Assembly (NCBI GenBank): GCA_024696945.1
Contig: JAILGF010000075.1
Coordinates: 1-64,000, forward strand
Length of the DNA stretch: 64,000 bases
From: Lachnospiraceae bacterium
GTDB taxonomy: Bacteria > Bacillota > Clostridia > Lachnospirales > Lachnospiraceae
Direction of reading: 5' to 3'
Positions 1 through 64,000 of the stretch are shown here, piece after piece; positions within the stretch are counted from its first letter, which is position 1, and each line of letters opens with the position of its first letter. Made by a program: the position numbers and the translations under genes. The notes beneath the pieces are model-generated. The model was not told the DNA's origin, ran no database searches, and saw only the letters and a program-made list of their open reading frames with translations.

Positions 1-248
1 TGATTAGCCATGTAATTACCTCCTGCCACCAGGACACTACATTACTAATAATAACATACAATGATTAATCAGAGTAAATTCCAGATAAAGCTTTTTCAAA
101 CGAAATTCCAGTCAAACTGGAATTTAAAATGAAAATTAATTGGGTTCTGCGGTTGGTAAAAAAATATGGAACCGATCATATTTCACCTGCGTCTAATCCT
201 CGGAAACACAAAAAACATATAAGTTTGTGGAGTTTTAGGAGGTGTATT

Positions 249-518
249 ATGAAAAAGAGTTTCAGGAAAAGCAAGGTATTTATCGCAGCGCTGATACTTA
301 TGCTATCACTTACCGCATGCGGAGGTGACAAAAAAGGATCGACAGAAAATACAAATACCGCTGTCGAATCGGGCAAAAAAGAGGCTAAATCAGGTACGTT
401 AAAACCCGGAGATGAAGTGCAGGACGGAGACAATATAACACCGAGCGCTAACAAGCAGTTTTTCGGCGGAGCGGAAGTAGGTGATTCCGGTACAGACGAT
501 ACAAAATCTCAGAAATAA
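249..518 (+). CDS. small secreted lipoprotein, hypothetical
   Basis: ATG at 249 preceded by aggaggtg; signal peptide with lipobox LSLTAC; ORF track start (129) is upstream of the RBS. Confidence 0.7.
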   Translation: MKKSFRKSKVFIAALILMLSLTACGGDKKGSTENTNTAVESGKKEAKSGTLKPGDEVQDGDNITPSANKQFFGGAEVGDSGTDDTKSQK

Positions 519-531
519 CATAATCCCCAAT

Positions 532-607
532 ATGTCATCCTGAGTGAAACGAAGGATCTTTTGAAACTAAGATTGTTAAGATCCTTCGCATACGCTCAGG
601 ATGACAT
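532..607. repeat. imperfect inverted repeat atgtcatcctgag...gaaggatctt / aagatccttcg...ctcaggatgacat
   Basis: about 29-30 nt arms, near-perfect complement, intergenic. Confidence 0.85.
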
Positions 608-757
608 TTTTATATATTAATTAATATTATACAGGATGTTTTTGTTGACGATAAACGTCCTCCATGGATAAATATTAGTAAGGTTAATATTTACAACGCA
701 TGCATATAATGTTAGTATTATTATGCATTAAAATAAGAAATAAAATAGAGGCGGCAT

Positions 758-1051
758 ATGAAAAACAAAGTAATAGTATTATTTTTATTATGTTTTGTTC
801 TGGCTTTTGCCGGGAACGGCTGTATCGGTACACAGTACTCAAAAGAAGATGAACAGGCTACAGAGGAACTCGGAAAAAAGATGATGCAGGAATGGCTGAA
901 CGAAAACATGAAGGGCGAGAAAGTTTCCGATAAAGGAATATCGGCGCTTGCAGAGGGGCTGCTCGGAGGAAATTACTACCTTGCAGCTGTAGGAAAGGAA
1001 ATAATTAATTTCGGCAGTAACAGCAGGCTTACCGTAAGGGAAGAAAGATAA
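758..1051 (+). CDS. small secreted/lipoprotein-like hypothetical protein
   Basis: N-terminal hydrophobic signal peptide ending in a Cys; gaggcgg RBS. Confidence 0.6.
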   Translation: MKNKVIVLFLLCFVLAFAGNGCIGTQYSKEDEQATEELGKKMMQEWLNENMKGEKVSDKGISALAEGLLGGNYYLAAVGKEIINFGSNSRLTVREER

Positions 1052-1080
1052 ATCTATCATTACTGTAATGGGAGAGAACA

Positions 1081-1725
1081 ATGGACCAAATATACAGGGA
1101 AAAGTCATTGGAATACTGGGACGGGATACATAAGGAATACGACAGAGCAAACATAAAGACAGATGACTGGCTGGATAAATTTGACGATATTATAACGGGC
1201 TGCAGGAAGCCGATACTGGATCTGGGATGCGGCAGCGGCAATGATACCCTGTATCTGATAAATAAGGGCAAAAAGGTTATATCCTGTGATCAGTCCCCGA
1301 GTGCGATCCTAAATATCGCTAAAAACTTTCCGGAGGTATATGATGCCAAGTGCTTTAACATGCTTGACGGTCTTCCCTTTGAGGATGAGGCCTTTGAGGT
1401 AGTTATAGCCGACTTGTGCCTGCATTACTTTAAAGAAACGGATACCCGGAACATTTTGGCCGACATCCGAAGAATACTGATACCAGGCGGACATCTGATA
1501 CTGCGTGTAAACTCTGTAAATGATGTGCTTCACGGAGCAGGGCAGGGGAAGGAGATAGAGCACCACGTATTCGAGATGGAAGGAAAGACCATAAAGAGAT
1601 TCTTTAACGAGGAAGACATCAGATATTTCTTCAAAGACTTTGAAATAGAATACCTGAACGAAGAGATTATGACCAGATATAAGCTGGAGAAAAGGCTGTT
1701 CAGGGTATGCGTAAGGAAGAAGTGA
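1081..1725 (+). CDS. class I SAM-dependent methyltransferase
   Basis: motif I ILDLGCGSGNDTLYL, later VVIADLCLHYF. Confidence 0.85.
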   Translation: MDQIYREKSLEYWDGIHKEYDRANIKTDDWLDKFDDIITGCRKPILDLGCGSGNDTLYLINKGKKVISCDQSPSAILNIAKNFPEVYDAKCFNMLDGLPFEDEAFEVVIADLCLHYFKETDTRNILADIRRILIPGGHLILRVNSVNDVLHGAGQGKEIEHHVFEMEGKTIKRFFNEEDIRYFFKDFEIEYLNEEIMTRYKLEKRLFRVCVRKK

Positions 1726-1742
1726 TCATGGACTATGCTTGC

Positions 1743-1771
1743 TTGATTTTTCGACCGAAAAATGTTAATAT
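1743..1771 (+). promoter_or_regulatory. sigma-A-type promoter upstream of NSS transporter
   Basis: TTGATT-N17-TAATAT. Confidence 0.4.
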
Positions 1772-1805
1772 GGTCAAAGACTAATGATCAAGGACGGATA
1801 AACAA

Positions 1806-3191
1806 ATGTCATCACAAAACCAAGCAAAAACAGATAACCGAGAAAACGGAAAATTCGGATCGAAGATAGGGTTTATCCTGGCTGCGGCAGGATCTGCGGT
1901 AGGACTCGGAAATATCTGGAGATTTCCGTATCTTGCGGCAAAATACGGCGGAGGACTGTTCCTGCTGATCTACATTATACTGGCGGTGACCTTCGGATTT
2001 GCGCTTTTGCTTACCGAAATAGCCATCGGTAGACGTACCGGCAAGAGCGTTATCGGAGCCTACAGCACCATCAATAAGAAGTTCTCATTCCTGGGCTGGC
2101 TGGCAGCACTGGTACCGGTCATCATAACCCCGTATTACTGTGTAATAGGCGGATGGGTGCTGAAGTACCTGTTTACATTTATGACCGGAAACGGAAACGA
2201 TGCGGCAGGTGACGGTTCTTTCTTCTCAGAGTTCATCGGTTCATCGGCACAGCCTACGGTATTCTTTATCATATTCCTTGTAGTGACCGCAGTGGTAGTA
2301 ATGCTCGGAGTAGAAAAAGGAATCGAGAGGATCAGCAAATTCATGATGCCGGTGCTTGTATTGATCACCATAGGCATCGCCATATATACACTTACACTGG
2401 ACGGAGCGGGCGAAGGACTTAAATATTACCTCCTTCCGAATTTCGAAGATTTTTCATTCGGCAAGCTGATGAAAACGGTAGCGGCCGCAATGGGACAGCT
2501 TTTCTACTCAATGTCCATAGCCATGGGAATCATGGTGACCTACGGCTCATACATGCGAAAGCAGGATAACCTCGAACAATGTGTAAGACAGATAGAAGTA
2601 TTTGACACAGGAATCGCAGTACTTGCCGGACTCATTATAGTTCCCGCGGTATTTGTATTCTCCGGAGGTAACGCCGAGGCCCTCAACAAAGGCCCCGGAC
2701 TCATGTTCATCACGCTGCCTAACGTATTTAAATCCATGGCGGGCGGACAGATATTGGGAACGGTTTTCTTTATTCTCGTTGCATTGGCAGCACTTACATC
2801 CTCCATATCGCTCATGGAGACAGTGGTGTCCATCATCATGGAAAAGTTCGGAATACGGCGTATAAAGGCAAGCCTTATAACACTGGCTGCCTGCTTTTTA
2901 CTCGGAATGCTTTCCGTACTCGGATACAGTGCATGGGAAGCTGTGACCATCGTTGGAATGCAATTCCTTGACCTGTTTGATTTCATGAGCAATAACATTA
3001 TGATGCCGGTAGTTGCACTTCTCACCTGTACGCTTATAGGGTGGGTGACAAAACCGACGTATGTCGAAGAAGAAGTACTCGTGAGTGCCGGAAAGTTCCG
3101 CAGCCGTACGCTCCTTTCGGTGATGCTGCGGTATGTGTGTCCGGTATGCATGATAATAATACTTCTTACACCTTTTATTACCGATATCTGA
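1806..3191 (+). CDS. sodium-dependent transporter, neurotransmitter:sodium symporter (NSS/SNF) family
   Basis: KIGFILAAAGSAVGLGNIWRFPYLAAKYGGG N-terminal NSS signature; about 11-12 TM segments. Confidence 0.92.
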   Translation: MSSQNQAKTDNRENGKFGSKIGFILAAAGSAVGLGNIWRFPYLAAKYGGGLFLLIYIILAVTFGFALLLTEIAIGRRTGKSVIGAYSTINKKFSFLGWLAALVPVIITPYYCVIGGWVLKYLFTFMTGNGNDAAGDGSFFSEFIGSSAQPTVFFIIFLVVTAVVVMLGVEKGIERISKFMMPVLVLITIGIAIYTLTLDGAGEGLKYYLLPNFEDFSFGKLMKTVAAAMGQLFYSMSIAMGIMVTYGSYMRKQDNLEQCVRQIEVFDTGIAVLAGLIIVPAVFVFSGGNAEALNKGPGLMFITLPNVFKSMAGGQILGTVFFILVALAALTSSISLMETVVSIIMEKFGIRRIKASLITLAACFLLGMLSVLGYSAWEAVTIVGMQFLDLFDFMSNNIMMPVVALLTCTLIGWVTKPTYVEEEVLVSAGKFRSRTLLSVMLRYVCPVCMIIILLTPFITDI

Positions 3192-3215
3192 TAACCGTTT
3201 CAAAGGAGGGAGAAA

Positions 3216-4118
3216 ATGAAGAAGATATTATCATGCTTACTGTTAGCGGTAATGCTGGTTACCGTAGTCGGTATAGTTCCTGTATCGGCCAGATCCAAGA
3301 TAAAACTCAATAAGAAGAAGATCACTTTGGAACTGCGCGAGTCATTCAAATTAAAACTCAAAGGTGTAAAGAGCACAGAAGTGCAGTGGGCGTCAGGAAG
3401 CGTTAACGTAGCCCTGGTCACAAAGAAAGGAAAAGTAACCGCGGTAGGCAAGGGTAAGACAAAAATCTATGCTACCTATAACGGAAAAACATATAAATGT
3501 ACGGTAACCGTGACAGTGCCGGAAGGCGAAAGCCATACGATAAGTGCCGACGAGTATGACATACTTTATTGGGAAGCTTACGAGTTACTTTATGACAAAC
3601 CATGCCCGATAACACTTCCTGCAGAGGAGCAATGGTATATCGCCAGTTACGGCACGAGTAAAGAAACGCGTAACTACTGGTGGAACTCAAGAGAAAGCTA
3701 CTCGGAAGAGGCTATGACCTGGGTTACGACAATGGAATGCTGGGTAACGGAATCTCTTCTTGATTATGAAGATATGTCGGAATGCATATTATTGCTTGAC
3801 AGCCGGGATACCCAAAATTATGAGAGCGTTTTTGCATATTGGAAAGATATGCTTTTTGCCAAAATAAGGATGTCCTCCATGAATTTCGATGACTCGGCAG
3901 AATATCTGGCTGACTCGGCCGAGTATATAGGAGATACAGCAAAGGGTTATCCCATCATCCGGTATTTATGTGAGTACGAAGGACATATAGCTACGGTATA
4001 TATCACCTATAATATCGAAGAATGTGTGCTTCAGAGTTTTGTTCTTGTAAACGGTGAAGGCAGCCGTATGAAACCTGAGATTGAGAAATATCTGGAAGAA
4101 GAGATTATAAATCAGTGA
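3216..4118 (+). CDS. secreted protein with bacterial Ig-like (BIG2-type) domain
   Basis: signal peptide; LNKKKITLELRESFKLKLKG...VTAVGKGKTKIYATYNGKTYKCTVTV. Confidence 0.75.
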   Translation: MKKILSCLLLAVMLVTVVGIVPVSARSKIKLNKKKITLELRESFKLKLKGVKSTEVQWASGSVNVALVTKKGKVTAVGKGKTKIYATYNGKTYKCTVTVTVPEGESHTISADEYDILYWEAYELLYDKPCPITLPAEEQWYIASYGTSKETRNYWWNSRESYSEEAMTWVTTMECWVTESLLDYEDMSECILLLDSRDTQNYESVFAYWKDMLFAKIRMSSMNFDDSAEYLADSAEYIGDTAKGYPIIRYLCEYEGHIATVYITYNIEECVLQSFVLVNGEGSRMKPEIEKYLEEEIINQ

Positions 4119-4137
4119 AAAACAATAATTGATGCGA

Positions 4138-4178
4138 AGGAGCTTTCCGGGCAGTTTAAAGCCGGGAAGCTCCTTTTT
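4138..4178 (+). terminator. Rho-independent terminator
   Basis: ggagctttccggg...gccgggaagctccttttttac. Confidence 0.8.
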
Positions 4179-4183
4179 TACCG

Positions 4184-4221
4184 CAAATCACTCCGACAAA
4201 ATGCCACAAATCACTCCGACA
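4184..4221. repeat. two copies of caaatcactccgaca, 23-nt period
   Basis: exact 15-nt direct repeat at 4184 and 4207. Confidence 0.8.
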
Positions 4222-4259
4222 GAGCCGTAAAAAAGCCTAAAGTCAGACTCAAAAAAACA

Positions 4260-4288
4260 TTGAATCAAAACCTTAAAAATGTTATAAT
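4260..4288 (+). promoter_or_regulatory. sigma-A-type promoter
   Basis: TTGAAT-N17-TATAAT upstream of the frameshifted remnant. Confidence 0.6.
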
Positions 4289-4318
4289 ATTTTTGACTGT
4301 AAACATAACAGTAAAGTG

Positions 4319-4597
4319 ATGGAAAACAAGCATACGGAGAGCGGGAGTATTTTATGTTTCCATACTGGACGGACGCGACTACTTTATTCCTACAATTATC
4401 GAGTGTTCTAAGGATGGTACGGTATTTTACACATATGACGGAATGGAAAAGGCTTGGCCTGATGAAGGAATGGAGCGTTTCTTTAAGAAATTCAAGTAAA
4501 CAAGGCCGAGATGGTGAATATCTATAGAGTGAAAAAGCTTTCCGGGACGGGTGAGCTTGAAATCATAAACTATGGAGTATACGATGACGGCAGTTGA
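4319..4597 (+). pseudogene. frameshifted small gene remnant
   Basis: Manual translation: MENKHTE... continues as AGVFYVSILDGRDYFIPTIIECSKDGTVFYTYDGMEKAWPDEGMERFFKKFK* in another frame, then VNKAEMVNIYRVKKLSGTGELEIINYGVYDDGS* in a third; promoter upstream. Confidence 0.5.
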
Positions 4598-4612
4598 TAA
4601 AGGCATAGGAAT

Positions 4613-4807
4613 ATGAAAAACATTAATCCATACATGAAAGTACAGATAAAGAACCAGGTACTTGAGGTCGATAATTTTTTAAAACTTCTCAGGGGTGCAG
4701 CAGTCAAAGATGACGGAGTTGTTGATTCCGATGAAGAGAAGATTATAAAGAAAATTGAAAAGGCTTCAAAAAAATACAGAGACTTACTAAAAGAATATTG
4801 TGAATGA
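4613..4807 (+). CDS. small charged helical hypothetical protein
   Basis: 64 aa ORF before the nuclease genes, rich in K/E/D. Confidence 0.5.
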   Translation: MKNINPYMKVQIKNQVLEVDNFLKLLRGAAVKDDGVVDSDEEKIIKKIEKASKKYRDLLKEYCE

Positions 4808-4867
4808 TATTAAAAAAACTTTTTTATACTGTGTGTATATTCAAATGAAAAAAATAGAGGTGATAGA

Positions 4868-5779
4868 TTGGGTCTTAAGGCAAAAACTATAAATTTATTG
4901 TTGTATGATGGAAATCTTAATGGAGTCATAAGTATTCAGGATTCAAGTTGGAATTCCGGAGAATTGTATTCCTCCCCTCGGGAATCTGTTGCAGATTTGC
5001 TTAAAAATGGAGCTTGCAGTAAATTTGGGGTTTATCTTTTGTTGTCAGATGACATGGTTTATGTGGGACAAGCATCAGATCTTGCAAAGCGGTTATCGCA
5101 GCATTTGTTAGGTAAAGAATGGTGGCAAAATGCAGTTATTCTTACAACAACTGATGACAGTTTAAATCATTCTGATATTGACTATATTGAGTATGTATTG
5201 ATAGATAAGGCTTTTGCAATAGAAAGACTTGACTGTGATAATAAGAAAAAGGGAAATCCGCCAAAGGTAGATAAATTTAGAAAAGTTATTCTTGATCAAT
5301 ACTTAGAAGAAGCATTATTTGTGATGCAGCTTATTGGAATTAATGTATTTAATGAAGATAAGAAGAGTACGCATAAAGGGTTGATAGATGTAACCAGTGT
5401 TAATGTTAAACTTTCTTTGGGTAAAAGGACCAAAACCGAAGCTATAAAGTATGCTTCAGAAAATGGCGTAAAATTAGCATCAAAAAACACAAGCTATGCT
5501 GTACTTCGTCCTGATAAAGGTTATTTTTGGATTAATCCAAGAATAAAAGTACTTGAAAGTGATTGGAATGTTATTTTAAATGATACTGCCAATTCAGAAC
5601 TGGTTATATTATCTGTTCCAGCAAATACCTTTGATGATGATAATAAATCTAATATGGGGTTGAAAGTTCGTAAAGATAAACCTGATCTTTTGGACATTAA
5701 AATTTCACGTGAAAAACTCACTGATACTGTGAGTGGCTTAAGCTTTTCCAAATATTTACAAACCAAGATTAAGTATTAG
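4868..5779 (+). CDS. GIY-YIG nuclease family protein, probable DUF4357 C-terminus
   Basis: FGVYLLLSDDMVYVGQASDLAKRLSQHL (GIY-YIG core); C-terminal ASKNTSYAVLRPDKGYFWINPR...W; TTG start. Confidence 0.75.
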   Translation: MGLKAKTINLLLYDGNLNGVISIQDSSWNSGELYSSPRESVADLLKNGACSKFGVYLLLSDDMVYVGQASDLAKRLSQHLLGKEWWQNAVILTTTDDSLNHSDIDYIEYVLIDKAFAIERLDCDNKKKGNPPKVDKFRKVILDQYLEEALFVMQLIGINVFNEDKKSTHKGLIDVTSVNVKLSLGKRTKTEAIKYASENGVKLASKNTSYAVLRPDKGYFWINPRIKVLESDWNVILNDTANSELVILSVPANTFDDDNKSNMGLKVRKDKPDLLDIKISREKLTDTVSGLSFSKYLQTKIKY

Positions 5780-5877
5780 TATAGAAAACATTTATAAATC
5801 TTGATTTGTAAGTAGAGCTTAAGAAATATGCTTAACAGTGTATATTAAGAAACCTTAAATTGAAAGGAACTAGAGAT

Positions 5878-8016
5878 ATGGCGAAAAGCCCAAGATGTCT
5901 ATATGAAAGCGATATTGCGTCATTTCTTAATGAAGATCCGAATTCAATATTTGGGATAATAAATGATAAATACCATGGTTCTGCACTTACTACAACAAGG
6001 GAAGCATGGAAAAATGAAATTGAAATACTTCAGGAGAAGTTAATTCCTTGGAAAGACTCTGGTGGGAAAATAGTATTTGAGTATGATATCCCTCGCTTGG
6101 GTAAAAGAATTGATGTGATATTATTGTTAAGGGGTATTATTTTTTGTTTGGAATTTAAAATTGGTGAGTCAAAAATTTTGGAACCTGATGTAGATCAGGT
6201 TCTTGATTATGCTTTGGATTTGAAAAATTTTCATAAATATAGTCAAGCCAATTTGATTGTACCTATACTTATAGCTACAGAATATAATAGTTGCACAAAA
6301 TTAATTCAGCCTTCGGTATATGATGATAGAGTTGTTAACCCATTAATGACAGGAGTAAAAGGTATATCAGAGATACTGACAGAATTAGTGCAGATGTATC
6401 CTAATGAACCTTCAATCAATCCCGATTGGATTATAAGTCCATATGCACCGACGCCTACAATCATAGAGGCTGCAAGAACTTTGTATGAAAGTCATTCGGT
6501 AGAAGATATTACACGACATGAAGCGGATCAGGTAACTACAGATAATACCATTTCTTATATTTTACAAGTTATTCAAAAAAGTAAAATGAATAGAGAAAAG
6601 AGTATTTGTTTTGTAACCGGAGTTCCTGGGGCTGGAAAAACATTGGTAGGGCTTGATGTAGCGGTAAAACAGACATATCAGGGGTCGGATACCCCTATTG
6701 AAGATGAAGGTGCTGTTTATTTGTCAGGAAATGGCCCCTTAGTAGCAGTTCTTAATGAGGCTCTTGCAAGAGATAATTTCAAGAAATGCAAAGACAGGGG
6801 AGAAAATAAGAAACTATCTGATTCAAGACGAGAAGTTGGTAAATTTATCCAAATCATACATCGATATCGAGACAATATGCTTGCAAAAATCAAGAACCCT
6901 GTTGAAAATGGAGTGCTTGAAATTGATCCCCAAAAAGCAGTTAAAAGTACAGGAGCCGGATATGGCGAGGTTGAGCATGTTGCCATATTTGATGAGGCTC
7001 AACGTTCATGGACACATAGCAGACTTGCTAATTATTTAAAGAGAGGCGGAACTTATGGCAATAAATTAAAGGTACCTAACTTCCCTATGTCAGAAGCAGC
7101 ATTCCTGATATGGTCTCTTGACCAGCGTGAGGACTGGGCAACTATAGTATGTCTTGTTGGAGGAGGGCAGGAGATAAACACCGGCGAAGCGGGTATTACC
7201 GAATGGATTAAAGCCTTAAATGAAAAATTTTCTCATTGGAAAATTTACATTTCTCCCCAGTTATCCGAGCCGGAATATGCAGAGGGTAAAGTTGATGAGT
7301 TGTTAGCAGAAAATAATAATGTTACATACTCAAAGAATTTGCATTTAGGAGTATCATTACGTTCATATAGAGCGGAAAAGCTTTCTGCATTTGTCCATGC
7401 TATTCTCGATGTTGATGAAAGTGCAAAAATATTATATTCAGAAATAAAGAAAAACTATCCCATAGTACTTACAAGAGATATGGAAAAAGCTAGGAGATGG
7501 TTGCATGAAAAAGTTAGAGGGACTGAAAGAACAGGAGTTCTGATTACAAAAGAGTCCGCCAGATATAAACCACTTGGAGTGCATGTACTTGTATCAGATG
7601 ATGAAAATGCTGTTCATTGGTTTCTTGATGATAAGGCAGATACAAGGTCATCAAATTATTTAGAGGATGCCGCAACCGAGATTCAGGTTCAGGGATTGGA
7701 ATTAGATTATACTTGTTTGCTGTGGGATGCTGACATGCGATATGAAAATGGTAAATGGCATTATTATAGATTTAATAGAAGTACAGAATGGAGTGAGTTA
7801 AAGGCTGAAAGTGAGAGCAAACAGGAACAAATGAAATACATGCTGAATGCATATAGAGTTTTGCTTACTCGTGCAAGAGCAGGAATGGTTATATGTGTAC
7901 CTGAAGGTAATGCCCATAAAACAGCCAGTGGATTTTGGGAGGATAGTACACGTCTTCCGGAGTATTATAATGGTACTTATGAATATTTGAAAAGCATGGG
8001 GATGGAAGAAATTTGA
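5878..8016 (+). CDS. predicted PD-(D/E)xK nuclease domain fused to DUF2075 (SF1-like) helicase
   Basis: N-term RIDVILLLRGIIFCLEFKIG...DVDQVLDYALDL (D...ExK...QxxxY); Walker A GVPGAGKT; Walker B VAIFDEAQR; LVGGGQEINTGEAG; C-term QVQGLELDYTCLLWD and YRVLLTRARAGMVICVP; ATG at 5878 has an RBS. Confidence 0.8.
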   Translation: MAKSPRCLYESDIASFLNEDPNSIFGIINDKYHGSALTTTREAWKNEIEILQEKLIPWKDSGGKIVFEYDIPRLGKRIDVILLLRGIIFCLEFKIGESKILEPDVDQVLDYALDLKNFHKYSQANLIVPILIATEYNSCTKLIQPSVYDDRVVNPLMTGVKGISEILTELVQMYPNEPSINPDWIISPYAPTPTIIEAARTLYESHSVEDITRHEADQVTTDNTISYILQVIQKSKMNREKSICFVTGVPGAGKTLVGLDVAVKQTYQGSDTPIEDEGAVYLSGNGPLVAVLNEALARDNFKKCKDRGENKKLSDSRREVGKFIQIIHRYRDNMLAKIKNPVENGVLEIDPQKAVKSTGAGYGEVEHVAIFDEAQRSWTHSRLANYLKRGGTYGNKLKVPNFPMSEAAFLIWSLDQREDWATIVCLVGGGQEINTGEAGITEWIKALNEKFSHWKIYISPQLSEPEYAEGKVDELLAENNNVTYSKNLHLGVSLRSYRAEKLSAFVHAILDVDESAKILYSEIKKNYPIVLTRDMEKARRWLHEKVRGTERTGVLITKESARYKPLGVHVLVSDDENAVHWFLDDKADTRSSNYLEDAATEIQVQGLELDYTCLLWDADMRYENGKWHYYRFNRSTEWSELKAESESKQEQMKYMLNAYRVLLTRARAGMVICVPEGNAHKTASGFWEDSTRLPEYYNGTYEYLKSMGMEEI

Positions 8017-8070
8017 CAGAGCAATAACACTTAAAAATAAGAGCTTTATCTATTAATGGAGGCTAAAAAA

Positions 8071-8391
8071 ATGACTTTTGACGAATTATTAAGCAAGGTA
8101 CGAAAAATAGCATCAGAAACGGATATCAGCGGTACTGATTTTCTTGCAGTACAAGTAAATATCACTGAGCCTGACGGAGGCGTCTTTTATGTTGAAGTAA
8201 AAGATGGAAAGGTTAATGTTGAGCCATATGAGTATAATGACAGAAACTGTGCAGTAACAATGAAAATGGCAGATTTCAACAAACTCCTTGATGGTAAGCT
8301 TAATCCTGTTATAGCATTTACAACCGGTAAACTTAAGGTGGACGGGGATGTAGGGAAGGCTCTTGAATTTTCAAAGTTATTAAAGAATTAA
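8071..8391 (+). CDS. SCP2 sterol-binding-like domain protein
   Basis: FYVEVKDGKVNVEPYEYNDRNCAVTMKMADFNKLLDGKLNPVIAFTTGKLKVDGDVGKALEF; GGAGG just upstream of ATG 8071. Confidence 0.75.
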   Translation: MTFDELLSKVRKIASETDISGTDFLAVQVNITEPDGGVFYVEVKDGKVNVEPYEYNDRNCAVTMKMADFNKLLDGKLNPVIAFTTGKLKVDGDVGKALEFSKLLKN

Positions 8392-8408
8392 AAAGTTGAA
8401 GGATTAGA

Positions 8409-9011
8409 ATGAAAGTATATGTAGTAGAACAGATTACCGAGGCAGACTATGGATGCGAAGATACCGGAAGAAAAGAACCGATGGCATTATTAAAACTTAG
8501 AGATCTTTCTCCGGAGTCTGAACCTGAGCCGATAAGGTATGTTGAATTGTCAGAGGCAGATATTTCTAAGCAGGGTATAGTTGAAGGAAAAAAGGTTTGC
8601 TTTAACGCTGAAGGTAATATAAAAAAATATGTAAATGTAGTTGCAGCGGTTATTTACAAAAACGAAAACGGTGTTGAAAAGATATTTGCAACACAGCGTG
8701 GTTATGGGGATTATAAAGACGGATGGGAGTTCCCCGGAGGGAAAGTGGAACCGAAAGAAACACCCGAAGATGCAATAGTCAGGGAAATTAAAGAAGAGTT
8801 AGATACTGATATTAATGTTGAGGAATATATCGGTACGGTAGAATATGATTATCCTACATTTTATCTTTCGATGAGATGTTTCCGATGTACAATAGAATCC
8901 GGTAGTCTAATTCTTAAAGAGCATGAAGCAGCAAAATGGTTAAAGATGGATGAACTGGATTCTGTTGACTGGTTGCCGGCAGATATTGAAGTGGTAAAGA
9001 TGATAAGATAA
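8409..9011 (+). CDS. NUDIX hydrolase (MutT-like) with N-terminal extension
   Basis: Nudix box GGKVEPKETPEDAIVREIKEELD. Confidence 0.88.
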   Translation: MKVYVVEQITEADYGCEDTGRKEPMALLKLRDLSPESEPEPIRYVELSEADISKQGIVEGKKVCFNAEGNIKKYVNVVAAVIYKNENGVEKIFATQRGYGDYKDGWEFPGGKVEPKETPEDAIVREIKEELDTDINVEEYIGTVEYDYPTFYLSMRCFRCTIESGSLILKEHEAAKWLKMDELDSVDWLPADIEVVKMIR

Positions 9012-9045
9012 ACAAATGGTACTGAGATTATGAAATGGGTGTAAT

Positions 9046-9387
9046 ATGAATATACAGATATTTGGAACAAAGAAATGTAATGATACAAAGAAGGCGGAAC
9101 GTTTCTTTAAAGAACGTGGGATAAAGTATCAGTTTATTGATATGAAAGAAAAGGGAATGAGTAAAGGCGAATTCCTTTCGGTTGCCCAGTCGAACGGAGG
9201 CATTGAGGAGATGGTTGCCTGGGACGGAAAAGAAAAGGATACTGTAACACTTATAAAATACCTTTCGGAAGAAGATAAGCTTGAAAAGATACTTGAGAAT
9301 CCTACCGTTATAAAAACACCGGTAGTTAGAAACGGAAAACAATCGACAGTCGGGTATAAGCCTGAAGTGTGGAAAAACTGGCAATAG
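9046..9387 (+). CDS. ArsC/Spx-family thioredoxin-fold protein
   Basis: IFGTKKCNDTKKAERFFKERGIKYQFID...TPVVRNGKQSTVGYKPEVW. Confidence 0.8.
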   Translation: MNIQIFGTKKCNDTKKAERFFKERGIKYQFIDMKEKGMSKGEFLSVAQSNGGIEEMVAWDGKEKDTVTLIKYLSEEDKLEKILENPTVIKTPVVRNGKQSTVGYKPEVWKNWQ

Positions 9388-9396
9388 GAGGACTTT

Positions 9397-10422
9397 ATGG
9401 GAAGGAATCACGAGGTAACGGAAAGACATCTGCTTCTCGACGGTAACGGGGAGCTTACGGAACCCGGCTGGTCAAGAAGTCTTATTCAGGAATATGACAG
9501 AAAGATGATAAAGGCTCCGAAATTCAGGATCAAGGAATGGGATTATTACATCGTTATGGGGAAAGGATTTGCAGTTGCATTTACCATATCGGATGACGGA
9601 TATATAGGTTTACAGTCGGTCTCTCTCCTTGAGTTCGGTGAATTTTCTTGGGAACATACCGAGACTGTTCTCAATGCATTCCCTATGGGAAGGATAGGGC
9701 TTCCGTCAGATTCTTCGTCGGGAGTTACAAAATACCATGACAAACGTCTGCATATGCAATTCGATGCCGGTAACGGAAAAAGGCGGATCAGGTGCAGGTT
9801 TGACAGATTCAAGGATGGTAAAACATTCAAATGCGATATAACTCTTGAGCAGCCGGATATGGAATCGATGGTTATAGCGACACCGTGGGATAAGAAGCAT
9901 GCATTCTACTACAACCAGAAGATAAATACAATGCGTGCAAGCGGTTACATGGAGTTTGACGGAAAAAGGTATGAGTTTGATCCTGCAACCGATTTCGGTA
10001 CTCTTGACTGGGGACGCGGAGTTTGGACTTATGACAATACCTGGCTTTGGGGTTCGGGTAATGCGGATATCGACGGAAAAAGATTCGGTTTCAATATCGG
10101 ATATGGCTTCGGAAATACAAGTGCCGCAACCGAAAATGTAATCTTCTATGAGGGGAAGGTGCATAAGCTTGATGATGTAGAGTTCCATATTCCTGAAGGG
10201 AATATCATGGATAAATGGACATTTACTTCATCTGACGGAAGGTTCGAGATGGAATTTGTTCCGGTGCTGGACAGAGCTGCTTGCATAGACTTCAAGCTGC
10301 TTGTATCCGATCAGCATCAGGTGTTCGGTAAAATGTCCGGCAAGGCAGTGCTTGATGATGGGACCGTTATAGAAGTAAAGGACATGATGTGCTTTGCCGA
10401 GAAGGTACATAACAGGTACTAA
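9397..10422 (+). CDS. DUF2804 domain-containing protein
   Basis: full-length ORF; NEL.DWGRGVW.Y..TWLWGSG-type central motif recalled for DUF2804. Confidence 0.65.
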   Translation: MGRNHEVTERHLLLDGNGELTEPGWSRSLIQEYDRKMIKAPKFRIKEWDYYIVMGKGFAVAFTISDDGYIGLQSVSLLEFGEFSWEHTETVLNAFPMGRIGLPSDSSSGVTKYHDKRLHMQFDAGNGKRRIRCRFDRFKDGKTFKCDITLEQPDMESMVIATPWDKKHAFYYNQKINTMRASGYMEFDGKRYEFDPATDFGTLDWGRGVWTYDNTWLWGSGNADIDGKRFGFNIGYGFGNTSAATENVIFYEGKVHKLDDVEFHIPEGNIMDKWTFTSSDGRFEMEFVPVLDRAACIDFKLLVSDQHQVFGKMSGKAVLDDGTVIEVKDMMCFAEKVHNRY

Positions 10423-10456
10423 AACGGATATGATTTCGTTTCTGGAGGAAAATGAA

Positions 10457-12226
10457 ATGTATAACGGGCTTATATATACAAACGATAACTGTATAGGATG
10501 TAATAAATGTGTCCGTATCTGCAGCTCCTACGGAGCCAGCATATCGCACAACAGACCTGACCACAGTGCTATCTATATTAATCCCGAACGCTGCATCAAT
10601 TGCGGCGCATGTATAGATGTCTGCAGGCATGATGCGAGAAGATATCATGATGATACAGAACGCTTCTTTTCTGATCTTGAAAAAGGTGAACAGATATCTC
10701 TTCTTATTGCTCCGGCTTTTGAGGCTAAATATCCGAAGGAATACAAAAAGGTCCTCGGAGCTCTGAAATCTAAAGGAGCAAAGCGCTTATTACCAGTGTC
10801 ACTCGGTGCGGACATATGTACATGGGGATATCTGAAGATGATAAATGAAAAGGGATATTCAGGTAGGATATCCACCTCATGCCCTGTTGTTGTTTCGTAT
10901 GTAGAACATTGGATACCACAGCTCATACCGCGTCTGATGCCGATAAAAAGCCCGCTGATGTGCGCAGCGCAGTACTTTAGAAAAAAGCTCGGTATAACGG
11001 ATAAATTTGCATTTATCGGACCGTGCATTGCAAAGCATGAGGAAATGGAAAAGTACCCTGAACTTGTTCAGTATAATGTCACGTTCCCGAAACTTATCGA
11101 GTATGTGAATGAACATGATCTGGGTAACGAAGAGAGGTTTGAAGGACTCGATGCAGGACTTGGATCTTTTTACCCTGCACCCGGAGGACTTGCGGACAAT
11201 GTTAAGTGGTTCCTCGGAGACGATGTTCCGGTCCGCGTGGTATCGGGAAAAACATATCTGTATCAGCGTTTTCAGAGAAATGTTAATAAACTGATGGGGG
11301 AAAATCATCCTTTTATGCTTTATGATGCCTTGAACTGCCGCGAAGGATGTCTTGAAGGAACTGCAAAAAACAAAAGTGAGGATCTTGAGTATAAAAGTTT
11401 TTCGGAGATCAACAGCATAAGGGCGAACAGTAAAAAGTCAGCACCGGATTCCCCGTGGTCACCGGAGCTATCATGCGAACAGCGGCTTGAAAACCTGAAC
11501 AGGCAGTTCGCAGATCTCGATATCAATGATTATATTACCGAGTTTAGTGATAGGAGCGGATCCTGTACGATATCTTATCCCACAAATGAAGAAGCGGAAG
11601 CGATATTCTGCTCCATGCACAAGGAAGATGCACATTCGAGGGAAATTAACTGCTCCGCCTGCGGATATGATACCTGTTATGATATGATGGTAGCTATATA
11701 CAACGGGTTCAACACCCGTCACAACTGTGTATACAGCGAAAAAGAGGAAAGTTTATTCCTGACGAAAATGTCTTTCAGCGACCAGCTTACGGGTGTTATG
11801 AACAGAAATGCCTACGAGCGTAAAATAAAGACAATGTTTGCCCGTGGCGGCTCGGTAGGGATTATCCTTGCGGATGTGAACGGGCTTAAACAGGTGAATG
11901 ACAATGAAGGCCACGAAGCGGGTGACCGTCTTATCATAGAAACTGCTCATGCTCTTGCAAACGAGTTTGGAGTTGAATGCGTATTCCGCGTGGGCGGAGA
12001 TGAGTTCCTTGTAGTCCTGCAGGATTTTGGTGAAAAGGAAATTGAAAGCGATATGCAGCTCGTTAAGGAATTCCTGGCAGGAATAAAGGTCAGCACCTCT
12101 ATGGGACTTGCTTTTACAGAGCATTTTGACGGAGATATAAATTCACTGCAGGCGCTGGCGGATAAGAAAATGTATGAGGATAAAGACCGTTATTACAAAA
12201 TGACCGGTAAAGTACGGAGAACATGA
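10457..12226 (+). CDS. ferredoxin / [FeFe]-hydrogenase-like / 4Fe-4S / GGDEF fusion protein
   Basis: two N-term clusters CIGCNKCVRIC, CINCGACIDVC; TSCPVVVSYVEHW, IGPCIAKHEE, LNCREGCLEG; NCSACGYDTC; RVGGDEFLVVL. ATG 10457 follows ggagg. Confidence 0.85.
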   Translation: MYNGLIYTNDNCIGCNKCVRICSSYGASISHNRPDHSAIYINPERCINCGACIDVCRHDARRYHDDTERFFSDLEKGEQISLLIAPAFEAKYPKEYKKVLGALKSKGAKRLLPVSLGADICTWGYLKMINEKGYSGRISTSCPVVVSYVEHWIPQLIPRLMPIKSPLMCAAQYFRKKLGITDKFAFIGPCIAKHEEMEKYPELVQYNVTFPKLIEYVNEHDLGNEERFEGLDAGLGSFYPAPGGLADNVKWFLGDDVPVRVVSGKTYLYQRFQRNVNKLMGENHPFMLYDALNCREGCLEGTAKNKSEDLEYKSFSEINSIRANSKKSAPDSPWSPELSCEQRLENLNRQFADLDINDYITEFSDRSGSCTISYPTNEEAEAIFCSMHKEDAHSREINCSACGYDTCYDMMVAIYNGFNTRHNCVYSEKEESLFLTKMSFSDQLTGVMNRNAYERKIKTMFARGGSVGIILADVNGLKQVNDNEGHEAGDRLIIETAHALANEFGVECVFRVGGDEFLVVLQDFGEKEIESDMQLVKEFLAGIKVSTSMGLAFTEHFDGDINSLQALADKKMYEDKDRYYKMTGKVRRT

Positions 12227-14313
12227 GACTTATAGACACTTTCCCAACAAATAAAATAGGTGACCTTGAGTATTGTGCAGGAAGGGTTTTCCCGTTCGGT
12301 GCGACTATTATCGACGGAGGTGTGAATTTCAGCATCTTTTCGAAAGAAGCAACCGGGTGTACGCTTGTGCTGTACCACCATGGTCAGGATGAACCGTATG
12401 TGGAAATACCGTTCCCGAATGAATTCCGTATAGGGAATGTATATTCTATGATGGTTTTCGGCATTCAGACCGAAACAACGGAGTACGGTTACCGTTTTGA
12501 CGGAGAATATGCTCCCGAGAAAGGTCTGTGCTTTGACAGGAATAAAGTCTTGCTGGACCCATATGCAAAGTCAGTATCGGGAAGGACCATCTGGGGAAAG
12601 GAACCCGATGCTTCAAAGCAGTATCAGCACCGCGGACAGTTTATACGAGAGGATTTTGATTGGGAGGGTGACAAGCCTTTAGAGATTCCTCAGAATGAAC
12701 TTATTATTTACGAAATGCATGTAAGGTCGTTTACCGAGCATGACAGCAGCAATGTAAGGTTTAAAGGGACATATACCGGGATCACGGAGAAAATACCGTA
12801 TTTAAAAGAACTTGGCGTAAATTGTATCGAACTGATGCCGATTTTTGAATTTGATGAATTTGAAAATGCCCGTGTTGTGGACGGAAAACAGCTTTATAAT
12901 TACTGGGGATATTCGACGGTGGATTTTTTTGCACCGAAAGCCGGATATGCCGCTGCCGCACAGTTCGGTATGGAAGCCGATGAACTGAAGCATATGGTTA
13001 AAACGCTGCATAATAACGGTATTGAGGTTATACTTGACGTGGTCTTTAACCATACGGCCGAAGGGAACGAAAAAGGGCCCTGTATTTCATACCGGGGTAT
13101 AGATAACAGGACCTACTACCTTCTTACACCCGACGGACATTATTATAATTTCAGCGGATGCGGGAATACGATGAACTGCAATAATCCTGTGGTCAGAAAT
13201 GTCGTTCTTGAATGCTTAAGATACTGGGTATCCGCTTATCACGTGGATGGTTTCAGATTTGACCTTGCGTCGATCCTTTCCCGGGACGAGAACGGAATGC
13301 CTATGATAAATCCTCCGCTTCTTGACAGCATAGCGCATGACGCGGTGCTTGGAAAAAGCGTGCTGATCGCAGAGGCTTGGGATGCGGGAGGACTTTATCA
13401 GGTCGGAAGATTCCCGGCGTTCGGACGCTGGGCCGAGTGGAACGGGAAATATCGGGATGTCTTAAGACGATTCATTAAGGGTGAAGAAGAGTATGCTCCC
13501 GAGTTGTACAGAAGGATACGGGGTTCCTATGATATGTACGGCAACAGGGGAGCGGAAGCTTCCGTAAATTTTGTAACCTGCCACGATGGGTTTACACTTT
13601 ATGACCTAGTATCCTATAATTACAAGCATAATGAAGCAAATGGGGAAGGTAACGCGGACGGCAGTAATGACAATTACAGTTGGAACTGTGGCATTGAGGG
13701 GGAAACGGATGATGCGGGGATAAAGGCTCTTCGTTTTAGGCAGATGAAGAATCTGATGACAATACTTTTGACCAGCCGCGGGATACCGATGTTGCTTTCG
13801 GGCGACGAATTTGCAAATACACAATGGGGTAACAACAATGCATATTGCCAGGATAATGAGATTTCATGGCTCAACTGGACGTATCTGAAAAAGAATAAGG
13901 AGTTGTTCGGATATATCAGGAAGCTGATTTCATTTAGAAAAGCTCATCCGATGCTTATGACGAAATCCTTTGATTACGGATATAACGGTACCGGGTATCC
14001 TGAGCTTTCGTTCCATGGCACGAAAGCTTGGCAGATAGACGAAACAAAACCGGGTCTCTGTTTTGCGTATATGTATGCGGAGGATCATTTAAAATATAAT
14101 ACAGAGCATGATTGCTTCATATATATAGCTGTGAACGCGCACTGGGACGAGCATAGATTTGAGCTGCCGATCGTGCCCAACGGGTATATATGGAGGCTTG
14201 CTTTTGAGGCTTACGGTTTTTCTGCAGGATCCGGATGCGGGGAGAAACTTGCCGACCCTTCAGGAATTGTCATAGGTCCACGCTCAAGCGCAATCCTTAT
14301 TGCGGAACCGTAA
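12223..14313 (+). CDS. glgX: glycogen debranching enzyme / isoamylase (GH13)
   Basis: FPFGATIIDGGVNFSIFS, VNCIELMPIFEF, DVVFNHTAEG, VDGFRFDLASI, LIAEAWDAGG, NFVTCHDGFTL. Confidence 0.9.
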   Translation: MRLIDTFPTNKIGDLEYCAGRVFPFGATIIDGGVNFSIFSKEATGCTLVLYHHGQDEPYVEIPFPNEFRIGNVYSMMVFGIQTETTEYGYRFDGEYAPEKGLCFDRNKVLLDPYAKSVSGRTIWGKEPDASKQYQHRGQFIREDFDWEGDKPLEIPQNELIIYEMHVRSFTEHDSSNVRFKGTYTGITEKIPYLKELGVNCIELMPIFEFDEFENARVVDGKQLYNYWGYSTVDFFAPKAGYAAAAQFGMEADELKHMVKTLHNNGIEVILDVVFNHTAEGNEKGPCISYRGIDNRTYYLLTPDGHYYNFSGCGNTMNCNNPVVRNVVLECLRYWVSAYHVDGFRFDLASILSRDENGMPMINPPLLDSIAHDAVLGKSVLIAEAWDAGGLYQVGRFPAFGRWAEWNGKYRDVLRRFIKGEEEYAPELYRRIRGSYDMYGNRGAEASVNFVTCHDGFTLYDLVSYNYKHNEANGEGNADGSNDNYSWNCGIEGETDDAGIKALRFRQMKNLMTILLTSRGIPMLLSGDEFANTQWGNNNAYCQDNEISWLNWTYLKKNKELFGYIRKLISFRKAHPMLMTKSFDYGYNGTGYPELSFHGTKAWQIDETKPGLCFAYMYAEDHLKYNTEHDCFIYIAVNAHWDEHRFELPIVPNGYIWRLAFEAYGFSAGSGCGEKLADPSGIVIGPRSSAILIAEP

Positions 14314-14353
14314 TCAAAACTATTTTTTTGAATTTGGAGGAAAGGGGTTTATT

Positions 14354-15907
14354 ATGATGAAGGAGAATAAAAACATTATTGGGAAACTTTTGTATTGTAC
14401 AATCCTATTATTGTCGGCATCGGTATTATGGATTGCTTCTTTTAACGGGTATAACGTATCGGCAGGATCAAAGAAGATAGTAACCGAGGTTGATTTTATT
14501 GATAAGGAATACGACGTTCAGGAGTTTGGTTTTGAGATAAATGAAACTGTAGGTAGTGCAAGATCGGATAAATATTTCGGCTGGCTGTGTAAAATAGATG
14601 ATCGGTTTCAGATTCTTTACAGCAAGAACGGAAAGAAATTTTACAGATCGGATCTTGAGAAAAAAATAAGAAAAGAACTGCCGATAGAAAAGGATACAAC
14701 GATCAAATGCTATCAAATAACACAGTATGATGATGTATTCTATATCTGCTTTGAGGAATTCCATAGGGACGAAGACGCTTATGGTTACTACGGAAACCCC
14801 GATGATTGTGATTATACTTGTGATTACTTAAATTACTATGTGGCAGAAACCAAGGATTTCAAAAGTTATAAATTCCACTATATGTGTACCAAGGATTATC
14901 CGTTAAAAGAGGTCAGTAATCTGGATTTCAGAGAAAATCCAAAGCTTTATAAAGCCCAGGGGCTGTTCTTTTATATGTTTGAGTGCAGTTATATTCATCC
15001 CGGAATCCGGTATAACTACTATGATGAATTTATTAGAACAAGGGATCCGATAGGTTATTACGGTACAAATCTTGAAATGAAGGATATGCAACAGGTTTTA
15101 TTTGAAGAATATTTGGAATATGATCCGGAGATTTTTGATGATCGAGTATACACATACCTTTATACGATAGTTGAGAACAGCAAACTTCGGTTACTGATTT
15201 CTTTACAGCATGATTACGAATATTCTATTTATGTGGATCCTAACGATAAAGAGGAATTAAAGAAACATAAAACCAATACGGTATATGAATATGTCTCCGA
15301 TATCGGTTCACTCATTAATGAGAGCGTAAAAAGAAAATACACATACATACAATGGGATCTTGTTGAGAAACACGACAGCATTCATCTGATGGAAGGGGAA
15401 TATGAGAAATTTTATACAATAGCTTGGAATGATACCGATAATCTGTACGGTATAAGCGGTATAAGCGGAACCGATACAAGGTATACTTTTACATTCCCTC
15501 TGGGTGAAAGTGTTTCACCGGGTGACTACTTTGATGTCTACGATCTTGCTATTTATTCCAATATTGTAACGGCAAAGAAAAATAAAAAAGGTGAGATTTC
15601 ATATAAGGGGCTGATATTTATTCCTTTGTCCCGTAAGCAGGCATATTCAATGAACAGCAAAGGTAAGATCAGCAAGATAGAGCTCCCGTTTGCTTTAGAT
15701 GAAAGTTATGGTCCTACCTGTACCAATACAAAGAAGGGTATCAGCGCTTTCTTTTATGAGTGGTGTGTTTACTATTCTTCGGATGGGTTTAAAACCTGCA
15801 AACAGTTATATGCTCCTTATCAGATGAACCATTTTGTCGATATAGAAACATATGGAAATTATCTGTATGTGCTTGCGAGAAATGAAATATACAGGTTAAA
15901 ATTTTAA
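14354..15907 (+). CDS. secreted hypothetical protein, Tyr/Asp-rich
   Basis: RBS aggaaagg then ATGATGAAGG, signal peptide; no recognised domain. Confidence 0.6.
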   Translation: MMKENKNIIGKLLYCTILLLSASVLWIASFNGYNVSAGSKKIVTEVDFIDKEYDVQEFGFEINETVGSARSDKYFGWLCKIDDRFQILYSKNGKKFYRSDLEKKIRKELPIEKDTTIKCYQITQYDDVFYICFEEFHRDEDAYGYYGNPDDCDYTCDYLNYYVAETKDFKSYKFHYMCTKDYPLKEVSNLDFRENPKLYKAQGLFFYMFECSYIHPGIRYNYYDEFIRTRDPIGYYGTNLEMKDMQQVLFEEYLEYDPEIFDDRVYTYLYTIVENSKLRLLISLQHDYEYSIYVDPNDKEELKKHKTNTVYEYVSDIGSLINESVKRKYTYIQWDLVEKHDSIHLMEGEYEKFYTIAWNDTDNLYGISGISGTDTRYTFTFPLGESVSPGDYFDVYDLAIYSNIVTAKKNKKGEISYKGLIFIPLSRKQAYSMNSKGKISKIELPFALDESYGPTCTNTKKGISAFFYEWCVYYSSDGFKTCKQLYAPYQMNHFVDIETYGNYLYVLARNEIYRLKF

Positions 15908-15913
15908 ATGAAA

Positions 15914-15950
15914 AACGTTCCTGCCCTATTGGGGTGGGAACGTCTTTTTA
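15914..15950 (+). terminator. hairpin terminator acgttcctgccc...ggggtgggaacgtcttttt
   Basis: stem-loop plus T-tract. Confidence 0.8.
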
Positions 15951-16155
15951 TATAGATACGGTTCTTTGTAATCCATTATTTTGCTACAACTTTATATCTG
16001 AGTGTAGCATTTACAACATTACGGTGATATACTGAATGTTGAATGTTTCCTGTTACGATTGTAAGTATCAATGAACCTTTTACGGACGGTAAATTCGGTA
16101 TCCTCATGCCGAAAGGGTCTTATGATCTTTTGGATTTTGTGAACAGCATAATTAA

Positions 16156-17844
16156 TCAGTAACGGTCCAGGATTTCCTTTACAACATGGTCTACCGACTT
16201 TTCAACTGTACCTTCTTTGAACGGATTTAGCAGGTTGCCTGTCTGCAGCAGTTCAAAATATCCTTTGGTACCGCCGGCTCTGCATAGGCACAGATAATCC
16301 TTCCAAGCGGCTTCCCTGTTTTCCTTCATCCGGCCGTAATATTGGAATGCACAAACTTGAGCCAAAGCGTAGTCGATATAATAAAACGGATAAAGAAAGA
16401 TATGCTGTTTCTGCATCCAGAATCCACCTTCCTCCAGGAAAGTGTTTCCGTCATAGTCACGCCAAGGCATATACTTTTTCTCAATCTCCCGCCAAACCGT
16501 CCGTCGATCTTTTGCACTCATCCCCGGCTCTGCATAGACTCTATGCTGAAACTCATCAACGCTTACCAGATACGGAATAGTGCACAGTGCGCCGATCAGA
16601 TGGGCTGTGCGGTATTTTTCTGCGTTTTCGCCGAAGAACAAGTCCATCCACGGATATGCAAAATGCTCCATGGACATAGAATGTATCTCATTGATCTCCG
16701 ATGTAGATCCGCATAGGTCGGCTATCGGAATGCTCCGCATGCTCAGGTAACCCTGAAAAGCATGACCGGCCTCATGGGTCAGCACATCCACGTCGGCATC
16801 CGTACCGTTGAAGTTCGAGAAAATAAACGGAGCCTTGTATGAAGAAAACCGGGTCATATATCCGCCCATATGCTTTCCGGGGCGTGTCTCAAGGTCAAAG
16901 AGCTCATACTCTTTCATAAAATCGAAGAACTCGCCGGACTCGGGACTCATCTCACGATACATCTTCTGTGCTTTGCCGATCAGTTCCTCTGTTGAACCGA
17001 TGGGAAGTGCATTTCCTTCCGGAAACTTCAGATGCTCATCATAATAATGGAATTTATCTACTCCCAAATGGATACGTTGTCTTTCACGGACCTTTGCAAC
17101 TGCAGGCGTTACGATTTCTTTGATCTGCTCCCTGAAACGAGCGGCATCTTCCTGTGAATAGTCGAAACGGCCTCTTAAGAGGTATGCCATTTCCGTGTAT
17201 GTCTTAAAGCCCATTTTATGGGCCATGGTATCACGCAGACTGACCAATTCCGTAAATTGCGCGTCCAACTGCGGACTGATATCTTCATACAACTGTGCCC
17301 ATGCCCGGAAGGCATCACGCCGTTCCTGACGGTCAGTGCTTTCCATATGCTTCAGCAATCCGTAGAAATTGCATTTTTCTCCCATGAATTCAATCGAAGC
17401 CTGCGCTGCGGTTTTTCGATAATCCTGACAAACTTCACCTTCCCGTATCATTTCCGGAACAATCCGCTCATCCTCTGTCAGAAGGGCTGCATCCAGTAAA
17501 CGGAAGAGCTGTTTTCCGAACTCATTTTCAAAGTCTGTCCTAAACCGCGACTTGGTCAAAGCCTTTACCCACTCATTGTTTACTGCGGTCATTTTAGCCA
17601 TCTCCTCCCGGAGCCAGCTGATCTCGCCATCGTAATATTCATCCGTTGTGTTCATAGTATTACGTACATGGGCGATAGAATAAAGAGTGGCAGCTTCCTC
17701 ATTTTTTTCCTGCACCTCAAAATAGGCTTCTCGGACTTCTTCATAGCTTTCAGCGTTTGTCACTTTCTGCGTAGCCTGCTGAAATGTCTTTTTTAAATCT
17801 TCGATATCCGGTCTGTAATACCGGATCTCACTGAATTTTTCCAT
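16156..17844 (-). CDS. M3 family oligoendopeptidase
   Basis: DVLTHEAGHAFQGYLSMRSIP zinc site; STSEINEIHSMSMEHF. Confidence 0.92.
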   Translation of the reverse strand: MEKFSEIRYYRPDIEDLKKTFQQATQKVTNAESYEEVREAYFEVQEKNEEAATLYSIAHVRNTMNTTDEYYDGEISWLREEMAKMTAVNNEWVKALTKSRFRTDFENEFGKQLFRLLDAALLTEDERIVPEMIREGEVCQDYRKTAAQASIEFMGEKCNFYGLLKHMESTDRQERRDAFRAWAQLYEDISPQLDAQFTELVSLRDTMAHKMGFKTYTEMAYLLRGRFDYSQEDAARFREQIKEIVTPAVAKVRERQRIHLGVDKFHYYDEHLKFPEGNALPIGSTEELIGKAQKMYREMSPESGEFFDFMKEYELFDLETRPGKHMGGYMTRFSSYKAPFIFSNFNGTDADVDVLTHEAGHAFQGYLSMRSIPIADLCGSTSEINEIHSMSMEHFAYPWMDLFFGENAEKYRTAHLIGALCTIPYLVSVDEFQHRVYAEPGMSAKDRRTVWREIEKKYMPWRDYDGNTFLEEGGFWMQKQHIFLYPFYYIDYALAQVCAFQYYGRMKENREAAWKDYLCLCRAGGTKGYFELLQTGNLLNPFKEGTVEKSVDHVVKEILDRY

Positions 17845-17868
17845 ATGTCTTATCTCTCCTTCTAGTTA

Positions 17869-17904
17869 CAAAAACCATTCCCATCCAAATGGGATAGGAA
17901 CGGT
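17869..17904 (-). repeat. hairpin related to the 15914 hairpin, in the leader of the M3 peptidase gene
   Basis: minus strand accgttcctatcccatttggatgggaatggtttttg. Confidence 0.65.
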
Positions 17905-18056
17905 CTCGGCCTCTTTCTTCTTAAAGATTATAACATCAATAATTCTTTTTTTCAACAGAAATAAGGATCAAAATCTTCTTGAAATATCCCTTGATTTATG
18001 TTATGTTTTTTATCTAGTCAGCATCGCGATCAGTCATATTAAATACGAGGTAGATT

Positions 18057-18935
18057 ATGAAGTACAATGCACAAGCCAAACAATTGGTATTTGAGATAGT
18101 TCAGGAAATCATGAATAAGGGATATTATGCCCATGTCTGCGAGAAATTTACGGATGACGGATGGGTAGATTATGGATTCAGATATATAGCCGATCCTTCG
18201 ACTTTTTTAAAACCCACGATCTGGTTTGAATTTCTGCCGAAAAAGGATGACGAGTTCCTTGAGCCGGAGTATTACGCACAGTACTTTATCGATCTGTTCA
18301 GAGAAAAGGTCCCGGCCGATATAATAAAAATTGATTCTCTCGTAAGTATGAAAGGATATGATGAGATAAAGGAGTTTATCCGTCCCTGGCTCATCAGACG
18401 GGAGTGTTATTCGGAACTTTTGAAGGACGTTCCGCACAGGCCGTTTTTGGATTTCGCCGTTACGTATTGTATTGCATTGGACAGTTGCAGAGCGATCATC
18501 ACAAACGAGCAGAGGAGTAAGCTGGGTGTTGATGAAGAAATACTGTATAATGATTCTGTCAGCGGGCTCAAGCCTATAACTCCGGTACTTTTGGCAGAAG
18601 CATCCGGCGAAACCGATCCACAGGAGTCTAAAGACGAACCGCCTATATATGCTCTGTCGGTTGAAGACAGCCTTGGCGGAAGCAGTGTGCTTCTTTTGGA
18701 TGATTATCTTTCGGATCTGGCAGACCGTATAGGAGATTTCTATATAACAATTACAAACTGCCATCTGGCTACGGCTATGCCTGTTGATAAAATACAAAAG
18801 TTCATGAGTCTTGAAAATATTATGGCTTCCAACAGGGAGATATTCCAATCTCAGACATCGGTTGAAGATATACTTACGGATAAGGTATATGTTTACAAAA
18901 AGGATACCGGGAAGATCGAGGAGCTTAAAGCCTGA
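18057..18935 (+). CDS. hypothetical protein (possibly DUF5688-like)
   Basis: complete ORF; weak resemblance recalled only. Confidence 0.5.
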   Translation: MKYNAQAKQLVFEIVQEIMNKGYYAHVCEKFTDDGWVDYGFRYIADPSTFLKPTIWFEFLPKKDDEFLEPEYYAQYFIDLFREKVPADIIKIDSLVSMKGYDEIKEFIRPWLIRRECYSELLKDVPHRPFLDFAVTYCIALDSCRAIITNEQRSKLGVDEEILYNDSVSGLKPITPVLLAEASGETDPQESKDEPPIYALSVEDSLGGSSVLLLDDYLSDLADRIGDFYITITNCHLATAMPVDKIQKFMSLENIMASNREIFQSQTSVEDILTDKVYVYKKDTGKIEELKA

Positions 18936-18975
18936 TCTTCTAAACTATTAACTGCGAAAGAGAAAGAATATAAAT

Positions 18976-19608
18976 ATGTGCTGCCGTTATGTTATCGACC
19001 GGACAAACGAAGAACTTGAAGATATAATTGCTACAGCTCTTTCCACAAAGACTGCTGAAAAATTCATGTTGGCGGTTAATCCCATGAAAACGGAGGGGGA
19101 GATAAAGCCGACCGATGTAGCGCCGGTCATAGCACCGGCTCCGTCAGGCAGGCCCTCTGTTTTTGCCATGAAGTGGGGCTACACTGTTCCGGGGAAAACT
19201 ACCTTGCTGATCAATGCAAGGTCTGAGACGGCTAAAACAAAACCGACTTTCAGTGAGGACTGGGCCAGGCATCGCTGCATTATCCCCGCATCCTATTATT
19301 ATGAATGGGAACACCTTACAGACCCTATGGGACGGACCAAGACCGGAAAAAAATACCTTATACAGCCTAAAGGATATACCGTAACATGGCTGTGCGGTCT
19401 TTACCGTATAGAAAACGGATATCCTTATTTTGTGATCCTTACAAGAGAACCCGGCGAAAATATCAGATTTATCCATGACAGGATGCCGTTGATCCTACCT
19501 AAGGAACGCATAGCCGAATGGACCGATCCTAGCAGTGATCCCGATCTGATCGCCCGGTATGCCTTAACTGAAATGGAAGCGGACAGTATAGGAACGGAAA
19601 CACAGTAA
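18976..19608 (+). CDS. SRAP (SOS response-associated peptidase / HMCES-YedK family) protein
   Basis: MCCRYV catalytic Cys2; NARSETAKTKPTFSEDWARHRCIIPASYYYEWEH; FIHDRMPLILP. Confidence 0.92.
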   Translation: MCCRYVIDRTNEELEDIIATALSTKTAEKFMLAVNPMKTEGEIKPTDVAPVIAPAPSGRPSVFAMKWGYTVPGKTTLLINARSETAKTKPTFSEDWARHRCIIPASYYYEWEHLTDPMGRTKTGKKYLIQPKGYTVTWLCGLYRIENGYPYFVILTREPGENIRFIHDRMPLILPKERIAEWTDPSSDPDLIARYALTEMEADSIGTETQ

Positions 19609-19639
19609 TATTGATGTAGTAAATTGAGGACGAAATTTC

Positions 19640-20359
19640 ATGGTGGCGGATAAAACAGACCTGAATAAAAAGAATAAGAACAGCATCGACAAGGATGAAG
19701 GATTGCAGCTGCTGATGTTTCTGGACGAGAAATATTCGAAAGAAAAAGCCGCATCCTTGGTTCAGATATATGCCGATAATCAGGAATACTCCGTGCAGCT
19801 GAAAAAGCTGGAGAAAAGTTCAAAGGCGCTATACGGAAAGACGCTGGCGGCATACCTGAGGGACTTGAATATTATCGGAAGACGGAAGAGCACTTCACAA
19901 AAGGTAAAAGCAGAGGATGCTAAACGATATGAGCAGGCATATGCATTGTGGGAGATAAGCTGCAGTGTCATTGATGCAGAAAGAGAAAACGAACTTCAAA
20001 AACGTTTTGAAGAAAAAAAGAACGAGATGGAAAGGGACATCATCTCAAAGAGAAATAAAATCGTAAAAGCCGCCAATGATAAGATTACGGAGAATTCCAT
20101 TAAGAAGAAGGTAGCCGAAGCTACATTGTCAACGCTCTTTTTTTTCAGATTCAGGGCAAAAAGAGAACAAAGGGCTATCATGGAGGCTTCTGAAGCGGCT
20201 ATTTCTGAAGCAAAACAGGTAATTAAGAATGCAGAGGCTGCTTATGAAGCCGAAATGGCAGAGGTATCCGCCAGGCTATCCGTGATAAGATCACAGATAA
20301 AGATCATTGTTGCAAGTGGAATGCCGTATCCGCCGGAACCGGTGGCGGCAGAGGAATAA
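19640..20359 (+). CDS. coiled-coil hypothetical protein
   Basis: long K/E/A-rich helical stretches. Confidence 0.5.
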   Translation: MVADKTDLNKKNKNSIDKDEGLQLLMFLDEKYSKEKAASLVQIYADNQEYSVQLKKLEKSSKALYGKTLAAYLRDLNIIGRRKSTSQKVKAEDAKRYEQAYALWEISCSVIDAERENELQKRFEEKKNEMERDIISKRNKIVKAANDKITENSIKKKVAEATLSTLFFFRFRAKREQRAIMEASEAAISEAKQVIKNAEAAYEAEMAEVSARLSVIRSQIKIIVASGMPYPPEPVAAEE

Positions 20360-20360
20360 A

Positions 20361-20428
20361 ATACCGCGTACCTGTACGGAACGTTGCCAAAGCAGCATAT
20401 CCGTAAAGACACGCGGTATATTTTTTTA
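20361..20428. terminator. convergent-gene terminator
   Basis: ataccgcgt...acgcggtatattttttt between convergent CDSs. Confidence 0.6.
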
Positions 20429-20438
20429 GAAGCCTTTA

Positions 20439-21704
20439 TCAGTCAAATCCTGCATAGTCCTTCAGCTGGAAGACTCCGTAAAGGGCATATTTCGGATTGC
20501 TGATCGCATCAAACAGAAGGGGCTTGTATTCCTTTCTCCAAGACATATTGTCACTGATACCCCAGAAGGTAAGAGCGTCCATATTAATGGTTCCGGCATC
20601 GACTCTTTCGAATAATCCGTTGATGAGCTCATAATAGAACTGTCCCTGCTTTTTCAGGTTCTCCTCGGTTCCGGGTTTGGGAGCCTGATATTTTCCAAGG
20701 CATACATCAAGCTCGGTAAGCTGGAGCTTGAGTCCGGTTTCTCCGAGCTTATCGACCGTTTTAAAATACTGATCGAGGCTGTCGGAGGTGTAAAGGTGAG
20801 CCTGCAGGCCGATACCGTCTATAAGATATCTGCCGTCTTCATCCACAAGGGTATTTACGAAATCAAACAAGGTCTGTGTTTTGAACTGCTCGTTATAGTC
20901 ATTGTAATAAAGATCTATGGTTTCGGGAGCATATTTATCTGCATAATAGAACGCATACCACATATAGTCGTCACCGATTATCTGTGTCCAGCGGTTCTGA
21001 CGCTTTGTGCCGTTCTCCATCCAGGCTTCGTTTATGACATCGTATGCGTAGAAGAGATCGATATATCCAAGGTCTTCAAGAGTCTTGAAAACATCCCTGA
21101 TATAACCTTCCAGACGTGCAAGCATGGTTTCACGATCGACAAAGCCCTTATTCTGGTCAAAATCCTCATGGAAGATCCACTCGGGAGTCTGGCTGTACCA
21201 TACAAGAGTGTGGCCTCTCATGGAGAAGTTATTTTCCTGGGCAAATTTCATCATTTTCAGAGCGTCGCTGTTGAACTCGACAACGAGCTCGCCGGTCTCC
21301 TGGCTCTTCTTTTTGTTGAAGAGATAGTCGGGCTTCATGGAATTTTCCATTGTTACGCTGTTAAAATGATTTGTAAGGAGCTTTTTTGTGCCTGCACGGT
21401 CGAGCATCTGTGTGTTGAGGCAGGTGCCGACTTTCATGCCATGAGCAGCAAAAAGGTCCTTTAGGTATTGCCCTTCGAGCGGGTCGGGAGCTTCAGTGGG
21501 AGTCGCTGTGGGAACTTCCGTAGGTGTAGCCGTAGGTTCGGTTTCGGTAGGGGTAACTTCCGAGGTAACTTCCGGAGTATTTGTCGGAGCCTCGGTGATC
21601 GGAGCGGCTGTGGGGGTAGTATCCGGTTCAGTCTTTGGACTGCTGCATCCCGCAAGCGAGATGATCATTACTGCGATGATCAATATCGATAGCTTTTTTT
21701 TCAT
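20439..21704 (-). CDS. endo-1,4-beta-xylanase, GH10, lipoprotein with Thr/Pro/Glu linker
   Basis: SLAGCSS lipobox; RGHTLVWYSQTPEW; YDVINEAWMENG; LQLTELDVCLG. Confidence 0.93.
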   Translation of the reverse strand: MKKKLSILIIAVMIISLAGCSSPKTEPDTTPTAAPITEAPTNTPEVTSEVTPTETEPTATPTEVPTATPTEAPDPLEGQYLKDLFAAHGMKVGTCLNTQMLDRAGTKKLLTNHFNSVTMENSMKPDYLFNKKKSQETGELVVEFNSDALKMMKFAQENNFSMRGHTLVWYSQTPEWIFHEDFDQNKGFVDRETMLARLEGYIRDVFKTLEDLGYIDLFYAYDVINEAWMENGTKRQNRWTQIIGDDYMWYAFYYADKYAPETIDLYYNDYNEQFKTQTLFDFVNTLVDEDGRYLIDGIGLQAHLYTSDSLDQYFKTVDKLGETGLKLQLTELDVCLGKYQAPKPGTEENLKKQGQFYYELINGLFERVDAGTINMDALTFWGISDNMSWRKEYKPLLFDAISNPKYALYGVFQLKDYAGFD

Positions 21705-21821
21705 TTTATAAATATCCTCTCTTTTTGTTTCGGAGCATTGCGCTCAGAGGATTACATTCTACTACATTTCGGGATTTTTTTCAATAGTATCGTTTTTATG
21801 GAATAAAAATACACTTAGTAT

Positions 21822-21850
21822 TTGAAAATATACGGGATTTTTGCTATAAT
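21822..21850 (+). promoter_or_regulatory. sigma-A-type promoter
   Basis: TTGAAA-N17-TATAAT. Confidence 0.65.
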
Positions 21851-21906
21851 AGTAAAGTTAGAGTAGAAAAAAATAAAAAAGAGATATAGAAGGAGTTTTT
21901 ATTATT

Positions 21907-23373
21907 ATGAAAAACGGAAGTATTATCAGATTGTTATGTATTCTGCTTGCGTGCGCATTGATCTTCAGTGCGTGCGGAAAGGATGAACCGGAAACAGCTA
22001 AAACGCCGGAAACCACGAAGACAGAGGAAACGGCTAAAACATCGGACACAACCGATACTTCTGAGATTACAGAAACGCCTGAAATTAAAGTAACAGAAAC
22101 AGTGACCGCACCCGTAGAAGAAAAGCTGTCGTTTTTTACGGCTGCCGTAAAGGACGCGGACAGAATGGTGCAGGAAGCAATCGAGCAGTACAACGCCGGG
22201 GATTATTCCCATCTGGCAGAGCCTGTGAAATACAATGTTCTGTGGCTTGGATATACACATGTCACATACGGAGATCTGGATTTTAGGATGACGGATTCCG
22301 ACAGGATGTATATTCAGGCGGTTGCTCTTAATTACGAGAAATCACTCGAAAGCATTACGGATCATAATCTGGATATTACAGTCGATCTGCACTTTATAGA
22401 TGATGAAACTCCTTTAACAATGTATTACGGATATGACTGGCTCTATATGGCACAGGAAACTGCACAGCCGATGATAGACAAGTATAACGAAAGCGGTGAA
22501 TTTGACACGGTGCTTACGACCATTCAGACCGCGGGAGACGAAAACTACAGCAGGAATGAAGGAAAGGAAGGCTTCAGTATCAATTATGCCATACTGGGAT
22601 TATGTACGGCAGGCATGAACTCTGACATGGGCTACTCGACCTTTGATCTTCAGCTGCCCGCAGAAGGAACATTCCCGTTGGAAGATCCCGAGATCCCCTC
22701 ATTGTATGCAACTTCACTTGCAGTTCATGAATGGATGCACCAGCTCGAATATATGGGAACTCTTCTTGGGATAGAATATCCTAATACCCATGCATATATG
22801 GGTCCCGAAGAATTTCCGGGATATCAGGAGTATATAAACGGTGAAAACGATTATGACTTTTTTGAATTCTACAAGCTTGTTCTCACCGGCAAATTACCCT
22901 ATAACGATGGAGACTCTGTTAAGTATGTCGGCATGTATCCCAAGATGTGGCCTCTGATCAAACGCAATGTCTTTAAGCTCGGCAGATTTACCATAAAATC
23001 CTCTGAAGGAAAGGGTTATCTTTCAGGCAGGGAAGAGGAGCCCAGACTGTTCCTTTCGGATGAGCCCTGTGTTTGGAACATCAAATATACGGACAACGGC
23101 AGATTTGTATTTACTCCGGTTGAAATGCCGGATAAACTGATCGACCTTGGCAACGCATGGGATATTGAGGATAATTCGATAAGCCTATGGATATATACCG
23201 GCTATGTCGATGCTCAGAGCTGGAGGATCATCGATAACTCTGACGGAAGCTACTCCATTCAGACTCCTTATGACAGCGGACGCCTTCTGACTGTAAGGGG
23301 AGAACAGGGAGCACTTCTGTGCAGTGAAGGAGCTAACGGAGTACAGAAGTGGGATATTGAACCGGTCAGATAA
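21907..23373 (+). CDS. lipoprotein, putative HExxH metallopeptidase with C-terminal ricin-like (beta-trefoil) domain
   Basis: LIFSACGK lipobox; LAVHEWMHQLEYMG; C-term SLWIYTGYVDAQSWRIIDNSDGSYSI...QKWDIEPV. Confidence 0.6.
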   Translation: MKNGSIIRLLCILLACALIFSACGKDEPETAKTPETTKTEETAKTSDTTDTSEITETPEIKVTETVTAPVEEKLSFFTAAVKDADRMVQEAIEQYNAGDYSHLAEPVKYNVLWLGYTHVTYGDLDFRMTDSDRMYIQAVALNYEKSLESITDHNLDITVDLHFIDDETPLTMYYGYDWLYMAQETAQPMIDKYNESGEFDTVLTTIQTAGDENYSRNEGKEGFSINYAILGLCTAGMNSDMGYSTFDLQLPAEGTFPLEDPEIPSLYATSLAVHEWMHQLEYMGTLLGIEYPNTHAYMGPEEFPGYQEYINGENDYDFFEFYKLVLTGKLPYNDGDSVKYVGMYPKMWPLIKRNVFKLGRFTIKSSEGKGYLSGREEEPRLFLSDEPCVWNIKYTDNGRFVFTPVEMPDKLIDLGNAWDIEDNSISLWIYTGYVDAQSWRIIDNSDGSYSIQTPYDSGRLLTVRGEQGALLCSEGANGVQKWDIEPVR

Positions 23374-23402
23374 TTCAGATTTTATTTATACGGAGAAGGA
23401 CT

Positions 23403-24803
23403 ATGGATTACAAAGGATTTTTATCTGCTTTCAGACGTATTACCTGTATCATGTCGGTAAACCTTAAGGAAGAGGGTGACGAAAGGTATTACGTTGTTGA
23501 TGCAAATGATGCGTATAAACGTACCGTGGTAAAGGACATAGAGGATTTTGCCACGAATGTTCCTTATACAAGATACATTCCGAAGGCCGTAAATTTTGAG
23601 GCACTGTGTGAAAACTGCGCCGCCACTGACAGACCGATACATACATACTTTGAAATAGAGCTTTATAACGCCTGGATGGAGGTATATCTGACTCCGCTTG
23701 AATCCGACGATCCCGATAAGAAGCTACTTCTGTTCTCCTATGAGATGAATCCGAATGCAAACATAGACAAACTGACCGATATATCTCCGGAAACGGCATA
23801 CAATGTTGTGAAAACATGCCTTAAGCTTCGCGAAGCCAGTGATTTCCTGCAATCAATGAAGCTGGTCGTTAAGGATATCCGGGAACAGTGCGGGGCAAGA
23901 AGGTGCAGTATCCTTCTTACGGATTTTGAAAAAAGGAAGTATTCAATGCTTTCGGAGGATTACGGGGATGACCCGAACCAACTGCCTACCGGAGCATACC
24001 AGTCCGAACGTTTCGGTAAAGTGGTCGAGACTTGGCCGAAACTGATGAATAAGAGCAATTGCTTTATGTTCACAAACGAGAGGGAAATGGAAGAGGCCAG
24101 AAAGGTTTCTCCGGAGTGGATAGATAACCTGAAAGGTGATAATGTTAAAACTCTTGTTATATTCCCTCTGCGCTCAAAAAATAAGACAATCGGCTACATC
24201 TGGGCGGGAAATTTTGATCCCGAAAAGGCTTTTATGATAAAGGAGACGCTGAGCCTTACCGCTTTTATCCTGTCTGCGGAGATTGCAAATGAACTGAATA
24301 ACAGAATGCTTAAGGTAATGAGTTCGACAGACCTGCTCACCGGTGTTTTCAACCGTAATGCAATGAACAATAGGATAAGCGATGATATTTACGGGAAAAA
24401 TGAGATAAAGAAACCCTTCGGACTTTTCTTTATTGACGTAAACGGACTGAAAACAGTCAATGATACTAAGGGGCATCTTGCAGGAGACAATCTTCTTAAG
24501 GATGTTGCATCGACACTTAAGGAACTGGGGACTGAGAAGACAGAGATCTACCGTGTGGGCGGAGATGAGTTCATGACAATTACCCCGGATATCACGATGG
24601 AAGAATTTAAAAAATTTAACGAGGTCCTGATCGCCAATTCCGAACGTAAGGACAGAGCCCACTTTGCTGTCGGCGCATGCCACAGTGATGATATAAGTGA
24701 CATCAGAAAGGCAATGCAGAAAGCGGATGCAAGGATGTATGAAATAAAGGCGGAATATTATTCAAGGCATCCCGAATTTGAGTGGCACAGTAAACTTGGA
24801 TGA
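23403..24803 (+). CDS. GGDEF domain protein (diguanylate cyclase) with GAF-like region
   Basis: LTGVFNRNAMNNRI...FFIDVNGLKTVNDTKGHLAGD...YRVGGDEFMTI. Confidence 0.88.
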   Translation: MDYKGFLSAFRRITCIMSVNLKEEGDERYYVVDANDAYKRTVVKDIEDFATNVPYTRYIPKAVNFEALCENCAATDRPIHTYFEIELYNAWMEVYLTPLESDDPDKKLLLFSYEMNPNANIDKLTDISPETAYNVVKTCLKLREASDFLQSMKLVVKDIREQCGARRCSILLTDFEKRKYSMLSEDYGDDPNQLPTGAYQSERFGKVVETWPKLMNKSNCFMFTNEREMEEARKVSPEWIDNLKGDNVKTLVIFPLRSKNKTIGYIWAGNFDPEKAFMIKETLSLTAFILSAEIANELNNRMLKVMSSTDLLTGVFNRNAMNNRISDDIYGKNEIKKPFGLFFIDVNGLKTVNDTKGHLAGDNLLKDVASTLKELGTEKTEIYRVGGDEFMTITPDITMEEFKKFNEVLIANSERKDRAHFAVGACHSDDISDIRKAMQKADARMYEIKAEYYSRHPEFEWHSKLG

Positions 24804-24832
24804 CAGTTATTGCATGATATGACAGAGGTGAG

Positions 24833-25768
24833 GTGTTAGATATGCATCTTGAGACGATTTTTAATAAATTTGTTAATAGCAGGATATTATCCTCCGCACC
24901 TCTGGGTGACGGTCATATAAACGACACCTTCCTGATCCGTGCCGAGAACGGGAAGTATGTCATGCAGCGTGTAAAAAGCACCATGAATATCGAAGCCTGC
25001 CTGTATAATTACGGATTATACTCACCTCTGTGCGATGATTCGGGCTGGCGTTATCCCGTCTGGATGAAGAATTCTGACGGGAAATATTTTTATACCGATG
25101 AAACGGGCTCTTATTGGAGACTGTACAGTTTTATATCAGGTGATATACTGTCTGCTCCCGTTGAGAAAAATATATTATATTCCTGTGGGCAGGGACTTGC
25201 CCGGATGCATACGATATTCAGCAGGCTTCCGGAAACTCCGAAGGCCGTATATCCTCACCTGCATGATCTTTCCTATTATTACGATACCTATTTAAAGGTA
25301 TTGCAAAGCCCGGATATGTATAAGGAGAACCGTGATACTTACATAGAGGAGAAGATCGAGGCCGGGATAGACAAGATGCTTAACGTCAAACAGGGCAGAG
25401 TTTCCGTTATACACGGGGATGCAAAGCTGGCAAATATATTATTCGGTGACGGAAAGGTGATCGGTTTTATCGATTTCGATACCGTTATGCCGGGTTATCC
25501 TCTTGAGGATGTTGCGGATTGCGTACGGTCATGCTGCATAGAGAACGGAAAATTGAACAAGGATAAAGCATACGAGCTTGTCAGAGGATATTCCGATACG
25601 GCTCCGAAAGATATGTCTGCGGATATGGAGCGTCTGCCGGAGGTATTTGACAAGATATGCTTTGAACTGGGATTAAGATATTATACGGATGCGCTGGCAA
25701 ACGAGAAGGTATTTAAGGAAAAGTATCCGGGGTTTAGGCTCGACAGAGCCCGCAGCCTCTTTAACTAA
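24833..25768 (+). CDS. APH-family phosphotransferase (possible N-acetylhexosamine kinase-like)
   Basis: VIHGDAKLANILFGDGKVIGFIDFDTVMPGYPLEDVAD; start may be ATG 24842. Confidence 0.75.
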   Translation: MLDMHLETIFNKFVNSRILSSAPLGDGHINDTFLIRAENGKYVMQRVKSTMNIEACLYNYGLYSPLCDDSGWRYPVWMKNSDGKYFYTDETGSYWRLYSFISGDILSAPVEKNILYSCGQGLARMHTIFSRLPETPKAVYPHLHDLSYYYDTYLKVLQSPDMYKENRDTYIEEKIEAGIDKMLNVKQGRVSVIHGDAKLANILFGDGKVIGFIDFDTVMPGYPLEDVADCVRSCCIENGKLNKDKAYELVRGYSDTAPKDMSADMERLPEVFDKICFELGLRYYTDALANEKVFKEKYPGFRLDRARSLFN

Positions 25769-25791
25769 TCTGATCCAAGGATGGGTATGAA

Positions 25792-28143
25792 ATGAATAAA
25801 GGAAAAAAGATAAATAAGAATGAGAATTATCGCTTAATAAAGAAAAAGCATATACTACCTTCAATAATAGGATTGATCGTGACGTACACAGTCCTGGTGA
25901 TCTGTGCGATCATCCTTATCAATTCGGTTGTCTCATCACTTTGCGATTCAAAGATGGAAGAGGAATATTACCGGATAAAGTATATGGCAGATCTTTATTC
26001 CGACTCGGTGCTTAACAATCCCATACAGGGAAAAATTGTGACTATATCCCAGGTCGGTGCTCTTCTGGATAAAGAAGGCAGAGATTACAAAATAGTTGAA
26101 TACTTTGAAGAAACGGATGAAAACGGTAAAACCAAAAAGAACGAACAAACTGTACTTTTTAAAGGTAAGGATACTATGGGATCTTTTGCAAAAGAAGCAA
26201 AATCCCTGGAGGCCACCGTACGTGAATACCTAAAGGAAGAAGTAGAAGAGGAAGATGATGACGAAGATGTCGACATACTTGTGGATGAGAAAGACAAGAT
26301 CCGCCTGTATTATGACATGAATGAAACGGCACTTGAAGCCGATTCGTACGGAAACCTTGAGTTCGATTATATTGAAACATACAAGAAGCTTAAGAAGGAA
26401 GGAGCACTTTCTGTCTTTAATTCGGATAAGAAAAAGGATAAAGTTACAGTTCCGTTTTATTTCTGGATAAGAGTTGAGCTTGGTGACGGATATGGCTGTT
26501 TATACGGGAAGGCATCCTATGAGATAAAAAGCTCCGATATCCTTATCATTCTTGTCTGTCTGCTCGCTCTGGCGATATTGGCATGTTTCCTTTTCATAGC
26601 CGTATTTATAAGGATCATCAAACGCTTTATTAATCACAGAAAGCTGATGAGGGTTTTCTTTACCGATCTGGAAACCAAAGGCCACAACTGGATGTGGTTT
26701 ACCATAAAGGGTGAAGAACTTTTACATAAGAAGAAATACAATAAGCTTAATTACGCTGTACTGAATATAGTGCTCGTAAAATACAATACCTTCTGTGTAT
26801 GCCATTCTGTGGAAGAGGGAGAAGAGGTTTTGCAGGCCATAAACAGGACGATCATGAAGTATACCTTAAAGGACGAGGCAAGCGCCCATTACGGAATGGC
26901 ATCCTTTGCATCGATCATTAAGTATTCGAGCGATGAGTTCTTGAAGAAGAAGGTTAAGCGTTTGCTTAAACAGCTGGAATCGATAGACAATCACCATAAA
27001 TTGGCGTTCCATATAGGAATAGCGACTCTTCCGGCAACGCAGAATCCGTACGGGACATATCTTGACAGGCAATCTATTGACATCGAGAAAGTCTATAATA
27101 ATGCTTGTGCAGCTACCGCGACTCTTGAGAGCAGTGATGATTCGGCAATAGCTTTCTTTGATGATAAGCTTATCGAAGAGCAGAAGTGGATCGATATCGT
27201 AAATGAGAAGCAGAAGCCGGCTCTTGAAAATGAAGAGTTTGTAGTATATTACCAGCCAAAGTACAATCCTTCCAACGATGAGCTGAGAGGCGCAGAGGCC
27301 CTTATAAGGTGGCAGTCGCCGGATTACGGATTTGTTACTCCGGGAAGATTTATCCCGATATTTGAGAAGAACGGTTTTATCACCGAGATCGACCACTATA
27401 TGATAACCCATGTTGCCAGGGATCAGAAGAGGTGGATGGATCTGGGATATAAGTGCGTGCCGGTATCCGTAAATGTTTCAAGGGCTCACTTTATTGAGGA
27501 GGACCTTGCGGAACAGATAAGGGATGCGGTTGATAAGGAAGGCGCACCGAGGGGCCTTATAGAGATAGAGCTTACCGAAAGTGCTTTCTTTGACGACAAG
27601 AAGGCGATGATAAATACCATTGAGAAGCTGAAAAGCTATGGTTTCGCCGTATCGATGGATGATTTCGGTGCAGGCTATTCATCGCTTAATTCGTTAAAGG
27701 ATATGCCGCTGGATGTCCTGAAACTCGATGCAGATTTCTTCAGAGGTGAGAGCGAGGGCAACAGGGGCGAGATAGTTGTTTCCGAGGCAATAAGACTTGC
27801 AAAGGCTCTTAACATGCGTACCGTTGCAGAGGGCGTTGAGGTGAAGGAACAGGTTGATTTCCTTGCAAAGCAGGGCTGCGATATGATCCAGGGCTACTAT
27901 TATGCTAAGCCCATGACCGGTTCCGACTATGAGCAGAGGATGGCGCAGGCTCAGGCTAAGTCTCAAACTATATCTGAGTCTCAAGATGTATCTGAGTTTC
28001 AAACCGTATCTGAGCCGGATTTGGCAACGGATGTTGAAAATGTACCTATGCCCGAGACGAAGAGTGATGGCGAGCCGGAAACTGAGGAAGCAATAAAATC
28101 GGCACTTGAGGATTACGAGAAGAGAAAAGAAAGTGAGCCATAA
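25792..28143 (+). CDS. membrane EAL-domain c-di-GMP phosphodiesterase with degenerate GGDEF
   Basis: GAEALIRWQSPDYG, IEIELTESAFF, SMDDFGAGYSSL, LKLDADFF, AEGVEVKEQVDFL; two N-term TM segments. Confidence 0.92.
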   Translation: MNKGKKINKNENYRLIKKKHILPSIIGLIVTYTVLVICAIILINSVVSSLCDSKMEEEYYRIKYMADLYSDSVLNNPIQGKIVTISQVGALLDKEGRDYKIVEYFEETDENGKTKKNEQTVLFKGKDTMGSFAKEAKSLEATVREYLKEEVEEEDDDEDVDILVDEKDKIRLYYDMNETALEADSYGNLEFDYIETYKKLKKEGALSVFNSDKKKDKVTVPFYFWIRVELGDGYGCLYGKASYEIKSSDILIILVCLLALAILACFLFIAVFIRIIKRFINHRKLMRVFFTDLETKGHNWMWFTIKGEELLHKKKYNKLNYAVLNIVLVKYNTFCVCHSVEEGEEVLQAINRTIMKYTLKDEASAHYGMASFASIIKYSSDEFLKKKVKRLLKQLESIDNHHKLAFHIGIATLPATQNPYGTYLDRQSIDIEKVYNNACAATATLESSDDSAIAFFDDKLIEEQKWIDIVNEKQKPALENEEFVVYYQPKYNPSNDELRGAEALIRWQSPDYGFVTPGRFIPIFEKNGFITEIDHYMITHVARDQKRWMDLGYKCVPVSVNVSRAHFIEEDLAEQIRDAVDKEGAPRGLIEIELTESAFFDDKKAMINTIEKLKSYGFAVSMDDFGAGYSSLNSLKDMPLDVLKLDADFFRGESEGNRGEIVVSEAIRLAKALNMRTVAEGVEVKEQVDFLAKQGCDMIQGYYYAKPMTGSDYEQRMAQAQAKSQTISESQDVSEFQTVSEPDLATDVENVPMPETKSDGEPETEEAIKSALEDYEKRKESEP

Positions 28144-28151
28144 TTTTTTAT

Positions 28152-28179
28152 AAAAAGTGTTCTTCGGAGCACTTTTTTT
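28152..28179 (+). terminator. hairpin terminator
   Basis: aaaaagtgttcttcggagcacttttttta. Confidence 0.75.
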
Positions 28180-28180
28180 A

Positions 28181-28209
28181 TTGCCTTTTAGCCCTCTTTT
28201 TGTTATACT
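28181..28209 (+). promoter_or_regulatory. sigma-A-type promoter
   Basis: TTGCCT-N17-TATACT, directly after the terminator. Confidence 0.5.
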
Positions 28210-28231
28210 GAAAATTGGGAAGGTATATGCT

Positions 28232-30787
28232 ATGAAGAACATTAAGGAAGATAGTAATGAGCTTTTTCAGGCAGCTCATTTGACGATACTTTTAACATAT
28301 TCCATTTTTTCGATAATACTTATCGCGGAGTCACTTCTCATGAACTGGGAGAAATGGCCTCTTTTTGCTATTGCCGGCGGAGTGGTTTTGAGCTGGTTTT
28401 TGCATTTTCACCAGGCTCTTAACGATAAAAGCCGTCTGTGGATCTATTCCGGACTGACTATGTTTACGTTCTTTTTCTACGGCAGTCATTCCACAAGTGT
28501 TTTTGATACCGTTGCGGTAATGTCTGTTGTCATTATTCTTTATACAATGACGGGTATGAAGAATCTTATTACATGCCTGCAGATCGTTTACTATGTAACT
28601 CTTGGTTACGGACTTGGACTGCTCTGGTCTGAGGGTACAGAGTTCGACAGCCTTATCATCAGCCGAGCTATCCTTCATTTTGCGGTTATAACTGCTGTAA
28701 GCTGCATAGCGAGGGTTATAATCGACAAGTGGACCTTTGTTCTCAACCGTTCAAAAAATGAGATTGAAAATCTTACCGACGCAACCAACAGACTGAACGA
28801 TTTCCTTGCAAATGTTTCCCACGAAATCCGTACTCCCGTAAATGCCGTAATAGGTCTTACCGGCATATGTATCGACGAAGAGACCGATGAGAAGAAGCTT
28901 ACAAACCTGAAAGCGGTAAAGGATGCCGGAAGGCGTGTTGCCGAGCAGATAGGGGATATCCTTGATTACTCGGAGATAGACAGAAAACAGCTTACCAATA
29001 ATTATGAGGATTATATGCTTTCCTCCGTGCTTAACGATCTGGTTTCGGAGTTAAGACCGTATAAGCCCGAGAACATAGAGCTTATTATCGACGTAGAACC
29101 TGCCATTCCTTCGGTTCTTAATTCCGATGTAAGCAAGCTCAGAAAGATACTTCATCATCTTTTGCTGAACGGACTCAAATATACCAGGAGCGGCGGTGTT
29201 TACGTACGTATCTCCATGGAAAAGGAAACCTACGGTATCAATCTTCTGATCGAGGTTACAGATACCGGTATAGGTATGACTGAGGAAGAGGTCGAACGTA
29301 TAAACGACAGGTTCTATCAGGCGGATTCGGGACGCTCGAGACAGGGCGGAGGCCTCGGAATAGGCATGTCGATCGTTAACGGCTTCGTGGCTTCCTTGGG
29401 AGGCTTTATGATGGTCAACAGTACTCCCAATGTGGGAACGACGGTTAAGGTCAGTATCCCGCAGAAGGTTACCGATCCGGAGAGCTGTATGTCCGTAAAT
29501 CACCGAGAGTCCTTATGCCTTGGTGCTTATCTGCATTTCGACAAGTTTGAGAATCCTGTTGTACGCGAGTATTACAACATTATGGTAAGGAATATCGTAA
29601 GCGGGCTCGGTGTTCAGATGCACCGTGTGGATAATGTCGAGAACCTTAAAAAGCTTATGGATACCGTAAGGCTTACCCATCTGTTTGTCGCAGAAGAGGA
29701 ATATACCGCAGCCAAGGATTATCTTGAGAATATTTCTTCGAACATGGTTATTGTTGTGGTTGCGGGAAGCGATTTCAGGCTGCCGGCAAATTCAAAGGCA
29801 AGGATCATGGAGAAGCCATTCTACTGCTTCCCGGTTGTTACTGTTCTGAACAGTGATCCCAATGATGACAGAAACGCAGAGGCAACCATGTTCTGCAGGG
29901 GCGTGAGGGCATTGGTTGTTGATGACGAGCCTATGAACCTGACCGTTGCAAGAAATATTTTCACACGTTACGGAATGATAGTTACTTCGGCGATTTCGGG
30001 ACAGGAAGCTATAGACCTTTGCCGCGAAAAGGATTATGACATTATATTCATGGATCATATGATGCCGGGAATGGACGGCGTTGAGGCCATGAAGAGGATA
30101 AACGTTGAAAGAGCAAAGATGAGAAGCTATATCCCCATCGTGGCGCTTACGGCAAATGCGGTAAGCACCGCTAAGGAGATGTTCCTTTCGGAGGGCTTTG
30201 ACGGATTTGTCAGCAAGCCCATTGAGATCGTTGAACTTGAAAGAGTTATAAAGAAGGTTCTTCCTCAAGCCATGATAACCTATGAGTATCCGAATGCGGG
30301 CGGCGAAGAAAATGTTCCGGAAAATGAGAACCAACAGGAAGAAGATACCGGAAGCGGATCGGGGATATTTGAGATCTTTGAACCCGAAAGCGAGGAGACT
30401 GAGACTTCGCAACCCATAAAGATCGAAGGATTCAGGGAAGCTATGGAAAATCTTGGGATCGAGGTTGAAACCGGGCTTAAGTATTGCATGGACGATGAGG
30501 AATTTTATAAGTCTGTGCTTACCGAATATATAAATGATTCAACGGAAAAGAAAGTGAACCTTGAGAAATTTTACAAAGAAGGGGATCTTAAAAACTATAC
30601 GATAGCGGTCCATGCTTTAAAGAGCACCTCGAAGATGCTCGGTATAATGGGACTTTCGGAACAGGCAAGATCCCTGGAGATGGCCGCGAAGGAAGGCGAT
30701 TCCGGATTTATAGACGCAAATCATGCACGTCTCATGGAGGATTATACAAGCATTACGGACGGTATAAGAAGAGTGCTGGAAGGATAA
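28232..30787 (+). CDS. hybrid sensor histidine kinase (TM-HisKA-HATPase-REC-HPt)
   Basis: SHEIRTPVNAVIG; GGLGIGMSIV; LVVDDEPMN...FMDHMMPGMDG; HPt AVHALKSTSKMLG; start moved to ATG 28232. Confidence 0.9.
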   Translation: MKNIKEDSNELFQAAHLTILLTYSIFSIILIAESLLMNWEKWPLFAIAGGVVLSWFLHFHQALNDKSRLWIYSGLTMFTFFFYGSHSTSVFDTVAVMSVVIILYTMTGMKNLITCLQIVYYVTLGYGLGLLWSEGTEFDSLIISRAILHFAVITAVSCIARVIIDKWTFVLNRSKNEIENLTDATNRLNDFLANVSHEIRTPVNAVIGLTGICIDEETDEKKLTNLKAVKDAGRRVAEQIGDILDYSEIDRKQLTNNYEDYMLSSVLNDLVSELRPYKPENIELIIDVEPAIPSVLNSDVSKLRKILHHLLLNGLKYTRSGGVYVRISMEKETYGINLLIEVTDTGIGMTEEEVERINDRFYQADSGRSRQGGGLGIGMSIVNGFVASLGGFMMVNSTPNVGTTVKVSIPQKVTDPESCMSVNHRESLCLGAYLHFDKFENPVVREYYNIMVRNIVSGLGVQMHRVDNVENLKKLMDTVRLTHLFVAEEEYTAAKDYLENISSNMVIVVVAGSDFRLPANSKARIMEKPFYCFPVVTVLNSDPNDDRNAEATMFCRGVRALVVDDEPMNLTVARNIFTRYGMIVTSAISGQEAIDLCREKDYDIIFMDHMMPGMDGVEAMKRINVERAKMRSYIPIVALTANAVSTAKEMFLSEGFDGFVSKPIEIVELERVIKKVLPQAMITYEYPNAGGEENVPENENQQEEDTGSGSGIFEIFEPESEETETSQPIKIEGFREAMENLGIEVETGLKYCMDDEEFYKSVLTEYINDSTEKKVNLEKFYKEGDLKNYTIAVHALKSTSKMLGIMGLSEQARSLEMAAKEGDSGFIDANHARLMEDYTSITDGIRRVLEG

Positions 30788-30828
30788 GGGCGCTTAAAAC
30801 TATTAAGAAAGGGTAAGGTACGGGATTT

Positions 30829-33510
30829 ATGACGCTCAAAAAGCTGAAAGAGTATTTGTTCGATAACGAAATAGATCTTAAGGAACGTCTGTTTACTCTC
30901 GTTATGACGATTACCTTAATATCCTGGATTATTTCCCTTATTGAGCTCATCATTACCGGCGCGGAGCTGGTTTCGATCATTGCACTTGCGGGCGGAATTG
31001 CTGCGCTTACGGTAGCAATGAGTCTTTCCCTGAAATATAATAAGATCAAAATAGGTTCGATCGTCATATGCATCGGCATCTGTTTCGGATATGTTCCCTT
31101 AACGTTTCTGTTCGGCGGCGGACTGAACGGGGACGGACCTCTATGGTTCCTGTTCGGTATAATCTTTATTAATCTGTGTCTGGGTAAAAAGGCCAAGATA
31201 ATATTCCTGCTTCTTTACTGGGTTGAACTGAAGGTTCTCTGGACCATTGATCTGAAGCACCCGGAGCTCATCTATCCGAATACGGAACAAATGGCGCATG
31301 TCTATTCTTTTATAGCCATGATGCTTATAGGACTTGCATTGAGCCTTGTTATAAGCATATGGAACAGGATATATGAAAAAGAGGTTCAGCGTTCAAAAAA
31401 GCAGAAGGCTGAGATCGAGTCGCTGAACAGGGCCCAGAACAGCTTTTTCTCGAGCATGAGCCATGAGATACGTACTCCCATAAATACCATCATCGGCTTA
31501 AATGAGATGATACTCAGGGAGAAGATATCCGAAGAGGTTGCGGAGGATGCGGTCAATATCCAGTCCGCAAGTAAGCTGCTCTTAAGTCTTATAAATGATA
31601 TCCTGGACATGTCGAAATTTGCGTCGGGACAGATGCAGCTGACTCCGGTCAATTATCATCCTGGGGATATGCTTTCTGAGATAGTGGGAATGCTCTGGCT
31701 TAAGGCAAAGGAAAAAGGCTTGGAGTTTAAGGTCAATGTTTCTCCGGATATTCCGGACGAACTGTTCGGTGACGAGGTAAGGATCAAGCAGATACTTATC
31801 AATGTTTTAAACAATGCTATCAAATATACCAAGGAAGGAAGCGTTTACCTTTCCATTGAATGCAATACCGTAAAAGAAGGCACCGTAAACATCATTTATA
31901 CCGTGACGGATACAGGAATAGGAATCAAGAAGGAAAATATTCCGTTCCTGTTTACCGCTTTTAAACGTGTGGATGAGGAAAGAAACCGCCATATCGAGGG
32001 AACGGGACTAGGCCTTTCCATTGTTAAGCAGTTTGTCGACCTGATGGAAGGCAAGATTACCATAAACAGCGTATATACGAAAGGCTCGACATTTATAATC
32101 GAAATACCTCAGAAGACAGCGGGCGATAAGCTTATCGGGGAAATTCATATCGAGAGCCAGGCACCTTCAAGAAGATACCTTACGCATTCAAAGAGGTTTG
32201 AGGCTCCGGATGCAAGGGTGCTGGTCGTTGATGACAATGCTTCAAATCTTCTGGTTATTTCGAAACTGCTCAGAGAGACAAGGGTGCACGTGGATACTGC
32301 AGCATCTGGTGAGGAAGCTTTAAAGAAGACGCTAAACACCTTCTATCATGTAATATTCATGGATCATCTTATGCCTGAAATGGACGGTATCGAGTGCTTT
32401 AAGGCATTAAGGGCCCAGACAGGCGGACTGTGTAAGGAGTCAAAGGTTATAGCTCTTACGGCAAATGCGGGCTCCGATAACCGTGATCTGTATGCCGAGG
32501 AGGGCTTTGACGGATATCTTTCTAAGCCTGTTACGGGTGATGAGCTTGAGCGTGAGCTTTACAGGATACTTCCAAAGGATATGACGTTTGTTACCGGAAA
32601 TGACAGACAGATACTGGAAGAAACTATATCCTGGATGAAGAACGACAAAAAGAAGAAGCATGTGGCTATCACTACCGAAAGCGTGGCAGATCTTCCGAAA
32701 GAGATAACAGACAAGTATCAGATCGCCGTTCTTCCGCATCTTGTATGTACTGCGGAAGGAAATTTCCTTGACGGTGAAGAGATAGAAACAAACGGACTTC
32801 TCGATTATATGTCGGATCATTCCAAAAAGGTTACGACAAAGCCCCCGGAGGTTTCGGACATAGAAAGCTTTTTTGCAAAACAGCTCTCGGTGGCAAATAA
32901 TATAATACACATTTCGATCTCAAGCGAACTGGTAAACAGTGGCTGTAATGCGGCTAAGGAAGCCGCAAAAGCGTTTGACAACGTTACGGTTATCGATTCC
33001 AAACATCTTTCGTCAGCCCAGGGATTATTGGTCATTGAAGCATGCAGATTGGCCGAAAAAGGAAAAGGGGCCGATGAGATAATTGAGAGTATTGAAGGGA
33101 TTAAGAACAAGGTTCATTCCGACTTTATTGTTGACAATCTTGATTTCCTAGCCCGTGCAGGCCAGGTGAGCGCGAAGACTGCAAACATAGCTAAAGCTTT
33201 AATGGCGAGACCTGTATTGGGACTTAAAAAGGGAAAGATGGGTGTCAACGGATTTTATTTAGGATCCCGCGAGAGAGCATGGAAGAAATATATCGATACG
33301 GTTTTGAAATCTCCTTCAAGGATAGATAAGAAGATCGCATTCGTTACATATGTAGGCCTGTCAAAACAGGATATGGAGTGGATCAGGGAAAGGATTGAAA
33401 GTAAGGTTAAATTCGAAGCCATCTATTTTAAAAAGGCTTCTCCCGTTATCGCGGTGAACTGCGGTCCGGGTACCTTCGGCATTCTTACAAAGGATGCTGA
33501 GAGGGGTTGA
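30829..33510 (+). CDS. hybrid histidine kinase-receiver fused to C-terminal DegV domain
   Basis: SHEIRTPINTIIG; GTGLGLSIVKQF; VLVVDDNASN...FMDHLMPEMDG; then VAITTESVADLP, ISISSELVNSGCNAA, VIDSKHLSSAQG, FIVDNLDFLARAGQVS, IAVNCGPGTFGIL. Confidence 0.9.
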   Translation: MTLKKLKEYLFDNEIDLKERLFTLVMTITLISWIISLIELIITGAELVSIIALAGGIAALTVAMSLSLKYNKIKIGSIVICIGICFGYVPLTFLFGGGLNGDGPLWFLFGIIFINLCLGKKAKIIFLLLYWVELKVLWTIDLKHPELIYPNTEQMAHVYSFIAMMLIGLALSLVISIWNRIYEKEVQRSKKQKAEIESLNRAQNSFFSSMSHEIRTPINTIIGLNEMILREKISEEVAEDAVNIQSASKLLLSLINDILDMSKFASGQMQLTPVNYHPGDMLSEIVGMLWLKAKEKGLEFKVNVSPDIPDELFGDEVRIKQILINVLNNAIKYTKEGSVYLSIECNTVKEGTVNIIYTVTDTGIGIKKENIPFLFTAFKRVDEERNRHIEGTGLGLSIVKQFVDLMEGKITINSVYTKGSTFIIEIPQKTAGDKLIGEIHIESQAPSRRYLTHSKRFEAPDARVLVVDDNASNLLVISKLLRETRVHVDTAASGEEALKKTLNTFYHVIFMDHLMPEMDGIECFKALRAQTGGLCKESKVIALTANAGSDNRDLYAEEGFDGYLSKPVTGDELERELYRILPKDMTFVTGNDRQILEETISWMKNDKKKKHVAITTESVADLPKEITDKYQIAVLPHLVCTAEGNFLDGEEIETNGLLDYMSDHSKKVTTKPPEVSDIESFFAKQLSVANNIIHISISSELVNSGCNAAKEAAKAFDNVTVIDSKHLSSAQGLLVIEACRLAEKGKGADEIIESIEGIKNKVHSDFIVDNLDFLARAGQVSAKTANIAKALMARPVLGLKKGKMGVNGFYLGSRERAWKKYIDTVLKSPSRIDKKIAFVTYVGLSKQDMEWIRERIESKVKFEAIYFKKASPVIAVNCGPGTFGILTKDAERG

Positions 33511-34592
33511 CCGATTTTAAAGATTTTATGGAAAATATACAGGCTGTCTTAAAATCCAAAAGAAAAAAACTCATGGCCGTAACGATACTTTTTGTTCTCG
33601 TTATTGTCCTGGGTTTTATCTGCCTGTTTGTGGGTTCTTCGCATATGTCATTTTCGGACTGTATTGATGCTCTTTTGGGAACGGGCAGTCCTGCTTCGGT
33701 GCGGATAATAAGGAATATCCGTATCCCGAGAGTGCTTGCGGCGATAATAGCCGGTGCGGGTCTGTCGGTTTCGGGGCTTATCATGCAGACTAACCTTAAC
33801 AATCCGATGGCAAGTCCGGCTACGCTGGGCGTATCTAATGCGGCTGTATTCGGAGCCAATCTTTCGATAATCGCTTTTGCGGGAGGGTTCCTTTCTACCG
33901 GGAATAATTTAAACAGCTTTTCCGTCGGAGCCAATCCGTATGCTACTTCTTTTATGGCTTTTGTCTTTTCAACGCTTTCCATAATTCTTATTTTAGGGCT
34001 ATGCAGGCTCCGTTCGTTTAGACCCGGAGTGGTGGTATTGGCCGGGATCGCCATAGGCTCGATATGGACTGCCGCAACGACCATACTTCAGTTCTATGCC
34101 ACGGATGTGGGATTGTCCGCAGCGGTTATATGGACCTTCGGAGATCTGGGAAGAGCTACTTACAAAACGGATATTATAATGGCGGTAACAGTGGCTGTAG
34201 GAATTGTTTTTTTCATCTTGATGAGCTGGAAATTCAATGCCCTTCTTTCAGGAGACGCAGCTGCATCCGGCATGGGTGTGAACGTAAACCGGTTAAGGTT
34301 TGTTTCCATGCTTTTGGCCTCCGTTATTACCGCGGTATGTGTATCATATCTGGGGATCATCGGATTTGTCGGGATCATCTGCCCGCATGTTGTTAAGAAG
34401 TTCCTGGGACAGGATCATCGGTTTACGATCCCGGCATGTGTGTTCGCAGGCAGTATACTGCTCTTGCTTGCCGATACCGTTTCAAGGAGCATGGGGAACG
34501 GTTCCGCGCTTCCCGTGGGTGCGATCACTTCGCTGCTGGGAGCACCCTTCTTCTTGATAATAATCCTCTTTAGGAAGGGGGACAGGGCATGA
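33507..34592 (+). CDS. FecCD-family ABC transporter permease
   Basis: IRIPRVLAAIIAGAGLSVSGLIMQTNLNNPMASPATLGVSNAA; TTG start overlaps previous stop (ATG 33528 alternative). Confidence 0.9.
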   Translation: MTDFKDFMENIQAVLKSKRKKLMAVTILFVLVIVLGFICLFVGSSHMSFSDCIDALLGTGSPASVRIIRNIRIPRVLAAIIAGAGLSVSGLIMQTNLNNPMASPATLGVSNAAVFGANLSIIAFAGGFLSTGNNLNSFSVGANPYATSFMAFVFSTLSIILILGLCRLRSFRPGVVVLAGIAIGSIWTAATTILQFYATDVGLSAAVIWTFGDLGRATYKTDIIMAVTVAVGIVFFILMSWKFNALLSGDAAASGMGVNVNRLRFVSMLLASVITAVCVSYLGIIGFVGIICPHVVKKFLGQDHRFTIPACVFAGSILLLLADTVSRSMGNGSALPVGAITSLLGAPFFLIIILFRKGDRA

Positions 34593-35347
34593 TACTTGAG
34601 ATAAAGGACTTGCGCTTCGGTTATTCCAAGAGAAGCCCCCTTGTGCTTGACGGCGTGAACCTTGAACTTGATAAAGGAGAGATTGGGGTATTGCTCGGGA
34701 AAAACGGCTCGGGCAAAACCACATTGTTTAAAAATATATTGGGACTTGTGAAACCGGCTTCGGGGAATATTCTTTTTAAAGGGAAAGATCTCCTGAAGAT
34801 CAAAGGGAATGAAAGAGCAAAGCATATTTCGTATGTTCCGCAAAATGCCGAGTTTGGATCTTTAAGCGTATTTGATACCGTGCTTATGGGAAGGATGCCT
34901 TATTTCGGACTCCGTTCCGGCAGCAGCGACGAGGAAAAGACTGCCGAAATGCTAAAGGAGATGGGCATGGAGCACCTGGCATCGAGGAATGTTGAAGAGC
35001 TTTCGGGAGGCGAAAGACAGAAAACTGCTATAGCGAGAGCTCTTGTACAGGAGCCTGAATTCATGATATTCGATGAACCTACAGGAAATCTTGATATCGC
35101 AAATGAGCAGCTTATCCTGAAGGAAGCCGGAAGGGTCGCAAAGGAAAAAGGGATAGGGATACTTACTTCACTTCATGACATTAATCAGGCTCTTGCCGTA
35201 GGGGACAGGTTCTTCTTCTTAAAGAACGGAAGGATCCTGTATTCCGGGGACAGCAGCATTGTATCGAAAGAGATAATCGAAGATGTTTTTGATGCCAAGG
35301 TAAACCTGATAGAACATGAAGGCAAAAAGGTAGTCTTAAATTACTGA
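34589..35347 (+). CDS. ABC transporter ATP-binding protein, FecE/FepC-like
   Basis: LLGKNGSGKTTLFKNILGL; ELSGGERQKTAIARALVQEPEFMIFDEPTGNLD; ATGA overlap with permease. Confidence 0.93.
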   Translation: MILEIKDLRFGYSKRSPLVLDGVNLELDKGEIGVLLGKNGSGKTTLFKNILGLVKPASGNILFKGKDLLKIKGNERAKHISYVPQNAEFGSLSVFDTVLMGRMPYFGLRSGSSDEEKTAEMLKEMGMEHLASRNVEELSGGERQKTAIARALVQEPEFMIFDEPTGNLDIANEQLILKEAGRVAKEKGIGILTSLHDINQALAVGDRFFFLKNGRILYSGDSSIVSKEIIEDVFDAKVNLIEHEGKKVVLNY

Positions 35348-35422
35348 AAAAAGAAATAGCCTTTTGGCAAGATTTATGATATATTAATTATTACTGCAGA
35401 TTTTTTCAAGGAGGAAAAGGAG

Positions 35423-37135
35423 ATGGCGGATTGGATCGTTGTTGTTGATGATGATTCCACGAACTTAAAAATGGCCGGACGTATTCTTAGCAAGCATAAT
35501 AAAAGAGTTACAGCCATGACTTCAGGGTATGCCCTTCTTGATTATATCAAAGGAAATATACCTGATATTATCCTGCTTGATATAAAGATGCCGGACATGG
35601 ACGGCTTCGAGACTTTAAGAAAACTCAGGGCACTCGAAAAAGAACTGAATATTAACGAGATACCGGTCATCTTCCTTACCGCGGATGAAGATGTCAGCAC
35701 CGAGATGCGCGGTTTTGAGGTGGGAGTATCCGATTATGTGAGAAAGCCCTTTGATCCGGAAATACTTGTTAAGAGAATAGATAATATCATAGGAAAACAG
35801 GAACAGATTCTTAAATTCCAGGAAGAGGCCACTATAGATCAGCTGACCGGGCTTCTGAACAAGACGGCCACAAAAGATAAAATGACGGGTATCTGCGGCA
35901 GGATGTCGGGATACCTTATGATAATAGACCTTGACAGCTTTAAGCTTGTAAACGATATTTACGGGCATTCGATGGGTGATGAGGTACTGAAGAGCTTTGC
36001 CGATATTTTAAGAAAATGTTTTTCCGAAGACTGTGTGATCGGAAGGATCGGAGGGGATGAGTTCCTGGCGTTTTCACCGGAAATTGACAGTGAGGATGAC
36101 CTGAAACCTCTGACAGAAAGGCTCAATTCCAGCATGACGGAAAAAGCAAAGCAGCTCATGGGGCAGGATATGACCATTCCGCTCGGAGTGTCAATGGGCG
36201 CGGCATTTATTTCCGGAAAGAATTCCGATTATGAGGAGCTCTTTAAGGCGGCAGACAAGGCACTTTATAATGTTAAGCAGAACGGAAAGCACGGCTGCGC
36301 CGTTTACAGCGCGGAATCCGAATACGAGGACGAGGTGATCATGAACCTGAAAACCATCAGCATGATCCTTTCGGAAAGAAATATACCGGACCGTGCGCTG
36401 CAGCTTGACAGGGAATCCTTTATATATGTTTACCGGTTCCTAATAAGATACATAATGAGATATCGCAAAAAGGCGTGCAAGCTTCTTATCACACTGTCTG
36501 AGGGAAATGTGGGCGGAAACTTTGATGAGACCTGCGATATGTTCCTTACTCATGTGATGGACCACCTACGGAAGAGCGATATCGTTATGCAGTACCGCAA
36601 GAATCAGGTCTTTGTTTTCCTTACCGATATCAAGGAAGGAGCTGTTCTTCAGGTTATAGGAAATATTATCAATTCCTGGAACGAACAGAAGGAAGGAAGC
36701 CTTTCCATTACATATGAGTATGATTTTGTAAAGTTTGATGAGAACCCGGTTACCGAGGACAATGAACCACCGAGAGTTGCGGTTGTTGATGATGACAGCT
36801 CCAACCTGAAGCTTGCGGGACATATCTTAAGCAAATACAATATCCGCGTAACTGCGCTGAGGTCGGGAGAAGCGCTTCTGGAATTCCTTAAGAATAACAA
36901 ACCCGATCTTATACTTCTCGATATAAAAATGCCGGGGATGGACGGTTTTGAAACCATGGAGAAGCTTAAGGCCATGGATGAGGACATTGCGGATATTCCG
37001 GTAGCGTTCTTAACGGCAGATGAGAATGCGGAATCGGAGAAAAGGGGAGTTGAACTCGGAGCGGTCGATTTCATAAAGAAGCCCTTTATTCCCGAAGTAT
37101 TGGTGATGCGCGTAAAGAGTATCTTAAGTAAATGA
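35423..37135 (+). CDS. REC-GGDEF-(degenerate GGDEF)-REC response regulator
   Basis: VVVDDDSTNLKMAG...LLDIKMPDMDG; RIGGDEFLAF; DIVMQYRKNQVFVFLTDI; VAVVDDDSSNLKLAG...LLDIKMPGMDG. Confidence 0.9.
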   Translation: MADWIVVVDDDSTNLKMAGRILSKHNKRVTAMTSGYALLDYIKGNIPDIILLDIKMPDMDGFETLRKLRALEKELNINEIPVIFLTADEDVSTEMRGFEVGVSDYVRKPFDPEILVKRIDNIIGKQEQILKFQEEATIDQLTGLLNKTATKDKMTGICGRMSGYLMIIDLDSFKLVNDIYGHSMGDEVLKSFADILRKCFSEDCVIGRIGGDEFLAFSPEIDSEDDLKPLTERLNSSMTEKAKQLMGQDMTIPLGVSMGAAFISGKNSDYEELFKAADKALYNVKQNGKHGCAVYSAESEYEDEVIMNLKTISMILSERNIPDRALQLDRESFIYVYRFLIRYIMRYRKKACKLLITLSEGNVGGNFDETCDMFLTHVMDHLRKSDIVMQYRKNQVFVFLTDIKEGAVLQVIGNIINSWNEQKEGSLSITYEYDFVKFDENPVTEDNEPPRVAVVDDDSSNLKLAGHILSKYNIRVTALRSGEALLEFLKNNKPDLILLDIKMPGMDGFETMEKLKAMDEDIADIPVAFLTADENAESEKRGVELGAVDFIKKPFIPEVLVMRVKSILSK

Positions 37136-37141
37136 GAATTT

Positions 37142-37171
37142 CCTTGACACTGATTGTCAAGGTGATATAAT
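37142..37171 (+). promoter_or_regulatory. promoter with overlapping perfect dyad CCTTGACA-N5-TGTCAAGG
   Basis: TTGACA-N16-TATAAT; dyad covers -35 and spacer. Confidence 0.75.
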
Positions 37172-37207
37172 GGATTTTTAGTTAAAATGAATCGGAGGTT
37201 ATCTTAC

Positions 37208-38941
37208 ATGGCAGAAAAGAAACTGATGTTGGGAAACGAGGCCATCGCACGCGGTGCTTATGAAGCAGGCGTTAAGGTTTCGGCCGCATATCCCGGTACT
37301 CCCAGCACCGAAATCAGCGAGAATATTGTAAAGTATGATGAAATCTATTGTGAGTGGTCACCCAATGAGAAGGTGGCTATGGAAGTTGCAATCGGAGCTT
37401 CGCTTGCAGGCGTAAGGTCACTTGCTTCAATGAAGCATGTCGGCGTAAACGTGGCTTCGGACCCTTTGTATACCGTAAGCTACATAGGTGTTACCGGCGG
37501 TCTTGTTATCGTGGCGGCGGACGATCCCGGAATGTACAGCTCACAGAACGAGCAGGATTCACGTGCCGTTGCACGTGCAGCACATATCCCGGTCATCGAG
37601 CCTTCTGACAGTGCAGAAGCTAAGGAATTCATCAAGTTTGCATATGATATAAGCGAGAAGTACGATACTCCCGTTATGTTCAGGACTACCACACGTATTG
37701 CTCATTCACAGGGACTGGTTGAGCTCGAGGACAGATGCGAGCCCATTGATATCCCTTATGTTAAGAATGCCGCAAAGAATGTTATGATGCCCGGAAATGC
37801 CATTAAGCGCCACCCTGTTGTAGAGGCACGTGAAAAGCAGATGGCTATAGACGGTGCCGATTTCCCCATCAACAGGATAGAGATGAACGATACCAAGATA
37901 GGTGTTATTACTTCCGGTATCCCTTATCAGTATGTTAAGGAAGCACTTCCCAATGCTTCTGTTCTGAAGCTGGGTTGCGTAAATCCGCTTCCTAAGCAGA
38001 TGATCATTGACTTTGCAAAGAAGGTTGACAAGCTTTATATTATAGAAGAACTTGATCCCATTATTGAAGAGCAGGTTAAGTCATGGGGCGTTGAGTGTAC
38101 GGGTAAGGAAATACTTACCATCCAGGGCGAATACAGCACAAATATGCTGAAAAAAGCTATTTTGGGACAGGAACTTGACATTGAGGCCAAGGCTGATGTT
38201 CCCGTAAGACCTCCTATCCTTTGCCCGGGCTGCCCTCACAGAAGTACTTTCTTTACTTTAAACAAGTTAAAGATTCATGCAGCAGGCGATATCGGCTGTT
38301 ATACCCTCGGTGCCGTTGCTCCTTTGAACGTGGTTGAGACCACTGTTTGTATGGGTTCTTCCATCTCCACGCTTCACGGAATGGAGAAGGCTAAGGGCAA
38401 GGACTATATCAAGGACTGGGTAGCAGTTATCGGTGATTCGACATTTATGCATACCGGTGTTAACTCTCTTATGAACATGTTCTATAACCAGGGTACCGGT
38501 ACGGTTCTTATCCTCGACAATTCAACGACCGGTATGACAGGACATCAGGACCATGCCGCAACAGGTAAGACTCTTAAGGGCGAGATCGTTCCTGCCATCG
38601 ATATTTACAAGCTTTGCCATGACGGTATCGGAATTGAGAATACAAGGATCGTTAATGCGTTTGATACAAAGGAACTTGAGAAGGCCATTAAGGAAGAGGT
38701 GGCAAGAGATGCTGTTTCGGTTATTATCGTTCAAGCTCCTTGTGCTCTTCTTAAGTCAAATAAGCCGAAGCCCGCGTTCCATATCGATACTGACAAATGT
38801 AAGCGCTGCTATATGTGCATGAAGCCCGCATGTCCCGCTATCACAAAGGCTGAGGACGGCACAGTTTCCATCAATGCTACTATGTGTAACGGCTGCGGTC
38901 TGTGCGAGGGGCAGTGTAAATTTGGAGCGATTTTGAGATAA
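37208..38941 (+). CDS. iorA: indolepyruvate:ferredoxin oxidoreductase, alpha subunit
   Basis: LMLGNEAIARGAYEAGVKVSAAYPGTPSTEI; C-term CKRCYMCMKPACP / CNGCGLCEGQCKFGAI; ATG 37208 follows cggaggt. Confidence 0.92.
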   Translation: MAEKKLMLGNEAIARGAYEAGVKVSAAYPGTPSTEISENIVKYDEIYCEWSPNEKVAMEVAIGASLAGVRSLASMKHVGVNVASDPLYTVSYIGVTGGLVIVAADDPGMYSSQNEQDSRAVARAAHIPVIEPSDSAEAKEFIKFAYDISEKYDTPVMFRTTTRIAHSQGLVELEDRCEPIDIPYVKNAAKNVMMPGNAIKRHPVVEAREKQMAIDGADFPINRIEMNDTKIGVITSGIPYQYVKEALPNASVLKLGCVNPLPKQMIIDFAKKVDKLYIIEELDPIIEEQVKSWGVECTGKEILTIQGEYSTNMLKKAILGQELDIEAKADVPVRPPILCPGCPHRSTFFTLNKLKIHAAGDIGCYTLGAVAPLNVVETTVCMGSSISTLHGMEKAKGKDYIKDWVAVIGDSTFMHTGVNSLMNMFYNQGTGTVLILDNSTTGMTGHQDHAATGKTLKGEIVPAIDIYKLCHDGIGIENTRIVNAFDTKELEKAIKEEVARDAVSVIIVQAPCALLKSNKPKPAFHIDTDKCKRCYMCMKPACPAITKAEDGTVSINATMCNGCGLCEGQCKFGAILR

Positions 38942-38951
38942 GGAGATATAT

Positions 38952-39521
38952 ATGGAAACGAAAAATATCATGATAGTCGGTGTCGGCGGACAGGGAACGC
39001 TTCTTACCAGCCGTATTCTCGGAGGTATTACGATAAAGGCCGGGTATGATGTTAAGCTCAGTGAGGTTCACGGAATGGCTCAGAGAGGCGGAAGTGTTGT
39101 TACTTTTGTCCGTTACGGTGAGAAGGTTAACGAACCTATAGTTGAGGAAGGACAGGCTGATGTCCTTATAGCATTTGAGAGGCTCGAGGCTTTAAGGTAT
39201 GCACATTTCCTAAAGAAGGACGGAGTTCTGGTAGTAAACGATCAGAGGATCGATCCCATGCCTGTGGTAATCGGTGCCGCAAAGTATCCCGAAGGGATTA
39301 TCGAGGGACTTGAGAAGAAGTATAAGGTATTAAAGGTCAATGCCATGGAAGAGGCTTTGAAGCTCGGAAATTCCAGGACATTTAATATTATTGTCCTCGG
39401 TATGGCAGCAAAGCATATGGACTTTAAAAAGGAGGATTGGCTCGAGGTTATTGAAAATACTGTGCCTCCTAAGACCATAGATATCAATAAGCAGGCTTTT
39501 GAAGTAGGATATTCTCTGTAA
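38952..39521 (+). CDS. iorB: indolepyruvate:ferredoxin oxidoreductase, beta subunit
   Basis: IMIVGVGGQGTLLTSRILGG; VHGMAQRGGSVVTFVRYG. Confidence 0.9.
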   Translation: METKNIMIVGVGGQGTLLTSRILGGITIKAGYDVKLSEVHGMAQRGGSVVTFVRYGEKVNEPIVEEGQADVLIAFERLEALRYAHFLKKDGVLVVNDQRIDPMPVVIGAAKYPEGIIEGLEKKYKVLKVNAMEEALKLGNSRTFNIIVLGMAAKHMDFKKEDWLEVIENTVPPKTIDINKQAFEVGYSL

Positions 39522-39528
39522 AAATAGT

Positions 39529-39557
39529 TTGACAACTTTACTATTTTGGTGTATAAA
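39529..39557 (+). promoter_or_regulatory. sigma-A-type promoter
   Basis: TTGACA-N17-TATAAA. Confidence 0.65.
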
Positions 39558-39564
39558 AATAAAT

Positions 39565-39640
39565 GGATCGATCAGAGGGACGGTTCTCTGATCGATTTTC
39601 AAAAATAAAAAATCAATCAGGGACCGTCCCTTTGATCGAC
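39565..39640. repeat. two adjacent GATCGAT/GGGACGGTTCTCTGATCGAT palindromic repeat units
   Basis: gatcgatcagagggacggttctctgatcgat and aatcaatcagggaccgtccctttgatcg; related copy at 62327. Confidence 0.8.
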
Positions 39641-39654
39641 GAAAGGATATTTCC

Positions 39655-40950
39655 ATGATCTGGAATGAAACCAAGGAATGCATGAGCCGTGATGAGATGA
39701 ACCATCTCCAGAGCACAAGGCTTGTGAAGCAGGTAAATTATGTTTACCACAATGTGGAGTACTATCGGAAGAAGATGCAGGCAGCAGGTCTGGAACCGGG
39801 CGATATTACCGGTATTGAAGATATAACAAAGCTTCCTTTTACAACAAAGGACGATCTTAGAAATACATATCCCTGTGGTCTTTTTGCAGTTCCGAGGTCT
39901 GAGGTTGTCAGAATACATGCTTCTTCAGGTACAACAGGAAAGGCAACCGTTGTAGGTTATACCAGACGTGATATTGAAGTCTGGTCCGAGTGTGTATCAA
40001 GAGTACTTGCCATGGCAGGCGTAGGAAAGAACGATACGGTTCAGGTTTCTTACGGATACGGATTGTTTACCGGAGGACTCGGAGCTCATTACGGTGTTGA
40101 AAATGTCGGAGCTACCGTTGTTCCGCTTTCTACAGGAAATACAAAGAAACAGCTTACCATGATGAAGGACCTTGGCGTTACTTCCATTATGTGTACTCCT
40201 TCATATCTTATGTATCTGACCGAATCCATAGAGGAGCAGGGAATCTTGGATGAGCTTCAGCTTAAATCTGCAGTATGCGGCGCAGAGCCCTGGACCGAGG
40301 AGATGAGGAACCAGATCGAATCCCGTCTGCACATTAAAGCTCACGATATCTACGGACTCAGCGAGATCATGGGCCCCGGTGTTGCAGGTGACTGTGTATA
40401 TCACAAGGGACTTCATATCAACGAGGACCATTTCCTTCCTGAGATCATTTCTGCTGAAACGCTTACTCCCATCGGAGACGGCGAGATCGGAGAATTGGTA
40501 TTCACGACTCTTACCAAGGAAGCACTTCCTCTTATCAGATATAGGACAAAGGACCTTACAAGCATCAACCACGGAAAGTGCGAATGCGGACGTACGACTG
40601 CAAGACTTTCCAGATTTGTGGGACGTTCGGATGATATGCTCATTATCCGCGGCGTAAATGTGTTCCCTTCACAGGTTGAGGCTGCTCTTCTTGAAATGGG
40701 TGAGGTAAGTCCTAATTACCTGATGATAGTCGATCGTGTAAATAACCTGGATACCTTGGAGGTTCTGGTTGAGGTTGACGAGAAGTTCTTCTCCGATGAG
40801 ATCAAGGAACTCGAGAACCTTACCAAGAAGATCACACATGTACTCCAGCAGGCACTTCTTATCCAGCCCAAGGTTAAGCTTGTTGAGCCGAAGACCTTGG
40901 AGAGGAGCGAAGGCAAGGCTAAGCGTGTAATCGATAAGCGTAAATTATGA
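39655..40950 (+). CDS. phenylacetate-CoA ligase family protein
   Basis: IHASSGTTGKATVVGYTRRDIEVWSE; YGLSEIMGPGVAGDC; LRYRTKDLT-type; GRSDDMLIIRGVNVFPSQVE. Confidence 0.93.
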   Translation: MIWNETKECMSRDEMNHLQSTRLVKQVNYVYHNVEYYRKKMQAAGLEPGDITGIEDITKLPFTTKDDLRNTYPCGLFAVPRSEVVRIHASSGTTGKATVVGYTRRDIEVWSECVSRVLAMAGVGKNDTVQVSYGYGLFTGGLGAHYGVENVGATVVPLSTGNTKKQLTMMKDLGVTSIMCTPSYLMYLTESIEEQGILDELQLKSAVCGAEPWTEEMRNQIESRLHIKAHDIYGLSEIMGPGVAGDCVYHKGLHINEDHFLPEIISAETLTPIGDGEIGELVFTTLTKEALPLIRYRTKDLTSINHGKCECGRTTARLSRFVGRSDDMLIIRGVNVFPSQVEAALLEMGEVSPNYLMIVDRVNNLDTLEVLVEVDEKFFSDEIKELENLTKKITHVLQQALLIQPKVKLVEPKTLERSEGKAKRVIDKRKL

Positions 40951-40987
40951 TTAACGTAACGAATATAAATGTATCGGAGGTAACAAC

Positions 40988-41374
40988 ATGATCTTAAAAC
41001 AATTATCGGTTTTTGTAGAAAATAAAGAAGGAAGAATGAAGGATATAACCCAGGTTTTAAAAGACAGTGGGATCAATATCAAAACTCTTTCTCTGGCAGA
41101 TACCACAGAATACGGCATGCTGAGGCTTATCGTTTCGGATCCGGACCTTGCTAAGGCTAAGCTGAGAGAAGCAGGCTTCCCCGTAAGCATTACTGATGTT
41201 TTAGCAGTCAAAGCAGATGACCGTATCGGTTTCCTTCACGATATGCTCTGTAAGCTTGAGGGTAATATCTCGAGCATTGAATATATGTATACACTGCCTA
41301 CCGAAGAGGGACCTGTGGTAATACTGAAGGTTGCCAATCCGTCAGAGGTTGAACAGGTTTTGGAGAATATTTAA
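40988..41374 (+). CDS. tandem ACT domain protein
   Basis: LSVFVENKEGRMKDITQVLKDSGINIKTLSLADT; second ACT-like GFLHDMLCKLEGNISSIEYMYT. Confidence 0.88.
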   Translation: MILKQLSVFVENKEGRMKDITQVLKDSGINIKTLSLADTTEYGMLRLIVSDPDLAKAKLREAGFPVSITDVLAVKADDRIGFLHDMLCKLEGNISSIEYMYTLPTEEGPVVILKVANPSEVEQVLENI

Positions 41375-41399
41375 TAGTATTGATTTTTGATATTGAAAT

Positions 41400-41428
41400 G
41401 AGCCGGTTTATTGCCGGCTCTTTTTTTA
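41400..41428 (+). terminator. Rho-independent terminator
   Basis: gagccggtttattgccggctcttttttt. Confidence 0.88.
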
Positions 41429-41511
41429 CTGCTTGAGAAATGTCATTGCTGCAGATCCGAATGCTCTTTAAGGTGGAATTGTTAAAGAAAACAAAACTTA
41501 CAAATTGTTAT

Positions 41512-41538
41512 TAAGTTTTTGCAATTATATACCGAAAT
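41512..41538 (+). promoter_or_regulatory. candidate sigma-D/sigma-28-like flagellar promoter
   Basis: TAAG-N15-ACCGAAAT versus TAAA-N15-GCCGATAT. Confidence 0.35.
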
Positions 41539-41664
41539 ATATAGTGCATGGATGCAATACATATATTCGACGGGAAACACAGGGACGTTCCGTATGGGCT
41601 TTAAGAAGGGGAAGGATATCGCTTGGGCCTTGAAGGAAATCCGTCGGCTTGAACGGAGAATAGC

Positions 41665-44600
41665 ATGCGTATAAATGATCTTATTAACAATATACAGAAT
41701 ACAAACAGCACCGGACTGAGGGTAAATGATGATCTATCCTCAGTGGACGGTGCGTTTTTTAATAATAAAAACAGGACTTCATCTATAGGTGAGGGCAAGG
41801 GCGCCGCCGGTTTTATCAAGACCCTTGAGGGTAAAAGGGTTACGGGAAATACCTATACATTTAATGAAGCAAAAGGGATGACCGAAAAGGAAGGATTCGC
41901 AGAGAAACTGCTTAATTCCGTTAGTGTACCAGTAAATAATGACAAGGAACTTGTAAAAAACCTGACGGGAGATGATTACGAGGCTCTCGGTGAAGAGGGT
42001 ATGTCGTTAGAGAAATTCGGTAAGGAAAGACTTGAAAGGGCTATAGAGCGTATCAAGGATAACCGTGAGTTCCACGAGAGCACGCTCGCCGAAAATGTTG
42101 AAAAGCAACAGGAATACAGGGAGTCAGTAGACAGAATGGCATTTCTTGCAAAGGCTGATTCGGGTTCTGAAAAGCTTATTGCAAAGATGCTGTATGAGGC
42201 TGATATTCCCGTAACGGAGGAAAATATAGCAGAGGTTAAAAGTGCAGCCGAGGTTGCACTGAGTACCGGAAAGCTTTCGGATTCTTCTGAGAGCTATCTT
42301 ATAAAAAACAACCTGGAACCTACTATAGATAACATATATAAAGCTTCTCACAGCGGTGAGATGAGGCAGAATGCACTGGATGAGGCTTCATGGGAAAACC
42401 TTAAGGAAAAAGCCATGGAGATCGTTAGCGAAGCCGGTACAGACACCGAACAGGGTTTAAAAAACGCAAGGTGGCTTGTGGAACATGACCTTCCGGTTAC
42501 TGTAGATAATATTCTTTATAAAGAAGAACTTGATGCATACAATGCAAACGGAGTGAGTGAAAGCGAGCTTTTCAAGGCTGCTGTCCGCTCAATGCAGGAT
42601 GGCAACAGTGCTAAGGATGGTGCTGTTATAGCCAGACTAAATGAAGCAACCGTAGCGATTGAAAAAGAAACGGAAGAACTGATCGGAAAGCTGTCCAATG
42701 TAGGAAACGAAGCAATTAAGCTTTCATTTATTGAAGGTGCTACCGAAGAAACCGTGACAGTGCGTGAGCTGGTTGAGGCACAGGAAAATATTGACGGGTT
42801 TGCTCAAAAAGGAGTTTCATCAGAGCTTTCAGCCGAGGAAGTAAATGTAAGGATAAGACTTGAAGAGGTAAGGATAAGTCTTAATGTTGAAGCGGGAAGA
42901 CGTTTGATGGCTAACGGGATAGATATCCTTTCCGACAGCCTGATGAATGTGTCCGAGGGATTAAGGACACTGCAAAAAGGATTTTATTCAGATCTGTATA
43001 ATGAAGTGGGAGCGGATACGAAGGGAATCTCGGAGATTTCTGCGGAAGAAGCCGCCGACATGGCTCTTGAAACCGAAAAATGCCTTGACAACATCAGTAA
43101 TTCTCCTCTTGATTTTTACAAGGCCACGTTCAGCATAAGACATACCGTGACACTTGCCGAACTGTCTTCAAGCGGAGAACTGCTTATCAGGGAAACCGTA
43201 AGCGGAACCGATGGCTCGATAAGCGTAAATCCTTCTTCGATGCAGATGGCTCTTTCATCATACGAGAGCTCCTCTACAGAAGTAAGACGCGACCTTGGGG
43301 ATTCTATCAAGAAAGCTTTTACCGGGAGCGTTGACAGTCTTCTTTCATCAAACGGACTTGAGCTTACCGAAGGAAACCGCAGGGCAGTGAGGATACTTGG
43401 TTATAACAGCATGGAAATAACCGCTGAGAATATCGAAGAGATCAAGTTTTATGATGCGAAGGTTACCGGTCTTATCGAAAGAATGACTCCGCCCGTTGTT
43501 ATGACCATGATAAGGGACGGAATCAATCCTTTGGAAAGCACGATAGATGAGCTGGATGCAAAGGTTTCTTCCATATTAAATGAGCAGGGGAATTCCTTGG
43601 AGCAGAAATACAGTGAATTCCTGGTAAGGATGGAAGAAACGGGTTCGATAACCGCAAACGAGAGAAATGCATATATCGGGATTTACAGGTTATTGTATAA
43701 TGTAGAAAAGGATGACGGCGCGGCCATCGGAAGTCTGTTAAATTCAGGAAGGGAGCTTACCTTCGGAAATCTTATGACGGAGGCAAGGACCAGGGTTACG
43801 GGTGTCGATCTGGCAGCAGACGATAATACCGGAATCAGTTCTTCGCATTACACCAACTCCATTACGGATCAGATAAACAATGCGTTTAATTATCAGAGAG
43901 GGCTTGTACAGGATTCGCTGGGAGTTACGGATCCTTCAAGATGGGACAGGGCTCTTTCGGGAAAGAATTATCCTGATGTTACAATAGAAGAATTGCATGA
44001 CGGGTTGTTTAACGGACAGCAGGGGCTTAACGGCACTTCGACCGGGACTGCAGATATAGAGGCATCGGTCGTAAAAGCGCAGGAAATAGTAAAGACCATG
44101 ACGGCAAATACTCCTGCCTCTGCATTCCTTAACAGCTTTGGAATAAAGGACAGCTTCAATAACAGGAAAGCGGCAGAAGATATACTGTCGGGCGGGAACA
44201 AGGAGGATTCGTCGATCTCCGTTACGGCAGATGAGCTGAATGACGGCCTTCTCAGCGGATCGAGATTCGATGAGCTTTTAGGCATTAAGACGAGAATGGC
44301 AAATACTCTTACCGGACAGGCCTTTAAAACTGCGATAACTGCACAGGCGGCAGCAGAGCTAAACGGTAGGGTTGAGAGAATCGAAATGCTCAAGGCCATG
44401 GCAGGCAAGGGACATTACAGAATGAATGTCAGTGATGGCAAAGAGACAAAGACGGTTAACCTGACTGTTATCAGAAATGAAGGGAATGCCGGAACGATAT
44501 CCGTTGAGATACAGAAACAGGGTTATAATCTCCAGGCAGATCTGAATCTGGTGATGATGGACCAGAGATATAACGGTCCGGCTGTTTCAAGGGGAAACCT

Positions 44601-44895
44601 CTATATTTCTGAAAACACTGCGCAGGATGAGAGCATAACTGTTGGGGGAACGGCCGGAAGAAACGGCAGAGAACGTTCGGCTGCCTTTGACGGATATGTG
44701 GAAAATATTAAGTCGGCACTTGAAAATTCAGGTATAAATGCCGATAATATAAATATAGTGGCCGGAAGCAGGAGCAGCGAGCAGTATGTTTCCTATCTGG
44801 CACAGGCGAGAAAAGAGAATACCAACAGGGAAGAGGCTGCAGATAACAGGGATAAGCTGTTTACCGTAGCGAAGGCAATCCTTTCGGCGTTTTGA
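41665..44895 (+). CDS. large DUF6240-like protein, possibly FliK-related
   Basis: 1076 aa; repeated PVTEENI/EPTIDNI/PVTVDNI/EITAENI motif; directly upstream of flagellin; C-term GTISVEIQKQGYNLQADLNL FliK-like. Confidence 0.55.
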   Translation: MRINDLINNIQNTNSTGLRVNDDLSSVDGAFFNNKNRTSSIGEGKGAAGFIKTLEGKRVTGNTYTFNEAKGMTEKEGFAEKLLNSVSVPVNNDKELVKNLTGDDYEALGEEGMSLEKFGKERLERAIERIKDNREFHESTLAENVEKQQEYRESVDRMAFLAKADSGSEKLIAKMLYEADIPVTEENIAEVKSAAEVALSTGKLSDSSESYLIKNNLEPTIDNIYKASHSGEMRQNALDEASWENLKEKAMEIVSEAGTDTEQGLKNARWLVEHDLPVTVDNILYKEELDAYNANGVSESELFKAAVRSMQDGNSAKDGAVIARLNEATVAIEKETEELIGKLSNVGNEAIKLSFIEGATEETVTVRELVEAQENIDGFAQKGVSSELSAEEVNVRIRLEEVRISLNVEAGRRLMANGIDILSDSLMNVSEGLRTLQKGFYSDLYNEVGADTKGISEISAEEAADMALETEKCLDNISNSPLDFYKATFSIRHTVTLAELSSSGELLIRETVSGTDGSISVNPSSMQMALSSYESSSTEVRRDLGDSIKKAFTGSVDSLLSSNGLELTEGNRRAVRILGYNSMEITAENIEEIKFYDAKVTGLIERMTPPVVMTMIRDGINPLESTIDELDAKVSSILNEQGNSLEQKYSEFLVRMEETGSITANERNAYIGIYRLLYNVEKDDGAAIGSLLNSGRELTFGNLMTEARTRVTGVDLAADDNTGISSSHYTNSITDQINNAFNYQRGLVQDSLGVTDPSRWDRALSGKNYPDVTIEELHDGLFNGQQGLNGTSTGTADIEASVVKAQEIVKTMTANTPASAFLNSFGIKDSFNNRKAAEDILSGGNKEDSSISVTADELNDGLLSGSRFDELLGIKTRMANTLTGQAFKTAITAQAAAELNGRVERIEMLKAMAGKGHYRMNVSDGKETKTVNLTVIRNEGNAGTISVEIQKQGYNLQADLNLVMMDQRYNGPAVSRGNLYISENTAQDESITVGGTAGRNGRERSAAFDGYVENIKSALENSGINADNINIVAGSRSSEQYVSYLAQARKENTNREEAADNRDKLFTVAKAILSAF

Positions 44896-44976
44896 TAAAG
44901 GATAGTATAACGGTACATACGTGTCGACCGACACTGTGCCGGGTAATAGTAGACAGGCTTAGGATTGGAGGAGCAT

Positions 44977-46395
44977 ATGAGAATAAATCACAATATTTCG
45001 GCTTTACAGACAAATGTAAATATGAGAAGGACCGGTAATTCCCTTGACAAGGCTATGGAGAGGCTTTCTTCGGGCTACAAGATTAACAGAGCTTCGGATG
45101 ATGCGGCAGGTATGGCTATTTCGAGAAAATTAAAAACACAGATTGCCGGACTAGAGCGTGCGTCGATGAACGGATCGGACGGTATTTCCGTTATCCAGAC
45201 AGCAGAGGGTGCATTGAATGAGGTTACGTCTATTCTTCAGAGATGCAGGGAGCTTTCGGTTCAGGCAGCAAATGATGTTAATACTGTGGATGACAAGGCT
45301 GCTATCCAGAAGGAGATAGATGCCTTGTTAGATGAAGTAGATCGTATTTCGGAATCTACCGAATTCAATACCAAGAATCTTCTTAACGGAGATCTGGATA
45401 ATAATGCATATACCGATAATACAAAGGTTGAACTGTTATATAGCTCGGATACCGTTCAGGCTTCAAATCCGAATAAAGGGTACAAGATGACGGTTACAGC
45501 AGATCCCGAGCAGGCTAAGGTAACCGGGGCAGTGCTTTCAGGAACGGGCAAGATAGGTTATTCGGGAACTCTTACCATTAATGATATTTCTATAGAGATT
45601 GACGAGAATGATACTATGGAGGACTGCGCAAAGAGTATTTTTGAAAAATGCGATCTGCTGAAAATAGATTATAATAAGGATACGGGAGAGTATATAACAA
45701 GGGCATACGGAGCAAAACAGAAGATCAACATCAAATGTGATGATGACGATCTGAGAGGTGCATTGGGACTCCCTGTTTCAGCTTCTTCAGATGCAGGTAC
45801 TCCAAATGCCGGTAAGGATGTCCAGGTTATCATAGATAATTCCGATAACAGTGACTTTAAGGATGCTATCGCATCTACGGATGGAAAATATGTTACGGTG
45901 AAAGCTCCGAACGGGTTTGAAATGAAACTGCGTGTGGAACCCGAAACAGTGAAACCAGGAACAACTGGAACGAAGATAAATACTACTGTTCTTGATGCAG
46001 GTTCAATGTTTATCCAAGTCGGTGCAAATGAGGGACAGAATATTGAGGTTAAGTTGCCAAAGATAGATTCTGAAACTCTTGGAATAAAGTATGCCAATGT
46101 TATGAGCCACGAGGGCGCCGAGACAGCTATCTCATTATTTGACAAAGCGGTTACCATGGTTTCTTCCATCAGGGCAAGACTCGGTGCTTATCAGAACAGA
46201 CTTGAGCATACCATTGAGAATGTTGATACGGCAGCTCTTAACATGACCGAGGCAATGTCGAGAATATTCGACGCCGATATGGCTGAAGAAATGACAAACT
46301 TCACACAGCAGAACGTTCTTCAGCAGGCCGGTACATCTATTTTAGCTCAGGCTAATGAAAGACCGCAGACAATCTTGAGCTTACTTAACGGCTGA
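44977..46395 (+). CDS. flagellin
   Basis: MRINHNISALQTNVNMRRTGNSLDKAMERLSSGYKINRASDDAAGMAIS; C-term NVDTAALNMTEAMSRIFDADMAEEMTNFTQQNVLQQAGTSILAQAN. Confidence 0.97.
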   Translation: MRINHNISALQTNVNMRRTGNSLDKAMERLSSGYKINRASDDAAGMAISRKLKTQIAGLERASMNGSDGISVIQTAEGALNEVTSILQRCRELSVQAANDVNTVDDKAAIQKEIDALLDEVDRISESTEFNTKNLLNGDLDNNAYTDNTKVELLYSSDTVQASNPNKGYKMTVTADPEQAKVTGAVLSGTGKIGYSGTLTINDISIEIDENDTMEDCAKSIFEKCDLLKIDYNKDTGEYITRAYGAKQKINIKCDDDDLRGALGLPVSASSDAGTPNAGKDVQVIIDNSDNSDFKDAIASTDGKYVTVKAPNGFEMKLRVEPETVKPGTTGTKINTTVLDAGSMFIQVGANEGQNIEVKLPKIDSETLGIKYANVMSHEGAETAISLFDKAVTMVSSIRARLGAYQNRLEHTIENVDTAALNMTEAMSRIFDADMAEEMTNFTQQNVLQQAGTSILAQANERPQTILSLLNG

Positions 46396-46421
46396 TGAGA
46401 ATAGAGACAGGAGAAGGAATA

Positions 46422-46898
46422 ATGAATAAGGAAAAGCAGAAGGATTTTGCAAGGCGTGTGAGTCAGGCTAATAAGACGCAGCTTGTGGCCGTGACATTTG
46501 ATATTATTGTTGAATATATAGATGAAGCCTGCAAAAAGCTTGAGACCGGCGATATCCCGGAGTACAGAACCGAACTTAAGTCTGCCCAAAGGTTTTTGAG
46601 TGAACTTATGAGCGCACTTGATTATAATTATCCTATAGCAATGGAGCTTTTAAGACTCTATGAGTACGTCCAAAGGGTATTGGTTGCAAGTGATGTTTCA
46701 GGAACGGACAAAGGGCTGGACTCAGCCAGAAATGTCATGGCAAAGCTCGGTGCTTCATTTACGGAGATTTCAGCACAGGATGAGTCCGGTGCCGTTATGG
46801 AGAATACCCAGCAGATAGTTGCGGGGCTTACATACGGTAAGGGAACCTTGAATGAGGCGGATATGACTGCCGGTTCAAACCGTGGATTTTTGGCTTAA
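46422..46898 (+). CDS. fliS: flagellar chaperone FliS-like
   Basis: position after flagellin; QLVAVTFDIIVEYIDEACKKLETGD...AQRFLSELMSALDY. Confidence 0.75.
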   Translation: MNKEKQKDFARRVSQANKTQLVAVTFDIIVEYIDEACKKLETGDIPEYRTELKSAQRFLSELMSALDYNYPIAMELLRLYEYVQRVLVASDVSGTDKGLDSARNVMAKLGASFTEISAQDESGAVMENTQQIVAGLTYGKGTLNEADMTAGSNRGFLA

Positions 46899-46994
46899 TA
46901 TGAATTAATCCCAGAGAATTGAGCTGGATGGTACGAGTAAAGCGGAAAATCATAGGAATCCGAAGGATTTCTACAATAGAGGCAGGCTGTATTT

Positions 46995-47189
46995 ATGGAT
47001 ATATATGTAGGTGATAGACTAAAAATGAAGAAGCCGCATCCTTGCGGATCAAGTGAATGGGATGTGCTGAGAGTTGGAATAGATTTCAGGCTTAAGTGCT
47101 GTGGGTGCGGACATATGATAATGATTCCGAGAAAACAGGCTGAAAAGAATGTGAAAACTATTATAAAAGCTGAAATGAAGGATGATTAA
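46995..47189 (+). CDS. DUF951 domain-containing protein
   Basis: VGDRLKMKKPHPCGSSEWDVLRVGIDFRLKCCGCGHMIMIPR. Confidence 0.9.
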   Translation: MDIYVGDRLKMKKPHPCGSSEWDVLRVGIDFRLKCCGCGHMIMIPRKQAEKNVKTIIKAEMKDD

Positions 47190-47221
47190 AAAGGAATTCA
47201 GAAAAAATTAAAAAAAAGAAC

Positions 47222-47250
47222 TTGACAACGCTTGCAATTCATGATAGATT
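47222..47250 (+). promoter_or_regulatory. promoter for rpmG-secE-nusG-rplK-rplA
   Basis: TTGACA-N17-TAGATT. Confidence 0.55.
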
Positions 47251-47348
47251 ATAAAGGCTGGCGACTCAGTTCTTTTTTTGATGTCGCAAAACACACCGCG
47301 GGCAAAATACCACATTGTTCGTGAGATTAAATTTAGGAGGTGGAAGTT

Positions 47349-47498
47349 GTGCGAGTAAAAATTACATTGGCATGTACAGAATGCAAGCAGCGTAATTACA
47401 ACATGACGAAAGAAAAAAAGAATCATCCGGACAGGATGGAGACAAAGAAGTATTGCAGATTCTGTAAGAAGCATACGATGCACAAGGAAACCAAATAA
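47349..47498 (+). CDS. rpmG: 50S ribosomal protein L33
   Basis: [52 protein letters not shown] start; below ORF-track length cutoff. Confidence 0.95.
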
Positions 47499-47516
47499 CA
47501 GAAAGGAAGGTACACT

Positions 47517-47729
47517 ATGAGTGATGCAGCAGATACTTCCAAGAAGAAAGGTTCATTTTTCAAGGGAGTTAAGGCAGAGTTCAAGAAGATTGCTTGGCCT
47601 GATAAGACCACGCTTGCAAAGGAATCAGCTGCCGTAGTTGTTATTTCTGTCATTTTGGGTGCTATTATCGCATTGGTTGATGCAGCTATCAAGTTTGGTC
47701 TTGGAGAGCTTTTGGGAAGAACACTTTAA
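47517..47729 (+). CDS. secE: preprotein translocase subunit SecE
   Basis: FKGVKAEFKKIAWPDKTTLAKESAAVVVISVILGAIIALVDAAIKFG. Confidence 0.93.
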   Translation: MSDAADTSKKKGSFFKGVKAEFKKIAWPDKTTLAKESAAVVVISVILGAIIALVDAAIKFGLGELLGRTL

Positions 47730-47762
47730 GTTTAGGATCTTAGACAGATTGGAGTTTGAAGT

Positions 47763-48281
47763 ATGGCAGAAGCTAACTGGTATGTAGTTCATACCTATTC
47801 AGGGTATGAGAACAAAGTAAAAGCCAACATCGAGAAAACTATCGAGAACAGAGGACTTCAGGATCAGATACTTGAGGTTTCGGTACCGCTTCAGAACGTT
47901 GTCGAGATTAAGAACGGCGTTCGTAAGTCCGTACAGAAGAAGATGTTTCCCGGATATGTGCTCTTAAACATGGTTATGAATGATGATACTTGGTACGTTG
48001 TTCGAAACACCAGAGGCGTTACCGGTTTCGTAGGACCCGGATCAAAGCCCGTTCCTTTGACTGAGGCTGAGATGAAGGCTATGGGTGTTGCCGATGAAGA
48101 GATCATGCTTGATTTCGAAGTTGGTGATACAGTGACCGTTATGTCAGGTGCCTGGGAGAATTATCAGGGAATCGTCAGATCGATCAACGAGAGCAAACAG
48201 ACCGTTACGATCAGCATTGATGTATTTGGCAGAGAGACACCCGTTGAAATCGGTTTCACGGATGTCAGATCGGAAATGTAA
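47763..48281 (+). CDS. nusG: transcription termination/antitermination protein NusG
   Basis: WYVVHTYSGYENKVKANIEK; KKMFPGYVLLNMVMNDDTWYVVRNTRGVTGFVG; KOW domain. Confidence 0.97.
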   Translation: MAEANWYVVHTYSGYENKVKANIEKTIENRGLQDQILEVSVPLQNVVEIKNGVRKSVQKKMFPGYVLLNMVMNDDTWYVVRNTRGVTGFVGPGSKPVPLTEAEMKAMGVADEEIMLDFEVGDTVTVMSGAWENYQGIVRSINESKQTVTISIDVFGRETPVEIGFTDVRSEM

Positions 48282-48322
48282 ATTAATTTATTAGCGTATG
48301 TTACGCAGAATCGAGGATTAAA

Positions 48323-48748
48323 ATGGCAAAGAAAGTTACAGGTTATATCAAATTACAGATTCCGGCTGGAAAGGCAACACCGGCACCTCCTGTAGGTCCC
48401 GCACTTGGCCAGCATGGTGTTAACATTGTTCAGTTTACTAAGGAGTTTAATGCAAGGACAGCAGATCAGGGCGATCTTATCATCCCCGTTGTCATCACTG
48501 TATATGCAGACAGAAGCTTCAGCTTCATTACAAAGACTCCTCCCGCAGCAGTGCTTTTGAAGAAGGCATGCAACTTAAAGACAGCTTCAGGTCAGCCTAA
48601 CAAGAATAAGGTTGCTACCATCAAGCGTTCGGAAGTTCAGAAGATAGCTGAGAAGAAGATGCCCGATCTTAATGCAGCAAGCATTGAAGCAGCTACCAGC
48701 ATGATCGCAGGTACCGCAAGAAGCATGGGAATCGTAGTTGAGGATTAA
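48323..48748 (+). CDS. rplK: 50S ribosomal protein L11
   Basis: [37 protein letters not shown]. Confidence 0.98.
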
Positions 48749-48770
48749 TTAAATAAAACACTACTAAGAA

Positions 48771-48800
48771 GTGGAAGGACGAAAAGTCCGATATTACCAC
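48771..48800 (+). promoter_or_regulatory. predicted ribosomal protein L1 autoregulatory mRNA site
   Basis: GUGGAAGGACGAAAAGUCCGAUAUUACCAC hairpin mimics the 23S L1-stalk motif GUGGGAGG...GAAAUACCAC. Confidence 0.65.
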
Positions 48801-48813
48801 ATGGAGGATAATA

Positions 48814-49512
48814 ATGAAAAGAGGAAAGAAATATAACGAAGCAATTAAGCTTATAGATAAGACAGCACAGTATGATGTAAATGATGCATGTGCCCTTGTA
48901 AAGAAAACAGCAGTAGCAAAATTCGATGAGACAATTGAAGCTCATTTCCGTATGGGTCTTGACGGACGTCATGCAGATCAGCAGATCCGTGGCGCAGTTG
49001 TACTTCCTCACGGAACCGGCAAGAAGGTTAGAGTTCTTGTATTCGCAAAGGGTCCCAAGGTTCAGGAGGCTGAGGCAGCAGGTGCTGATTACGTAGGCGG
49101 AGACGAGCTTATTCCTAAGATTCAGAATGACGGTTGGTTTGAGTTTGATGTAGTTGTTGCTACACCTGACATGATGGGTGTTGTTGGACGTTTAGGACGT
49201 GTTCTCGGACCTAAGGGCTTAATGCCCAACCCTAAGGCAGGAACAGTTACCATGGATGTAGCTAATGCAGTTAAGGATATTAAAGCAGGTAAGATCGAGT
49301 ATCGTCTTGACAAGACAAATATCGTTCACTGCCCTATCGGAAAGAAGAGCTTCACAGAGGAACAGCTTTCTGAGAACCTTAGCACACTCATCGGAGCATT
49401 GATCAAGGCAAAGCCCGCAGCTGCAAAGGGTCAGTACATTAAGAGTGCTACCATTGCTTCTTCGATGGGCCCCGGAATCAAGCTCAATACTGCAAAGATA
49501 AACGCGCTTTAA
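48814..49512 (+). CDS. rplA: 50S ribosomal protein L1
   Basis: [44 protein letters not shown]. Confidence 0.98.
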
Positions 49513-49525
49513 TCTAAAAAATTAT

Positions 49526-49548
49526 ACCTGCCGTATGGCAGGTTTTTT
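49526..49548 (+). terminator. Rho-independent terminator after rplA
   Basis: acctgccgtatggcaggtttttt. Confidence 0.88.
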
Positions 49549-49559
49549 GTTATGTTCCA

Positions 49560-49612
49560 ACAAATATGCTTCGCATATTTGTCGCCGCGTCGAAGTGCTT
49601 CGCACATTCGAC
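49560..49612. repeat. two tandem hairpins sharing a GCTTCGC core
   Basis: acaaatatgc-ttc-gcatatttgt and gtcgaagtgc-ttc-gcacattcgac. Confidence 0.85.
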
Positions 49613-49615
49613 AGA

Positions 49616-50785
49616 TTACATCCTTAGCAGCAACTCTCTGTCTATGAGTTTCCCATCTTCATAATAACTTCTTGGAACACGCTTGCTTACAGCACAGGTC
49701 AGTTCGTAAGGAATGGTCCCGGCTATCTCGGCCAGCTTTTCGATGGGATTCTTTGAACCGAAAATCTCTATCTCGGAACCGACTCCCACGCCCTGCATAT
49801 TTGAAACATCGATCATGCACATATCCATGCAGATTTTTCCGAGCTGCTTTGCGGGACCTGCTGTTGTCATAAGCGTGCATTTATTTGACAGAGACCTGAA
49901 AAATCCGTCCGCATAACCGTAAGGAAGCACTCCGACACGGGTTGTTCTGTCAGTTACGAATATTCCCCCGTAGCTGATGGCAGTGCCCGCAGGGTATGTT
50001 TTTATGGTACTGATCACGGTTTTTAGTGACATAACGGGCTTTAGTCCCATTTTGATAGCGAATTCTCCGTATCCGTAAAGAAGAAGTCCCGGACGCACCA
50101 TATCTAAATAAGTTTCAGGATATTCCGAAACCGCGCCGGTGTTTGCACAATGCTTAAGTTTGAATTTCTTACCGGACATGTATTCAACATGGTTAATTAC
50201 ATCTGTAAAGAGCTTGAACTGATGCTCGGTATATTTCCTGCACTCCTCACCGGGCTCGTCGGATACTGCAAAGTGTGTAAATATGCCTTCTGCATCGAGT
50301 CCCAGCATATTGATGGCTTCGAGGATACCGTTTATTCCGGTTTCAAAGAAGTCACCATTACAAAGGTATCCGAGCCTTGACATGCCTGTATCAACCTTGA
50401 TATGTATCTTCAAGGTTTTACCGAGACATACGGCTTCTTCGGAATATTCGACTGCTTTGGCTTTACAGGTAACAGCCTGCGTAATGTTGTATTCTATCAG
50501 TCTGTCAACCTGCTCCTTTGGAGTATGGCCTAATATAAGAATGGGCATTTTTATGTCATTCAGACGGAGTTCCATAGCCTCATCTATGCTGCTGACGGCA
50601 AGATACCCTGCTCCTTCTTTTTCAAGGGTTTTAGCCACATGAACCGCTCCGTGTCCGTATGCGTCGGCCTTTACCACACCTAAGAATTTTACGTTTTCAC
50701 CTATTTTTTTCTTTATTGTCCTGTAATTGAATTTTAAAGCGTCGAGATCTATCTCGGCCCAGGTTCTTCTTAATGTTGATTCCAT
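49616..50785 (-). CDS. alr: alanine racemase
   Basis: TWAEIDLDALKFNYRTI...VVKADAYGHGAVHVA; VDTGMSRLGY; CMDMCMIDVS. Confidence 0.97.
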   Translation of the reverse strand: MESTLRRTWAEIDLDALKFNYRTIKKKIGENVKFLGVVKADAYGHGAVHVAKTLEKEGAGYLAVSSIDEAMELRLNDIKMPILILGHTPKEQVDRLIEYNITQAVTCKAKAVEYSEEAVCLGKTLKIHIKVDTGMSRLGYLCNGDFFETGINGILEAINMLGLDAEGIFTHFAVSDEPGEECRKYTEHQFKLFTDVINHVEYMSGKKFKLKHCANTGAVSEYPETYLDMVRPGLLLYGYGEFAIKMGLKPVMSLKTVISTIKTYPAGTAISYGGIFVTDRTTRVGVLPYGYADGFFRSLSNKCTLMTTAGPAKQLGKICMDMCMIDVSNMQGVGVGSEIEIFGSKNPIEKLAEIAGTIPYELTCAVSKRVPRSYYEDGKLIDRELLLRM

Positions 50786-50861
50786 GATTGCTCCTGAAAA
50801 ATATTTTTAACATAAGAATTATAACATTTCCGCCATTATTCTGCAATAAGATAAAAAGAAT

Positions 50862-50890
50862 TTGAAATTTTCAGAAATGTATGCTACAAT
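50862..50890 (+). promoter_or_regulatory. sigma-A-type promoter
   Basis: TTGAAA-N17-TACAAT. Confidence 0.55.
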
Positions 50891-50930
50891 ATGCTTGGAG
50901 AAATATATCATTTTCAAGGGAGGTGGCATT

Positions 50931-51290
50931 ATGACATATGAACAGATTGTTGAAATGGTTAGAAAAGTGTTTGAATATGCCGATGCCAGGAACATCTATG
51001 AGCATATCGCCTTTCAGGTGAATGTCACGGGCGAGGGTGAAGGGATTTTTTACTTTGAGGTGGCCGACAGACAGTGTGTTATCGAGCCTTATGATTATTA
51101 TGACAGAGACGGACTTATCACTACTACCGCAAAAGTGCTTTCGGACATATGCTATAAGAAATGTACCATGAGAAGCTGTATCGAGAGTGGTAAAATGCGG
51201 TTTGAAGGAGATGTGAGAAAACTGGAGCTCTGCCTTGGAAACATTACGCTTACATATCTGAAGGATAAAAAGAAAAATACAGGGGATTGA
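50931..51290 (+). CDS. SCP2-like domain protein, paralog of the 8071 CDS
   Basis: MTYEQIVEMVRKV...AFQVNVTGEGEGIFYFEVADRQCVIEPYDYYDRDG; ATG 50931 follows gggaggtgg. Confidence 0.65.
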   Translation: MTYEQIVEMVRKVFEYADARNIYEHIAFQVNVTGEGEGIFYFEVADRQCVIEPYDYYDRDGLITTTAKVLSDICYKKCTMRSCIESGKMRFEGDVRKLELCLGNITLTYLKDKKKNTGD

Positions 51291-51291
51291 A

Positions 51292-53622
51292 ATGAAAGAC
51301 GATTTTATGAGCAGCGGCTCGGGGAGCAGGAATTATACCGCAGATGAAATAGACAGAGCCAGAAAGATGCAGAAGAAAAACGGCGGTACTCTGATGGACA
51401 ACCTGGCTAAGCTTACCGGTCGCGGAATGCCTTCTACTACAAGTATGGCAGACCTTACCAGTATGTACAGGAAGGCCAATCAGGAGCTTAGTTCTTTTAT
51501 TGAGGCTGACAGCAAGAGAAAGAAAGAGGCCGAAGCCAAGAATGATGCCGTTCGCCAGCAGCTTATGGAAAACCAGGAGAAGCTTAATAAGGCTCTGGAC
51601 AGTTATACAAATACCCTGAAAGAGGATTTTGGAATCGAGCCTCAGCAGGATAATTCCTGGATGAACGATTTCGGTATTCCTTCAGGCCAGAACAGTACAG
51701 GTGTTTCCGGAGGAGCTTCGGGTCAGGGTAATCTGGGTGCGGTAGAAGGTAATGGTCAGACCGGCGCAGGTCTTCAGGGGACTTATGCTACTGACAATGC
51801 TTACGGGACTGCACAACCCGGAACCCAGCAGGCCGCAAAGACAGAAGAGGAACTGGCATCCACAAGAGAAGTAAACCTTGAGAAATTTAACGGTCTTGCC
51901 GATGAGATAAATAAAACGGTTTTCGGGCAGGAGGAGTTCGTAAAGAAGCTTGTTATAGCTTTTAAACGTCCGCTCGTAATGCCTCCCGAGAATCCCAAGG
52001 CGCTAAATACAATCCTTCTTACCGGGAAAAAGGATACCGGTAAGCATTTTGCATTGACTGAGATAGCAAAAGAACTGAACAAGCGTGGAATTCTTCGCAA
52101 TTCGGATATCCGTGTGCTTGATCTTGGCTTATATACCGACGCTTCCATGGAGAAGCTTTTCCTTCAGGATATTTTCTCGGCACTCTCATGTAATTCGAGG
52201 ATTGTTCTGTTTGAGAATTTTGAGAACTGTCATCCGTCATTCCTTTCACATATTTCCTCGCTTGTGATCGACGGAAGATTCCAGCTTTCAGAGCGCTATA
52301 TATTCCAGAAGGGTCAGCTTGTAAACGTACAGAATTCACTTGCAAGCGAAGCCGTGAGCGCATTCACCGCCAACGGAAAGTATCTGATCTTCATTACCGA
52401 AAAGACTCTTGATAAATGCGCAGGCATCATGGGCGCTCCGTTCATCAATGCACTTGGGGATGTATGTACAACAAAAGAGCTTGAGGCTATCGCCATCAGA
52501 AAGATAGCTGAAGGTGAGCTGGAAGACTTAAAGAACAAGGCTGCTAATCGTTTCTTCTTTAAGCTTGACTTTGATGAAGGCTTCTTGGACTACAGCGTTT
52601 CGAGGTCAGAGCGTCAGGCAGGCTTACGTGGGGTACAGGATTTTTATGATTCCGTATTACAGGCGCTCGCACAGGCAAAGCTTGAAGGTGATTATCCTAA
52701 GGATGCAGCATTAAAGCTTGGTGTGGCAGAGGGAAGGATTAATGCAAAATACGACGAGGAACTGATCGATCTGTCGGCACTTCTTCCCGAAGGATTCCGT
52801 GGCGAGATTGAAGAGATCAAGAAGGAAATGGATGCCATTGTCGGTCTTGCAAAGGTTAAGGAATACGTATTCAGCCTCGAAGAGTATTATAAAGTTCAGA
52901 AGCGCAGGCAGGAAGAGGGCTTGAAGACCAGTGAGGTCAGCAAGCACATGATCTTTACCGGAAGTCCAGGAACAGGAAAAACGACTATTGCAAGGATCAT
53001 AAGCAAGTATCTGAAGGCTATCGGAGTCCTTACCGGAGGACAGCTCGTTGAAGTATCAAGAGCTGACCTTGTGGGACGTTATGTAGGACATACGGCACCT
53101 CTTACAAACCAGGTTATTTCTTCCGCTATAGGCGGCGTGCTCTTTATTGATGAGGCGTACAGCTTATACAGGGGTAAGGATGACAGCTTTGGCTTAGAGG
53201 CTATCGATACTCTGGTTAAGGGAATCGAGGATAACAGGGAGAACCTGATAGTTATCCTTGCCGGTTATTCCAACGAGATGCAGGAATTCTTGACGAGTAA
53301 CTCGGGACTTAAGTCACGTTTCCCGAATGTCATCAACTTCCCGGATTATACCGGAGAGGAACTTTTAAAGATCGCTAAGTCAATAGCCAAATCAAAGGGT
53401 TATACTATCGATGAAGGCGCTGATCCTGCACTTACAACATATTTCAATGCAGTTCAGATGGTGAGGGCTGCGGATGCAGGCAACGGCAGACTTGCAAGGA
53501 ATAAGATAGAAGAGGCGATACTTAACCAGTCAAAGAGGCTGGTAGCTGAACCGAATGCAGAGTTGTCAGTGCTCATGTCGGAAGATTTTGATCTGAATGA
53601 CGTAATGAGTGATGAAAAATAA
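51292..53622 (+). CDS. AAA+ ATPase with degenerate first and CbxX/CfqX-type second AAA module
   Basis: LTGKKDTGKHFALTEIA; FTGSPGTGKTTIARIISKYLKAIGVL...GVLFIDEAYSLYRGKDDSFGLEAIDTLVKGIEDNRENLIVILAGY. Confidence 0.9.
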   Translation: MKDDFMSSGSGSRNYTADEIDRARKMQKKNGGTLMDNLAKLTGRGMPSTTSMADLTSMYRKANQELSSFIEADSKRKKEAEAKNDAVRQQLMENQEKLNKALDSYTNTLKEDFGIEPQQDNSWMNDFGIPSGQNSTGVSGGASGQGNLGAVEGNGQTGAGLQGTYATDNAYGTAQPGTQQAAKTEEELASTREVNLEKFNGLADEINKTVFGQEEFVKKLVIAFKRPLVMPPENPKALNTILLTGKKDTGKHFALTEIAKELNKRGILRNSDIRVLDLGLYTDASMEKLFLQDIFSALSCNSRIVLFENFENCHPSFLSHISSLVIDGRFQLSERYIFQKGQLVNVQNSLASEAVSAFTANGKYLIFITEKTLDKCAGIMGAPFINALGDVCTTKELEAIAIRKIAEGELEDLKNKAANRFFFKLDFDEGFLDYSVSRSERQAGLRGVQDFYDSVLQALAQAKLEGDYPKDAALKLGVAEGRINAKYDEELIDLSALLPEGFRGEIEEIKKEMDAIVGLAKVKEYVFSLEEYYKVQKRRQEEGLKTSEVSKHMIFTGSPGTGKTTIARIISKYLKAIGVLTGGQLVEVSRADLVGRYVGHTAPLTNQVISSAIGGVLFIDEAYSLYRGKDDSFGLEAIDTLVKGIEDNRENLIVILAGYSNEMQEFLTSNSGLKSRFPNVINFPDYTGEELLKIAKSIAKSKGYTIDEGADPALTTYFNAVQMVRAADAGNGRLARNKIEEAILNQSKRLVAEPNAELSVLMSEDFDLNDVMSDEK

Positions 53623-53636
53623 TATAGCAAAATGAA

Positions 53637-53678
53637 GATATCCCCCACCTTTTAGCGAAGGTGGGGAATATCCTTTTT
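53637..53678 (+). terminator. Rho-independent terminator
   Basis: gatatcccccaccttttagcgaaggtggggaatatcctttttag. Confidence 0.88.
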
Positions 53679-53696
53679 AGTCGGAGGGCTGATATA

Positions 53697-56501
53697 ATGA
53701 AAGCAAAAAGGCTTATATGTCTGTTTTTATCAGTATTAATGGTCATAGGTGTTTTAAACATGGATTATAGTCCGGTGAATGCTGCTTCAAAAAAGAAAAA
53801 GGTTGAGTTCAGCGTCAAAACCGTGAATGACGGGCTGGATTTAAAGTTTACCATCGAGGAATATCCCGGAGCTGAATACTATAATATTGTATTATGCGGT
53901 AGGGAGAATGCATATTCTCCTTATCTTGATAATAAAGATAAGGATATTTCACTTATTATCGCAAAGGTAAAAGCAGATTCCGGAAAGACTGTCTATACGA
54001 TGAACGGACTTACAAAAGGTAAGTACACTTTTTATGTTGAGGCTATGGAGCCTGAAGACACATATTATGAGGATAACGTAAAAAGTGAAAAGAAGACGGT
54101 TACTGTTAAGGCTCCTGCAATCTCTGAAAGGGGCGAGGTCAAGTATGATTTCTCTAAAACCAAGATCGGAGAGGTCATTACTTTTGGTGCTTACGAGCAG
54201 GACGGAGATCTTTCGAATGGGAAAGAGCCTATTGAATGGATCGTCCTTTCTAAGGATAAGAATGAGATGTTGGTACTAAGTAAATATGCGCTTGATTATC
54301 TCCCTTTCCATGTACGAGAATATTACGGGGAGGATGAGACTGACAAATGCTTTACCACTTGGGCTAGCTGCTCGATCCGTGATTTCCTGAACAATGTTTT
54401 TTATGATGAGGCATTTACTAAGGGAGAGAAGAAGCTAGTAAAAACGAATACCATTAAAACTACTGTGGATTTTGAATGGAGAAAGAAAGAAACGAAAACT
54501 ACAAAAGATAATGTTTTCCTGCTTTCTTCCAAGGATCTTACAAGTAAATCCTATGGATTCGCCAAGGAAAGAACTCTTGAAGATATAAACCGCAGATGTT
54601 CGTATACTGCTTACGCCATACTTCAGAAAGAGTTTAACAGGGATCATCGATATAGTGGCGCGGGCATTTCTGATTACCGGACGGAAGATGGTGATGAAGC
54701 CATTGAATGGATGCTCAGGGATCTTTGGATGGAGGAACAGTTTCTTAATATTGTCAGAGAGAATGGAACGATTACGTTTTCTAATTTTAAAGAACATTTT
54801 AAAATCGGATACGGATACGCTGTAAGACCCGCCATCCTGATAGATATGAGCTCTTTTAAGATTAAGGAAGTTGAAAGTGTTCGGAAAGATGCTAATGCCG
54901 AAAATAAAAAGAAGATTAAGATCAATAAAAAGAATTTCCCTTATGAGGAGTTTAGGGATTATATCAGCGAAGAATTTGACAAAAATGAAGATGGCTGGCT
55001 AAGCGAGAAGGAAATGAATTCGGTTGAAAATATTTCTTTTTCGGGTGGGTACTATGATTATGACAGTATAAGTAAGAAGAACAGATTTAAGGGGATAGAA
55101 TTATTCAAAAATCTTAGGACTCTGTCTATTACTAATGCCACTATAAAGAAAATCGATCTCAGCAATATTAAAACACTTGAAAAACTGACTATACGTATTA
55201 ATGAAAAAAACAGCAGTATTGATATTAGCGGATGTTCTAATCTAAAAGAACTGTCGCTTACTAATTATGGAGGTTCATACGGTTATTATAATAAGAATGC
55301 TTCTCTTAAACAGATTAAGTTAATCGGTGATTCCTCTTTGGAAAAAGTCTCTATCAAAAATGTAAAAATTAAGACAGTAAACTTGCCGGAGAGTAATAAT
55401 ATAGTATCACTTACACTGTCAGATCTGCAGCTTTCAGAATTGAACCTCGGTAATAATACTGCATTGCAGAGTTTTATCTGTAACGGAAACAATTTAAAGG
55501 TCCTTGACGTCAGCAAAAATACGGACCTGACCTCCTTGGATTGTTCCGGTAATAAGCTTTCAGAACTCGATCTGAGCAATAATACTATGATAACCGATCT
55601 GAACTGCCAACAGAATGAATTGTCAAAACTTGATCTGAGCAGGAATTTGAAGCTGATTTATCTGAACTGTTCCGAAAATAAATTATCGGAACTTGACTTC
55701 GGTACTAACACTGTTCTGGAAGAGTTAAACTGTTCAGAAAATGCATTATCAGCGTTAGATCTAAACAGTAGTAATCTTAATAAATTGGATTGTTCCCTTA
55801 ATCAGTTACAGGTACTGAATTTGAAAAAGTCCGGATCTCTAAAAGAACTGAATTGCTACGGAAATCAGCTTTCAGATATAGATATTAGTAAAAATACAGC
55901 GTTGATGGATTTAAACTGTGCAGACAATAAACTGACAACAATAGATATAAGTAACAATCCGGTTCTCGAAATATTAGATTGTTCTTACAATCAGATTGTC
56001 AGATTGGATGTCAGCAGTAGTAAGTCACTGACCGAACTTGCTTGCATGGATAACAGTATGGAATCTATAAAATTATGTAAAGGGCTTACACTACTTGATT
56101 GTAGTAAGAACCAGCTTACAGATGTAGATGTTAGTGCAATAGTTGGTTTACAAGTTTTGAACTGTTCAGTTAATAAACTATCTTCTATAGATGTCAGCCG
56201 AAATACTGATCTGTGTGATCTGTTCTGTAGAAATAATGAATTAACTAAATTGGATATTAGCAAGAATAAAAATCTTGGCGTATTGAATTGCTCATATAAC
56301 AGGCTTAAAGAGCTTGATCTTACTAAGAATACTGAATTGACGGGATTGGATTGCGGATATAATGAGCTTACGGAATTGAATACCAGTAAAAATAAAGAAT
56401 TATCCTGGTTATACTGTAGCGGCAATAAGATTAAAGAATTAGATCTGCATAATAATTATATACAAGATGGTGATTGGGAAAATGATATTGTAGTTAAGTG
56501 A
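53697..56501 (+). CDS. secreted leucine-rich repeat protein (DUF6273-like, EF-hand-like, LRR)
   Basis: ATG 53697 with cggaggg RBS and signal peptide; EVITFGAYEQDGDLSNGKEPIEWIVLSKD; FDKNEDGWLSEKEM; LRR array. Confidence 0.88.
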   Translation: MKAKRLICLFLSVLMVIGVLNMDYSPVNAASKKKKVEFSVKTVNDGLDLKFTIEEYPGAEYYNIVLCGRENAYSPYLDNKDKDISLIIAKVKADSGKTVYTMNGLTKGKYTFYVEAMEPEDTYYEDNVKSEKKTVTVKAPAISERGEVKYDFSKTKIGEVITFGAYEQDGDLSNGKEPIEWIVLSKDKNEMLVLSKYALDYLPFHVREYYGEDETDKCFTTWASCSIRDFLNNVFYDEAFTKGEKKLVKTNTIKTTVDFEWRKKETKTTKDNVFLLSSKDLTSKSYGFAKERTLEDINRRCSYTAYAILQKEFNRDHRYSGAGISDYRTEDGDEAIEWMLRDLWMEEQFLNIVRENGTITFSNFKEHFKIGYGYAVRPAILIDMSSFKIKEVESVRKDANAENKKKIKINKKNFPYEEFRDYISEEFDKNEDGWLSEKEMNSVENISFSGGYYDYDSISKKNRFKGIELFKNLRTLSITNATIKKIDLSNIKTLEKLTIRINEKNSSIDISGCSNLKELSLTNYGGSYGYYNKNASLKQIKLIGDSSLEKVSIKNVKIKTVNLPESNNIVSLTLSDLQLSELNLGNNTALQSFICNGNNLKVLDVSKNTDLTSLDCSGNKLSELDLSNNTMITDLNCQQNELSKLDLSRNLKLIYLNCSENKLSELDFGTNTVLEELNCSENALSALDLNSSNLNKLDCSLNQLQVLNLKKSGSLKELNCYGNQLSDIDISKNTALMDLNCADNKLTTIDISNNPVLEILDCSYNQIVRLDVSSSKSLTELACMDNSMESIKLCKGLTLLDCSKNQLTDVDVSAIVGLQVLNCSVNKLSSIDVSRNTDLCDLFCRNNELTKLDISKNKNLGVLNCSYNRLKELDLTKNTELTGLDCGYNELTELNTSKNKELSWLYCSGNKIKELDLHNNYIQDGDWENDIVVK
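55440..56460 (+). repeat. about 16 tandem 21-aa LRR units (63-nt period)
   Basis: consensus L-D-[LVI]-S-x-N-T-x-L-x-x-L-[DN]-C-S-x-N-x-L-x-x. Confidence 0.92.
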
Positions 56502-56539
56502 TAAGAAGCCGATACAAGTAAATTTCATTTTTTATTTAT

Positions 56540-56568
56540 TTGACATATCCCCAGCTTTCGTGTATTAT
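56540..56568 (+). promoter_or_regulatory. sigma-A-type promoter
   Basis: TTGACA-N17-TATTAT. Confidence 0.7.
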
Positions 56569-56603
56569 AGTGGAGACCTAAAAAAGAAAGGCAGGAAGAA
56601 AAA

Positions 56604-56807
56604 ATGATTACAAAAGATATTACTATCGGTGAGCTCTTAAAGCAGGCTCCGGATGTTGCTCCGATCCTTATGAGTGCAGGTATGCATTGCTTAGGATGCC
56701 CCGCTTCACAGGCAGAGTCCATTGAGGACGCAGCTATGGTTCACGGTCTTAATGTGGACGAGCTTATGGCTGAGATCAACGATTTCTTGGCAAAGAATCC
56801 CGCTTGA
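56604..56807 (+). CDS. DUF1858 domain protein
   Basis: [49 protein letters not shown]. Confidence 0.93.
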
Positions 56808-56830
56808 TGCAGGACATTTAACAAAACCGA

Positions 56831-56878
56831 AAAGTCCTATGATAATGCAACTTATGCTTTTATCATGGGGCTTTTTAT
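56831..56878 (+). terminator. Rho-independent terminator
   Basis: aagtcctatgata...tatcatggggctttttat. Confidence 0.6.
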
Positions 56879-56924
56879 GTTATTATAAAGCTGTACAGAT
56901 AATCCAACAGGGAAGGGATACGAG

Positions 56925-59303
56925 ATGCCCAAGCAGAAACCCGAAAAGAAAAAAAGGAGTAAAGTAGGAAGGATCATAAGAAAGAGCCTTCTTATTTTGC
57001 TGTTGGTTATTTTGGCTGCTGTCCTTGTGCTCGGAGTAATCTTCTACAATAAATACGGGAAAAGAATACTGGAACTGAAGAAGGAAGCTCAGAAAATAGC
57101 TGCAAATTCGAAAAGGGATGATTTCAGGGCGAGTGAGACCTCTATCTGCTATTTTTCTGACGGAAGCGTGATGTCGGTGCTTAAGGGCGAGAAGGATGTT
57201 TATTATCTTTCGTATGAGGCCATTCCAAAGTACTGTATTGATTCCCTCCTTGCTACGGAGGACAGGAAGTTTTTTGAACATGCGGGTTATGATGTTTATG
57301 CAATAATCCGTGCCGCTAAGGCTTATCTTGATAACGAGGGAGAGATAAGACAGGGCGGAAGCACAATAACGCAGCAGCTGGCAAGGACCATTTATCTTTC
57401 AAATGAGAAGACGGTTGAAAGAAAGGTAAAGGAGATATTCCTGGCCGCCAACCTGGAGAAGAAATATACAAAATCAGAGATCCTGGAGTTTTATCTTAAC
57501 AATATATATTTTGCGAACGGTTATTACGGGATACAGGCGGCTTCGTACGGATATTTCGGAAAGCCCGCAGGAGAACTGTCGTTATCGGAAGCGGCTTTCT
57601 TGTGCGGTATACCGAACAGTCCCTCGGATTACAATCCGGTGAAAAGATTTGACAATACAATGCTCCGCAGGGATTCCGTCTTAAAACAGATGAGGGAGAA
57701 CGGGTACATTTCCAAGGACGAGTACGAAAAAGCAATTTCCGAAACAATAACCCTTAACCGGAGCAGCCGCGAGAAAAAGAATTATGCGGAAACATTCACC
57801 TATTATTGTGCGGTAAGGATGCTGATGAAGCAGGAGGGCTTTGTTTTAAGGAATGATTTTACCTCAGACAGGGATAAGGATGAGTATGAGGACTTATATG
57901 AGGAGGAATACTATAGGGTTAAGAGAAGCCTATATACCAAAGGATATCGTATCTATACGTCACTGAATCCCGAAAAGCAGGAACTGTTGCAGCAGGCAGT
58001 GGATGAAGGCTTAGCTGAATTTGACGAGAAGCAGGAGAACGGCATTTATGCCCTTCAGGCAAGTGCCGTTTGTATAGATAATGACACCGGATATGTGACC
58101 GCCATAATAGGAGGACGTGAACAGGAATCTGAGGGTTATACATTAAACCGTGCGTTCCAGAGCCCGAGACAGCCGGGAAGCTCCATTAAGCCATTGGTGG
58201 TTTATACTCCCGCTTTTGAGAGGGGATATTATCCCGATACAAAGGTTCTGGACGAGAAGTTTGAAGGGGGACCGCGCAATTCCGGCGGAGTTTATTCGGG
58301 CGAGATCGACATAAGGTATGCGGTCTCGGTTTCAAAGAATACGATCGCATGGAAGCTGTTTGAGGAGCTTACTCCCAAGATCGGGCTTTTGTATTTAAAG
58401 AGAATGGGGTTTGGTCATCTGGTACAGAGCGACTATGTTCCGGCAGCGTCTCTTGGAGGACTTACTTACGGGACTACGGCACTGGAGATGGCAGGAGCCT
58501 ATGCGACCATATGCAATGACGGCATATACAGAGAGCCCACCTGCATTATGAGAATTTCGGATGCGGACGGTGAGACCGTTGCTGGCGGATACGGAAATGA
58601 GAATGATAGGGTAAGGACCTACGAGGCAAATGCTTCGAGGATGATGACTGACGTGCTGAAAACGGTTATGACCTCGGGAACCGGCAGAAGGCTTGCCATA
58701 GAGGGCATTACAAGTGCAGGCAAAACGGGAACCACAGAGAATCAGCGTGACGGCTGGTTTGTCGGATTTACAAAATACTATACCACCGCTGTCTGGGTTG
58801 GATACGATTATCCGAGGGAAATGAAGGAACTTATGGGAAATACGTATCCCGGCTATATCTGGCAGGCATATATGACGGAGATACATAAGGGACTTCAGGA
58901 CAAGGACTTTACGCCGTATACCGACAACAGGACACCTGAGGAGAAGGGTGAAACGGACGAGCCGGAAGCGGATGAAAATATGTATGTCTTTAACGGAAAC
59001 GGAACGGAAGATGGCGGAACATATGCAGGAGAGGATGCCGGTACGGGACTGTCAGGAAGGCTGCTGTTTATAGGCGAGGACGGCAGCAGGATAATCCTTT
59101 CCGACGAGGTTTCGGAGGAGGCCGATACAGACCGTGAAGGAAAGCCGGTCTATTATGATGATGAGGGCAACAGATATCTGTTTGATGAGAAGGGAAGAAA
59201 GGTAGAGGTCCGAGCGGACGGATATCCCGAAGGCTATGCATTGCCCGGAAGCTGGACGTTATATGACCATGAAGGAAACCCCGTTATGAGAAAGACGGAG
59301 TGA
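56925..59303 (+). CDS. class A penicillin-binding protein (PBP1A-type)
   Basis: LATEDRKFFEHAGYDVYAIIRAA; GGSTITQQLARTIYLS; QPGSSIKPLVVYTPA; SKNTIAW; GKTGTTENQRDGWFVGF. Confidence 0.96.
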   Translation: MPKQKPEKKKRSKVGRIIRKSLLILLLVILAAVLVLGVIFYNKYGKRILELKKEAQKIAANSKRDDFRASETSICYFSDGSVMSVLKGEKDVYYLSYEAIPKYCIDSLLATEDRKFFEHAGYDVYAIIRAAKAYLDNEGEIRQGGSTITQQLARTIYLSNEKTVERKVKEIFLAANLEKKYTKSEILEFYLNNIYFANGYYGIQAASYGYFGKPAGELSLSEAAFLCGIPNSPSDYNPVKRFDNTMLRRDSVLKQMRENGYISKDEYEKAISETITLNRSSREKKNYAETFTYYCAVRMLMKQEGFVLRNDFTSDRDKDEYEDLYEEEYYRVKRSLYTKGYRIYTSLNPEKQELLQQAVDEGLAEFDEKQENGIYALQASAVCIDNDTGYVTAIIGGREQESEGYTLNRAFQSPRQPGSSIKPLVVYTPAFERGYYPDTKVLDEKFEGGPRNSGGVYSGEIDIRYAVSVSKNTIAWKLFEELTPKIGLLYLKRMGFGHLVQSDYVPAASLGGLTYGTTALEMAGAYATICNDGIYREPTCIMRISDADGETVAGGYGNENDRVRTYEANASRMMTDVLKTVMTSGTGRRLAIEGITSAGKTGTTENQRDGWFVGFTKYYTTAVWVGYDYPREMKELMGNTYPGYIWQAYMTEIHKGLQDKDFTPYTDNRTPEEKGETDEPEADENMYVFNGNGTEDGGTYAGEDAGTGLSGRLLFIGEDGSRIILSDEVSEEADTDREGKPVYYDDEGNRYLFDEKGRKVEVRADGYPEGYALPGSWTLYDHEGNPVMRKTE

Positions 59304-59337
59304 AAGAGTAGGGAAGTGTACCCTGTATAAGAATTGA

Positions 59338-59366
59338 TTGCATTTTGGAAAACGATAGTTTATAAT
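59338..59366 (+). promoter_or_regulatory. sigma-A-type promoter
   Basis: TTGCAT-N17-TATAAT. Confidence 0.55.
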
Positions 59367-59397
59367 GAAAAAAAATCAACCGGAGAGGTCTTGAAAT

Positions 59398-62247
59398 ATG
59401 GAAAATGAAAATATAAATACAAATCAGGCAGCTGAGACTGTGGTGACCCAAGCGGAAACGCCTGTGGCAGAGACAGTGCAAAAGCCTGAGGCGGTCCAAA
59501 AGCCGGCAGCTGAGTCAGGGAAGGGCAAACAGAAGAAGAGCCACAAGGGTTTAAAGATTGCCCTTATAGTGATACTGGCGATAATCGTGCTTGCAGGAGC
59601 ATTTTTTGCCTACGTTTATTCCACACAGAAGGAGTATGTACTGAATAAGTGGGCGCTGATGACGAAGGACGATACCGGATATTTCAGGTACGTTATGGAC
59701 AGGAATATTGAGAAGGTTGAGAATTCGTTTGTCGAGCATAAGGAGAAAGCCGGTAACGTGGAAATTCCCGAAGAGTGGACCGCAAACGGAAGCCTTAAGG
59801 TTACTTTGGATGCGACCTTGGGAAGACTGTTCCTTGCACAGTCATTTGCGGGGTTTAAGGATGTAGGCGCAAAGTATACGGTTTCCGTAGACAAAAATAA
59901 AAATCTATCATTGTATCTCATACCGTTTTATAAGAACGTGGATCTGCTGGAAGTAGCGGGAATGGCAAATATCAAGGATCGAAAGATATATGCATCTATC
60001 CCAAGCTACAGAAAAGAGGTTGTTGATCTTTCGGCAGTACTTGATCAATATTCGGAGCAGATCGACGCGATAGAGAAAAAATTCGGTGATAATATTGACC
60101 CCGATAAATTAAAGCAGCAGTTTGAAACCCTAAAGAATAAGTTCGACAAGGACGAAATCGACAGGCTTATCCATATAGCGTATGACAAGGTTGAAAGTGC
60201 CGAGCTTGCGAAGGATGTAAAAGTTACTGTCAATGGGATGGAGAAGGAACTTAATGTTCTTTCGTGCAAGCTTTCAAAGCAGGAGTGTATAGATCTTGTA
60301 AAGGCATATGTTAATGAGCTTGAGATCAACATTCTTACCCTTATCCCCGATCTTTCGGGAATGGATCTTTCGGGAATAGAAGGTCTTGACAAGATCAACG
60401 TTTCGGATCTGCTGAACATAAAGAAGAAAATAACAGAGCTGAAGGACGATCTTTACAAGAAGATGGAGGAAGCCAATCTTTCAGCGGATTTAAGCTTCTA
60501 TGTTGATGCGAAGGGGGATATCCAAGGCGGAGCGATCAAGGTTTCATACAATGAGACCAAGGTGAAGATCGATTGTCTGAAAGCTGTTGAAAAAGAAAAC
60601 GAGAACAAGGCACAGTACGGAATAGACGTTACCCTTAACGGCATGAAGCTTGCAAGTATCATATGCAATACCGAGAAATCAGACGGAAAGTGTACTTTTG
60701 ATGCCACAGTTAAACCCGGAGCGATGATAGAAGCAGTGGTAAAGGGCGGAAGCAGTTATGTTCTGACAGCAAAGGGAAGCTTTACCGATATGTCTTCCGG
60801 TACAAGTGAGATCGATCTTGAGGCGGTGCTTAACGGAAGCGACGGAGAACTGGCAAGCATTTATTTAAAGAACAGCTTCTCAAGCGGGCACAAGGATCTT
60901 CTGGATACCTCAGAGGATAACGTTATAGACATAATGGAGCTTCCGGATTCGGATTATATTGATCTTGGTGCACTGCTAAAGCCCATTCTTGATAACGTTG
61001 ATAAGATAAATGATGAGGGTCTCAACAACTTCCTTGCAGAATTCATGCAGAACACGCTGGGCCTTAAACAGATGGATGTTCCCGGACTTAAGACCATGGT
61101 CAACAGTGGACTTATAAGCGCCGGAAATTCGGTGGTTAAGGACAGACTGAGAAAGTTCCTTGGGATTGAACCTCCGTACGATTATTCGTCACTGAGCGAA
61201 AAAGCAAAGGAGAACGAAGGAATCTATCTTTATTCCTGGGATAACCTAAAGGATGTGCCTCTCACGGCCGCAGCCGGAAATCTGACCTTTAAGGTTTATG
61301 ACTATTTTGACAGACCGGATGAATTTAATCCCGATATAGAGGATGAAAAGGTTAAATTCCTTGCACAGCATGCAGACAGGAGCTTTGAACGGCCTGCAGA
61401 GGACGGCGAGTTCATTGAGATGGGAGACAAGATCGTGTTTGACGTTGCTCCTCTTATCGGTTCTTCGGTTATTGACAGTTACACTTACTACGATCAGAAG
61501 ACCACGCTCGGAAATTATGATTATGGCGCAGGGATTGATGACAAGCTTGTCGGTATAAAGAAAGGTCAGACGATCGACTTAGAGCTTACGCTTGATGATC
61601 GGTTCGGAGCTTTTGCAGGTTATACCGGAACCTTCAGGATAACGGTTAAGGATATCACAAAGGTTAAGATGCCTGAGTGGACAGAAGAGTTCATTGTGGG
61701 ACAGCTAGGTTACGAGTCTGTTGAAGCTTTAGAGCAGGAGCTTATTGATAAAGCCCGCGAGGAATACGAGTCACAGACAGAGCAGTATAAGCCCGAGAGC
61801 GAGGATATAATGGCTAAGCTTATGGATGCAGTTGTTCTAACTGTGGATCTAAACGCTTGCGATAGCGAAGCTCTTGAGGCTGCAAGAACCTATGATAAAG
61901 CATTTAAGAGTTCCTACGGATCGGCTCTCATGGATATCCTGAAGGCAGCAGGATTACCGATGGATTCCATTTCAAAGATCATGGGTACAGATACAAGGAT
62001 CGATGAATACGGTGTCCGCAGAAGGATAGTCGATGCGGTTGTCGCTTATAATTTCGATCTGACAGTCAGTCAGGCAGAGTATGATAATTTTATGAGCGTT
62101 ATGGCAAACAATCTCGGATACAGTGAATCTGCAGCATTTATCGAGGCTGTTGAGAACAAGTACGGAAAGCGTCTTTTCGTTGATACCATAATCGATATTA
62201 AGGTACAGCAAAAGCTTTATTCGATGGCAGAGATAGATTGGGAATAG
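59398..62247 (+). CDS. membrane-anchored protein with C-terminal trigger-factor-like (FKBP plus TF C-domain) region
   Basis: single TM near N-term; GAGIDDKLVGIKKGQTIDLELTLDDRFGAFAGYTGTFRITVKDI; GYESVEALEQELIDKAREEYESQ. Confidence 0.7.
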   Translation: MENENINTNQAAETVVTQAETPVAETVQKPEAVQKPAAESGKGKQKKSHKGLKIALIVILAIIVLAGAFFAYVYSTQKEYVLNKWALMTKDDTGYFRYVMDRNIEKVENSFVEHKEKAGNVEIPEEWTANGSLKVTLDATLGRLFLAQSFAGFKDVGAKYTVSVDKNKNLSLYLIPFYKNVDLLEVAGMANIKDRKIYASIPSYRKEVVDLSAVLDQYSEQIDAIEKKFGDNIDPDKLKQQFETLKNKFDKDEIDRLIHIAYDKVESAELAKDVKVTVNGMEKELNVLSCKLSKQECIDLVKAYVNELEINILTLIPDLSGMDLSGIEGLDKINVSDLLNIKKKITELKDDLYKKMEEANLSADLSFYVDAKGDIQGGAIKVSYNETKVKIDCLKAVEKENENKAQYGIDVTLNGMKLASIICNTEKSDGKCTFDATVKPGAMIEAVVKGGSSYVLTAKGSFTDMSSGTSEIDLEAVLNGSDGELASIYLKNSFSSGHKDLLDTSEDNVIDIMELPDSDYIDLGALLKPILDNVDKINDEGLNNFLAEFMQNTLGLKQMDVPGLKTMVNSGLISAGNSVVKDRLRKFLGIEPPYDYSSLSEKAKENEGIYLYSWDNLKDVPLTAAAGNLTFKVYDYFDRPDEFNPDIEDEKVKFLAQHADRSFERPAEDGEFIEMGDKIVFDVAPLIGSSVIDSYTYYDQKTTLGNYDYGAGIDDKLVGIKKGQTIDLELTLDDRFGAFAGYTGTFRITVKDITKVKMPEWTEEFIVGQLGYESVEALEQELIDKAREEYESQTEQYKPESEDIMAKLMDAVVLTVDLNACDSEALEAARTYDKAFKSSYGSALMDILKAAGLPMDSISKIMGTDTRIDEYGVRRRIVDAVVAYNFDLTVSQAEYDNFMSVMANNLGYSESAAFIEAVENKYGKRLFVDTIIDIKVQQKLYSMAEIDWE

Positions 62248-62253
62248 TTCATA

Positions 62254-62288
62254 AAGAAAAAAGCTCCTTGATGAAGGAGCTTTTTTCT
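62254..62288 (+). terminator. Rho-independent terminator
   Basis: aaaaaagctccttgatgaaggagctttttt. Confidence 0.88.
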
Positions 62289-62326
62289 ATGAGGGTTAAT
62301 ATATCGAACATTGTGATAATCTGCCG

Positions 62327-62358
62327 AATCAATCGGAGAACCGTCCCTCTGATCGATT
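62327..62358. repeat. copy of the GATCGAT/ACCGTCCCT palindromic repeat, opposite orientation to 39565
   Basis: atcaatcggagaaccgtccctctgatcgatta, near-identical to the reverse complement of 39565-39595. Confidence 0.85.
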
Positions 62359-63055
62359 ATTTGGATGCCTGACGGAGTGCATAACGCACTGCCATGTCAC
62401 TGATAGGTTTTTTGTATAACAGCAGGCTTATGATATATCCGATGATAGCTCCAACGATCAAAATAGCTAAGGATACTATTATCAGCAGCAGAGGGCTGTT
62501 ATCGGCACCGATCAGATTTTCGCTTATTCTTATGAATATTTCGGTTCTGGCGCTGAATCCCAGGATACCGATTACGGTAAGGGCTATAAATACGATGGAT
62601 AATATATATGACCTATAAGAAAATGCCATATATATGAAAAAGATGAATAACCAGACTGCCATAAAAAGTATAGTGCTGTAAGCCCTAGGGTATGGTACAT
62701 TATTAGCCTCCAAAAATTCGGGAGTGACCTTTATCAGCCTTATGGCCACATATATTGCGAAAACTATAAAGCTGGTGATGAATGTGATCAAAATGGGACC
62801 TGTTACCTGGAGCTTTTTCTTCATAGGTGAAGTCTGTACCATCTTTGAAACGGTGGTGGAAAATACCAGCTGATAGAAATACATTCCTGTCAGTGCAAGA
62901 TAAAGTGCAGCAAGTGAATATGATGAACCGCTGTCGCTAAAACCTATGACCTCAAAAAGTATACCAAATATGAAAAATAGCACAGCCAGAACAAGTATCA
63001 TCTTAAACTGAAGGGCATATCGCATCATTTTTATATATTTAACTAAGTCTTTCAT
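62357..63055 (-). CDS. integral membrane protein, probable ABC transporter membrane component
   Basis: about 6 TM segments; adjacent to a second membrane ORF and an ATPase-like C-terminus. Confidence 0.6.
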   Translation of the reverse strand: MKDLVKYIKMMRYALQFKMILVLAVLFFIFGILFEVIGFSDSGSSYSLAALYLALTGMYFYQLVFSTTVSKMVQTSPMKKKLQVTGPILITFITSFIVFAIYVAIRLIKVTPEFLEANNVPYPRAYSTILFMAVWLFIFFIYMAFSYRSYILSIVFIALTVIGILGFSARTEIFIRISENLIGADNSPLLLIIVSLAILIVGAIIGYIISLLLYKKPISDMAVRYALRQASK

Positions 63056-63086
63056 ATGGATTTTATCTCCTTTTTATAAGATCCGA

Positions 63087-63752
63087 TCAGGTATCCGAGA
63101 AGCTTGAAGTGTAACCTTTAACACAATCCTTGTATAAAATAATTCCGACAACAATGTTTATTGCTTCGATTATTGCGAATGATATAAGTGCAGCGATTGC
63201 AAAGCTGCTTATATGTTCAGGCAATAAAAAGCTGTAGATTACAAGAAGTATGGTGGAGAACATGGAACAGATATAACATACAGCTATCTGAACCGCTATA
63301 GTGAGCACGATCCTTCTGGAGATGATCAGGGTGAGGTTTGTGGTAAGCCCTGATATCGGGATATATATAAGCAGCAGAAGAATTGAATCGAAAAATGTTT
63401 CACTGTCTATATAGTAGATAATCTCTGCCAGGAGATATCCCAAGTATGCCAGTACTATGCATCCCTGCTTTATCCAAAGGTCTGTCTTAACAGCGGTTTT
63501 AAAAAGGTTCAACCCCTTGGATGAAGATTTAATGAACTGCATGCTCTTTTGTTTTCTTGAACTGGTTCCCGAAAATGCGAAGTAATCAAGGAAAACCAAT
63601 ACCAGAGGCATGCCGGCTGAGATTATAACAACCCAGACGGAACCCATATAAACATCTGCCAGAAAGCCCAGCACCATAAATCCGAGACATATTACACAAT
63701 GAAGAATACGGTAGCCTAGGGACGTAAAGGCTAAATAAGGTGTTTTTTTCAT
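63087..63752 (-). CDS. integral membrane protein, probable ABC transporter membrane component
   Basis: multiple TM segments; same-strand cluster. Confidence 0.6.
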   Translation of the reverse strand: MKKTPYLAFTSLGYRILHCVICLGFMVLGFLADVYMGSVWVVIISAGMPLVLVFLDYFAFSGTSSRKQKSMQFIKSSSKGLNLFKTAVKTDLWIKQGCIVLAYLGYLLAEIIYYIDSETFFDSILLLLIYIPISGLTTNLTLIISRRIVLTIAVQIAVCYICSMFSTILLVIYSFLLPEHISSFAIAALISFAIIEAINIVVGIILYKDCVKGYTSSFSDT

Positions 63753-63767
63753 TTTACGTACCCTTTC

Positions 63768-64000
63768 TTATTTGATAAGTGAGTTCTTTTTCATTACAGC
63801 AACACTGATCTTGAAAAGTGAAGGTGTCTCAGTCACTATATCGAGACCTGCAAGCTTGTCGAGATTTTCTGAGAGGCACATACCTTCAAAACCGTAATTG
63901 GACTGTGACATGGTGTAGAGAATGGGACGTACTTTTTCGATATCCTCTTTCTCTCCCTTTACAACAATGTATTTTTCTTTGAGATCCTCTACAAAACCCT
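63768..64000 (-). CDS. C-terminal part of an ORF running off the window, possibly ABC ATP-binding protein
   Basis: Manual translation: GFVEDLKEKYIVVKGEKEDIEKVRPILYTMSQSNYGFEGMCLSENLDKLAGLDIVTETPSLFKISVAVMKKNSLIK*. Confidence 0.55.
   Translation of the reverse strand, partial: GFVEDLKEKYIVVKGEKEDIEKVRPILYTMSQSNYGFEGMCLSENLDKLAGLDIVTETPSLFKISVAVMKKNSLIK

Follow-up and report, generated by a model that had tools for sequence, protein, structure and literature searches.

The window, a stretch of 64,000 nucleotides from a Lachnospiraceae bacterium, contains a gene for a 712-residue nuclease-helicase. A GIY-YIG nuclease-like gene lies directly upstream, and an SCP2-like gene and a NUDIX hydrolase gene lie downstream on the same strand (Table 1). 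The nuclease-helicase frame runs from an ATG at 5878 to a stop codon at 8014-8016, with an in-frame TTG at 5860 and an AAAGGA Shine-Dalgarno-like stretch 5' of the ATG. Both RIDVILLLRGIIFCLEFKIG and DVDQVLDYALDLKNFH are inside this 712-residue frame. The D-ExK-QxxxY pattern that the preliminary description had placed in the N-terminal domain was found there in frame, as D79, E92-x-K94 and Q107-xxx-Y111, and the helicase motifs GVPGAGKT, IFDEAQR and YRVLLTRAR are in the same chain, C-terminal to it.

Table 1. Features of the nuclease-helicase locus (positions in the window).
Feature	Position	Strand	Basis
GIY-YIG nuclease-like gene immediately upstream, PADLOC PDC-S14; may belong to the cassette	4868..5779	+	Pfam, PADLOC; 79-80% identical copy in G598
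Nuclease-helicase gene, 712 aa, PADLOC PDC-S41	5878..8016	+	Open frame; PDC-S41 model E 4.6e-244, residues 6-712
PD-(D/E)xK core, residues 38-133	5989..6276	+	AlphaFold2 models; fold matches to restriction-like nucleases
E68, invariant acidic residue, first core strand	6079..6081	+	Alignment
D79, predicted catalytic aspartate (RxD)	6112..6114	+	Invariant in 26 N-domains
E92-x-K94, predicted catalytic ExK	6151..6159 (E92 6151-6153, K94 6157-6159)	+	Invariant
Q107-xxx-Y111 motif	6196..6210 (Q107 6196-6198, Y111 6208-6210)	+	Invariant
SLFN-g3 (DUF2075) superfamily 1 helicase domain, residues 241-675	6598..7902	+	PF09848 E 3.2e-68; fold matches SLFN11, Upf1
Walker A GVPGAGKT, residues 248-255	6619..6642	+	Sequence and alignment
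Walker B IFDEAQR, residues 370-376	6985..7005	+	Sequence and alignment
Motif VI YRVLLTRAR, residues 659-667	7852..7878	+	Sequence and alignment
SCP2-like gene between helicase and NUDIX; probably unrelated	8056..8391	+	PF02036
NUDIX hydrolase, MutT/NudG-like, PADLOC PDC-S07; probable partner	8409..9011	+	PADLOC and neighbourhood association

The bare motif was rejected as proof of a nuclease, because shuffling the protein 5000 times produced its loose form in 173 cases (3.5%). With near-exact spacing, it was found in 1 of 5000. Since the loose motif is not rare in shuffles, conservation and fold were needed to decide. Twenty-six N-domains, 20-72% identical to the window sequence, were aligned. 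Only 12 columns were invariant (W44, E68, R73, G75, R77, D79, L83, E92, K94, Q107, Y111 and P191), and all five motif residues were among them. The chance that five of five motif residues fall among 12 invariant columns of 200 is about 3e-7 if relatedness is ignored. In an alignment of nine sequences reaching down to 28% identity, the invariant positions of the N-terminal 200 residues were W44, F67, E68, R77, D79, E92, K94, Q107, Y111, H119, T134, Y189 and P191, and the helicase motif residues were nearly all invariant.

The structure was predicted with AlphaFold2. The model from the full alignment (27 sequences) had a pLDDT of 79.6, and that of the N-domain had a pLDDT of 90.6 and a pTM of 0.88. 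Both models gave a helix at 38-54, strands at 64-71, 76-84 and 87-94, a helix at 102-118 and a strand at 126-133, which is the alpha-beta-beta-beta-alpha-beta order of the PD-(D/E)xK superfamily. The second strand carries D79, the third carries E92 and K94, and the helix after it carries Q107 and Y111; in this superfamily, the D and ExK residues are conserved on core strands two and three. Searching the PDB by sequence with the full protein or the N-domain profile gave nothing meaningful, and fold comparison alone was informative. Among solved structures, the N-domain was most like Cdn1, McrC, Can2 and R.BspD6I, followed by Dna2, Bax1, Hjc, Cas4 and further restriction-like nucleases, with modest TM-scores of 0.2-0.5. 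A motif arising by chance on a non-catalytic DNA-binding relative would be consistent with the shuffles, but we consider it highly improbable, because none of the catalytic residues varies across the 26 sequences, even at 20% identity, and all lie within the expected fold.

The Pfam scan of the window N-domain alone matched no nuclease family at E up to 1. When the 26 N-domains were scanned singly, 10 matched NERD and five matched HSDR_N (best E 4.9e-5); PDDEXK_9, HSDR_N_2 and SduA_C were also matched, and any further family was matched by a single member at most. We take all of these to be families of the PD-(D/E)xK superfamily. Individual PDC-S41 N-domains thus resemble NERD and HSDR_N, whereas the window's own N-domain matches neither. 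Fold, motif and conservation agree with the earlier proposal of a PD-(D/E)xK nuclease domain fused to a DUF2075 helicase. On sequence and models, our results supported that a PD-(D/E)xK nuclease domain, with predicted catalysis, precedes a superfamily 1 helicase that is complete. Neither outcome named beforehand as refuting the proposal was obtained: a restriction-like fold was found, and the motif residues were conserved in homologs.

The helicase domain scored 231 bits against the Pfam SLFN-g3_helicase family, for which the gathering cut-off is 24. When the full model was compared with solved structures, SLFN11 and SLFN14 were the best matches, and Upf1, GajB and UvrD were also matched. By this likeness, the protein could be a Schlafen-like enzyme whose target is RNA, such as tRNA in infected cells, since Pfam places its helicase in Schlafen group 3, the group of vertebrate SLFN11 and SLFN14. 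However, the nuclease core of Schlafen proteins has a fold different from the restriction-like one, no Schlafen or AlbA_2 match was detected in the N-domain by Pfam, and the restriction-like fold found there instead matches the DNA nucleases McrC, R.BspD6I and Hjc. An RNA-directed role is therefore very unlikely.

The whole chain matched the PADLOC model PDLC05014 (PDC-S41), a candidate phage-defence family, over positions 3-653 of 657. No difference from this family was found. Neither domains nor a mechanism are given in its PADLOC record; the nuclease assignment comes from this analysis. The literature yielded no text on PDC-S41 or on DUF2075 nucleases, and no enzymatic or phage data for the family.

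Relatives of the nuclease-helicase were found at 20 loci in genome contigs, 11 in viral contigs, in four plasmid records and in one phage record, and more were obtained from whole-genome searches. The viral relatives were detected with the alignment as query; scanning the viral contigs with the single window protein gave no relative. Presence was patchy, in 6 of 200 genomes of the family and 6 of 391 of the class. One copy, 70% identical to that of the window, lies on a Prevotellaceae (Bacteroidota) MAG contig with a NUDIX gene overlapping its end (L015:66-2240); it could be a recent transfer or a binning error or contamination. At two further loci (L063:198-2356 and L017:5882-7126), the gene is apparently split into two frames or shortened, and these appear to be decaying copies or assembly errors.

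A nuclease followed by a Upf1-like helicase also recalls Dna2, a eukaryotic repair enzyme that has a PD-(D/E)xK nuclease, then a Upf1-like SF1 helicase, and an iron-sulphur cluster. This enzyme is one of the weaker fold matches of the N-domain, although no sequence similarity to it was found in the PDB search with the full protein. That the protein serves housekeeping DNA repair or recombination in the manner of Dna2 or AddAB, and not defence, is nevertheless quite improbable, given the very patchy presence, the plasmid and viral copies, the nuclease- and restriction-type genes that recur beside it and its listing as a defence candidate.

The protein matched the Nhi PADLOC model PDLC02372 only at residues 231-265 (E 0.00037); both the Nhi and the AbiO models of PADLOC match it only around the P-loop. 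Full Nhi membership was rejected, since the Nhi model was not matched over its length. Because of this weak match, the comparison with Nhi was made. Four Nhi proteins from other genomes had PF09848 and an N-terminal EFDLLRF...NIELK signature, and the AbiO model found three of the four. Whole-chain profile comparison with Nhi gave E 1.3e-9 over 412 columns, most of the length of the chain, with the catalytic D and ExK aligned; the N-domains alone aligned weakly. Like Nhi and AbiO, the window protein has an N-terminal D...ExK domain and a C-terminal PF09848 helicase in one chain. Unlike them, it is about 200 residues shorter and belongs to its own clade: in the tree, long branches separate PDC-S41, Nhi and S640, another DUF2075 type, into groups of their own. 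Nhi has been described as one enzyme able both to recognise phage replication intermediates and to degrade them (PMC11084316), and as activated by the phage single-stranded-DNA-binding protein (PMC10732053). Restriction-like nucleases with P-loop helicases have been described as Nhi-like (PMC10734457). The window protein belongs to PDC-S41 and probably acts in the manner of Nhi, while lying outside the Nhi model.

The preliminary description had called this nuclease-helicase self-contained. It is indeed a single chain, but its relatives recurrently adjoin NUDIX, HNH, methyltransferase or second helicase genes, and a NUDIX and a GIY-YIG gene also occur beside a DUF3427 nuclease-helicase in a related genome, so this part of the description is doubtful. 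The sequence of the window NUDIX shows its Nudix box to be intact (GGKVEPKETPEDAIVREIKEEL), and the protein is about equally close to NudG and MutT. Its association was counted over 24 core-clade loci that are unbiased, having been found through the nuclease-helicase; loci selected by NUDIX (L060, L063, L067 and L069) were left out to avoid circularity. A NUDIX gene was on the same strand, at most 1 kb downstream, in eight of them (the window, L002, L005, L007, L009, L015, L018 and L044). With 10 NUDIX genes in the 3.9 Mb of the genome that carries the window, 0.03-0.09 loci of this kind would be expected among the 24 (binomial p 5e-18 to 2e-14, relatedness ignored). Among distant homologs, NUDIX was downstream at L092 and L030 and upstream at L024, and at L028 an HNH-NUDIX fusion was directly upstream. 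The SCP2-like gene was absent from the recurrent neighbours. In two genomes, NUDIX and a SAM-dependent methyltransferase were fused in one frame (L005:8179-9189 and L072:2778-3794). The NUDIX protein most probably has an accessory part, with the nucleotide pool as its predicted target. This neighbourhood is the new part, and its probable partner genes may surprise a specialist; the kind of nuclease-helicase itself is already known.

Besides NUDIX, the genes that recurred near the nuclease-helicase were S640, a SAM methyltransferase and an HNH gene weakly similar to the Cas9 HNH domain, and a MazG-like gene turned up a single time. At L067:675-7178, L091:5020-10919 and L074:4776-11225, a block of S640, methyltransferase, the weakly Cas9-HNH-like gene and the nuclease-helicase recurred, sometimes with NUDIX or MazG-like genes, and is perhaps a larger defence operon. 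The GIY-YIG gene of the window has the conserved upstream half common to the PADLOC PDC-S14 models. Its activity is uncertain, because its Pfam GIY-YIG match is borderline (22.4 bits versus 22.6). No relative was found when viral contigs were scanned with this protein.

Searching within the genus by NUDIX showed that other copies adjoin DUF3427 nuclease-helicases, which PADLOC classes as type IV methyl-directed restriction (mREase_IV). In genome G598 (L059, G598:C259:3000-12370, 4330-8963), genes for a DUF3427 PLD-helicase, a NUDIX hydrolase and a GIY-YIG protein follow one another, the latter two being 70-72% and 79-80% identical to those of the window. The DUF3427 protein is likewise a nuclease-helicase with these neighbours, whereas it has a PLD-type nuclease and a superfamily 2 helicase with a DUF3427 tail, and no apparent sequence kinship to the window protein. 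The same NUDIX and GIY-YIG beside a different nuclease-helicase suggested that the nuclease-helicase slot is apparently exchangeable. The window enzyme may thus be an exchangeable effector of a small defence cassette whose NUDIX would act on the nucleotide pool. Nothing linking NUDIX with PLD-helicases was found in the anti-phage literature.

This arrangement could also be read as a modification-dependent, type IV-like cassette, in which DNA with modified bases is attacked and the NUDIX hydrolyses modified dNTPs to spare the host DNA. The type IV class of the G598 helicase flanked by window-like NUDIX and GIY-YIG genes points to it, as does the fusion at L028, whose HNH part matches type IV models. 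So do L024, where NUDIX, a type IV-class HNH gene and the helicase are in a row, and a NUDIX about as near NudG as MutT. However, the Pfam scan found no modified-base reader domain in the nuclease-helicase, and two thirds of the unbiased loci are without a close downstream NUDIX. We consider it rather unlikely. The L028 fusion (L028:3374-4855; HNH endonuclease of PADLOC type IV class) overlaps the nuclease-helicase start on a Niallia taxi megaplasmid. Unlikely, too, though in line with the neighbouring genes, is the more specific proposal that PDC-S41 is a swappable effector of a NUDIX-centred cassette, where NUDIX would remove modified dNTPs that a modification-dependent nuclease-helicase would punish once incorporated. 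If true, self-immunity would be obtained through cleaning of the nucleotide pool, not through DNA methylation.

Computation showed the order of the domains, a nuclease fold with an invariant active site, ATPase motifs that are intact, a patchy distribution, homology to Nhi/AbiO and the NUDIX association. From the invariant motif, the fold, the PDC-S41 match, the Nhi profile alignment, the patchiness and the plasmid and viral copies, we infer that the gene quite likely encodes an Nhi-like anti-phage (or anti-plasmid) nuclease-helicase, with predicted activity and defence role. Its superfamily 1 helicase would load onto abnormal or replicating foreign DNA and travel along it, and the fused PD-(D/E)xK domain would cut the strand fed by the ATP-driven helicase, with D79, E92 and K94 holding metal and activating water. 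By analogy with Nhi, the trigger may be phage replication intermediates. The polarity and the defence role are predictions as well. The adjacent MutT/NudG-like NUDIX would serve as the accessory.

In conclusion, a candidate-only defence entry, PDC-S41, becomes a concrete predicted enzyme with a named active site, placed beside Nhi and AbiO. Single-chain nuclease-helicases would then appear as a broader group of prokaryotic defence, with a helicase that vertebrate Schlafens also have. The repeated NUDIX, which also occurs beside unrelated type IV-class nuclease-helicases, offers a testable idea of how the host may be spared.
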